Source: Defluviitaleaceae bacterium (GTDB taxonomy: Bacteria > Bacillota > Clostridia > Lachnospirales > WQUN01). Taken from it: a stretch of 41,065 bases of DNA. The notes under the pieces are model-generated. The model searched no databases. It had not been told where the DNA came from and saw only the letters and a program-made list of their open reading frames with translations. Within the stretch, counting starts at the first letter, position 1; each line of letters begins with the position of its first letter. Location: assembly GCA_009785605.1 (NCBI GenBank), contig WQVY01000018.1, positions 1 to 41,065 on the forward strand, in the 5' to 3' direction. Positions 1-41,065 of this stretch are shown piece after piece. The position numbers were made by a program, and so were the translations under genes.

Positions 1-208
1 GATTTTTGCCACTTTTCGTTGCCCCCTCCTTGCTTGCCTTAATGGCAAGCCGCGTCAGAGCCGCCTCAATTGGCAAAAATCTGTCACGAAAAGTCACCAT
101 TGTCAGAGTTGAATACAGCTTCTTATTCCGATATCTCTATTCTATGCAAGCAACACGTTTGGGAGAATGTCCTGGATATGTGTTTTGATGTGTTGCAACA
201 AAGCAAAA

Positions 209-238
209 TTGTTATGTTTGCAGGTTTTATGCTAAAAT
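209..238 (+). promoter_or_regulatory. putative sigma-A promoter for thyA-like gene
   Basis: TTGTTA (209-214) and TAAAAT (233-238) are separated by 18 bp and lie about 50 bp before the thyA-like start. This is a reasonable housekeeping promoter by eye. The rest of the 1-287 gap shows no convincing gene. Confidence 0.4.
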
Positions 239-287
239 AAACAAACAAACACAGTCACTTTCTTAACTACAGATAAGGAGCCAAGCC

Positions 288-1076
288 ATGTACGAAGCAT
301 TTGTAAAGTGCACATCCTTACCTCAAGCGTATCACAAAGCACTGGAGGAACTATATAATCACGGCAAGGTAGTATCTTGTGATGACTACAACCAAAGCCA
401 GAAAGAGCTTTCTATGACCATTGCCGTAGACAACCCACTGGCCGAGCCTATGATAAGCCGCTTGTTTATAGGCGGGTTTTATGAGTTGCAACAGTATGTG
501 ATGGAAGTAATTAACGGGATACTAGACTTTAAAATAGGCGATAGCATAAATGCATGGGAATATACCTACCATGACAGGATAGTCAACTTCGCCATCTCAC
601 CCCCTGGGCAAAAGCTAAACCAGCTTCAATTTGTGATAGACGAGCTAAAGCGCAGCCCCGACACGCGCCGTGCGGTTATAAACATCCGCGACAACAGCGT
701 AGACCCCTTTAACGCCAACCCTGCATGCTTACAGCACATGCAGTTTTTTATCCGGGACAACAAGCTTCATATGAAAGTACTAATGCGCTCCAACGACGCG
801 GCAGAGGCTACTTTTATGAACGCGTTCGCCTTTGTCATGTTGCAAAAAAAGGTAGCCGACGCGCTAGGCCTTCCGGTAGGCAGTTATACCCACCGCGCCA
901 ACAGCTTCCACTGTTACGAAAAAGACTTTGACCTGTTAGCGCAATATGTAACCGGGATACAAACAAAACCAGAAGACGAGATAACCTACGAATACGAAGG
1001 CTTTTTCCGGGATATGATGGAAGAAAGCATCCCCGATATACAGCGGGCAGTGGCCAATCTAAAGGCCGCAAAATAA
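288..1076 (+). CDS. thyA: thymidylate synthase, short atypical form
   Basis: A 262-residue thymidylate synthase-fold protein, expected to methylate dUMP to dTMP with methylene-tetrahydrofolate in the cytoplasm. Visible active-site features are the Arg pair R127-R128 (PDTRRAV), the catalytic cysteine C147 in NPACLQ, R167-S168-x-D170, N178 (the residue that favours dUMP over dCMP) and H208-x-Y210. The N-terminal Arg-bearing phosphate loop of classical ThyA (RTGTGT) is not recognisable; the equivalent region reads [11 protein letters not shown]. The protein is also at the short end for the family, which resembles the short archaeal-type enzymes more than E. coli ThyA. The start is supported by AAGGAG 8 bp upstream. 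lepA follows after 26 bp with its own AAAGGAG, so the two may be cotranscribed. A related nucleotide hydroxymethylase is possible but N178 argues against it. Confidence 0.82.
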
Positions 1077-1102
1077 CCACTAACGCCATAAAGGAGCATC
1101 AA

Positions 1103-2902
1103 ATGAAACAGATAAGAAATTTTTGCATAATAGCCCATATAGACCATGGCAAGTCCACCTTAGCAGACCGCTTGATAGAGCTTGCCGGCACCCTAACCCA
1201 ACGTGAAATGCAAAACCAGGTACTGGACAATATGGACCTAGAGCGCGAGCGCGGCATCACAATAAAAGCCCAAAGCGTGCGATTAGTATATACCGCGCCA
1301 GATGGCCAGGAATATATCCTAAACTTGATAGACACCCCCGGTCATGTAGACTTTACCTACGAGGTAAGCCGCTCCCTAGCGGCTTGCGAAGGCGCGCTGT
1401 TAATCGTAGACGCAGCCCAGGGTATAGAGGCGCAAACATTGGCCAACGTCTACTTGGCAATGGACAACAACCTAGAAATTGTACCGGTAATAAACAAGAT
1501 AGACCTAATAGCCGCAGACCCGGAAAAAACAAAAGCTGATATAGAAAATATAATAGGGCTAGACGCGTCCGAGGCACCGCTAATCTCAGCCAAAAACTCC
1601 ATCAATATACCCGATGTTTTTGCAAGTATAGTGGACAAAATCCCCCCGCCACAAGGCGACCCCAACGCACCGCTTAAGGCCCTTATCTTTGACTCGCTTT
1701 ACGATGCATACAAGGGTGTAATCGTATTTATACGGGTGATGGACGGTAGTATTAAAAAAGGCACAAAAGCGTTGTTTATGGCCACCGGCAAAGAGTTTGA
1801 AATTGTAGAGGTTGGATACTTTGGCCCTGGCAAGTTTGTACAAAGCCCGGAGCTTAAAGCTGGGGAAGTAGGCTATATAACAGCCAGTATCAAAAATGTA
1901 CGTGATACCACTATAGGCGACACGATTACAGAGTCCAGCCGCCCCACACCAGAGGCTTTCCCTGGGTACAAACATGTAAACTCGATGGTGTTTTGCGGTA
2001 TTTTCCCGGCAGATGGCGCAAAGTATCAAGACCTGCGTGACTCACTAGACAAACTGCGCCTAAACGATGCGGCATTGCAATTTGAGCCAGAAACATCTGT
2101 TGCGCTAGGCTTTGGCTTCCGCTGTGGTTTCCTTGGGCTATTGCACCTAGAAATTATCCAAGAAAGGTTGGAAAGAGAGTACAACCTGGACCTAATAACC
2201 ACTGCGCCAAGTGTAATTTACAAAGTACACAAGACAGACGACACAATGATAGAGCTATCCAACCCTGCAGACTTACCTGACCCATCACGCATAAGCTTCA
2301 TAGAGGAACCTATAGTAAAAGCAGAGATACTAGTCCCAGCAGACTATATTGGCCCAATTATGGAGCTGTGCCAAGAAAGACGCGGGATTTACCTAGAAAT
2401 GGAATACATGGATGCCAGCCGCGCACTGCTACGCTATGAGTTGCCGCTAAATGAGATAATTTACGACTTTTTTGACACGTTAAAGTCCCGTAGCAAGGGG
2501 TATGCGTCTTTTGACTATGACCTTATTGGGTACAAAGAGTCTGACCTGGTAAAGCTGGATATATTAGTCCATCATGAGCCGGTAGACGCGCTATCATTTA
2601 TTGTATATGCCAAGACCGCAGCCGAGCGCGGCCGCCGCATGGCAGAAAAACTTAAGAAAGAAATCCCACGACATCAATTCGAAATACCCATCCAGGCTGC
2701 AATTGGCAGCAAAGTCGTAGCCAGGGAGACAATAGGCGCGCTTAGGAAAGACGTACTTTCTAAATGCTATGGTGGCGATATCACTCGCAAAAAGAAACTA
2801 CTTGAGAAGCAAAAAGAAGGCAAAAAACGGATGCGCAGCATAGGTGTGGTTGAAGTACCGCAGCAAGCGTTTATGAATGTATTGAAGTTGGATGAAGACT
2901 AA
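1103..2902 (+). CDS. lepA: elongation factor 4 (LepA) GTPase
   Basis: LepA/EF4 is a ribosome-associated translational GTPase related to EF-G, with roles proposed in back-translocation and in 30S biogenesis. The protein has 599 residues, the usual length. The GTPase motifs are clear: AHIDHGKST near residue 11, the DTPGHVDF G3 motif and NKIDL G4 motif. The middle beta-barrel and EF-G-like domains follow, and the LepA-specific C-terminal domain ends in a lysine-rich stretch ([16 protein letters not shown]) typical of the family. AAAGGAG stands before the ATG. In many Bacillota lepA is next to hemW; here a DUF975 gene sits between them. Confidence 0.97.
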
Positions 2903-2952
2903 TACAATTATATATCTAGGCACGCGCCTATCACAAACTAGGAGGGAATATC

Positions 2953-3624
2953 ATGAGGTCTAGGCAAGAAATCAAAGCCAATGCAAGGTTTGCAATAAGA
3001 GAGCAGCGCGGGCAAAGCATATTAACGGTTTTGCTTGTGATGATAGTTGTTGCATTGGGGTCAATGTTTAACATTATACCAGGTGGGATACTTGGCTCAT
3101 GGATAGTCTTAGGGACTGTATATTTTGTAGACCTTCCGCTTACTGTCAACTCTGCTGGCATATTTACTAAAATTTATAACCGTGAGCGCGCCAGTGCAGA
3201 GGAGCTTTTTTCTAACTTCCCTGTAAACTATTTGCGCAAAGTAGGCGGCATGCTTTGGATGGGGCTTTTTGTCGCGCTATGGTCGCTGCTTTTGTTTATA
3301 CCTGGCGTGATAAAGGCCTATTCATACTCTATGGCACCGTTTATCCTTGCTAATTGCCCCAATGTTACGGCCAGGGATGCTCTCAAACTTTCTATGCGCA
3401 TGACCAACGGGCATAAGATGGACTTGTTTATTATGCATTTGAGTTTTATTGGTTGGGGGCTGTTGAGCTTGCTTACATGCGGGATCCTTTCTATTGTTTT
3501 TACGGGGCCGTATATGCAAGCAACCAGTGCCGGCTACTTTGTAGAGTTGCGCGACAAAGCCATAGCAACCGGCACTATCCACCATTCCGAGTTTTATCCA
3601 GAATATAATACGAGGCTTCAATAA
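2953..3624 (+). CDS. DUF975 family integral membrane protein
   Basis: A 223-residue polytopic membrane protein. The N-terminus (MRSRQEIKANARFAI) matches the short amphipathic start common in DUF975 proteins, and several hydrophobic segments follow (about residues 20-60, 95-125 and 150-190). The family has no established biochemical function. The start has AGGAGGG 6 bp upstream. It is followed by hemW after only 4 bp, so it probably shares the lepA-hemW transcript. The family call rests on the N-terminal pattern and the hydrophobic layout. Confidence 0.75.
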   Translation: MRSRQEIKANARFAIREQRGQSILTVLLVMIVVALGSMFNIIPGGILGSWIVLGTVYFVDLPLTVNSAGIFTKIYNRERASAEELFSNFPVNYLRKVGGMLWMGLFVALWSLLLFIPGVIKAYSYSMAPFILANCPNVTARDALKLSMRMTNGHKMDLFIMHLSFIGWGLLSLLTCGILSIVFTGPYMQATSAGYFVELRDKAIATGTIHHSEFYPEYNTRLQ

Positions 3625-3628
3625 ACCT

Positions 3629-4846
3629 ATGCGTGAGTCTAATGCTAAGGGGATGGGATTATATATCCACATCCCCTTTTGTGTATCCAAATGCGCATAC
3701 TGCGATTTTTTATCTTTTGAGGGTATGGGCCGGGATATACATGAGCGGTATGTACGGGCGCTGGTTAGGGAAATGCAATATACTAGGGGACATGGGGGAT
3801 ATTGCACTGCGTCCAGTGAAACAAGCCCCCCGCTTTATGACACTGTTTATATTGGCGGAGGTACACCCACGGCCCTCCCCCCCCCTTTGCTATGCGCAAT
3901 TTTGCAGGAAGTCCAGCAGTTTAATCTTGCACCCAATGCAGAAATAACACTGGAGATGAACCCATCTACCAACCAGCTTGCATCACTTGCAAGTTATGCA
4001 TGCCTAGGCATAAACCGCCTTAGCATTGGCTTGCAAGCCTGGCAAGACGAATTTTTGCGCGGGTTAAGGCGCTCCCACACCTCTACTGAGTTTATAGAAA
4101 CTATGCAAGCTGCAAGAGCCGCCGGTATCTGCAATATTAATGTGGATTTGATGTTTGGGCTGCCTTGGCAGTCTTTGTGGCATTGGCGTGAAAGCATAAC
4201 CCAAGTGCTTGCCTGTAAGCCAACACATATATCGGCATATAGCCTCACCCCTGCCGAAGATACTCCGCTATGGGATGCATTGGAAGCCGGCAAAATAAAA
4301 CTCCCCAGTCAAACATCGGACAGGGCTATGTATCACGAAGCCATACACATGCTTTCTAAAGCTGGCTACGAGCACTATGAGCTGTCCAACTTTGCCAAGC
4401 CGGGGTACGAAAGTAAACACAACACCAATTGTTGGTTAAGGGAACCATATGTAGGGCTAGGACTGGGGGCGCATTCCTTTAATGGGGATAGGCGTTGGCG
4501 CAATACTATGGACATGGGGCGGTACTTGGGTGTATGGGGCTCACCCACAAGTGATATGACGCAACAATCTGAAGGTATGGCGCACCCCATAAATACCCAC
4601 GAGGATGTAGAAATACTTACTCAGCGCGATGCTATGGCAGAGGCTATGTTTTTGGGCTTGCGCATGACTAAGGGCATAAAACTGCAAGATTTTTACCGCA
4701 ATTTTGGCCAACAGCTTACAGAATGCTTCGGTCATGAGTTAAAGATGCTAACAGCCAAGGGCCTGATAACATGCACCGCTGAAAATATTGCACTAACACC
4801 ACTTGGGCTGGATTTAGCCAACCAAGTATTTGAGGCGTTTGTATAA
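3629..4846 (+). CDS. hemW: HemW-type radical SAM heme chaperone
   Basis: A 405-residue radical SAM protein of the HemW group, formerly annotated as oxygen-independent coproporphyrinogen III oxidase. HemW binds heme and is thought to deliver it to apoproteins. C18-x3-C22-x2-C25 binds the 4Fe-4S cluster. The residue two after the last cysteine is F, not the fourth Cys of true HemN, which supports HemW. The glycine-rich IGGGTPT motif and the C-terminal HemW domain are present. The HNxxYW heme-binding motif is altered to HNTNCW. The start at 3629 has only a weak upstream GAGG; the ATG at 3653, just before GLYIHIPFC, is an alternative that would remove eight residues. Confidence 0.9.
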   Translation: MRESNAKGMGLYIHIPFCVSKCAYCDFLSFEGMGRDIHERYVRALVREMQYTRGHGGYCTASSETSPPLYDTVYIGGGTPTALPPPLLCAILQEVQQFNLAPNAEITLEMNPSTNQLASLASYACLGINRLSIGLQAWQDEFLRGLRRSHTSTEFIETMQAARAAGICNINVDLMFGLPWQSLWHWRESITQVLACKPTHISAYSLTPAEDTPLWDALEAGKIKLPSQTSDRAMYHEAIHMLSKAGYEHYELSNFAKPGYESKHNTNCWLREPYVGLGLGAHSFNGDRRWRNTMDMGRYLGVWGSPTSDMTQQSEGMAHPINTHEDVEILTQRDAMAEAMFLGLRMTKGIKLQDFYRNFGQQLTECFGHELKMLTAKGLITCTAENIALTPLGLDLANQVFEAFV

Positions 4847-4882
4847 ACATTTTTGCATTAATATATTTAAGGAGGAACCACA

Positions 4883-6067
4883 ATGAAAGCAAGGTCAAAG
4901 TTTTTTGCCATTTTAATGGCGGCGGTATTTATTATTGTTTCCATAACGCCAGCGTATGCTGCACCGTCTGGCTGGGCTGCAGAGGCTGTTGGCGATGCCA
5001 TTGGCTTGGGATTAGTCCCCCCAGCCCTGCGGCAAGATTTTCGTAGGGCCACAACCCGCGCAGAATTTGCCGCGCTGGCTGTAGCACTATACGAGAGCCA
5101 ACACGGCCCAATAGAGGAGCGCATGGGTGCTACAGGCCGCCCCAGCTTCGACGATACCAACGACGAAAATGTTATTAAAGCGGCGTATCTTGGTATTGTG
5201 TCTGGAGTGGGCGGCAATAGATTCAACCCGCACGGCAACATCACCCGCGAGCAAGCAGCGGTTATGGTTGCGCGTTTGGCAGAAGTTGTAGGCGACCCGT
5301 TACCGGCGGCGGCTCCAACTTTTGGTGATAATGCAAGCCTATCTTCATGGGCGGTTGCAGGTGTAGGAAGTGTACAAGCTGTAGGGATTATGGGTGGTAC
5401 CGGCAACAACATGTTTACACCCAGGGGCACTTACACAAGAGAGCAAAGCATCGTAACCATGTTGCGCTTGCACCAGTTTATACATGGCGAGTTGGCACCG
5501 CCACAGGCACAAGACCCAGTAGGCCCAACCCCAACCCCTGCCCCACGCGAGGTCCCATTTGCATACACAACATCAAGCATAACAATCCCCAACCGCAGGC
5601 TAACAGAAGCAGAGCGGCAAGCATGGATAGACGAGTACAACGCCAACGGCGGCGCAAGCGCGTTTGAGTTGGAAGTGGTGCGGCTAGTAAATGTAGAGCG
5701 TGCAAACTACGGGTTAGCCCCCCTTGTCATATGCCATACGCTAATGCTTGCGGCAAGGTTTTATGCGCAAACCATGGCCAACCTAAACACAGACCTTAGC
5801 CATACCGTAGGGCCGTATGGCGGCTCTTTTGGTACGGCGGATGCATTTGGCGACCGCATTGTTTCTACAAGGGCGGCTAACGGCATAGCCGGGTTTTGGA
5901 CACCGGAATCTGCCGTAGATGGCTGGATGGGCTCGCCAGGGCACAGGCGCAACATCTTAAACCCAAATATTACACGCATGGGTACCGGCTTCCACCTTGG
6001 TGGGCAATGGGGCGTGTTTGGGTATCAGTTGTTTGGCGGTGGCACGGCTACGGCTGTGCCGGACTAA
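4883..6067 (+). CDS. secreted SLH-repeat and CAP-domain protein
   Basis: A 394-residue exported protein. A signal peptide ends at PAYA (about residue 26). Three S-layer-homology-like units follow at about 30-70, 90-140 and 145-195, with recognisable TRAEFA, TREQAA and TREQSI turns. Such units usually bind secondary wall polymer and hold the protein on the cell surface. After a short Pro/Thr linker the C-terminal 150 residues form a CAP (SCP/PR-1) domain. It keeps a His in LSHTVGPYGGS and the SPGHRRNIL motif, but the usual GENI acidic residue is not apparent. Its closest relative in the window is the CAP protein at 39371-40774. AAGGAGG precedes the ATG. The gene ends 2 bp from the convergent fucosidase gene. 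Confidence 0.88.
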   Translation: MKARSKFFAILMAAVFIIVSITPAYAAPSGWAAEAVGDAIGLGLVPPALRQDFRRATTRAEFAALAVALYESQHGPIEERMGATGRPSFDDTNDENVIKAAYLGIVSGVGGNRFNPHGNITREQAAVMVARLAEVVGDPLPAAAPTFGDNASLSSWAVAGVGSVQAVGIMGGTGNNMFTPRGTYTREQSIVTMLRLHQFIHGELAPPQAQDPVGPTPTPAPREVPFAYTTSSITIPNRRLTEAERQAWIDEYNANGGASAFELEVVRLVNVERANYGLAPLVICHTLMLAARFYAQTMANLNTDLSHTVGPYGGSFGTADAFGDRIVSTRAANGIAGFWTPESAVDGWMGSPGHRRNILNPNITRMGTGFHLGGQWGVFGYQLFGGGTATAVPD

Positions 6068-6069
6068 TA

Positions 6070-7389
6070 TTAAGCTAAAAATATTTCAATTACCGGTACA
6101 AGTACGTCAGGCTTTACCACCGGCAGCAGCATAACCAGCAAGTCGCTACCTTTTGGCAATCCTTCGCCTTCGCCGTAGTGTTTTAGTTCGCCTTCGGTAA
6201 TTTTTATTTCGCTGCCATCATGTAGCATTTGCGCATATGCTACGCGCCCTGCCATCCCTGGGAGCTGTATGTGCATAAATGGCCATGCATACATGTGTAG
6301 GTATAGGCGTTTGCCGTCTGCACTTTGTGTGTAGCGACAGTCGTCTGGCAGGGACGGCTGTATATCCGGCTCGGCCATAGTACAGCCATATATACTGCGG
6401 CTGTTGTACTTCATCCAGTTGGCGTATACGGCCAATGCTTCTTTTGCGCGGTTGTCTAGATAACCGCGTGCGGTTGGGCCTACGTTCATAAGCAAGTTGC
6501 CGCCTATTGCTACAGTGTTTATTAGCATCCTTATTAACATTTCTGGGGACTTCCAGGTAAGCTCGTCACGGTAATAACCCCACGAGCCGGAGAATGTCTG
6601 GCATGCTTCCCAGGTTACATATTCGCCTGTTTCGCCGTGCTGTATCCACTGTGCTGGTTGATATTGCTCTGGTGTCCATAGGTCTTGCTCTATGTCTGCG
6701 CGGTTGTCTATGATTATGTCTGGTTGTAGGCTCCTGGCTAGGGCAATGAGTTTTTCGGACTCCCAATCTTCTTTACCTTTGCCTTTTGGCCATCTGTCGC
6801 CTGGGGTGTCGTGGTAAGAAAAGTCTAACCATAGTATATCTATCTTGCCATAGCCGGTTAACAGCTCTGCTACTTGGTCGCGCATGTATTGGGCATAGCG
6901 GGTCATGTCGCGGCCTATGTTTTGAGTGTCTGCGTCATGGTCGTTGCGGCGGGGGTGATATTTGTCTATTGTAAAATCTTGGTGGTGCCAGTCTATCAGG
7001 GAATAATAAAAGCCCACTTTTATTCCCATGGCGCGAAATGCGTCTACATACTCTTTTACCAGGTCACGTGCGGCTGGGGTATTGGTGCTCTTGTAATGGG
7101 TATACTTACTATCGAACAAGCAAAAACCGTCGTGATGCTTAGTTGTAAGTACTGCGTACTTCATACCGGCGGCTTTGGCTTCGCGGGCCCATTCGTGTGG
7201 GTCATATAGGTCTGGATTAAAGTTTTCGAAGTAGCGCTGATATTTTTCCTCTGTGATACATTCCATGTTTTTTATCCACTCGTTCCTGGCGGGTAGGGCA
7301 TAAATACCCCAGTGGATAAACATGCCAAACCTGTCGTGGGCAAACCATGTAGTATCGCCCGGGGTTTTCCTTGTTTTGTAGCTGCTCAT
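6070..7389 (-). CDS. alpha-L-fucosidase, GH29
   Basis: A 439-residue glycoside hydrolase of family 29, which removes alpha-linked L-fucose by a retaining mechanism. The N-terminal part carries FGMFIHWGIYALPARNEW and LTTKHHDGFCLF, both hallmark segments of the catalytic barrel. The predicted nucleophile is D189 in DILWLDFS. No signal peptide is visible, so the enzyme should act in the cytoplasm on imported fucosylated oligosaccharides. No transporter lies next to it. AAAGGAGG precedes the start. The gene is convergent with the SLH-CAP gene and divergent from glmM. Confidence 0.93.
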   Translation of the reverse strand: MSSYKTRKTPGDTTWFAHDRFGMFIHWGIYALPARNEWIKNMECITEEKYQRYFENFNPDLYDPHEWAREAKAAGMKYAVLTTKHHDGFCLFDSKYTHYKSTNTPAARDLVKEYVDAFRAMGIKVGFYYSLIDWHHQDFTIDKYHPRRNDHDADTQNIGRDMTRYAQYMRDQVAELLTGYGKIDILWLDFSYHDTPGDRWPKGKGKEDWESEKLIALARSLQPDIIIDNRADIEQDLWTPEQYQPAQWIQHGETGEYVTWEACQTFSGSWGYYRDELTWKSPEMLIRMLINTVAIGGNLLMNVGPTARGYLDNRAKEALAVYANWMKYNSRSIYGCTMAEPDIQPSLPDDCRYTQSADGKRLYLHMYAWPFMHIQLPGMAGRVAYAQMLHDGSEIKITEGELKHYGEGEGLPKGSDLLVMLLPVVKPDVLVPVIEIFLA

Positions 7390-7550
7390 TATCCTGGCCT
7401 CCTTTGGCGGTGTTTAATTTTGGAAATGTAAGCTTTTGTATTTTACTGTCATTGGTAACATGTAGCAAGGGTTGTAACCATCATGGCCCAAGTTAATATG
7501 ATATTATAATAAACATCCTAGCCACCCCAAAACAAAAAGGAGCATGCAAA

Positions 7551-8900
7551 ATGGGTAAATATTTTGGAACCGACGGCGTGCGCGGCATTGCCAACCATAG
7601 CCTAACACCTGAACTGGCGCTGGCACTTGGCCGTGCAGGCGCTTATGTACTAACAAAGTCTACAACTTCTGCCCCCAAAGTGCTAATAGCTACGGACTCG
7701 CGGCAGTCTGGCGATATGCTTGCGGCAGCGCTTACGGCCGGCTTATGCTCTGTTGGGGTAAGGGTATACCATGCGGGAGTGCTGCCTTCGCCGGCAGTGG
7801 CCTTCCTTGTACGGCATCATAAGATGGATGCTGGGGTTATGATATCTGCATCACACAACCCCATGCCAGACAACGGGATAAAATTTTTTAACTCCAATGG
7901 CTATAAGCTGGCAGATGAAATAGAAAATGAAATAGAAAAATATCTAGATAACACAGAAAGCCTTCCGCGACCTGTAGGCCCAGATGTTGGCACAGTTACC
8001 GCCCTCGAAAGTGCAGAGGATGATTACTTTGCATATCTACTTTCTACAGTACAGGGTCTTGATCTAAAAGGGATAAACATTGCACTAGACTGCGCAAACG
8101 GCGCAACAAGTCACATAGCACCCCGTGTCTTTGCTGCACTCGGTGCCAATATCCATACCCTGCACAATAAACCAAGCGGGCTAAATATAAACGACAACTG
8201 CGGCTCAACCCACATGGGGCACCTGGTCAAATATGCACAACAAAACAATATTGATATAGGGCTGGCATTTGACGGCGACGGTGACAGGATGCTAGCCGTC
8301 GACGAAAACGGTCATGAAATAGACGGCGATGAAATATTGGCAATTTGCGGGTACGACCTAAAAGAGCGCGGGCTACTACCCGGCAACGCAATAGTGGCAA
8401 CAACCATGAGTAACCAAGGCCTGGAAGTGATGTGCAAAGCTCATGGGATGGCCCTACACCGCACAGATGTAGGCGATAGATATGTATTAGAAAAAATGCT
8501 GGCAGACAATTTTGTATTGGGTGGCGAGCAGTCTGGTCATGTAATATTTAGCAGCAAAAGCACCTCCGGCGATGGGGTGCTAACTGGGCTGATGCTACTT
8601 TCTATTTTTGCAAGAAAGCAAAAGCCAATGTCTGAGCTGCGCAGCATAATGGAACATTTCCCGCAAGTGCTGGTAAATGTAAAAGTACGCGACGATAAAA
8701 AACACAATTGGGGTAATTTTTCAGAAGTAACAACCGCCATGGCCAATGCCGAAAAAAAACTAGCCGGCCAGGGGCGTATACTAATAAGGCCTTCTGGTAC
8801 AGAAGCATTGGTTAGGGTCATGATCGAAGGTAAAAACGAAACAGAAATAAAAACCATGGCCGACGAGCTTGCAAGTGTTATAGCCAAAGCGCTGGCATAA
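7551..8900 (+). CDS. glmM: phosphoglucosamine mutase
   Basis: GlmM interconverts glucosamine-6-phosphate and glucosamine-1-phosphate on the route to UDP-GlcNAc for peptidoglycan. It has 449 residues, standard for the family. The phosphoserine loop SASHNP (about residues 102-107), the Mg-binding FDGDGDR and the C-terminal phosphate-binding RPSGTEALVR are intact. The N-terminal GKYFGTDGVRG is the family signature. AAAAGGAG stands upstream, and a TATAAT at 7505-7510 is a possible -10 without a clear -35. The stop is 2 bp from the convergent sigF stop. Confidence 0.97.
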   Translation: MGKYFGTDGVRGIANHSLTPELALALGRAGAYVLTKSTTSAPKVLIATDSRQSGDMLAAALTAGLCSVGVRVYHAGVLPSPAVAFLVRHHKMDAGVMISASHNPMPDNGIKFFNSNGYKLADEIENEIEKYLDNTESLPRPVGPDVGTVTALESAEDDYFAYLLSTVQGLDLKGINIALDCANGATSHIAPRVFAALGANIHTLHNKPSGLNINDNCGSTHMGHLVKYAQQNNIDIGLAFDGDGDRMLAVDENGHEIDGDEILAICGYDLKERGLLPGNAIVATTMSNQGLEVMCKAHGMALHRTDVGDRYVLEKMLADNFVLGGEQSGHVIFSSKSTSGDGVLTGLMLLSIFARKQKPMSELRSIMEHFPQVLVNVKVRDDKKHNWGNFSEVTTAMANAEKKLAGQGRILIRPSGTEALVRVMIEGKNETEIKTMADELASVIAKALA

Positions 8901-8902
8901 TA

Positions 8903-9634
8903 TTATTCCGCAGCAAGGGCTTCTTTGAGTGAGACTAGCACCTTCTTTTCTATACGCGATACTTGTACCTGTGACACGCCAATAGCTTTGGCTACTTCCA
9001 TCTGGGTTTTGTCTTGGAAATAACGCAGTATTATAACTTGCCGCTCTTTGGGTTTTAGGCGGCCTATGAGTTGCTTAAGGGCCATAACTGTTATGGCCTT
9101 TTCGCTGCCATCAAAGTTTTGGGCAACCTTGTCTATGAGATAAATAGGGCTGCCGTCCCCTTGATAAATTGTGGCATGAAGTGACTCTACATCCAGCCCT
9201 GCTTCCATTGCCACAACCAAGTCCTCGACCTCTGCCCCTATTTCTGCTGCCAGCTCGTTGATTGTGGGCTGGCGGCCTAGTTTTGCGGTTAGTTGTTCTT
9301 GTACATAGCGGGCCTTTGTGGCCATTTCTTTCATTGGGCGGCTTATTTTTATAAGACCGTCATCACGCAAAAAGCGTTTTATCTCGCCTATTATCATTGG
9401 GATGGCGTAAGTGGAAAATTTTACTTCATAACTGCTGTCAAACTTTCTTATACATTTTAGCAAGCCTATTGCACCTATCTGGTACAAGTCGTCTGGCTCG
9501 TAGCCCCGCTTCGTAAATTTTTTTACAACAGACCATATAAGCCCGCTGTTTTCTTTAATCAGCTGCTCTGCTGCGGAGTCGTCGCCTTCTTGGGCGCGCT
9601 TAATTAGTGCTAGTGTTGCTTCTAGGGATGTCAT
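8903..9634 (-). CDS. sigF: RNA polymerase sigma-F factor, sporulation
   Basis: The first forespore-specific sigma factor, held inactive by SpoIIAB before engulfment. The 243 residues include region 2 with the core-binding and -10-recognition segment (DLYQIGAIGLLKCIRKFD, then FSTYAIPMIIGEIKRFLRD), region 3, and a region 4 helix-turn-helix (TQMEVAKAIGVSQVQVSRI). Its position as third gene after spoIIAA and spoIIAB identifies it as SigF rather than the close relative SigG. The start is 3 bp after the spoIIAB stop with GGAGTAG upstream. Confidence 0.96.
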   Translation of the reverse strand: MTSLEATLALIKRAQEGDDSAAEQLIKENSGLIWSVVKKFTKRGYEPDDLYQIGAIGLLKCIRKFDSSYEVKFSTYAIPMIIGEIKRFLRDDGLIKISRPMKEMATKARYVQEQLTAKLGRQPTINELAAEIGAEVEDLVVAMEAGLDVESLHATIYQGDGSPIYLIDKVAQNFDGSEKAITVMALKQLIGRLKPKERQVIILRYFQDKTQMEVAKAIGVSQVQVSRIEKKVLVSLKEALAAE

Positions 9635-9637
9635 ATG

Positions 9638-10078
9638 CTACTCCGGGCTTGCCAATGTCTTGGCAAGGGTTATTGTTGTGCCTTGTCCTGGTGTAGAGTC
9701 TACCGTCACACTGTCCATAAATGACTCCATCACAGTAAACCCAAGGCCCGAGCGCTCAAGCTCAGCTTTGGTAGTAAAAAGCGGCTCGCGGGCGGTATCT
9801 ATGTCTGCTATCCCTACGCCGTCATCTGCTACTTGGATAGTGATGGTGCGGCATTCGCTGGTTGTTAGGCTCAAGCGGACTGTGCCTTGCGTATTATTAT
9901 TTTCGCCTTGTGGGTAACCATGTATTATGGCATTGGTTATGGCTTCGGACACAGCAGTCTTGATATCTGATACTTCATCTACAGATGGGTCCAAAGGCGC
10001 AATAAACCCAGCAACCACTACCCTTGCAAAAGAAATATTTTCGGGTTTGCTATCCATAGCTACGCTAACGCGGTTCAT
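9638..10078 (-). CDS. spoIIAB: anti-sigma-F factor / serine kinase
   Basis: SpoIIAB binds and inhibits sigma-F and phosphorylates SpoIIAA, switching partner with its ATP/ADP state. The 146 residues show a GHKL ATPase fold: the N box VSEAITNAIIHGY, the G1 box VADDGVGIADID and the glycine-rich GLGFTVMESFMD, close to the family pattern throughout. The ATG overlaps the spoIIAA stop (ATGA), and GGGAGGGG lies just upstream, so translation of the two is probably coupled. Confidence 0.96.
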   Translation of the reverse strand: MNRVSVAMDSKPENISFARVVVAGFIAPLDPSVDEVSDIKTAVSEAITNAIIHGYPQGENNNTQGTVRLSLTTSECRTITIQVADDGVGIADIDTAREPLFTTKAELERSGLGFTVMESFMDSVTVDSTPGQGTTITLAKTLASPE

Positions 10079-10431
10079 ATACTTCCCCTCCCGGCGTTAA
10101 AGTCTTCTTTCGCTTCTTCTACCGTGGCAGTGCGGGTTATTATTTTTGCAAGCCCGGATATATGAAAAATCCGTCCCATGTCATCGCTCATACCTGCAAG
10201 CGCCAACCGGCCGCCGCGTTTCTCGGCGTTTTTGTAGCGTCCTATAATCATGCCTATCCCAGACGAGTCCATAAATCTAACTCCAGAAAAGTCTAATATG
10301 ATATGCCTACATGACGAGTTGTCGAAGGCGGTATCTATCTGGCCCCTCATGCGCTCTGCACTGTGGTGGTCAATTTCGCTATCAGGTTTTGCGATTAATG
10401 CATTACCGGCGATGTTAATTTGTATTCCCAT
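10075..10431 (-). CDS. spoIIAA: anti-sigma-F factor antagonist
   Basis: A STAS-domain protein that, when dephosphorylated by SpoIIE, captures SpoIIAB and frees sigma-F. The phosphorylatable serine lies in RFMDSSGIGMI. I place the start at 10431 (MGIQINIAG), giving 118 residues, because GGGAGTG sits 7 bp before this ATG. The upstream in-frame ATG at 10446 has no ribosome binding site. No clear sigma-H promoter was recognised in the 155 bp between this gene and the divergent bactofilin gene. Confidence 0.94.
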   Translation of the reverse strand: MGIQINIAGNALIAKPDSEIDHHSAERMRGQIDTAFDNSSCRHIILDFSGVRFMDSSGIGMIIGRYKNAEKRGGRLALAGMSDDMGRIFHISGLAKIITRTATVEEAKEDFNAGRGSI

Positions 10432-10521
10432 AATTTTCACTCCCATTTTTTGTAAGCTGCTTGTATCATAATGAAATTTTCACGTATATGCAAGTGGCAA
10501 TGCAAAAATGATACCGCTGCA

Positions 10522-10552
10522 TTGTTTAGTTAGTTGTTGAATATGTTATAAT
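10522..10552 (+). promoter_or_regulatory. putative promoter for bactofilin operon
   Basis: A perfect TATAAT (10547-10552) lies about 34 bp before the bactofilin start. The best -35 is TTGTTT at 10522-10527, with a rather long 19 bp spacer. The -10 is convincing and the -35 is not. Confidence 0.4.
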
Positions 10553-10585
10553 GTGGTCAGCATCATTAAACTTCTGGAGGTAGTC

Positions 10586-11011
10586 ATGTTTTTTAAAAAA
10601 GTTGCAGAACAAGCGTTAAACGCCCCAAATACAGTAATAGGCGAAGGTATGAGCTTAGAGGCCGTGCGTATGACCGGTGCAGAGTCTGTTAGGATAGACG
10701 GCATATACAAGGGGAATCTGGAGTTAGAAGGTAGCCTGGTCTTGGGTGACAGTGGCGTAATCCACGGTAATGTAGAGGCTAGTTACTTCCTAGTAGCCGG
10801 TGAAATAACAGGTAATGTCAAGTGCCATACCCAGTTACACTTTGCCTCAACAGCCAAGATAACCGGCGATATAGAGGCTCAATCGCTAATAGTAGACGAA
10901 GGCTCGCAAGTAAATGGCCGCTATAAGGTTGGCCAACCCAAAACCCCCATATCCACCATAGAAGCCCGGGGCGAAAAAGTAAAAATTACACAAGATGCAA
11001 AGCTAAAATAA
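10586..11011 (+). CDS. bactofilin family cytoskeletal protein
   Basis: About 141 residues from the ATG at 10586, chosen because CTGGAGG lies 5 bp upstream; the reading frame extends 11 codons further without a better site. The central part (about residues 20-120) is a series of short repeating beta turns such as VRIDGIYKGNLELEGSLVLG and ITGNVKCHTQLHF, the right-handed beta-helix pattern of bactofilins (DUF583). Bactofilins polymerise without nucleotide into filaments that scaffold envelope enzymes. The gene is divergent from spoIIAA and 10 bp upstream of yqhQ. A link to sporulation is only suggested by position. Confidence 0.88.
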   Translation: MFFKKVAEQALNAPNTVIGEGMSLEAVRMTGAESVRIDGIYKGNLELEGSLVLGDSGVIHGNVEASYFLVAGEITGNVKCHTQLHFASTAKITGDIEAQSLIVDEGSQVNGRYKVGQPKTPISTIEARGEKVKITQDAKLK

Positions 11012-11021
11012 GGTGATACAA

Positions 11022-11933
11022 ATGGATAAACCGGACCCTATATTCTATGGCGGTCAAGCGCTGATGGAAGGTGTAATGATGCGTGGGCGCACAGCCTATG
11101 CGTTAGCCGTACGCCGCCCAGACAATGAAATAGAAATTACAGACAGGCCCATCACATCCACCAGCAACTTCTTATTAAAGTTGCCAATAATACGCGGGGT
11201 TGTAGCTTTTGGCAGCTCTATGGCGGTGGGGTATAGGTCCCTTGCATGGTCTGCAGAAATAGCCATGCAAGACGAAGAACCTACAACATCAAAGTTTGAG
11301 ATTTTTTTGCAAGATAAATTTGGGGACAAGCTTTTTAGTGTGCTTATGACTATAAGCATGGTGTTATCTGTGGTGCTGGCACTGGGGTTGTTTATGCTGC
11401 TCCCTACCTGGATTGGTACGCTAATAGGCGGTGGCGCTTTGGTTGGCGTGGTTGAAGGGCTTGTACGCATTACGCTTTTTATAGCCTATATATTTTTGAT
11501 ATCACGCATGAAGGATATACAGCGGTTTTTTCAGTATCACGGGGCAGAGCATATGGCTATTAACTGCCACGAGCAAGACCTCCCCCTTACTACCGAAAAT
11601 GTAGCTTCCTGCTCCCGGTTGCATAAGCGTTGCGGCACCAGTTTTATGCTGGTTGTTATGGTTATTAGCATGATAATGTTTATGATTATCCGCGTAGATA
11701 CGCTATGGATGCGCTTTGGAAGCCGTATTTTGCTGCTTCCGGTTATTGCTGGGCTTGCATATGAAGTTTCTGTTAAGTGGGCTGGCAAACGGGATAATTT
11801 TTTGGTTAGGGCCATTATAGTCCCAGGCATGGCCCTACAGCGCTTTACTACCGCTGTACCAGATGAGCAACAGATAGAAGTAGCCGTGACAGCGCTTAAG
11901 CGGGCACTTTTGCAAGACCAGGAGGGCGCATGA
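11022..11933 (+). CDS. DUF1385 (YqhQ-like) membrane protein
   Basis: A DUF1385 family protein, related to B. subtilis YqhQ, about 303 residues from the ATG at 11022. The N-terminus YGGQALMEGVMMRG is the family signature, followed by hydrophobic segments at about 105-165 and 210-250 and the conserved QYHGAEHMAINCHE motif. The biochemical role is not established. The ATG at 11022 is preferred to a GTG at 11013 because AAGGTG is 6 bp upstream of it. The stop overlaps prmC by ATGA; the order DUF1385-prmC-prfA recurs in Clostridia. Confidence 0.92.
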   Translation: MDKPDPIFYGGQALMEGVMMRGRTAYALAVRRPDNEIEITDRPITSTSNFLLKLPIIRGVVAFGSSMAVGYRSLAWSAEIAMQDEEPTTSKFEIFLQDKFGDKLFSVLMTISMVLSVVLALGLFMLLPTWIGTLIGGGALVGVVEGLVRITLFIAYIFLISRMKDIQRFFQYHGAEHMAINCHEQDLPLTTENVASCSRLHKRCGTSFMLVVMVISMIMFMIIRVDTLWMRFGSRILLLPVIAGLAYEVSVKWAGKRDNFLVRAIIVPGMALQRFTTAVPDEQQIEVAVTALKRALLQDQEGA

Positions 11934-12757
11934 CCATACAAGAAGCATTACGCTTGGGAGTGGATGCAATAGGGCGGCACGAGGCACAGCTTTTACTGTC
12001 CCATGTTACAGGCATGAGCTTAGAAAAAATAATATTTGATTATTATACAAAGCCCCTGGACGAACCGGCCAAAGGGGCTTTTTTTGCGGGGCTAGAAAGA
12101 AGAAAGACAAAAGAGCCGCTGCAGTATATCTTGGGCAAGTGGGAGTTTATGGGGCTGGATATAATCACAGACACGCGAGCCCTTATACCACGGCCAGAAA
12201 CGGAAATAATGGTTGAAGAAGCACTAACATTGATTCAAGAGCTTGGGCGGCCAGCCAATGTCTTGGATGTATGTACTGGAAGCGGGTGCATTGCTGTTGC
12301 TATTGCCAAGCTTAGCGGCAGCAATGTAGCAAGTGTTACCGCAGTTGACATAAGCCCGGCTGCACTGGCTCTAGCCGCAGAAAACGCCACCCTGCACGAG
12401 GTTAATAATATCAACCTTGTACAAAGTGATTTGTTTTGCGGCTTAAATGGGCAAACTTACGATGTGATAATATCCAACCCACCATACATCCCCACAGCCG
12501 ACATTAGCAGTCTACAACCAGAAATATCGCACGAGCCCAAACTGGCACTAGACGGCGGGCACGACGGTTTGGACATTTATAGGCGGCTAATACCAGCAAG
12601 CGTGAAGCATATAGCACCAACTGGTGCATTGTTTTTGGAAATAGGCCCCCGTGATGTAGAAACTATCATGTACAAGGCCGGTTATGGTATAGTACGGTTG
12701 GTAAAGGATTATTCCGGTCTTGACCGTGTACTGATAGGCAGGAAACAGGAGGTATAA
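11930..12757 (+). CDS. prmC: release factor glutamine N5-methyltransferase
   Basis: PrmC methylates the glutamine of the GGQ motif in RF1 and RF2, raising termination efficiency. The protein has 275 residues with an N-terminal helical substrate-binding domain and a Rossmann methyltransferase domain. The SAM loop is [16 protein letters not shown] and the substrate-glutamine motif NPPY is at 183-186. It overlaps the yqhQ-like gene by 4 bp and is 5 bp from its substrate gene prfA, a functional pairing seen in many bacteria. Confidence 0.96.
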
Positions 12758-12762
12758 ATTAT

Positions 12763-13827
12763 ATGTTCGACCGTTTAGATGAACTAGAAACAAAATACGC
12801 AACCCTTTCAGAAGCAGTAAGTGACCCGGAGGTCATAGCTGACACCAATAAATGGCGCGTCTTCATGAAAGAGCATAGCGAGCTAACCCCGATAGTGGAA
12901 ACCTATAGGGAGTATAAGCGCCTGCAAACCGGTTTAGAAGAAGCCAAGACTTTGCTAGAAGAAGAATCCGACAACGAGCTGCGGCAACTAGCAAAAGACG
13001 AAATAAAAGAAAACACCGATGCACTAGAACGCGTAACAGAAGAGCTAAAACTACTACTATTACCCAAAGACCCCAACGATGAAAAAAACGTAATAGTAGA
13101 AATACGCGGTGGCGCAGGCGGCGACGAAGCCGCACTGTTTGCCAACTCCTTATATCGTATGTACACCCACTACGCAGAGGGCCGTCGCTGGAAGACCGAA
13201 ATCATGTCCGCAAACGGAAGTGAACTAGGCGGCTTTAAAGAAATTTCGTTCCTGATACAAGGCAAAGGTGCATTTTCACGTCTTAAATATGAAAGCGGCG
13301 TACACCGCGTACAGCGCATCCCGGTTACAGAGTCAGGTGGGCGCATCCACACATCTACAGTAACGGTAGCAGTATTACCAGAGGCCGAAGACCTGGACGT
13401 TAACCTAGACATGAACGATGTAAGGGTAGATATATACCGTTCGTCTGGCAATGGTGGGCAAAGTGTTAATACTACAGACTCTGCCGTGCGGGTAACTCAT
13501 GTACCATCAGGCATAGTTGTAGCTTGCCAAGACGAAAAATCTCAGCTAAAGAACAAAGAAAAAGCCCTAAAAATACTTAGGGCCAGGCTATACGACTTGG
13601 AAATGGAAAAACATCATTCTCAAGTATCTGCCGAAAGGCGCAGCCAAATTGGTACTGGTGATAGAAGTGAACGTATTCGCACGTACAACTACCCCCAAAG
13701 CCGCGTTACAGACCATAGGGTGGGGCTAACGTTGCACAAGCTAGACGCAGTACTAGACGGGGACTTGGACGAAATCTTGGATACATGCATCACCCAAGAC
13801 CAAGCGCAAAAGTTAAAAGGGGCATAA
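12763..13827 (+). CDS. prfA: peptide chain release factor 1
   Basis: RF1 reads UAA and UAG and triggers peptidyl-tRNA hydrolysis. It has 354 residues, the usual size. The GGQ motif is at 231-233 within [15 protein letters not shown]. The stop-codon recognition region (beginning about residue 185) and the DHR segment near the C-terminus are present. Its ATG lies 5 bp after the prmC stop, with AGGAGG inside the end of prmC. No terminator is seen after the stop. Confidence 0.97.
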
Positions 13828-13878
13828 GGCTATAAGATTCACATTAAAATATGACCGCCGAAGGAGCATAATAGATTT

Positions 13879-14526
13879 ATGAAATTTAAACTATTAACAA
13901 AAAATTACCTGTCGTACATGATATTGTTTACCATCGCAACTGCAATGGCAATAACCCTAACCTCATGTAGCAATGACGCAGATGACAATGTTCGCACTAT
14001 AGACATAGTAGTAGCACCCGACACAAATAACGAAAACAACTACCAAGAAGAAATAGACGATAACACACAAACTCCAACAACTGCATATATAAACATACAA
14101 ATTGCCGACGCAGAAAGCGCACCAAATTTTGATTTATACTATTCTATTGACTTCAGAGACGCATATACTACTTACTGGAACAGCGACTTAGATTGGCTTA
14201 GCTTTAACCAGCCGCTGGCCATTTGGGCAGACGAAACTCTGGCAGATTTTCAGCTTATAGGCGTTTATCTAGACTACCGCGACGACGGTGCACTTTTAGC
14301 CACCGCCACCCATTCTTACTACACAATCCCGCTGCTGGATACGCCGCTAGTCATAGAGTGGTTTTTTACTGCTGGGCTGTTTCCCAATAACGGCATATCT
14401 TTTGTAGACTCCAACGGCACACGGCGTTTTTTTGCCATACAAGCGGCATATGGCCATGAGGACAGTATTCACCGTTTGTTAGAGTTTGAAGACGGCGGCG
14501 TACTATTCCCGCCATGGGAAGAATAA
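13879..14526 (+). CDS. hypothetical lipoprotein
   Basis: I do not recognise a family in this 215-residue protein. The N-terminus is a lipoprotein signal: a hydrophobic segment followed by LTSC with the lipidated cysteine at C30. An acidic, Asn/Thr-rich linker runs to about residue 65. The rest is a compact domain rich in aromatic residues (YYSIDFRDAYTTYW, WLSFNQPLAIWADE) with no visible catalytic motif. It should be anchored on the outer face of the membrane. AAGGAG lies 13 bp upstream of the ATG, rather far. It follows prfA by 51 bp and converges on the metzincin-like gene 16 bp away. Confidence 0.75.
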   Translation: MKFKLLTKNYLSYMILFTIATAMAITLTSCSNDADDNVRTIDIVVAPDTNNENNYQEEIDDNTQTPTTAYINIQIADAESAPNFDLYYSIDFRDAYTTYWNSDLDWLSFNQPLAIWADETLADFQLIGVYLDYRDDGALLATATHSYYTIPLLDTPLVIEWFFTAGLFPNNGISFVDSNGTRRFFAIQAAYGHEDSIHRLLEFEDGGVLFPPWEE

Positions 14527-14542
14527 AACATACGATTAATGA

Positions 14543-15754
14543 TTACCATCCAAGGCGGGGGTTATTCCGCCTTCTATTACATAGATAATTAAAAATATCG
14601 GATTGGCATGCCGCACACCAGCGGTTGTGTATTGTATGGTGTCTAGAAATATCCATCACACATCCAAAGTTGGTGCAATCTTGTGCGCCCAATATATGTG
14701 ATATTTCATGAACAACCGCCCGCCGCAGCATTGCTGGGGCCAGCTGTGTTGTGACAATCATGTCGCCTAAGTGCATGTTTGTGGTGCCTTCTAACCCCCT
14801 AACCGGGCGTGCAAGCCCAGCAATTCTTCCTTCGTTGAGGGGGATGTCCACAATCCTAAAAGTAATTGTTGCGTGACTGCTTGGGTTTACATCTAGTATA
14901 TCTGAAGCAGAGTTACCGGCCTGGTTGAGTGCAGGTTCGTAGCGGGTTGCGCTTTGCGGTGCTAAGTCTACACCAAACCTGGTTTGAAACAGGTGCTTTA
15001 TTTCGCCTATGATTATTTCAGCTTGGTTGCGTGCGTCTGATGTGTCGCGGTTTACCATAAGTTCGTAATATATTGTTATGTCTAAGGGTGTACCCCACCT
15101 TGCCCAGTATGTTGTGTTGGCGCTTGGGACAGTTGTAAATGCCGTAAGCCTAGAGCCGCCAGTGGCCTCGGGGGTGTTAAACCAGCCAAGAAAGACATAT
15201 CCAGCTTTGGTGGGTGGTTGCGGCAGCGCTCTCATTTGTGTGTTTGCCCCCCTAGTTACTGACCCTATAGCAGATGTCCCACCGTTGGCATCCAGCGACA
15301 GCACTACAGCAGGGGCCCACATGGCATAAAAATAATAAAGCGATGCGTCCCCAGTAAAATGAAATACCTGCCGTGGCTGAAACACATGGTTTCCGTTTCT
15401 CCAACCAACGAATACATAGCCGTCTTTAGCCATAGTGCCGGGGCCCCTAAGGGTAGCTGTCCCGGAGGTGTTTATGTTGCCAGGCCTTGGTGGCGTACCT
15501 GCGGTGCTGTGAATGCACTTATAAATAAAGTTGTAAGTCTTGCCTGTGGGTTTGTTGTTTATAGATAGTGCAAACTGGTAATGAGGTAATAAAATAGCGC
15601 CATATATCGGCGCTTGTAAATTTACATATACAAGTTGATCTGATTCGGCATTTGCTGTGCCGTAGATACCCATGGTGCTATAGATGCTTGTTATGCCAAG
15701 CACTAGCCCTACTGCTATTAGTAGCTTCATAAGTTTATTGTTTTTGGTTTTCAT
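14543..15754 (-). CDS. secreted InlB-repeat protein with archaemetzincin-like protease motif
   Basis: A 403-residue exported protein; the signal peptide ends near TANA (about residue 36). Two Listeria-Bacteroides (InlB B-type) repeats follow, seen as YVFVGWRNG and YVFLGWFNTPEATGG with a closing TTYWARWG. The last 180 residues carry the zinc site HEISHILGAQD (H349, E350, H353, D359). It continues as Cx4CxM and a later CxxC, the order found in archaemetzincins (peptidase M54), except that the third ligand position is Asp and the gap to CxxC is shorter (12 rather than 17). It should be an extracellular metalloprotease, but activity is inferred. The ATG at 15754 is chosen over a GTG at 15763 because GAGGTG is 6 bp before it. 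Confidence 0.8.
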   Translation of the reverse strand: MKTKNNKLMKLLIAVGLVLGITSIYSTMGIYGTANAESDQLVYVNLQAPIYGAILLPHYQFALSINNKPTGKTYNFIYKCIHSTAGTPPRPGNINTSGTATLRGPGTMAKDGYVFVGWRNGNHVFQPRQVFHFTGDASLYYFYAMWAPAVVLSLDANGGTSAIGSVTRGANTQMRALPQPPTKAGYVFLGWFNTPEATGGSRLTAFTTVPSANTTYWARWGTPLDITIYYELMVNRDTSDARNQAEIIIGEIKHLFQTRFGVDLAPQSATRYEPALNQAGNSASDILDVNPSSHATITFRIVDIPLNEGRIAGLARPVRGLEGTTNMHLGDMIVTTQLAPAMLRRAVVHEISHILGAQDCTNFGCVMDISRHHTIHNRWCAACQSDIFNYLCNRRRNNPRLGW

Positions 15755-15784
15755 TGTGTACACCTCTATACGACTTTAAACCAT

Positions 15785-15813
15785 ATTATAGCGCAAAGTT
15801 CTGCGAAGGTTAA
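15785..15813 (-). promoter_or_regulatory. putative promoter of metzincin-like gene
   Basis: On the minus strand TTAACC (15808-15813) and a perfect TATAAT (15785-15790) are 17 bp apart and about 30 bp upstream of the start. The promoter spacer is occupied by the left arm of the inverted repeat at 15792-15828. Confidence 0.55.
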
Positions 15814-15833
15814 GCGCAGAGCTTTGCGTTTTT
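15792..15833. repeat. 14-bp inverted repeat between divergent genes
   Basis: Arms CGCAAAGTTCTGCG (15792-15805) and CGCAGAGCTTTGCG (15815-15828) match at 13 of 14 positions across a 9 bp centre. The right arm is followed by TTTTT in the plus direction, so it can be read as a terminator. It also covers the minus-strand promoter, so an operator is equally possible. Confidence 0.6.
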
Positions 15834-15877
15834 ATAAAATTAAATTGGTCAACCTCTGCGGAAAGTGAAACAAAGTC

Positions 15878-15906
15878 TTTATACCGAATGAAGTTTCGCG
15901 TATAAT
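15878..15906 (+). promoter_or_regulatory. putative promoter of UvrA-like operon
   Basis: TTTATA (15878-15883), 17 bp, then a perfect TATAAT (15901-15906). The start codon is 78 bp downstream, leaving a leader of about 70 nt. CTGCGGA (15856-15862) and TCCGCAG (15911-15917) flank the promoter as an inverted pair. Confidence 0.45.
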
Positions 15907-15983
15907 CATCTCCGCAGGGCATGTTTTTGCCGCATATGTAACTTCAATAGATGTCTTATTCAAGATTTTGAGGGAGTGACGAT

Positions 15984-18362
15984 ATGAATACAGCGATAAA
16001 AATCACAGGTGCGCGAATACACAATCTAAAAAACATCGACATAGAGATACCAAAAGGTAAGCTAACCGTTATCACAGGCGTATCTGGCAGCGGTAAGTCC
16101 AGCCTTGCCTTTGACACACTTTATGAAGAAGGCAAACGTCGTTATTTGATGTTCTCTAACACGCAGTTTATGGTTGATAATGTCCCCACATTTGAAAGCA
16201 TATCCGGGCTTTCCCCTACGGTTGCGGTAGAACAAAGGATTACAAGGCAGTCTAATCCACGCTCTACCGTTGGGACTCGTACAAAAATAAGTTCTATGTT
16301 TGCCGCGCTATTTGCAACATACGGTAGTCGTGCCCCTGAATATGATGACGGCGAGCCTTTGTCTATGGAAATGTTCCAAAAAAATTCCCCCAAAGGGATG
16401 TGTGTACGCTGCTTGGGTACGGGTAAAATCTACATTGTTGACGAAGATGACTTGTTCCATGACAAAACAAGGACACTTGCAAATTTATTTGGCAACGAAG
16501 GTAAAGAGGGGAAAACCGCCCATTGGGGAGTGCGCATCCAACAATATTGCAAACACGTTGGCATTTCACCGCAACAGACGATTGAATCATTAAGCGAAGA
16601 TGAGTTTAACCAATTCAAATATGGTGGCACGGGTTATAGACATATGCCAGACGGTGTTATTTATTGGGTCATTAATTTTTATAAATGGAGCAAAAAAAGG
16701 AAGCATGGGTATTGGGGCGCACAATTGACGTGTGTACATCATGTCGATTGCCCAAAGTGCGGCGGCTCGGGACTGGGCGAGCAAGCAGCACATACCACAA
16801 TTAACGGAAAAACCATCACATATCTCGAATCCATGTATATTACAGATTTATGCGAGTTTTTGAAGGAAGACAAGCTACACGGGACTAAACTACTTGAAGA
16901 AATCTTATTAAAACTCGAGTGCCTGGTAGATGTAGGACTGCATCACCTAGCGTTATCTCGTCCTATCCCCACACTTTCGGGTGGCGAGATACAGCGTCTT
17001 TTCCTTGCGAGTTATATTATTGCAGAGATGGATTCTATTATTTTTATTTTTGATGAGCCGACAATCGGGTTGCACGAAGTGGAAAAGCAAAAGTTGATTG
17101 ATATTGTCCAAAACTTGATAAAGCGTGGCAATACGGTAGTAGCAGTAGAACATGATATTAATTTTATGCAAGCCGCGGATTATATTATTGACCTTGGCCC
17201 ACGCGCCGGGGAGTATGGCGGTGAGCGAGTTTTCCAAGGCAGTTTTCAAGACTTTATTAAAACAGAAAATTCATTGACCGCACCCTACTTATCTGGCAAG
17301 TCGCTGCTGCCTGTAAAGGCATCATACAAGCCGATAAACAAGTCAAAAATCCTGCGATTAGAAAATTGCACCATTCACAATTTACAAAATGTGTCCTTTG
17401 ACATACCACTGGGTTTGCTTGTGGGCGTTGCTGGTGTTTCTGGTAGCGGCAAGTCTAGTCTTATAACAGACACACTTGTCCCCAAATTAAAAGAAGTACT
17501 GAATAATATAGTCATAGACGAGTTTGGCTATGACAGCGAAGCGGAAGAAACTGTTATTTTGCCCGAAGTAATAATATCCGGGTATGAGCACATAAAAAAA
17601 TGTTTGATTATCGACCAAAAACCCATTGGCCGCACTCGCACATCATGTCCAGCAACATATACCAAGATTTTTGATAAAGTACGCAAAATGTTTGCAGACT
17701 CCCCCGAAGCAATATCGCAAGGGTTTAATGCCGGTATGTTTTCTGTAAACGGTGATGGCAACTGCCCTAAGTGCAAAGGCGACGGTGTAATCCATTACCA
17801 TGTTGGGTTTGGCAATTTTATTCATGTAGACTGCGAAAACTGCTACGGTACTGGCTACAGGCCCGAATCATTGACTGTCGTGGTAGACGGCAAAAATATC
17901 AGGGATATCCTTAACATGAGCATATCAACAGCGATGGAATACTTCAAAGATAAAAACAAAGCAAGCTATCGCATGCTTCAAACCCTTGACCGGGTGGGCC
18001 TTGGTTATATGTCGCTTGGGCAGAAAACACCTACAATATCGGGCGGCGAAGCACAGCGGATCAAATTAGCAAAGGAGCTAGGCAAGTCTGGCAGTGGCAA
18101 AGACAATGTATATATTTTAGACGAGCCAACTACAGGACTTTCATTTTCTGATAGCGAAAGACTTATCCAACTAATGCAGGAGCTCGTAGACAACGGCAAC
18201 ACCGTAATAGTAACAGAGCATGACCCCGCTATTCTTGCAAACTGTGATTATATTATAGAAATGGGGCCAGGCGGCGGAAGCGACGGCGGGTATGTACTTG
18301 CTACTGGGACTCCTGAAAAGCTAAAGAAAAATAAAAAATCCATAATAGGGCGGTTTTTGTAA
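15984..18362 (+). CDS. short UvrA-like ABC ATPase
   Basis: A 792-residue paralogue of the excinuclease subunit UvrA with two ABC ATPase halves. Walker A GVSGSGKSS occurs at 32-40 and again at 484-492. The ABC signatures LSGGEIQR (about 331) and ISGGEAQR (about 685), the Walker B segments FIFDEPT and YILDEPT, and the third zinc module (CPKCKGDG to CENCYGTG) are intact. It is about 150 residues shorter than housekeeping UvrA: the first zinc module is missing and the UvrB-binding insertion is reduced, so it may not load UvrB. Such short UvrA relatives are often near antibiotic clusters or linked to drug tolerance. GAGGGAG precedes the ATG. Its stop overlaps the next start as TAATG. Confidence 0.9.
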   Translation: MNTAIKITGARIHNLKNIDIEIPKGKLTVITGVSGSGKSSLAFDTLYEEGKRRYLMFSNTQFMVDNVPTFESISGLSPTVAVEQRITRQSNPRSTVGTRTKISSMFAALFATYGSRAPEYDDGEPLSMEMFQKNSPKGMCVRCLGTGKIYIVDEDDLFHDKTRTLANLFGNEGKEGKTAHWGVRIQQYCKHVGISPQQTIESLSEDEFNQFKYGGTGYRHMPDGVIYWVINFYKWSKKRKHGYWGAQLTCVHHVDCPKCGGSGLGEQAAHTTINGKTITYLESMYITDLCEFLKEDKLHGTKLLEEILLKLECLVDVGLHHLALSRPIPTLSGGEIQRLFLASYIIAEMDSIIFIFDEPTIGLHEVEKQKLIDIVQNLIKRGNTVVAVEHDINFMQAADYIIDLGPRAGEYGGERVFQGSFQDFIKTENSLTAPYLSGKSLLPVKASYKPINKSKILRLENCTIHNLQNVSFDIPLGLLVGVAGVSGSGKSSLITDTLVPKLKEVLNNIVIDEFGYDSEAEETVILPEVIISGYEHIKKCLIIDQKPIGRTRTSCPATYTKIFDKVRKMFADSPEAISQGFNAGMFSVNGDGNCPKCKGDGVIHYHVGFGNFIHVDCENCYGTGYRPESLTVVVDGKNIRDILNMSISTAMEYFKDKNKASYRMLQTLDRVGLGYMSLGQKTPTISGGEAQRIKLAKELGKSGSGKDNVYILDEPTTGLSFSDSERLIQLMQELVDNGNTVIVTEHDPAILANCDYIIEMGPGGGSDGGYVLATGTPEKLKKNKKSIIGRFL

Positions 18363-19303
18363 TGAGTGCAGTCAATCACAAATTTTTGAGCCAGCTTGAC
18401 GATTATATTAAAGTCAAGCGCTATAGGTTAGTAAATGCGGTTGTGGTTTACGAAAACGATGCTCTTGTTTTTGAGCGTTTTTATAATAAATTTAATGAAA
18501 ACTCTGTTAACCACCTCTGCTCTACATGGAAAAGCATTTTATCCATCACGCTTGGGATTTGTCTGGACAAAGGGATAATCAAGGACATAAATGAACCCAT
18601 AAGCCACTATCTTCCGCAGTTTGCTAAGAATATCGAAACACGGCACAGGCTTATAACAATCCGCCATTTGTTAACTATGTCGTCGGGGATACATTTCATT
18701 GGCGGTGTGCATTATCATTGCCCAATGTTAACGCAAATGCGGCGGTCCCAAAATTGGCTGGCCCATATTGCAGATGTACAAATGACTGCAATGCCGGGCA
18801 CGAATTTTGTATACAAGGAATGGGATGTAATCTTGCTTTCTGCAATAATTGGGAAGGCTTGCGGTGGGTTGGCTTGGGATATTGTGTTGGAGTACTTATA
18901 CAAGCCACTGGGTATAACCGGTGAAAAATGGTTGGTTCAAAATAGTGGAACATTGAACTATAACACTGATGTTGAAAATAAAATGCCCGAAGATGGCGGC
19001 GACAAAATGACTGCAAAAAACATGGCGAAAATAGGGCGGTTGATGTTGAACGGTGGAGTATGGGACGGGCAGAGGGTGGTTTCGGAATCATACATAAACG
19101 ATTCAACCGCGCCGTCACAAGCGGATAGGGGATATGGATATTTGTGGTGGCTTTCTAATAAAGGTTATCACGCACGGGGATTTGGAGGGCAAGAAATTAA
19201 TATATACCCAGATAAAAATGTAGTAGCGGTTGTACAAGCAACCGTCACGCCTTCAAGCAAATTTTATTCCGATATTTGCGAAAATGTCATATATGTAAAG
19301 TGA
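18362..19303 (+). CDS. serine hydrolase, class C beta-lactamase fold
   Basis: A 313-residue protein of the beta-lactamase/transpeptidase-like superfamily. The nucleophile motif is S54-T-W-K57 (LCSTWKSILS). PGTNFVYKEWDVILLSAI gives the Tyr motif with Y151, but the third position is Glu where class C enzymes have Asn. The C-terminal HARGFGGQEI segment stands for the KTG box. No signal peptide or membrane segment is visible, so it is probably cytoplasmic, unlike true beta-lactamases; an esterase or peptidase is more likely. The start overlaps the UvrA-like stop (TAATG) with no separate strong ribosome binding site, so translation is probably coupled. A bidirectional terminator follows. Confidence 0.85.
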   Translation: MSAVNHKFLSQLDDYIKVKRYRLVNAVVVYENDALVFERFYNKFNENSVNHLCSTWKSILSITLGICLDKGIIKDINEPISHYLPQFAKNIETRHRLITIRHLLTMSSGIHFIGGVHYHCPMLTQMRRSQNWLAHIADVQMTAMPGTNFVYKEWDVILLSAIIGKACGGLAWDIVLEYLYKPLGITGEKWLVQNSGTLNYNTDVENKMPEDGGDKMTAKNMAKIGRLMLNGGVWDGQRVVSESYINDSTAPSQADRGYGYLWWLSNKGYHARGFGGQEINIYPDKNVVAVVQATVTPSSKFYSDICENVIYVK

Positions 19304-19332
19304 AAATATCCTATGTTCTAATATCACAAAAT

Positions 19333-19384
19333 AAAACAGGACAACGCATGAAGCCACAATGCTCCCATACGTTTGTCCTGTTTT
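19333..19384. terminator. bidirectional intrinsic terminator
   Basis: AAAACAGGACAA (19333-19344) pairs with TTGTCCTGTTTT (19373-19384), extended by an imperfect CGCATG/CATACG stem. The A and T runs make it usable from both the serine hydrolase gene (+) and pyk (-). Confidence 0.85.
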
Positions 19385-19397
19385 AATATATCCAAAA

Positions 19398-21152
19398 TTA
19401 TTTGTATCCGTTAAACAAAAGCCCTGAGTCTGTATCCACCGTAACCGGCAGCCCATTGCTTACAAAGTCAACGGCACGCACATTGGTTGTAAGAAGTGGG
19501 ATATCCAGCGCCTTGGCCACGGTTTCTGCATGGCTTAGGTCTACTTGCTCCCATGTGCCAATGACTATTGCACCTGCTTTTTTGATGTATTCCATCATTT
19601 TGTCATTGGTTTGTGTGCATATGATTATGTCGCCTTGCCCGAAATATGGGAGTTCTTCTACGTCTTGGGACTCGAACACGCGGGTTATGCCTTTTATTAC
19701 ACCACGCTTGTTGCCTGTACCTTGGGCAAGTACATTGCCTACAGTACGTACTTTCATGGTGTTGGTGGTACCTGCAATGCCTACCGGCACACCTGCTACG
19801 GATACTATCGTCTCGCCGGCTTTGGCAAGTCCGGTCTTCATTGCCATGTCTTCGGCTATATCAAAGACTTCGCTGTCGCCTATGAAAGGCTCACTTAGTA
19901 CGGGCACACAGCCCCAGCTTAGGTTTAGCTGGCGGCATACAAACTCGTCTGCTGTTATGGCCAAGATTGGGCATGATGGGCGGCAGCGGGATACCATCCG
20001 GGATGCGAAGCCAGAGTCTGTTATGGGTACTATACATACTGCTTCCAGCTCTGCTGCAGTGGTTACGGCTGCAACGCTTATTGCGGTTGTTATGTTGCGG
20101 TTGAGATTTTTTTGCTGGTCTGCAAACATGGATTTATAATCGCTGGAGCGCTCTACCTCTGTGGCGATGCGTGCCATCATTGCTACGCTTTCTACTGGGT
20201 ATTGGCCGCTGGCCGTCTCGCCCGAAAGCATGATGACATCTGACCCGTCGAAGATAGCGTTGGCTACGTCGTTGGCCTCTGCACGGGTGGGGCGTGGGTT
20301 AGAGACCATGGACTCCAACATGTGGGTGGCCGTTATAACAGGCTTGCCTACCTGGTTGCAGCGGCGGATAAGGTTCTTTTGCGCTATGGGGACTTCTTCT
20401 GGCGGTATTTCCACACCCAAGTCGCCGCGGGCTACCATTATGCTATCTGATACGCTTAATATGCTTTCGATGTTGTTTACGCCCTCGCGGGATTCTATTT
20501 TTGCAATTATATGAATATGCCCACCGCCGTTGTCTACCAACACTTTACGGATATTGAGTATATCTGTTGCTGTGCGCACAAAAGAGGCCGCGATAAAATC
20601 GAAGTTCATTTTTATGCCAAACTTTATGTCTTCTATGTCTTGCTCTGTTAGTGATGGCAGGTTTACATATACATCTGGGATATTTACACCTTTCCTGGCG
20701 CTTATAAAGCCGGAGTTTATTAGCACACATTTTACGTCTGTCTTGGTAAGGGCTGTGACTTTAAGCTCTAGTAGGCCGTCGTCTATTAACACGCGGCTGC
20801 CTACGGTTAGGTCTTTTGGCAAGTTCTTGTAAGTTACGGACACGATTTCTTGGGTGCCTATTATGTCCCTGGTGGTTAGGGTAAAGTTTGCGCCTTGCTC
20901 TAGATAAATTTTATCTGTTTCAAAAGTTTTTATACGTATTTCTGGGCCTTTTGTGTCTAATACCAGTGGGATGGGCTTGTTTAATTCTTCCCTGGCTTGC
21001 TTTAGCATGTTGATGATTTCTGTGTGGGATTCATATGTGCCGTGGGAAAAGTTAACCCTTGCGGCGTCCATGCCGTTTTTGATCATTTGCTTAATTGTTT
21101 CTACGTCTTTTGTTGCAGGGCCCAATGTTGCCAGTATTTTTGTTTTGCGCAT
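19398..21152 (-). CDS. pyk: pyruvate kinase with C-terminal PEP-utiliser domain
   Basis: Pyruvate kinase, the last ATP-forming step of glycolysis, 584 residues from the ATG at 21152. That start has GGAGGT upstream and fits the family N-terminus MRKTKILATLGPA; the open frame runs 43 codons further without support. The catalytic barrel shows VNFSHG, DTKGPEIR, MVARGDLGVEIP and TATHMLESM. The C-terminal 100 residues form the extra swivelling domain typical of Bacillota pyruvate kinases, related to the PEP-utilising mobile domain, with GVIKGI and ITDSGF-type segments before it. A hairpin with a T-run sits in the leader (21193-21220). Confidence 0.96.
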   Translation of the reverse strand: MRKTKILATLGPATKDVETIKQMIKNGMDAARVNFSHGTYESHTEIINMLKQAREELNKPIPLVLDTKGPEIRIKTFETDKIYLEQGANFTLTTRDIIGTQEIVSVTYKNLPKDLTVGSRVLIDDGLLELKVTALTKTDVKCVLINSGFISARKGVNIPDVYVNLPSLTEQDIEDIKFGIKMNFDFIAASFVRTATDILNIRKVLVDNGGGHIHIIAKIESREGVNNIESILSVSDSIMVARGDLGVEIPPEEVPIAQKNLIRRCNQVGKPVITATHMLESMVSNPRPTRAEANDVANAIFDGSDVIMLSGETASGQYPVESVAMMARIATEVERSSDYKSMFADQQKNLNRNITTAISVAAVTTAAELEAVCIVPITDSGFASRMVSRCRPSCPILAITADEFVCRQLNLSWGCVPVLSEPFIGDSEVFDIAEDMAMKTGLAKAGETIVSVAGVPVGIAGTTNTMKVRTVGNVLAQGTGNKRGVIKGITRVFESQDVEELPYFGQGDIIICTQTNDKMMEYIKKAGAIVIGTWEQVDLSHAETVAKALDIPLLTTNVRAVDFVSNGLPVTVDTDSGLLFNGYK

Positions 21153-21192
21153 AAGGTACCTCCATAATTGATTTATGATTTTAATATAACAC

Positions 21193-21220
21193 AAAAAATG
21201 CCCCCGGCATATCATGGGGG
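21193..21220 (-). terminator. terminator-like hairpin in pyk leader
   Basis: On the minus strand CCCCC and GGGGG (21201-21220) enclose a 10 nt loop and are followed by C-A-TTTTTT (21193-21200). It lies 40-70 nt before the pyk start. It is either an attenuator or the terminator of upstream minus-strand transcription. ATGCC/GGCAT inside it allows a competing smaller hairpin. Confidence 0.45.
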
Positions 21221-21311
21221 TATTTCTAACGTTGTCTGCTATAATATAGCCAGATAACGGAGCAAATAAGCAACAGTCCACACAAGTGAAAAATGGAGGT
21301 TAATCAGACAT

Positions 21312-21818
21312 ATGCTAGAAATTAATACTCGCAATTTATTTCTAAGACCCACCAAACGTGAGGATTTGGATGCTGTTGCAGCTATATGGGGTGACATTGA
21401 TGGTGGCAAATATTTACCTGACCCATACTACAAAAGCGGCACAGAAATAGAAGCAATACTTGAAGATGACCCTGACTGCCCTGTTTATTACTTTGTAGCT
21501 TTCCGCACAGGTTGTGATGAAATTGTGGGGACCTGCAGCTTGGGGTTAGAGAATGCTAAGGCGAGTAATTATTCTATCGGGTATGACGTTAAAAAAGAGC
21601 ATTGGCGCAACGGTTACGCTACCGAAATGGTCCATGCCTTAATTGAACTTGCTAGCAAGCTAGATATCAAATCCATTACTGCACCGGTTGCACAGGCAAA
21701 CACGGCATCCTGCAGGCTAGTGGAAAAATGCGGGTTTGTAATTGATGGAGAAAGTTCATTCACAAAAAGTGGTACAGATATTGTGTATCCGACATTCATA
21801 TATAAATTAGAGTTGTAA
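21312..21818 (+). CDS. GNAT family N-acetyltransferase
   Basis: A 168-residue acetyltransferase of the RimJ/RimL-like branch. The start LEINTRNLFLRPTKREDLDAV and the acetyl-CoA loop segment WRNGYATEMVHALIELASK are typical, followed by NTASCRLVEKCGFVIDGE. The substrate cannot be told; related proteins acetylate ribosomal protein N-termini, amino sugars or antibiotics. TGGAGG lies 11 bp before the ATG. It is a single gene between divergent pyk and spoIIP. Confidence 0.88.
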   Translation: MLEINTRNLFLRPTKREDLDAVAAIWGDIDGGKYLPDPYYKSGTEIEAILEDDPDCPVYYFVAFRTGCDEIVGTCSLGLENAKASNYSIGYDVKKEHWRNGYATEMVHALIELASKLDIKSITAPVAQANTASCRLVEKCGFVIDGESSFTKSGTDIVYPTFIYKLEL

Positions 21819-21915
21819 TTATAGAAAGAAAGAATCGGGATTCTATACAACACAATGCCTTCATATATATGTCATATGGCACATGCAAACCATCACAGTA
21901 CCAATGTGCTGTTAT

Positions 21916-22013
21916 AGCAATCGCACCTTTAAACGGTCCTGTCCGAGCCGAAAGTCGCGAACGGTCCAACGCGTTTTGGGCGACAGACAGGGCCGATTTA
22001 AAGTCCGATTGCT
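21916..22013. repeat. long imperfect inverted repeat before spoIIP
   Basis: The left arm (21916-21943, beginning AGCAATCG) and right arm (21986-22013, ending CGATTGCT) pair along AGCAATCG, CTTTAAA, CGG and CCTGTC, with a few mismatches and two small bulges. The 42 nt centre is GC-rich and contains a second AACGGTCC copy. The right arm ends 37 bp before the spoIIP ATG. No known riboswitch was recognised; the overlapping short frames look like chance. Confidence 0.65.
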
Positions 22014-22050
22014 TTAATGCAAGTGCCTGTACGCTACCCCGGAGGCATAC

Positions 22051-23145
22051 ATGGGTAAAAAACAAGTACTACGTCATCGCCTAGTCTTGGGGCTGCTACT
22101 GTTAACCGGTGCGGCCCTATTCATGTGGGCACAGTCTTTCTTATCTGATACTACATATGCAGACCAAACTCTGCTGCCAGGCTCAGGCTACGGCCTTCCG
22201 GCGGCCCATCTGCGGCCTTATGACCCATATAACCCAGGTGTAGCACCGCCTCCATATTTTCCACTTGTGGGTCTAGAGGACATAATTTTCACCCCACCTG
22301 TGCCAATACCAGAGCGCCGCGAACCTACACGCCCTGCCATATCTGAAGAATATATGCAGCGGCTAATGTCGTTTGATTATCTGGTTAATAATATTTTCTT
22401 GGTTGACAGATATACAACTCTGTTTCCTTCTGACATAGATACTGGCGCATTTCTTCAAGCTGACTTGACAATAGATACTACTGTTGCGGGCCCACAAGTT
22501 TTAATCTTCCATACGCATTCTCAAGAGCGATTTATAGACAGCAACCCCCTGGATCCTATGGATGGCGTAGTTGGTGTTGGCCGCGTGCTGGCAGAAATAT
22601 TAGAGGAAACATACGGCATAAGCGTACTGCACAGCACCCACCAGTTTGATGTTGTAGACGGCCGCCCAAGGAGGCAAGGCGCGTACGAGCGTATGGAGCC
22701 GGTGATACGTCAAGTTCTAGAGGACAACCCCTCTATCCAAATGGTTATTGACATACACAGGGATGGTGTGCGCGAAAATGCTGGGCCTTTTATAACTTAC
22801 ATCAACAACCAGCGGACAGCACGCATCATGTTTTTTAACGGCTTGAGCCGCCAAAATAGGGGTGGCCAAGTAACCGCCGTGCCATGGCTACCCAACCCAT
22901 ACTTGCGTGATAACCTTAACTTAAGTTTCCAACTACAATTGGCCGCAAACCAGCTATACCCAGGCTTTGCAAGGCGCGTGTACCTGCGTGAGTTCCGCTA
23001 TAGTTTGCACATGATGCCCATGAGTATGTTTGTGGAAGTTGGTAACCAGTACAATACTTTCGCGGAGGCAGTAAGAGCTATGGAGCCCATGGCCAGTATA
23101 ATTGCCGCAGTAATACTATGCGGGCCACCAGAAATATTGCGATGA
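22051..23145 (+). CDS. spoIIP: stage II sporulation protein P
   Basis: SpoIIP is a cell-wall amidase/endopeptidase which, with SpoIID and SpoIIM, thins septal peptidoglycan and drives engulfment. The 364 residues begin with a membrane anchor (about 10-28), then a Pro-rich linker, then the catalytic domain. The zinc-site segments are LIFHTHSQERF near residue 152 and VIDIHRDGVREN near 236. The C-terminal MFVEVGNQYNTFAEA is typical. GGAGG lies 6 bp before the ATG. Unlike the common gpr-spoIIP-lepA order, spoIIP here is about 19 kb from lepA. Confidence 0.95.
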   Translation: MGKKQVLRHRLVLGLLLLTGAALFMWAQSFLSDTTYADQTLLPGSGYGLPAAHLRPYDPYNPGVAPPPYFPLVGLEDIIFTPPVPIPERREPTRPAISEEYMQRLMSFDYLVNNIFLVDRYTTLFPSDIDTGAFLQADLTIDTTVAGPQVLIFHTHSQERFIDSNPLDPMDGVVGVGRVLAEILEETYGISVLHSTHQFDVVDGRPRRQGAYERMEPVIRQVLEDNPSIQMVIDIHRDGVRENAGPFITYINNQRTARIMFFNGLSRQNRGGQVTAVPWLPNPYLRDNLNLSFQLQLAANQLYPGFARRVYLREFRYSLHMMPMSMFVEVGNQYNTFAEAVRAMEPMASIIAAVILCGPPEILR

Positions 23146-23291
23146 TTCGCAAAATTGTAACAAAAACGTAACCTGGAAGTAGTTTTTTTTTAAAGTCTAT
23201 GATACGATAATGTAAGGGAGATACTTGACTGCAAATATAATTGTGTATTTGCGGCATATGACTTCCAATACAATGCCAAAGAGGTGTACAA

Positions 23292-24266
23292 ATGCACGAA
23301 ACTTACCAAAGCAAAATCACAAACAACGAGCAAGCAGTACATTGTATGCAACAAGTTATTAACAATGTAGAGAAAATCATTGTAGGCAAGCGATACGCCG
23401 TTTCTTTGGTAATGACCACATTAGCCTGCCGTGGTCATGTGCTTATAGAAGACGTGCCGGGCGTGGGTAAGACCAGCTTGGTAGCTGCCTTGGCCCGCTC
23501 TGTCAACGGGAGTTTTAAGCGGATACAGTTTACACCAGATATTATGCCTTCGGACATCACGGGCTACTCTGCTTTCTCCCCAAAAACTGGGGAGTTTGAA
23601 TATCGGGCTGGTGCGGTCATGAGTCAGTTTGTACTGGCAGACGAAATTAACCGCACATCACCCAAGACACAGTCCAGCTTACTGGAAGTTATGGAAGAAA
23701 ACCAAGTAACTGTAGACGGGCAAACCTACCGGGTACCTTCGCCCTTTATAGTACTTGCAACTCAAAACCCTGTAGAGTACTTGGGCACGTATGCCCTGCC
23801 TGAAGCACAGCTAGACCGTTTTTTCATGAAAATATCCCTAGGCTACCCAGATAGTAAAGAAGAAAGCAAAATGCTGGACCGTTTCAAAGGCCGCAGCCCA
23901 ATGGGTGAGTTAAGTGCAGTAGCTGAAGGTACCGATATTACAGCCATACAAAACCTGGCGGAGCAAATCCATGTAGATGCCAGTATCAACAAGTTTATTG
24001 TCACCATTGCACGCCACACCCGCGAGCAAGATGATATACAGTTGGGTGCAAGCCCCCGTGCAAGCTTGTGCCTGTTTAAGGCTGCCCAGGCCTGGGCGCT
24101 ATACAACGGGCGCGATTTTGTTATACCTGATGATGTTATTCAAATGGCCCCGCATATTTTGGAACATAGGATACTAATGAAGCAAGAAGCTGCAATTAAA
24201 AAAATACGCGCTACAGATATCATAGACAAAGCCATCAAACAGGCAACCATTGATCTTAAGAACTAA
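23292..24266 (+). CDS. MoxR family AAA+ ATPase
   Basis: A 324-residue MoxR-type AAA+ ATPase. Walker A is in DVPGVGKTSLVAALARS (about residue 57), Walker B and its extension in LADEINRTSPKTQSSLLEVM, sensor 1 in ATQNPVEYLGT, and the C-terminal lid carries SPRASL. MoxR proteins act as chaperones that mature or activate partner proteins, often together with DUF58 or VWA proteins. Here the DUF58 gene follows after 14 bp and the transglutaminase-like gene overlaps that one, forming the classical triad. AGAGGTG precedes the ATG. Confidence 0.95.
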   Translation: MHETYQSKITNNEQAVHCMQQVINNVEKIIVGKRYAVSLVMTTLACRGHVLIEDVPGVGKTSLVAALARSVNGSFKRIQFTPDIMPSDITGYSAFSPKTGEFEYRAGAVMSQFVLADEINRTSPKTQSSLLEVMEENQVTVDGQTYRVPSPFIVLATQNPVEYLGTYALPEAQLDRFFMKISLGYPDSKEESKMLDRFKGRSPMGELSAVAEGTDITAIQNLAEQIHVDASINKFIVTIARHTREQDDIQLGASPRASLCLFKAAQAWALYNGRDFVIPDDVIQMAPHILEHRILMKQEAAIKKIRATDIIDKAIKQATIDLKN

Positions 24267-24280
24267 GGTGGTAACAACCT

Positions 24281-25504
24281 ATGATAAAACTATTTCGTAA
24301 GCGCAAAAGTGCACCCGAAACCATGAACTTATGGCTTAACCGTGTACGGTATCTTGTAATATGGCTTTTGATTGGCGGTGTCGCGTGGCTGTATGGTGAG
24401 CGGATGTTGTATGTAGCTCTTGCAGTATTTACTGTGCTGCCGTTTATCACGTTAATTATCGCGTTCATAGGGCTACGCACTCTAAAAATAAACTACAGCC
24501 TCCCGCATACCGTACCCAAAAAAGAATATTGTGAAATTACCGTTAGCATAACCAATGCCATACGCATACCTTTTGGCCGGATTTTGTGCGTGTTTTATAG
24601 CGATGATTTTGCTGTGTCTATCCAAGATACTCTTGTGACAGATGTAGGCTCGCTTAAGCCTATAGACCGTACTGTTGAGTTTAATATCAGCTATCGCGGG
24701 GAGTACACCATGGGCATAGAGTCTTTGCAAACCATGGATTTGACAGGCCTGTTTAGGCTCAACCGCAAGTTTAATATGGATGCTAAGGTTATAGCCTTGC
24801 CTGGCATTGCAGATATGTCCAATTACCCTATAGCCAATAATCTTCTAACGCAGGCCCAGTCCCGCCACGATATACGTGACGAGGATTATGCTACCATTTC
24901 TGATATACGCCCATACTTGCCTACAGACTCCATAAAGCGCGTGCACTGGAAGCTCACAGCCAAACGCAACGAGTGGCTGGTTAAGAATTTCCAGTCCAAC
25001 GCACTGCATCAGATAACATTAATCATAGACAGCAAGCGCATAGGCCGCGAATATACAGAGCAAATTGTGATGGAAGACCGTATGATAGAAGTATCTTTGG
25101 GGCTGGCACGCCACTGCCTACGACGCGGTATGCCAGTAGACTATATGGCCGGTGAGGGTCATAAAACCATAAGCCGCACACCTGCAGATTTTGACGCTGT
25201 GTACAACACCGCCAGTGTAATAAATTTCGAAGAAAGCCCTGCACTTAGTCCGGGTGCAATATTGGCCCAATGCCTAAACGATGCTGCCGGCTATGTAAAT
25301 GCCATAATCTTGACCGCAAGGCTGGATGCGCCCCTGTATGAGCGTATAGCCAATGCACAAAACAACGGGCACAACATAGCTGTTATGTATTTTTCCCCGC
25401 GTTCGCCACGGCGTGAAACAGAAAACATTTTCCGTTTACTAGAAGAAGGCGGTAGTCACGCATACCGTATACCATTCGAAGAATATGGGACGGAGGTAGC
25501 ATGA
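24281..25504 (+). CDS. DUF58 domain protein
   Basis: A 407-residue protein with two N-terminal membrane helices (about 20-65), a beta-rich middle region and a DUF58 domain around residue 205, marked by DEDYATISDIRPYLPTDSIKRVHWKLTAKRNEWLV. DUF58 proteins are partners of MoxR ATPases; their activity is unclear, although the C-terminal part resembles a von Willebrand A-like fold. The stop overlaps the next start by 4 bp (ATGA), indicating cotranslation. Confidence 0.93.
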   Translation: MIKLFRKRKSAPETMNLWLNRVRYLVIWLLIGGVAWLYGERMLYVALAVFTVLPFITLIIAFIGLRTLKINYSLPHTVPKKEYCEITVSITNAIRIPFGRILCVFYSDDFAVSIQDTLVTDVGSLKPIDRTVEFNISYRGEYTMGIESLQTMDLTGLFRLNRKFNMDAKVIALPGIADMSNYPIANNLLTQAQSRHDIRDEDYATISDIRPYLPTDSIKRVHWKLTAKRNEWLVKNFQSNALHQITLIIDSKRIGREYTEQIVMEDRMIEVSLGLARHCLRRGMPVDYMAGEGHKTISRTPADFDAVYNTASVINFEESPALSPGAILAQCLNDAAGYVNAIILTARLDAPLYERIANAQNNGHNIAVMYFSPRSPRRETENIFRLLEEGGSHAYRIPFEEYGTEVA

Positions 25505-28401
25505 TGGCAAACGATTCGAAAGCCCCCAGGCTAAGACACTGGACAGAGTATGTCTTTTGTTTAGTCGTAGGCAGTATGTATATGTACGCCCTTAACCGGG
25601 TGATATTAAGCTCAACGTTTATCAGGGTCACGGACCTTAGGTTGTTTACCATGGGTGCTGTGGCGTTGGCATTCTTTGTGCTTATTTTTTATAACCGTAT
25701 CACACGAATTGTTAGTGCGTGCGTTGTTACGCTTATCGCATTTATATTATTTTTTACATTCGAACGGTGGGAAAGCCAGCTAGAGCACTTGTACGAAGTC
25801 TCGCGCATGGTACGTGGCTACATGCTTTATACGCCGGAGTTGGGCATGACGGTACTATGGGCAATGTGCTTGCTATTTGGCTTGGTTGTAGCTGTGTTTA
25901 TGCTGTACCGTTTTAGCTTTTACTTGCTTGCCATTACTGGGATAGCAATTTTCTTGTTTACATGGGGGCCTGGTTTTACTAGGGATGCGCAGTCATTCTT
26001 GATATTCTTGGTTTGTTTTTGCTTACTTTTGATTCGCAAGACCAACCGCGGCCTTTCTGCTGTATATGTAGCGGCACCAATATGTGTGGCCCTTGTGTGG
26101 CTTGTACATGGCAGTGTACCTATGGAGGCAGACTTGTTTCAACGCCGCACTTTGCAAGAGCTGTTTGACGGGCCACTTGCTGCGGTTGGTGATTTTATTT
26201 ATATCATGACTAACCCAATGTACTTTTCTTTTCAGTCTACCGGCTTTTCTGGGCAGGGTGGGCGGCTGGGTGGGCCGGTGACACCCAACAACCGCAATGT
26301 TATGACTGTTATGGCGCCTGGGCGCACATATTTGGCTGGTGCTACTCACAATACCTATACAGGTTTTTCTTGGACAACTACCTTAGAACCGGGCCAGCTT
26401 TATACGCAGGGTATGCATCCCAGCCAGTTTGAAATGCTTGAGACTACAGCGGCACTTATACGCAATTCTTCACATGTTACGAGCCGCCCTACTATGTCCC
26501 CAAGTGTATTGTGGAGCATCTTTCCTGTAGAAGACCATATGTATTTATCAACCGATAATTTCCCCGTTTTGGGCTTTGACGCGTCAAGTGCAAATGTAAT
26601 GGGCACTAATGCGGTGTTGTTTGACGCATTTGAGAGAGCTTTAATACCTACTGTGGGCGGCATTGTGAGGTTTGATGATATCCATGATATGCAATATATG
26701 CATAGTTATTTACCCATGAACCAAGTAACAATAGCCATTGGCACAAACCGCACAGGTACAGTTTTTAGACCCTTAAATACCAGAAGCATATGGTTCCACC
26801 CAGCCGGGAACGATTATTTATCTTCACTTATGTTTGACCCAATAGGGGACATGCGTGCACCCGGCTTTATGGCAAGGGGTACACAGTATACATTAAACTT
26901 CTTGAATATAGACCATAGGCTGTCTTTTATAGACGATATACTGCACCAGTCTACCCCTGGGTTTCATGATATAGATGGGGAGCATATTATAGTTGTTAAT
27001 ATCTACAATTATACACATGCCTTTTATGAGATGTACCTAGCTCACAACCCTGATGATTACTTGTGCAACAATACCTATGCAACTGTTATTTATTATTATA
27101 CATCCCTTGAGGATGATGTCCCCAACCGTGAGTTTAGGCTTAGAGTTCACAAAAACTTGTTGGGCATACCGCAGCATGATATAACGGTTACCGCGCAGGA
27201 TATAAGTGACTTATTTGAGATGTACGCCTTTGCCGGGCCCAACCGCGAGTTGCAATATATAGAGTCTTATTCTTTGCTCATGGCAAAACTTGATTCCTTC
27301 TCTAGGGATGTATTAACGCATTATGCAGAAACTGTACGCGAAAACTTTATGTACGTGCCAGAAACTGTACCTCAAAGGGTGCATGACTTGGTTGCGGAAA
27401 TAATATACGGCTTGGAAACAGACTATGAACGTGTTATAGCAATACGTGAATATCTTGTCCAATTCCCATATACCTTGAATCCACAACCGGTACCACCAGG
27501 TGTGTGTTTTGTTGACCATTTCTTGTTTGTGGGCCAAGAGGGGTATTGTACGTATTATGCATCTGCCATGGCTGTAATGAGTCGTATTGCCGGTATACCA
27601 TCGCGTTATGTAGAAGGGTTTTTGTTGCCGCCAGCCCCGCCAGAGTCTGATGATGATATGGCTATTTTTGTGGTTACTAACATGATGGCTCATGCATGGG
27701 TTGATGTATATCTTGAAGGGTTTGGTTGGCTTATTGTAGAAGCTACTGCGCCTTATGCTTTCCTAATGGGGCAAGTCCCTGAGTTGCCGCAAGGTGTGTG
27801 GCAAGATGAATGGCTGACTGTTGGCGAGGAGTGGTGGTGGTACTACGAAGAATATTGGAGGATGCACGGCGGATATGACATGCCTTTTTCGCCCGGCGGC
27901 CCTGTAAACCAGGCTGGCTATGGTGATATAGATGACGTTATTGGAAGTGCTTTGAGTCTGCGGCAGGTACGTATTATTATTGTATCGATATTTTTGGCTG
28001 TGGCTATAATTGTGCTGGGCTTTTTGTTAAAACAGTATATAAAGGTCATAACTGTTACCAGGCGCATAAACCGTTTACCAATAAACCAAAGGATTACGAC
28101 ATATTTTACCGGGATAATTGATATAGCGTCCAATGTGACCAGCGCCAAAGACCCTGCAGAAACGCCATATGTATACGGCCAAAGGGTGGGTATGAGGTTT
28201 GCTTTTAAAAATGACTCTGCACGCTTGCGTGATTTGGTGACGTTGTACTACCGCGCAAGATACGGCAGCCATGAGTTAACTGAAGATGAAAGCGTGATAA
28301 TGGAAGATAGTTATTTTGACATGATAAACTACCTGCAAATAGAGCATAAAAAGTCACGTTTTTTTTATTTGAGATATATTTTAAGAATTGGGGCAATATA
28401 A
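25501..28401 (+). CDS. TgpA-like membrane protein with transglutaminase domain
   Basis: A 966-residue protein: about six N-terminal membrane helices (residues 10-220), a large extracytoplasmic region, a transglutaminase-like domain, one more membrane helix (about 823-845) and a cytoplasmic DUF4129-like tail. The catalytic Cys is C683 in GYCTYYASAMA and the His is H731 in HAWVDVYL. The usual third residue (Asp in a D-A-T-P segment) is E747 in IVEATAPY. The role is probably cell-envelope protein processing or crosslinking, inferred from relatives only. ACGGAGG precedes the start inside the DUF58 gene. A strong terminator follows. Confidence 0.92.
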   Translation: MMANDSKAPRLRHWTEYVFCLVVGSMYMYALNRVILSSTFIRVTDLRLFTMGAVALAFFVLIFYNRITRIVSACVVTLIAFILFFTFERWESQLEHLYEVSRMVRGYMLYTPELGMTVLWAMCLLFGLVVAVFMLYRFSFYLLAITGIAIFLFTWGPGFTRDAQSFLIFLVCFCLLLIRKTNRGLSAVYVAAPICVALVWLVHGSVPMEADLFQRRTLQELFDGPLAAVGDFIYIMTNPMYFSFQSTGFSGQGGRLGGPVTPNNRNVMTVMAPGRTYLAGATHNTYTGFSWTTTLEPGQLYTQGMHPSQFEMLETTAALIRNSSHVTSRPTMSPSVLWSIFPVEDHMYLSTDNFPVLGFDASSANVMGTNAVLFDAFERALIPTVGGIVRFDDIHDMQYMHSYLPMNQVTIAIGTNRTGTVFRPLNTRSIWFHPAGNDYLSSLMFDPIGDMRAPGFMARGTQYTLNFLNIDHRLSFIDDILHQSTPGFHDIDGEHIIVVNIYNYTHAFYEMYLAHNPDDYLCNNTYATVIYYYTSLEDDVPNREFRLRVHKNLLGIPQHDITVTAQDISDLFEMYAFAGPNRELQYIESYSLLMAKLDSFSRDVLTHYAETVRENFMYVPETVPQRVHDLVAEIIYGLETDYERVIAIREYLVQFPYTLNPQPVPPGVCFVDHFLFVGQEGYCTYYASAMAVMSRIAGIPSRYVEGFLLPPAPPESDDDMAIFVVTNMMAHAWVDVYLEGFGWLIVEATAPYAFLMGQVPELPQGVWQDEWLTVGEEWWWYYEEYWRMHGGYDMPFSPGGPVNQAGYGDIDDVIGSALSLRQVRIIIVSIFLAVAIIVLGFLLKQYIKVITVTRRINRLPINQRITTYFTGIIDIASNVTSAKDPAETPYVYGQRVGMRFAFKNDSARLRDLVTLYYRARYGSHELTEDESVIMEDSYFDMINYLQIEHKKSRFFYLRYILRIGAI

Positions 28402-28419
28402 GTAATATAGTAATTCTAC

Positions 28420-28497
28420 GGCCTGTGAACATTGGCATGACTTGGGTTAGCGCAAATTATGCGCAAAGTCTTATGCCAACGTTTACAGGCCTTTTTT
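28420..28497 (+). terminator. long intrinsic terminator after the MoxR triad
   Basis: GGCCTGTGAAC at 28420-28430 pairs with GTTTACAGGCC at 28481-28491, and the stem continues through TTGGCAT/ATGCCAA and ACTT/AAGT. The loop contains its own small hairpin (GCGCA/TGCGC), and TTTTTT follows at 28492. This is an unusually long terminator stem of about 24 bp with small bulges. Confidence 0.9.
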
Positions 28498-28553
28498 GTA
28501 TCAAAAGGATAATCTTTGAAAAATCTTTGACTTTTGGGGCTCTTGATTTGATT

Positions 28554-28582
28554 TTGACGTTTTAAACTAATTTAAGTAAAGT
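28554..28582 (+). promoter_or_regulatory. putative promoter of ABC transporter operon
   Basis: TTGACG (28554-28559), 17 bp, TAAAGT (28577-28582). It lies just after the terminator of the previous operon and about 200 bp before the ATPase gene. The -10 falls inside the palindromic repeat at 28564-28603. Confidence 0.4.
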
Positions 28583-28603
28583 GAATTTATTTGAAATTAG
28601 TTT
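28564..28603. repeat. palindromic repeat, short copy
   Basis: AAACTAATTTAAGTAAA (28564-28580) and its near-complement ending in AAATTAGTTT (28586-28603) flank 5 bp. The arms closely resemble the outer arms of the repeat at 34862-34964 (ACTAAT, AAGTAAA, GAATTTATTTGA, ATTAGT), so the two appear to be one family. Confidence 0.6.
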
Positions 28604-28790
28604 TGTATACACAAACTTGTTTTGGAACAATTAACTTATTTTTCCGTTATATTTATGTTGCTAGGCATGTCCTTTTCCGGTTTTGATGTTACCGATAAAC
28701 CATTTTGATACTATTAATAAACCATTATTAACATTACTACTGTTACCATACTCATTACTTAAGATACTGCTATATGAAGGGGGGATTAAT

Positions 28791-29531
28791 CTGGAAGTAT
28801 TATTTGATTTGAAAAATGTACGCAAAGTCTATCGCATGGGCGAGGAAAAAATAATGGCCCTAGATGATGTTAGCCTTACATTTGAAAAGGGCAAGATTTA
28901 TTGCTTACTTGGCACATCTGGGTCCGGCAAATCTACATTGCTAAACATGCTTGCAGGGCTAGAAAAGCCCACTTCCGGAACCATAATTTTCAAAGGCCAG
29001 CCACTAGAGAAGTTGAGCGAGTCACAACTTGCCCTATATCGGCAAAAATATGTAGGCTTTGTTTTCCAGTCTTACAACTTGCTCCCGACTCTCTCTGCTT
29101 TAGAGAATGTTACACTGCCGCTTATTTTCCGCAAAATACCAAAGCGGAAGCGTATAGTCGCTGCCAAGGCCATGCTCAAAGCCGTGGGTTTGGCCAACCG
29201 CGCAAAGCATAAACCTATGGAGCTTTCTGGTGGGCAACAACAGCGCGTGAGTATTGCCAGGGCATTTGTAAACCAGCCACAAGTCATTTTTGCAGATGAG
29301 CCAACCGGCAACTTGGATACCAAGACAACATACGAGATGATGGACCTGATTACCGGCATAGCCCGCGAACGCAACCAGACTCTAGTAATTGTTACACATG
29401 ACACAGAAATTTCCGTATATGCAGACCGTGTAATAAGTATCCGGGATGGTATGGTGGAAAGTATAACGGATAATGTTAACACCGTTACCGATACAGAAGA
29501 AAAGAGGAGCGATATTGATGAGGAAAATTAA
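28791..29531 (+). CDS. ABC transporter ATP-binding protein, MacB/LolD type
   Basis: About 246 residues. Walker A GTSGSGKSTLLN, signature LSGGQQQRVSIARA, Walker B VIFADEPTGNLD and the His switch VTHDTE are all intact. The LolD/MacB subgroup is shown by LEKPTSGTI and FVFQSYNLLPTLSALENV. The start is uncertain. Homologues begin near LEVLFDLKNVRKVY, where the codon is CTG (28791), placed 6 bp after a strong AAGGGGGG. The upstream in-frame ATG at 28686 has no ribosome binding site and would add a hydrophobic, unlikely N-terminus of 35 residues. The gene overlaps the next by 14 bp and forms an operon with it and the permease. Confidence 0.88.
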   Translation: MEVLFDLKNVRKVYRMGEEKIMALDDVSLTFEKGKIYCLLGTSGSGKSTLLNMLAGLEKPTSGTIIFKGQPLEKLSESQLALYRQKYVGFVFQSYNLLPTLSALENVTLPLIFRKIPKRKRIVAAKAMLKAVGLANRAKHKPMELSGGQQQRVSIARAFVNQPQVIFADEPTGNLDTKTTYEMMDLITGIARERNQTLVIVTHDTEISVYADRVISIRDGMVESITDNVNTVTDTEEKRSDIDEEN

Positions 29532-31815
29532 AAGGCTTTTGATAATTGGGATGTTAGTACTGGCAATGCTTGTGCCTACTGCTATGCCTGTAATGGCAGA
29601 CCCAACAAACGAGACGTGGCTGCGGCAGATAATAGATGAGCTAGAATATTATCGCGCTAAGTACTATGCACTACGGCTAGTGCAGTCTACCCCAACACCA
29701 CCAGACTCCCCTATGATGCGCTTGGTCAACCCCAGTAGCATAGTAGTAATGCCAGGTGAAGTGCTGGAAGTAAGATTAACTGTACGCAACATTGGTTTGG
29801 GGTCAGCTCATAGCGTACTAACACAGGCAACTACAACCGGGCCTATGACCATAGAATTTTTAAACAACTCCAACCATGTTAATACAATTTCACAAAACAC
29901 CCAGCGGCAGATGACCATGCGCCTAACTATAGACGAAAACGCCGAGCCAGGTACCCACACCATTAACCTAAACCACCACTTCCGCAACAACGCAGGTGCA
30001 AACTCCAATAGCAGTGACACTATAAGTGTAAGAGTTGGCGGTGAAGTAGGCGCGTCCAATGTACGCTTAAGCAATATACAAACCAATATTTCTACCATAG
30101 GGCCAGACCAAAGTTTTGTTATTACTGCAGACCTTCAAAACATGGGCACTGTACCTGCTAACAACGTACAAGTGTCTGTAGGCAACTTAAGCCCTACTTC
30201 TATATTTTTAACCAGTGACTTAAACCAAGCATTTTTCTCGACTTTGGAAGCAGGGCAAACGCAACGTGTAAGTTTTACCTTCCACACGGCACAGGCCCTT
30301 CAAAGTGGTGTAAACCAGTTGGACTTTAGACTAACCTATGAAGACTCTGGCGAGCGTCCTGTGATACCTTTCTTTATAACTGCTTTGACCGAGTATACAG
30401 CAGCAGAAAGCGCCAACATAGAAATGCGTGGCTTGACTACGCCAACCGGGCGCTTAAATGTAAGCCAAGCCGGCACAATCTCTTTTGAGCTGGTTAATAC
30501 CGGCGACGCAGAAGCTCATAATATACGTGTATCTGCAACTGCAGTTGACCCAACAGCCTTGGTACCAACAATACACTCCAACAGGCAAAGCATACAAAGT
30601 TTGGCGGTGGGCCAGTCACGTGAATTTGAGTTTGGGTTTATGCCAACCGCAAGCTCGCAAACACAAAGCCATGCCGTACAACTAAGGGTCGAATATTCTA
30701 TTAGAGGTGTAGAGGAATCTTCCAGCTTTGTGCAATATATTGCACTTAATGTATATAATCCAGACCAGCAAGCAACGCCAACACCTGGGCCGGGTGGTGT
30801 CCAGATACCACGTATGGTGGTTATGTCTCACCCAACAACCCCTCAAATCCCACGAGCCGGGCAAAACTTTGAAATGGAAATTTCATTCCTTAACACATCT
30901 CCAACACGTGCTGTTAACAATGTACGCATAACCCTTAACGCTGCTTATGCTGTGGGCGGGACAGGTACACCCACAAGCTTGGGGGCAGTATTTACGCCTG
31001 TGGGTGGAAGTAATACGCTGTTTATAAGCGACCTTGGCCCAGGCGAGTATGTAACAAAAAATATAACCATGTTTACCATACCCGATGCTGCCCCACGCAT
31101 ATATACACTTGATGTAGTTTTTGACTTCCAAGATGACGAATATGTAGAGCATAATATGTCCGAAAGACTAAGCATCCCAGTAGCACAGCTCTCTAGATTA
31201 CAAATGTACCCAGAGCATCCTTTTGTACCACCAATGATGGATATGTGGGGCTCTGTGGATTTTGAGTTCCAGGTAATAAATACTGGGCGTGTAAACTTAC
31301 GCAACTCTTGGGTTAGGATAGAAGGGCCTTTCGACACTAGTTTTTCTAATATGTTTTTGTCTACATTGGTTGCTGGGCGTACAATTACCTACACCGGCCG
31401 TATAAGCCCCTTACCTGGCGAGACAGGCCAACTGGACGGCGCAATTGTAGTCTTTGGCTACGACGATGCAGACGAAAGGACAGAGATCCGTTACGAATTT
31501 TCTATATACGTGATGGGTGGGGATGACGGTCATGGCTTTGAAGGTGGTTTTGATGATGACTTTGACCGTGGGATGCCAGGCCGGCACCCAGGTGATATGG
31601 GCATGTATGAAGGCGGTGCGTTCGGGCGGCCTGGTTTTGAGCCATTTGACCCATACGGCAGCGATGAAGGTGGGATACTACAGCTAATACGCCGTCCTAT
31701 TGTGTTTGGGCCAGCCTTGGGTGTGGTTGCCGCTGCTGCTATTATAACCATTGTAATAATAATGAAGCGTAAGAAGTCAAAGCTTTCTTTTGAAGACGAT
31801 TATGACTTTAACTAA
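29518..31815 (+). CDS. membrane-anchored extracellular protein with CARDB/COG1361-like domains
   Basis: A 765-residue exported protein. The signal peptide ends at PVMA (about residue 27). The body is a run of Ig-like beta-sandwich units resembling CARDB and COG1361 proteins, seen in segments such as VMPGEVLEVRLTVRNIGLGS, IRVSATAVDP and FEFQVINTGRVNLRNSWV. A Pro-rich linker lies near residue 420, and a Gly/Asp-rich stretch precedes a C-terminal membrane helix (about 715-740) with a Lys-rich tail. The ATG at 29518 has GAGGAGC upstream. Between the ATPase and permease genes, it probably acts as the extracellular partner of the transporter; the substrate is unknown. Confidence 0.85.
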   Translation: MRKIKRLLIIGMLVLAMLVPTAMPVMADPTNETWLRQIIDELEYYRAKYYALRLVQSTPTPPDSPMMRLVNPSSIVVMPGEVLEVRLTVRNIGLGSAHSVLTQATTTGPMTIEFLNNSNHVNTISQNTQRQMTMRLTIDENAEPGTHTINLNHHFRNNAGANSNSSDTISVRVGGEVGASNVRLSNIQTNISTIGPDQSFVITADLQNMGTVPANNVQVSVGNLSPTSIFLTSDLNQAFFSTLEAGQTQRVSFTFHTAQALQSGVNQLDFRLTYEDSGERPVIPFFITALTEYTAAESANIEMRGLTTPTGRLNVSQAGTISFELVNTGDAEAHNIRVSATAVDPTALVPTIHSNRQSIQSLAVGQSREFEFGFMPTASSQTQSHAVQLRVEYSIRGVEESSSFVQYIALNVYNPDQQATPTPGPGGVQIPRMVVMSHPTTPQIPRAGQNFEMEISFLNTSPTRAVNNVRITLNAAYAVGGTGTPTSLGAVFTPVGGSNTLFISDLGPGEYVTKNITMFTIPDAAPRIYTLDVVFDFQDDEYVEHNMSERLSIPVAQLSRLQMYPEHPFVPPMMDMWGSVDFEFQVINTGRVNLRNSWVRIEGPFDTSFSNMFLSTLVAGRTITYTGRISPLPGETGQLDGAIVVFGYDDADERTEIRYEFSIYVMGGDDGHGFEGGFDDDFDRGMPGRHPGDMGMYEGGAFGRPGFEPFDPYGSDEGGILQLIRRPIVFGPALGVVAAAAIITIVIIMKRKKSKLSFEDDYDFN

Positions 31816-31843
31816 GCTGCATAGCAAAAGGAGGTGAGGGCGG

Positions 31844-33334
31844 ATGAGTATATTAGACGTTGTGGGTTTATGTGTCCGGAGCTTAATAAAGCGTAAGCTT
31901 CGTACTTTTCTTACACTTTTAGGGGTCATAATTGGTACTGCTTCTATCGTTCTTATGATGTCTTTGGGTATGGCTACCCAAGCACAGTTTGACGATTTGA
32001 TGGAAGGCATGGGCGCTGATATGACTGTTATATCTGTAAGGTCCGCCCAGTGGGGGCGCCCTACAGCCGGTGGTGGATGGTCCCAACCTGATGATTTTGT
32101 CCCAGACTTGGATGATGCGGCTATTAATGCCTTCGAACAATTGCCAGGTGTACTTGTGGCCTCACCCATAATACAAGGCAATGTATTTTTCCGTAGCGGC
32201 AGGTATGTAATGGATGCGTGGGTACAAGGTGTGCGCCCTGCTGCTTTGGCCCAGATGGGTTATACCTTGCAACACGGCCGCTTCCTGGAAGAAGGCGATG
32301 AATTTGCTGTTGTTTTTGGAGCTTTGGCTGAGTTGGAATTTTATGTGCCTACCAGCAGTGACATGCCAAGACACTGGAATATGTGGGCAATGGACTTAGA
32401 CAATATAGAGCACTATGTAGATGTAATAAATGACCAGATACGTCTTTCTTATGACCGCCGCCTTGCACCATGGTGGAGTGGGGGCCGCTTGTTTGGAGAT
32501 GAAGACGAAGATTATGCCGGTATGGATGCAGACGAGTTTTTTAGACCTATAACAACCTTTGATTTAGATGTAGTGGGTGTGTTAAACCGTGTAGATGAAA
32601 CTCAGCCATGGCGCGACAGGCAGATATATATGGATATTTATGTACTGCAAGAGCTGGATTGGCTGCGCAGGGAAGCTCAACGGGAAGATGAACAAGAATG
32701 GTGGGGTATCTTTTCACCAATACCAGGTGTTAGGGAGCGCGTAACCTATGACAACGCATTTGTGCGTGTATCAAGCATAGACCATACCCACAGGGTAGCT
32801 TCCATAATTAACGAGATGGGTTTTTGGGCAGAGTTCCCTGGTGACTGGATAGATGTCCAGCGCCGCCAGCAAGAAGGCATAAGGGTATTGCTAATTGCAA
32901 TTGCCGCAATAAGCTTGTTGGTAGCTGCAATTAATATAGCCAATACCATGATAACCTCTGTTACAGAGCGCACAAAAGAAATAGGTGTCATGAAAGTAAT
33001 AGGTGCTGCAATAAAAGATATCCGCCGTATGTTCTTACTTGAAGCAGTCATGATTGGAATACTTGGCGGTATATTTGGCATAGGTCTTAGCTTGATAGGG
33101 TCGTATATGCTTAACAATTTTGATATAGAGTTTTTAGAGGGTTTGCGCCCTCCTGATGTTGGCAATATGGTGAGCGGTGCGCCAGACGCAGCAGAGGCTG
33201 TAGTATCTTTGATTACACCATCGCTATTATTGTTGGCGCTTGGTGTTGCTGCTGGGGTAGGTCTTGTAGCTGGATATTTCCCTGCTAGGAGGGCCACAAA
33301 ATTAAGCGCCCTTGCCGCTATCCGGTCAGATTGA
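31844..33334 (+). CDS. ABC transporter permease, MacB/FtsX type
   Basis: A 496-residue permease with the MacB layout: one N-terminal membrane helix (about 20-42) after a short cytoplasmic start, a large extracytoplasmic domain to about residue 340, and three C-terminal helices of the FtsX domain. The cytoplasmic coupling segment is SVTERTKEIGVMKVIGAAIKDIRRMFLLEA (given in part), and the end GYFPARRATKLSALAAIRSD is a typical MacB C-terminus. Such proteins work by mechanotransmission with a LolD-type ATPase. The extracytoplasmic domain is unusually acidic and rich in Trp. AAAGGAGG precedes the ATG. Confidence 0.92.
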   Translation: MSILDVVGLCVRSLIKRKLRTFLTLLGVIIGTASIVLMMSLGMATQAQFDDLMEGMGADMTVISVRSAQWGRPTAGGGWSQPDDFVPDLDDAAINAFEQLPGVLVASPIIQGNVFFRSGRYVMDAWVQGVRPAALAQMGYTLQHGRFLEEGDEFAVVFGALAELEFYVPTSSDMPRHWNMWAMDLDNIEHYVDVINDQIRLSYDRRLAPWWSGGRLFGDEDEDYAGMDADEFFRPITTFDLDVVGVLNRVDETQPWRDRQIYMDIYVLQELDWLRREAQREDEQEWWGIFSPIPGVRERVTYDNAFVRVSSIDHTHRVASIINEMGFWAEFPGDWIDVQRRQQEGIRVLLIAIAAISLLVAAINIANTMITSVTERTKEIGVMKVIGAAIKDIRRMFLLEAVMIGILGGIFGIGLSLIGSYMLNNFDIEFLEGLRPPDVGNMVSGAPDAAEAVVSLITPSLLLLALGVAAGVGLVAGYFPARRATKLSALAAIRSD

Positions 33335-33381
33335 TTTTGTATCAAACTTCTTGTAATATGCTATATGATTTACAAGAAGTC

Positions 33382-33425
33382 AAAAGGTGCACGCAAAGCC
33401 TTGGGCTTTGTGTGCACCTTTTTTT
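33382..33425 (+). terminator. intrinsic terminator after ABC permease gene
   Basis: GGTGCACGCAAAGCC (33386-33400) pairs with GGCTTTGTGTGCACC (33404-33418) around a TTG loop, followed by TTTTTTT. The stem is nearly perfect. It ends about 20 bp before the maf start. Confidence 0.93.
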
Positions 33426-33444
33426 GGAGTGGAGTAGAGTGGAT

Positions 33445-34035
33445 ATGCATAGGATAATATTAGCTTCTGGGTCACCCAGGCGGCGGCAATTGCTTGACCA
33501 AGTGGGCATAACGCACGAAATAATTGTTAGTGATGTAGACGAAACAATAGATGGCCCTCCAGCTCACCAAGTAGAAAGCTTGGCCTTACGCAAAGCCAAT
33601 ACTGTGCATGATATGATACAGGGCAATGCCGTTATCATCGCTGCCGATACATTGGTATATATAGACGATAAAGTACTGGGTAAGCCCAACACCCCAGAAG
33701 ATGCATTTGACATGTTAAAATTGTTGCAAGGGCGTGTGCACGCTGTATACACTGGGGTGGCAGTTTTGCATGTAAGCGATAGTGGGGTTGCTGGACACTC
33801 TTTTGTGGATATATCAAATGTGCACTTCCGCAAGCTAACAGATAAAGAAATATGGGCATATATCGCCACAGGCGAGCCTTTTGACAAAGCCGGGTCATAT
33901 GGTGTGCAAGATAGAGGCGCACTTTTGGTTGACCGTATAGATGGTGATTATTTTACTGTAGTAGGCTTGCCTGTGGCAAAACTAGCAGTACTACTGCGCA
34001 ATGTAGGCATAGAAGTATGGGATATTAAAGCATGA
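33445..34035 (+). CDS. maf: Maf-like nucleotide pyrophosphatase
   Basis: A Maf/Ham1-fold nucleoside triphosphate pyrophosphatase, about 196 residues from the ATG at 33445. The start is set by the family N-terminus MHRIILASGSPRRRQLL; the open frame extends upstream through the terminator, which cannot be coding here. The catalytic segment AADTLVYIDDKVLGKP and GSYGVQDRGALLVDRIDGDY are conserved. Maf proteins hydrolyse dTTP/UTP or modified nucleotides. A GGAGTAGAG stretch lies upstream. The stop overlaps acpS by 4 bp. Confidence 0.93.
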   Translation: MHRIILASGSPRRRQLLDQVGITHEIIVSDVDETIDGPPAHQVESLALRKANTVHDMIQGNAVIIAADTLVYIDDKVLGKPNTPEDAFDMLKLLQGRVHAVYTGVAVLHVSDSGVAGHSFVDISNVHFRKLTDKEIWAYIATGEPFDKAGSYGVQDRGALLVDRIDGDYFTVVGLPVAKLAVLLRNVGIEVWDIKA

Positions 34036-34412
34036 TAGTTGGGATAGGTACAGACATAGTTAAAACGTCACGCTTTAAAGATATGACCGAACATTTTATG
34101 ACTCGTGTTTTTACTTTTAATGAGCGAGCTTATATAATAAAAAAAGGATATGTATCAGCGGCTGGTATATTTGCCGCCAAGGAGGCTGTGTCAAAAGCAC
34201 TAGGAACTGGCTTTAATGGATTTTGGCCAAGTAATATTGAGGTATCTCATGATACTGCTGGCAAGCCATATATAATTTTACACGAAAAAGCCGAGCAACG
34301 TGCACGTGGCTTGGTAAAGGATACTTACAAAACATATACTGTTGATTTAAGCATCTCACATACCGAAACAGATGCTGTTGCGTTTGTAGTAATTTCTGCA
34401 ATTGATATTTAG
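34032..34412 (+). CDS. acpS: holo-[acyl-carrier-protein] synthase
   Basis: AcpS transfers 4'-phosphopantetheine from CoA to acyl carrier protein. The 126 residues show MIVGIGTDIV with the Mg ligand D8 and FAAKEAVSKALGTGF with E51, followed by the C-terminal SISHTETDAVAFVV. The size is typical for the trimeric AcpS type. The ATGA overlap with maf implies coupling. Confidence 0.95.
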   Translation: MIVGIGTDIVKTSRFKDMTEHFMTRVFTFNERAYIIKKGYVSAAGIFAAKEAVSKALGTGFNGFWPSNIEVSHDTAGKPYIILHEKAEQRARGLVKDTYKTYTVDLSISHTETDAVAFVVISAIDI

Positions 34413-34479
34413 CAAAAGCAATAAGACACCGGACTGATTACAAATTTTACTTTACACATACAAGACAGGAGGAAAGTAA

Positions 34480-34878
34480 ATGAAAAAAGGAATCATTACT
34501 GGGTTGGCCCACATTGGCGTGTTTGTAAAGGATATGGATAAATCTATAGACTTTTACAAGCGCCTAGGCTTTACACTAGACAAGGAGGAGCAACTAGGTA
34601 TACGCCTAGCATTTTTGAGCGCCGGCACATGCCTGATAGAGTTGGTTGAAAAAACCGACATACCTACGCGTGAAGCTGGTGTAGTAGACCATGTGGCTGT
34701 TGTTGTAGATGATATAGAAGCCGCCATAGACAATGCTATTGCCAATGGTATCAATATTGACGCTTCGCTGATTAGTGAAGTCCCAATTTTGGGCGGTGTA
34801 AAAAATGTATTTTTTGAAGGCCCAGATGGCGAGCGACTTGAGTTTTTTGAGTATTGTAGTAATACTAATCTCAAGTAA
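34480..34878 (+). CDS. VOC superfamily (glyoxalase-like) protein
   Basis: A 132-residue protein with two beta-alpha-beta-beta-beta halves. All four expected metal ligands are in place: H11, E54, H71 and E121. The start GLAHIGVFVKDMDKSIDFYKRLGF and VVDHVAVVVDDIEAAI resemble glyoxalase I and methylmalonyl-CoA epimerase; the substrate cannot be decided. AGGAGG lies 7 bp before the ATG. The last five codons and the stop lie within the left arm of the palindromic repeat at 34862, so the native C-terminus may have been altered by that element. Confidence 0.88.
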   Translation: MKKGIITGLAHIGVFVKDMDKSIDFYKRLGFTLDKEEQLGIRLAFLSAGTCLIELVEKTDIPTREAGVVDHVAVVVDDIEAAIDNAIANGINIDASLISEVPILGGVKNVFFEGPDGERLEFFEYCSNTNLK

Positions 34879-34964
34879 AATGTAAATTTGCCCAAACGAA
34901 AAATCACTTATACCTGATATTTTCTATTTGGGCAAATTCTCAGAATTTATTTGAGATTAGTATA
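34862..34964. repeat. palindromic repeat, long copy
   Basis: The left arm 34862-34895 begins ATACTAATCTCAAGTAAA and ends TTTGCCCAAA. The right arm 34927-34964 begins TTTGGGCAAATT and ends TTTGAGATTAGTAT. The two pair almost throughout, leaving a loop of about 31 bp. The outer arms match the short copy at 28564-28603. The left arm contains the stop codon of the VOC gene. Confidence 0.75.
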
Positions 34965-34998
34965 AGTAGTTGGCTCTAATAACAAACGTATAGCAATC

Positions 34999-35026
34999 AA
35001 AAGCGGCCGCGAAGCCGCTTTTTTTA
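34999..35026. terminator. terminator between VOC gene and thiI
   Basis: AAAGCGGC (35000-35007) pairs with GCCGCTTT (35014-35021) around CGCGAA, with seven T in the plus direction and four on the minus strand. It ends the VOC transcript and may also serve thiI, whose stop it touches. Confidence 0.85.
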
Positions 35027-36220
35027 TTCTGACGCAGCAATAACAGCATTTTCCAGAGCGGCATTCAAAAGAGGTGTTAACTGTTCAAGCAGTTTGTCCT
35101 CTATACGTTCTATTACATTTGTGTTGGGTTTATTTTCGGGATGTTTTGCTACAAAAAGTGTGCAGCAGTCCTCGTATGGGCGTGTAGATATGTCAAAGGT
35201 ACCTATATCCCTTGCTATGTCTATTATTTCTTGCTTGTCCATGGCTGCTAGTGGGCGAAGCACTGTATAGTCCGCGGCGGTATGGACGGCTGCTAAGCTT
35301 TGGATTGTCTGACTTGCTACTTGGCCAATACTGTCACCTGTAATAAGACATTGCGCACCTATATTTTTTGCATAAGCACTGGCAATTCGCAGCATAGCGC
35401 GCTTAAGCATTATCGTTAACTTTTCTTCTTGGACATTGTCCTTAAGAAAAAGTTGGACATCTGTAAACGGGATAACATTAACTGCAGTATTACCGCCGTA
35501 TCTTGCAAGCACCTGTGCTAGGTCATGCACTTTGTCTGCAGCACGCTCTGACACAAAAGGAGGGGAGTGGAAGTAGATCGGAAACAGATCCACACCGCGC
35601 CGTGCTGTAAGGTACCCAGCAATGGGGCTGTCTAGCCCACCCGAGAGCAGTAATACACCCTTGCCAGAAGAACCATACGGCAAACCTCCAACCCCGGGTA
35701 TACTATTTACATAAAAATACACATTGTTGCGGATTTCTACGTTGAGTATGACCTCTGGGTTGTGCAGGTCAACACATAGGCCAGGCGTGTTGTTCCATAT
35801 ACAGTCGCCTATTGCGGCGGATATTTCTCTGGAGTTTATTGGGTAACGTTTGTCGCTACGCTTTGTGTTGACTTTAAATGATTTTGCACTAGCTGCTGTT
35901 TCTGTGAAAAAGTCATATCCAATTTTGCACAAGTCGTCTATGTGGCGGAGACTAGTCTTTACACATATAGCAAAACCTGTGATACCAAGTATATGCTTGA
36001 CCCGAGCCAGGACAGCACTTGTATCTATATCGCCGTCTACGTCTTCTATAAGAAAGCGGCCTTGTTCCCGTAGGACACGAAGGTTGCTGTCAAGCTCTTT
36101 TAGGTTGTAGCGGATTGTCTTCATTATTTTATGTTCGTAAAAAGCACGGTTGCCCTTACGAAGCGATATTTCACCATATTTTACGAGTATTACTTTTTTT
36201 GTGTCTATATTGTTTTCCAT
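35024..36220 (-). CDS. thiI: tRNA 4-thiouridine synthetase ThiI
   Basis: ThiI adenylates U8 of tRNA and installs sulfur to make 4-thiouridine; it can also take part in thiazole synthesis. The 398 residues comprise an NFLD segment, a THUMP domain (about 65-165) and a PP-loop domain with SGGLDS at 193-198. The conserved cysteine motif YEDCCTLFVAKHP is near 345. The rhodanese domain of the E. coli protein is absent, the normal state in Bacillota, where a dedicated cysteine desulfurase supplies sulfur. That gene lies immediately upstream. GGAGGAG precedes the ATG. Confidence 0.95.
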   Translation of the reverse strand: MENNIDTKKVILVKYGEISLRKGNRAFYEHKIMKTIRYNLKELDSNLRVLREQGRFLIEDVDGDIDTSAVLARVKHILGITGFAICVKTSLRHIDDLCKIGYDFFTETAASAKSFKVNTKRSDKRYPINSREISAAIGDCIWNNTPGLCVDLHNPEVILNVEIRNNVYFYVNSIPGVGGLPYGSSGKGVLLLSGGLDSPIAGYLTARRGVDLFPIYFHSPPFVSERAADKVHDLAQVLARYGGNTAVNVIPFTDVQLFLKDNVQEEKLTIMLKRAMLRIASAYAKNIGAQCLITGDSIGQVASQTIQSLAAVHTAADYTVLRPLAAMDKQEIIDIARDIGTFDISTRPYEDCCTLFVAKHPENKPNTNVIERIEDKLLEQLTPLLNAALENAVIAASE

Positions 36221-36237
36221 AAACTCCTCCGGCGGGG

Positions 36238-37299
36238 TTATTTTCTTATTACTTTTCTAAGCTGTTGTACTGTGTCTATGACAATCTGGCATGCTTGCTC
36301 TGCTTCTGCAAGGCTGTTGCGTGATGAAAAACTAAATCTTACTGCTGACTGCGCAATCTCTGGCGAAAAGCCCATAAGTTCCAGTGTTGACGGTGCACGC
36401 TTGCGGCTATTGCACGCAGCACCCATAGATACATACACGCCTTTTTCCGAAAGAGCATGGACAATTATTTCACCTTTAAGCCCTAGGAAACTCATGTTTA
36501 AAATATATGGTGAGACATTGCAGCTAAGATTATTTACACATACATCAGGAAGCATGTCTTGCAAGCATAGTATAGCTGATTTAATTTTGGCAACATGGGC
36601 ATGATTTGCTTGCATATCACGAGACAACGCACCTACAGCTTCAGCCATATGAACGATACCTGCAACATTTTCTGTACCAGAGCGGAGATTACCCTCTTGG
36701 CCACCGCCATGTTGCAATGACACGAGTCTTATCCCCTTTTTTACCCACAGCCCACCAACACCAACAGCACCGTGGCATTTATGCCCGCTAAAACTATACA
36801 TATCTATACCATGCAGGTTGAGAGGCTCCTTACAAAAACCTTGTGCGCCGTCTACATGAATAATAGCTAAGGGGTTGTCTTTTTTGATATTGGCAGACAT
36901 TGCGTTAATGTCATTTATATCGCCGGTTTCATGATTTACATGTGAAAGGGATACAAGTGTTGTTTTATTGCTACCCTCTGTGGCCCAGCCGCGTTCTTTC
37001 GCGAACCTTGATGGCGCTAAAATCGAAGGATGTTCGTATGGGGCCGAAGCCAGACTTACGCCATGTTTATGATTGGCAAGTGTAAACCCCAAAATTGCTA
37101 GGTTATTTGATTCTGTCCCACCAGATGTAAAAATTACTTCTTCTGGCGTGCTAGAACCTAGTGATAAAGCAACTTTTTTACGTGCATCGCGAAGTGCTCT
37201 TTCAGATTGTATACCTAGAGCGTGTGGTGAGGATGGATTATAAAACACCTTGGTAACAGCACAAGGTAGCGTTGTTGCTGCATTGTCAAAATAAATCAC
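36238..37299 (-). CDS. NifS-like cysteine desulfurase, sulfur donor for ThiI
   Basis: A 353-residue PLP-dependent cysteine desulfurase. The PLP lysine is K174 in SFSGHKCHG and the persulfide cysteine is C296 in SMGAACNSRK. It pairs genetically with thiI (18 bp spacing), the arrangement of B. subtilis NifZ-ThiI, so its main job is probably tRNA thiolation. The N-terminus is short: after YFDNAATT about 15 residues usually found before NPSSPH are missing. It starts at GTG (37299) with AAGGAG 13 bp upstream. Confidence 0.92.
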   Translation of the reverse strand: MIYFDNAATTLPCAVTKVFYNPSSPHALGIQSERALRDARKKVALSLGSSTPEEVIFTSGGTESNNLAILGFTLANHKHGVSLASAPYEHPSILAPSRFAKERGWATEGSNKTTLVSLSHVNHETGDINDINAMSANIKKDNPLAIIHVDGAQGFCKEPLNLHGIDMYSFSGHKCHGAVGVGGLWVKKGIRLVSLQHGGGQEGNLRSGTENVAGIVHMAEAVGALSRDMQANHAHVAKIKSAILCLQDMLPDVCVNNLSCNVSPYILNMSFLGLKGEIIVHALSEKGVYVSMGAACNSRKRAPSTLELMGFSPEIAQSAVRFSFSSRNSLAEAEQACQIVIDTVQQLRKVIRK

Positions 37300-37320
37300 T
37301 GTTAGACTAATGCTCCTTTC

Positions 37321-38052
37321 CTATAGCCCATATATGCATAGTATTTGTGCAAGCGCAACCAGGCCAGCCGTTTCTGTCCGTAGGATGCGTGGGCCAAGGC
37401 TTATTGTTCTCCCGCCTTTATCTTTCAAAGTTTGTACTTCGTAATCTTCGAACCCGCCTTCTGGGCCTACCCATAGGCTTATAGACTTTGGTATTACTCC
37501 GCTTTCTAGAGTGTTAATTGTACGATGATTTTCCTTTTCGTATGCTATAAGGCATGTACTAGTACTGTCGTGATTTGCAACTGCTTCGTTAAAGCTTATT
37601 GGAGGTGTGACTTCTGGGATTATGCCACGCATACTTTGCGACGCGGCGGACTCGGATATACGGGCAAAACGTTCTGCTTTTTTTGCTGCATCTTTTACTT
37701 TAACGACTGTGCGGGCGGTACATACAGGTATTATTTTGGTAATGCCCATTTCAATGGTTTTTTCTATAATCCAGTCTAACTTGTCGCCTTTGGGGAGGCC
37801 TTGAAATAATGTGATGGGGATGGCCGGCTCTGTCATTGAAGGAGAATGAGAATGAATCTTAAAATCTGCTGTGTCTGGCTTGACCATAATCGACTCTAAC
37901 GTGGAGTGATAGTCAATCCCATTGCCATCGCAAAGTATGACTTCCTGCCCAACACGTAACCGCAGCACATGAAGCATATGGTGTGCAGTACTTCCTGTAA
38001 AACGGACTATATCGCCGTCTCGCGCTGATGGTTTAAAAAAATATTTACTCAT
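37321..38052 (-). CDS. rsmE: 16S rRNA m3U1498 methyltransferase RsmE
   Basis: RsmE methylates U1498 of 16S rRNA. From the ATG at 38052 it has 243 residues: an N-terminal PUA-like domain (FTGSTAHHMLHVLRLRVGQ) and a C-terminal SPOUT knot methyltransferase domain with LWVGPEGGFEDYE and LGPRILRTETAGLVAL. The ATG overlaps the prmA stop (ATGA), which is why I prefer it to a GTG at 38070. Confidence 0.95.
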   Translation of the reverse strand: MSKYFFKPSARDGDIVRFTGSTAHHMLHVLRLRVGQEVILCDGNGIDYHSTLESIMVKPDTADFKIHSHSPSMTEPAIPITLFQGLPKGDKLDWIIEKTIEMGITKIIPVCTARTVVKVKDAAKKAERFARISESAASQSMRGIIPEVTPPISFNEAVANHDSTSTCLIAYEKENHRTINTLESGVIPKSISLWVGPEGGFEDYEVQTLKDKGGRTISLGPRILRTETAGLVALAQILCIYGL

Positions 38053-39017
38053 TTTGCTACCACACAGCACCAGCCTTCGCTGACTTTTATATCTATGATT
38101 TCTAAATGACCCTTGAGTGCCAATTTCACATCGTCTAAACGCTCACATATTATGCCAGACGCTATGAATGTCCCGTCTAGAGTCAAGAAATTGCGGATAT
38201 GTGGGGCAAGTTCGATAATGACATCTGCAACTATATTGGCAATAACAATGTTGTATGATTTACGTTTTAATTTTTTTTGCAAATCTGGGCATGTAAGAAT
38301 GTTACCCGTATAAACCTGTAGGCTGTTTGGGTTGATAGGATTAAGCGCTGCATTTCTTTTTGTTACCTCTGTTGCGGAAGGGTCTATGTCACAGGCTGTG
38401 GCAGCACCACTGCCTAGCAGTAGACTTATAATTGATAAAATACCGCTGCCACACCCTATGTCTAGGACTTCATCTCCTGGACTTACTATGTCTTGCAGTG
38501 CTTCTATGCAAAGCATAGTTGTGGCGTGCTGGCCCGTACCAAACGCAGAGCCAGGGTCAATTGTAAATGTGACATCGCCTTCGATGGGTTGGGGTGTGGT
38601 TTCCCACTTTGGGACGATATGCACCCTGCCTATCATGAATGGGTGAAAGTGCTTTTTCCACTCGTGAAGCCATGACTCATCATTTACTGTTTCTGTAAAT
38701 AGTGCTGGGCGTGATGCCAAGGGCAGCTCTTGAATGTTGTTTAGCTTGTCCCTAACTTGGCTCAACAATTGTGTGCTTTCATCATCTGTACCTACGTAGA
38801 AGACAACATATGCCTCTGTGTTTTGTTGGCCAGCCGGAAATGACGCTAATATACTTTCGTCTACATAGTCCCACTGCGAAGGGGTACTGGCAAAGAACGC
38901 TTCCATCTCGGATGGGTCGTTAATTTCTACGCCATAGATGCCCATGTCTATTAATAGCGCTACTATGACCTCTACCTCTTGCGTGTTTGTTTTGATGGTG
39001 GCCTTTAACCATTCCAT
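38049..39017 (-). CDS. prmA: ribosomal protein L11 methyltransferase
   Basis: PrmA trimethylates ribosomal protein L11. The 322 residues have an N-terminal substrate-binding domain and a Rossmann methyltransferase domain; the SAM motifs are FGTGQHATTMLCIEAL and VLDIGCGSGILSI, with NIVADVIIEL in place of the usual NILA segment. It is the first gene of the minus operon prmA-rsmE-desulfurase-thiI. AAGGAAAGG precedes the ATG. The upstream gap holds three regularly spaced dyad sites (39120-39223). Confidence 0.95.
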   Translation of the reverse strand: MEWLKATIKTNTQEVEVIVALLIDMGIYGVEINDPSEMEAFFASTPSQWDYVDESILASFPAGQQNTEAYVVFYVGTDDESTQLLSQVRDKLNNIQELPLASRPALFTETVNDESWLHEWKKHFHPFMIGRVHIVPKWETTPQPIEGDVTFTIDPGSAFGTGQHATTMLCIEALQDIVSPGDEVLDIGCGSGILSIISLLLGSGAATACDIDPSATEVTKRNAALNPINPNSLQVYTGNILTCPDLQKKLKRKSYNIVIANIVADVIIELAPHIRNFLTLDGTFIASGIICERLDDVKLALKGHLEIIDIKVSEGWCCVVAK

Positions 39018-39119
39018 ATAATCATTACCTTTCCTTAATACGGTTAAATATATTGAGTTTGGACTCGCATAAATTATAACGGTCCACGTGCCTTAACTTA
39101 TTTTATAATATGACGACTG

Positions 39120-39223
39120 CAATAATTGATATTGAGGTTGCGCTAAACATCTTGCCATTTCGCAATATTTGATATTGAGAATTGCGCGGTCAACTTGTGT
39201 TTTTTCAATTATTAATATTGAGT
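39120..39223. repeat. three 17-bp dyad sites at exact 43-bp spacing
   Basis: Sites begin at 39120, 39163 and 39206 and fit CAATWWTTRATATTGAG, with 14 of 17 positions invariant. Each has partial dyad symmetry (CAATA to TATTG). The 26 bp between sites share no clear similarity. The block is about 100-205 bp upstream of the prmA start. It may be an operator array. The remaining sequence of this 353 bp gap is AT-rich without a gene. Confidence 0.6.
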
Positions 39224-39319
39224 TTTTGTTGCTCGTACATATCCAGACATTATTATACACAGTAACTAAGGGCACATACAAATTTCTCATATGATTAACT
39301 ATTTATTTTGGACAAATAA

Positions 39320-39362
39320 AAACCGGATGCGCTCATATGAATGAGGACGCACCCGGCTTTAC
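39320..39362 (-). terminator. intrinsic terminator of second CAP gene
   Basis: On the minus strand AGCCGGGTGCG pairs with CGCATCCGGTT, and an inner CTCAT/ATGAG stem closes the hairpin, followed by TTTTTATT. It lies just after the CAP gene stop. Confidence 0.85.
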
Positions 39363-39370
39363 TCTAGTGA

Positions 39371-40774
39371 TTAATTAGTTAGCCTATGACTCAGCATTAA
39401 GTAGTGATATATACCATGTCTGCCACCCAAGTGTGAGCCAAAGCCAATGTAATTGTTGTTTGGTGACAGTATAAATGACCTATGGCTCGGGTTGGTGAGC
39501 CAAAAGTTTATCAGCCCATTATATGTCCACATGTTGGCTCTGCCACTTCCACCAGTCCAATGCATCCATCCATCATCAGCGTCATTCCGCCTTGCTATTA
39601 GCAGAGCACCAAATGCTCCAGCAGTCTCTCTTGAGCCACCATAAGGCCCAAGTGTGCTGCCCATGTTTAAGCTCATGTTGGCTAATGTTTGACTGTAAAA
39701 ACGTGCAGCATACATTAACTGTGGTGCTATAGTTAGGGGGTGAAGCCCATACTGTTCGCGTATTGCATTTATCTGATTTATAAGTGCCATCTCGAAAGCA
39801 CTTGCACCGCCATTGCTATGATACTCTGCTATCCATACATCACGCGCATCTGGTGTCAGCCTTGCGTTGGGCAATAGAATTTCTGATTTAGTGTATAAAA
39901 ATTGCACATGGTTAGGATTTTCCCAATATGGCATAGGGGTAGGGGTTGGAGAGTTGTTACCTGGCGGTGGAGTAGGAGGTGGTGTTTGCGTGGGGCCAGG
40001 TGTCGGAGGTCTTGGTGTTGGGGAAGGGGTTACTACTGGGTCTTGGTTGCCCTGGTTACCTCCTTGGTTGCCTCCTTGGTTGCCGCCAGAGCCAGGATGC
40101 TGTGTTGGTGCTACAGTTGGGATGGGTGTTGCTGTAGCTGTGCCTTGCCCACCTTGCTGGTTGCCTATCCCACCACCATAGTCAACACCGGATTGTGGCG
40201 GAGGCACTGCTGTAGGTGCTGGTGAAGCGGTTGGTACTGGGGTTGCTGTTGGCGTGGGTGTAGGAGAAGGTGTCGCTGAGGGGGATGCAGTTGGGGTTGG
40301 AGTAACCATTACGCTTGAAATCATGGCGACTCTGTTTCTGTAGTCCCATACGGCTGTCCCACCCAGTGCTTCAGACACAGCTCTTAGTGGCAACATAAGC
40401 CTGTTGCCGACCATACGCTGTGGTACATCTGGGGTAACAATCCTATTGTCTATTATAAAAGAATCTATATCTGCTGGTATTATTATTACTGTATCTTGCC
40501 TTGTAAGCCTTGCAACACGTGTTGCAGGGTACCATGTAACAGTAAAACCCATATGCTCAAACACACCACGTACAGGTACAAGTACACGGTTTTCTACCAC
40601 TATAGGCTGCTGGTCACCAAAGTGTATACGGTGCCCGTTTACTGTTACGGCCACAGCACTACTACTGGACCTGTACGGCCTGTTGGGCCTTCTTGCGTAT
40701 GCGGCAATTGGGACTGCTACAATAATAATAAATAACATACATGCTATAGCAAGTATGTGTCTTTTATTGTTCAT
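39371..40774 (-). CDS. secreted protein with copper-amine-oxidase-N-like and CAP domains
   Basis: A 467-residue exported protein. A signal peptide covers about 1-27. Residues 42-155 form a copper-amine-oxidase N-terminal-like domain (PF07833 type: RVLVPVRGVFEHMGFTVTW and RLMLPLRAVSEALGGTAVWD), a module common in Clostridia surface proteins. A linker of about 120 residues follows, made of Thr/Pro repeats and GGNQ repeats. The C-terminal 160 residues form a CAP domain close to that at 4883-6067, sharing EYxxNGGASAFE, GPYGGS and AGAFG. The His before GPYGGS is Ser here (GSTLGPYGGS) and SPGH is NPSH, so the canonical metal site is doubtful. AAGGAGG precedes the ATG. Confidence 0.87.
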   Translation of the reverse strand: MNNKRHILAIACMLFIIIVAVPIAAYARRPNRPYRSSSSAVAVTVNGHRIHFGDQQPIVVENRVLVPVRGVFEHMGFTVTWYPATRVARLTRQDTVIIIPADIDSFIIDNRIVTPDVPQRMVGNRLMLPLRAVSEALGGTAVWDYRNRVAMISSVMVTPTPTASPSATPSPTPTPTATPVPTASPAPTAVPPPQSGVDYGGGIGNQQGGQGTATATPIPTVAPTQHPGSGGNQGGNQGGNQGNQDPVVTPSPTPRPPTPGPTQTPPPTPPPGNNSPTPTPMPYWENPNHVQFLYTKSEILLPNARLTPDARDVWIAEYHSNGGASAFEMALINQINAIREQYGLHPLTIAPQLMYAARFYSQTLANMSLNMGSTLGPYGGSRETAGAFGALLIARRNDADDGWMHWTGGSGRANMWTYNGLINFWLTNPSHRSFILSPNNNYIGFGSHLGGRHGIYHYLMLSHRLTN

Positions 40775-40920
40775 ATGTGCCTCCTTGATACTTTATATGT
40801 ACTCGGATACTGACTATACCACGAAATGACGCAAATGCATAGGGCTATATGTTAAAAACAAACTACAATTTATGGCTTATAACTTACAAAAAAGGCCAGA
40901 ATACTCCGTGACTTAACATT

Positions 40921-41065
40921 TAGAACCCATCCTCAAAAAAAACGAACAATCCCATGAAATAGGCTAAAATAAGCAAAAAGCTAATGGGGATGCGAAAAAT
41001 GAGATACAGCACCGATTTAACAGACAAGCAATGGGGAATAATCCGCGACTTGTTCCGCAAAGAAA
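40921..41065 (+). mobile_element. left part of an IS5-family insertion sequence
   Basis: The transposase start lies about 75 bp after AGAACCCATCCTC (40921-40933), which is a plausible terminal repeat. The left boundary is inferred, because the partner end is outside the window. The preceding part of the gap (40775-40920) shows no gene. Confidence 0.4.
40999..41065 (+). CDS. IS5-family transposase, 5' end only
   Basis: The window ends inside this gene. The visible 22 residues begin MRYSTDLTDKQWGIIRDLF, the N-terminal pattern of DUF4096-type IS5-family transposases. In-frame ATGs at 40984 and 40990 are alternative starts; 40999 has GGGG at suitable distance. Whether the gene is intact cannot be seen. 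Confidence 0.75.
   Translation, partial: MRYSTDLTDKQWGIIRDLFRKE

Follow-up and report, generated by a model that had tools for sequence, protein, structure and literature searches.

The archaemetzincins (family M54), represented by the structures of AfAmzA (3ZVS) and MkAmzA (2X7M), are metzincins with the motif order HExxHxxGx2[ligand]Cx4CxM...CxxC, in which a cysteine directly follows the third zinc ligand, a histidine, and the CxxC, separated from the methionine by 17 residues, either precedes the C-terminal helix or lies at its beginning. AfAmzA superposes well on the adamalysins (PMC3427221), secreted enzymes of family M12B such as the snake venom metalloproteinases, in which four similarly placed cysteines pair into two disulfides (PMC3427221). 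The third ligand is an aspartate in snapalysin (M7), a secreted enzyme with the sequence HExxHxxGxxD, and in IgAse, a secreted igalysin (M64) of the gut Gram-positive bacterium Thomasclavelia ramosa (PMC12237041). The structural zinc of IgAse is bound by a glutamate, the cysteine that opens the Met-turn and both cysteines of a CxxC within the C-terminal helix (PMC12237041), so this enzyme is a precedent for an aspartate ligand and a structural cysteine zinc site existing outside the cell.

The first-pass annotation of the DNA considered here took the known archaemetzincins to be cytoplasmic, which was too general. A Bernardetia protein (WP_338815796.1; plasmid-borne locus L048:269-1273, annotated as an archaemetzincin) scored 43.5 bits against the PF07998 cut-off of 24.4 and, read by eye, carries a lipoprotein signal. 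An extracellular archaemetzincin would thus not by itself be new. Like the protein described below, it is bacterial, exported and has an M54-type cysteine quartet, but it comes from the Bacteroidota, is a true M54 member by the cut-off, has a histidine ligand and has no detected InlB repeats.

The present locus lies in the window, the whole 41,065-nucleotide stretch that was analysed, from a Defluviitaleaceae genome (Table 1). The encoded protein is probably a metzincin-type zinc metallopeptidase that is exported, belongs to a family of its own, holds a structural zinc in a Cys4 site and digests peptides in the termite gut. The signal peptide and repeats (from the sequence), the motif and its conservation, the predicted fold and the closest profiles were observed, whereas activity, zinc in the cysteine site, substrate and the habitat of this genome are inferred.

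Table 1. Features of the metzincin locus, with positions in the window
Feature	Position	Strand	Basis
Gene for the predicted secreted metzincin, 403 aa	14543..15754	(-)	ORF, ATG start
Signal peptide, residues 1-36, predicted cleavage between ANA and E (36/37)	15647..15754	(-)	read by eye from translation
InlB-type (Listeria-Bacteroides) repeat 1, residues 110-148	15311..15427	(-)	TIGR02543
InlB-type (Listeria-Bacteroides) repeat 2, residues 153-220	15095..15298	(-)	PF09479
Predicted metzincin catalytic domain, residues 222-403	14546..15091	(-)	AlphaFold2 model and PDB matches
Catalytic zinc motif HEISHILGAQD, residues 349-359, Asp359 the putative third ligand	14678..14710	(-)	sequence, conserved in relatives
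C360-x4-C365-V-M367, quartet cysteines 1-2 and putative Met-turn Met	14654..14677	(-)	sequence, relatives
C380-A-A-C383, start of C-terminal helix, quartet cysteines 3-4	14606..14617	(-)	sequence, model
Promoter-like site TTAACC-17-TATAAT, 10/12 match, upstream of the metzincin gene	15785..15813	(-)	consensus match only

GAGGTG stands ahead of the start codon, the ATG at 15754, and a GTG lies in frame three codons upstream of it. Sites of the TTAACC-17-TATAAT type were seen five times against a chance expectation of 3.6, so the upstream site is weak evidence for a promoter. The gene is flanked by prfA and a small lipoprotein gene on one side and by a short uvrA on the other. The putative lipoprotein (13879-14526, TSC lipobox) is convergent with the metzincin gene and had no family match above cut-off, while the UvrA-like protein (15984-18362) has 792 residues against the 924 positions of the UvrA model and is followed by a beta-lactamase-like serine hydrolase (18362-19303, read from the translation). 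Elsewhere in the window, the best NCBIfam model for a thymidylate synthase-like protein (288-1076) was TIGR03283, that of the methanogen enzymes, with a match of 5.9e-36 that did not reach the cut-off. A relative of the metzincin, L031, adjoins rnhB- and mazF-like genes, as read from their translations, and no operon partners shared between its locus and the window locus were seen. No match was obtained when genome contigs, plasmids and viral contigs were scanned with the single metzincin sequence. An alignment scan of the viral contigs was likewise negative, so there was no sign of phage origin.

The signal peptide, clear by eye, has a lysine-rich n-region followed by a hydrophobic core and the cleavage site, and the protein is very probably exported. 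The repeats were matched by PF09479 in two stretches (E 7.3e-12) and also by TIGR02543; in other contigs of the same genome (C32, C9, C87, C52, C60 and C56) at least six more long open frames, several of more than 800 residues, match this part of the protein. A cysteine-switch propeptide acting through Cys80 was considered and rejected, since Cys80 is not conserved in the relative L010. A full-length structure prediction made from two sequences had a pLDDT of 33.9 and was unusable for the arrangement of repeats and catalytic domain.

The motif comprises H349, E350, H353, G356, D359, C360, C365, M367, C380 and C383, a gap of 12 residues separating M367 from C380, and one further cysteine, C392, is located near the end of the protein. 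The chance expectation of the full motif is about 2e-11 per 403-residue protein of the same composition and 3e-7 over the six-frame genome. The first-pass annotation had described the signal peptide, the two Listeria-Bacteroides repeats, the M54 order of the motif, the aspartate at the third ligand position and the 12-residue gap, and each of these was found in the translation. HEISHILGAQD conforms to the HExxHxxGxx(H/D) zinc motif of clan MA(M), and the C-x4-C-x-M follows the third ligand directly, as in archaemetzincins, with the CxxC likewise opening the C-terminal helix of a predicted metzincin fold. The window protein differs from the archaemetzincins, however, in having aspartate rather than histidine, 12 rather than 17 residues before the CxxC, a signal peptide and InlB repeats.

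It resembles IgAse as a predicted secreted metzincin with an aspartate ligand and a putative structural zinc under the Met-turn, but IgAse has an extra residue before the glycine (HExxHxxxGxxD), whereas the spacing of HEISHILG is normal, as well as glutamate instead of cysteine as the fourth ligand of its structural zinc and a 313-residue domain. The igalysin profile PF09471 matched neither the window genome (E<=0.001) nor, in a Pfam scan, the protein itself (E<=10). Snapalysin shares the HExxHxxGxxD sequence, but the M7 profile gave no match to the window protein in the Pfam scan.

When profiles of the metzincin families were searched, as the first-pass annotation had proposed, those of M54 came first. 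The best match to the catalytic domain was the archaemetzincin model NF033823 (2.4e-6), at 27.6 bits against a cut-off of 145, and PF07998 scored 20.1 of the required 24.4 bits (6.7e-4). In a comparison of a family profile built from 10 relatives with the PDB, 3zvs was the first match (9.8e-5), aligned from the active-site helix through the CxxC, and a snake venom metalloproteinase the second (8e-4). Alignment with hhalign to four M54 sequences gave 96.1% (44 columns) and 97.2% (70 columns), in C-terminal columns only, the latter match reaching two strands before the active-site helix, as compared with 54% and 82% when a small set of bacterial Reprolysin_5 sequences served as the control; with just 3-4 rows in the comparison profiles, this contrast is no more than indicative. 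The M54 profile itself reached 92.7% against the Reprolysin_5 control, so short metzincin cores match one another easily.

The profile matches, the histidine ligand of two core relatives (L012 and L016) and the exported M54 protein of Bernardetia would suit a true but divergent M54 member, whose gene entered the Clostridia and gained a signal peptide and repeats while its N-terminal half and third ligand diverged. This history is nevertheless unlikely, since all of the scores were below cut-off, the similarity covered the last 45-70 residues with none over the N-terminal half, PF07998 had no match in the 249 genomes searched from the phylum, and the adamalysins ranked first structurally. In addition, the FVFGxA strand of M54 was absent from the alignment of the relatives (A2), while FVFG was invariant in the M54 set A4, which comprises the C-terminal two thirds of M54 only. 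The term archaemetzincin-like is apt for the closest profile match, which runs through the CxxC, and for a quartet that behaves as a unit, but it does not extend to membership in M54, given the sub-threshold scores and the aspartate ligand. The protein is best filed in a small metzincin family of its own, M54-like in its C-terminal part and cysteine site, and this family is apparently undescribed.

The structure prediction of the C-terminal domain, also proposed at the outset, gave an AlphaFold2 model (12 sequences) with a pLDDT of 87.5 and a pTM of 0.85. The elements occur in metzincin order (model numbering, to which 219 is added to obtain the residue number in the whole protein): strand 7-15, helix 20-41, strands 43-47, 77-83, 94-97 and 112-116, the active-site helix 121-135 and the C-terminal helix 162-178. 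The sheet, backing helix, active-site helix and C-terminal helix of the metzincin fold are thus all present in the model, and the domain can be assigned as a metzincin with good confidence on this basis. Foldseek found adamalysins at 2.2e-7 and the archaemetzincins 3zvs and 2x7m at 1.1e-6 and 1.7e-6. The top VIA-align match was the adamalysin-type TM-1 (Z 17.4, rmsd 2.7 over 170 residues), and the best 50 matches were all M12B-type or ADAM/ADAMTS proteins (Z 15.3-17.4); archaemetzincins were not among these 50, with which a close match to them remains compatible.

The M12B enzymes are therefore the closest in overall predicted fold, and they share with the window protein secretion and a C-I-M or similar sequence at the expected place of the Met-turn. 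Moreover, Reprolysin_5 was matched weakly by all 10 members, so that the protein might be taken for an adamalysin-like (M12B/reprolysin) secreted protease with two disulfides, its likeness to M54 being a convergence around the Met-turn. This interpretation is distinctly improbable. The Reprolysin_5 score of the window domain was 16.1 of 27 bits, below cut-off, the profile-profile match was weaker than that to M54, and the M12B third ligand is histidine whereas Asp359 occupies this position here. Since AfAmzA itself superposes on the adamalysins, a high adamalysin Z score does not separate M54 from them.

The cysteines provide a further distinction. All four positions after HEISH are cysteine, or histidine at the last, in every core member. 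The window protein and L010, which keep the four, lack the five or six additional cysteines that precede HEISH in other full-length members, so the quartet stands alone as a unit. The last cysteine is replaced by histidine in L032 (WCEIH) and L022 (WCITH), in place of WCxxC, and in the remote relative L040 a histidine directly follows the third ligand, where the first cysteine would be (GAIHH...CIM...WCDDC). Cysteine and histidine are commonly exchanged as zinc ligands, while such a change would break a disulfide. The substitutions, few as they are and with L022 an 83-residue open frame, thus indirectly favour a candidate metal site over the disulfides expected of an adamalysin. Two other remote relatives, L039 and L047 (G399), have HExxHxxGAPDHY and a later CxxC, with CIM also in L047, and possibly belong to a wider clostridial group of Asp-metzincins. 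Reprolysin_5 proteins of another Bacillota family (L051, L052 and L053) have CxxxxCLM...CADH with no obvious His or Asp as third ligand.

HEISH, G356, A357, both cysteines of C..C-x-M and W379-C380 were invariant in the 10 aligned rows, and the methionine of the putative Met-turn was kept in nine, L015 having C-A-V instead of C-V-M. The third ligand was aspartate in eight of 11 core sequences, histidine in L012 and L016 and cysteine in L013. The tree of 12 rows had no strongly supported branch, so the order of the Asp/His changes cannot be read from it. The L013 protein (HEISHNLGARCDRC), from the same genus as the window genome, may have an unusual ligand or be inactive, and some members of the family may accordingly be inactive or bind metal differently. 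That the family as a whole is a degenerate or non-proteolytic metzincin serving as a binding module, as L013 and the inactivity of crystallised AfAmzA forms on the substrates tried (PMC3427221) might suggest, is very improbable in view of the invariant HEISH and glycine in all core members and a third ligand that is aspartate or histidine in 10 of 11.

The recognisable domain was found in 5 of 38 genomes of the same GTDB family. In a scan of named genomes seven loci were found, of which one belongs to an Oscillospiraceae MAG and the others to Defluviitaleaceae MAGs, and the relatives, about 10 in number, come mostly from termite-gut Defluviitaleaceae MAGs. The codes Emb289, Lab288 and Th196 denote guts of Embiratermes neotenicus, Labiotermes labralis and Termes hospes (PMC7024585). 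The motif region is common to L010 and L031 and to L011 and L033, among other pairs, which ties the relatives to the termite-gut MAGs. The window genome shares its genus with two genomes that carry the domain, and one genome, G019, has four copies. Searches of class and phylum samples with the family profile gave at most isolated remote relatives, which suggests a narrow family.

The accessory modules vary. InlB repeats occur in L010 and L013, and dockerins in L011, L029, L012, L015 and L016. L016 also has RCC1 and a cohesin that passes the Pfam cut-off, and L015 has a weak cohesin match. The dockerins of these five proteins are type I. The combination of dockerins and cohesins with metzincin domains hints at cellulosome-like complexes that include proteases.

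In the proposed mechanism of the exported Cys4 metallopeptidase, the signal peptide would send the protein out of the cell, where the two InlB-type repeats would serve to anchor or space it. His349, His353 and Asp359 would bind the catalytic zinc and Glu350 would serve as general base, as the motif indicates, and the C-terminal domain would cut peptide bonds. Cys360, Cys365, Cys380 and Cys383 would hold a second, structural zinc below the active site, as in the archaemetzincins, in a site similar to the Glu-Cys3 site of IgAse. Because the catalytic motif is intact and the protein carries a secretion signal, a digestive endopeptidase is the simplest role, and the proteins or peptides digested would be those of the termite gut, the home of the nearest relatives and presumably of the window organism.

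The Defluviitaleaceae of these termites came for the most part from the P1 compartment (PMC7024585). A passage of PMC8784593 that cites Ji and Brune (2005) states that soil-feeding termites break down peptides bound to humus and that this proteolysis takes place in an extremely alkaline milieu. A likely, though inferred, role of the window protein is to digest peptides outside the cell in the alkaline gut of termites that feed on soil and humus.

A broader proposal, quite possible but more tentative, is that termite-gut Clostridia possess a hitherto undescribed metzincin family that forms a bridge between the archaemetzincins and the secreted metzincins. It would combine an extracellular location and a full Cys4 zinc site with switching of the third ligand among Asp, His and perhaps Cys and with surface modules that can be exchanged (InlB repeats, dockerins, cohesin-like domains), and would be adapted to the alkaline, humus-rich hindgut. 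Since the archaemetzincins are poorly understood and little is known of their substrates, a secreted relative, which should meet real extracellular substrates, would be open to test. The Asp, His and Cys third ligands and the CxxC or CxxH second sites constitute a natural series for the evolution of metzincin zinc sites. If active, the enzyme would be a candidate for the alkali-stable proteolysis that gives soil-feeding termites nitrogen from humus.
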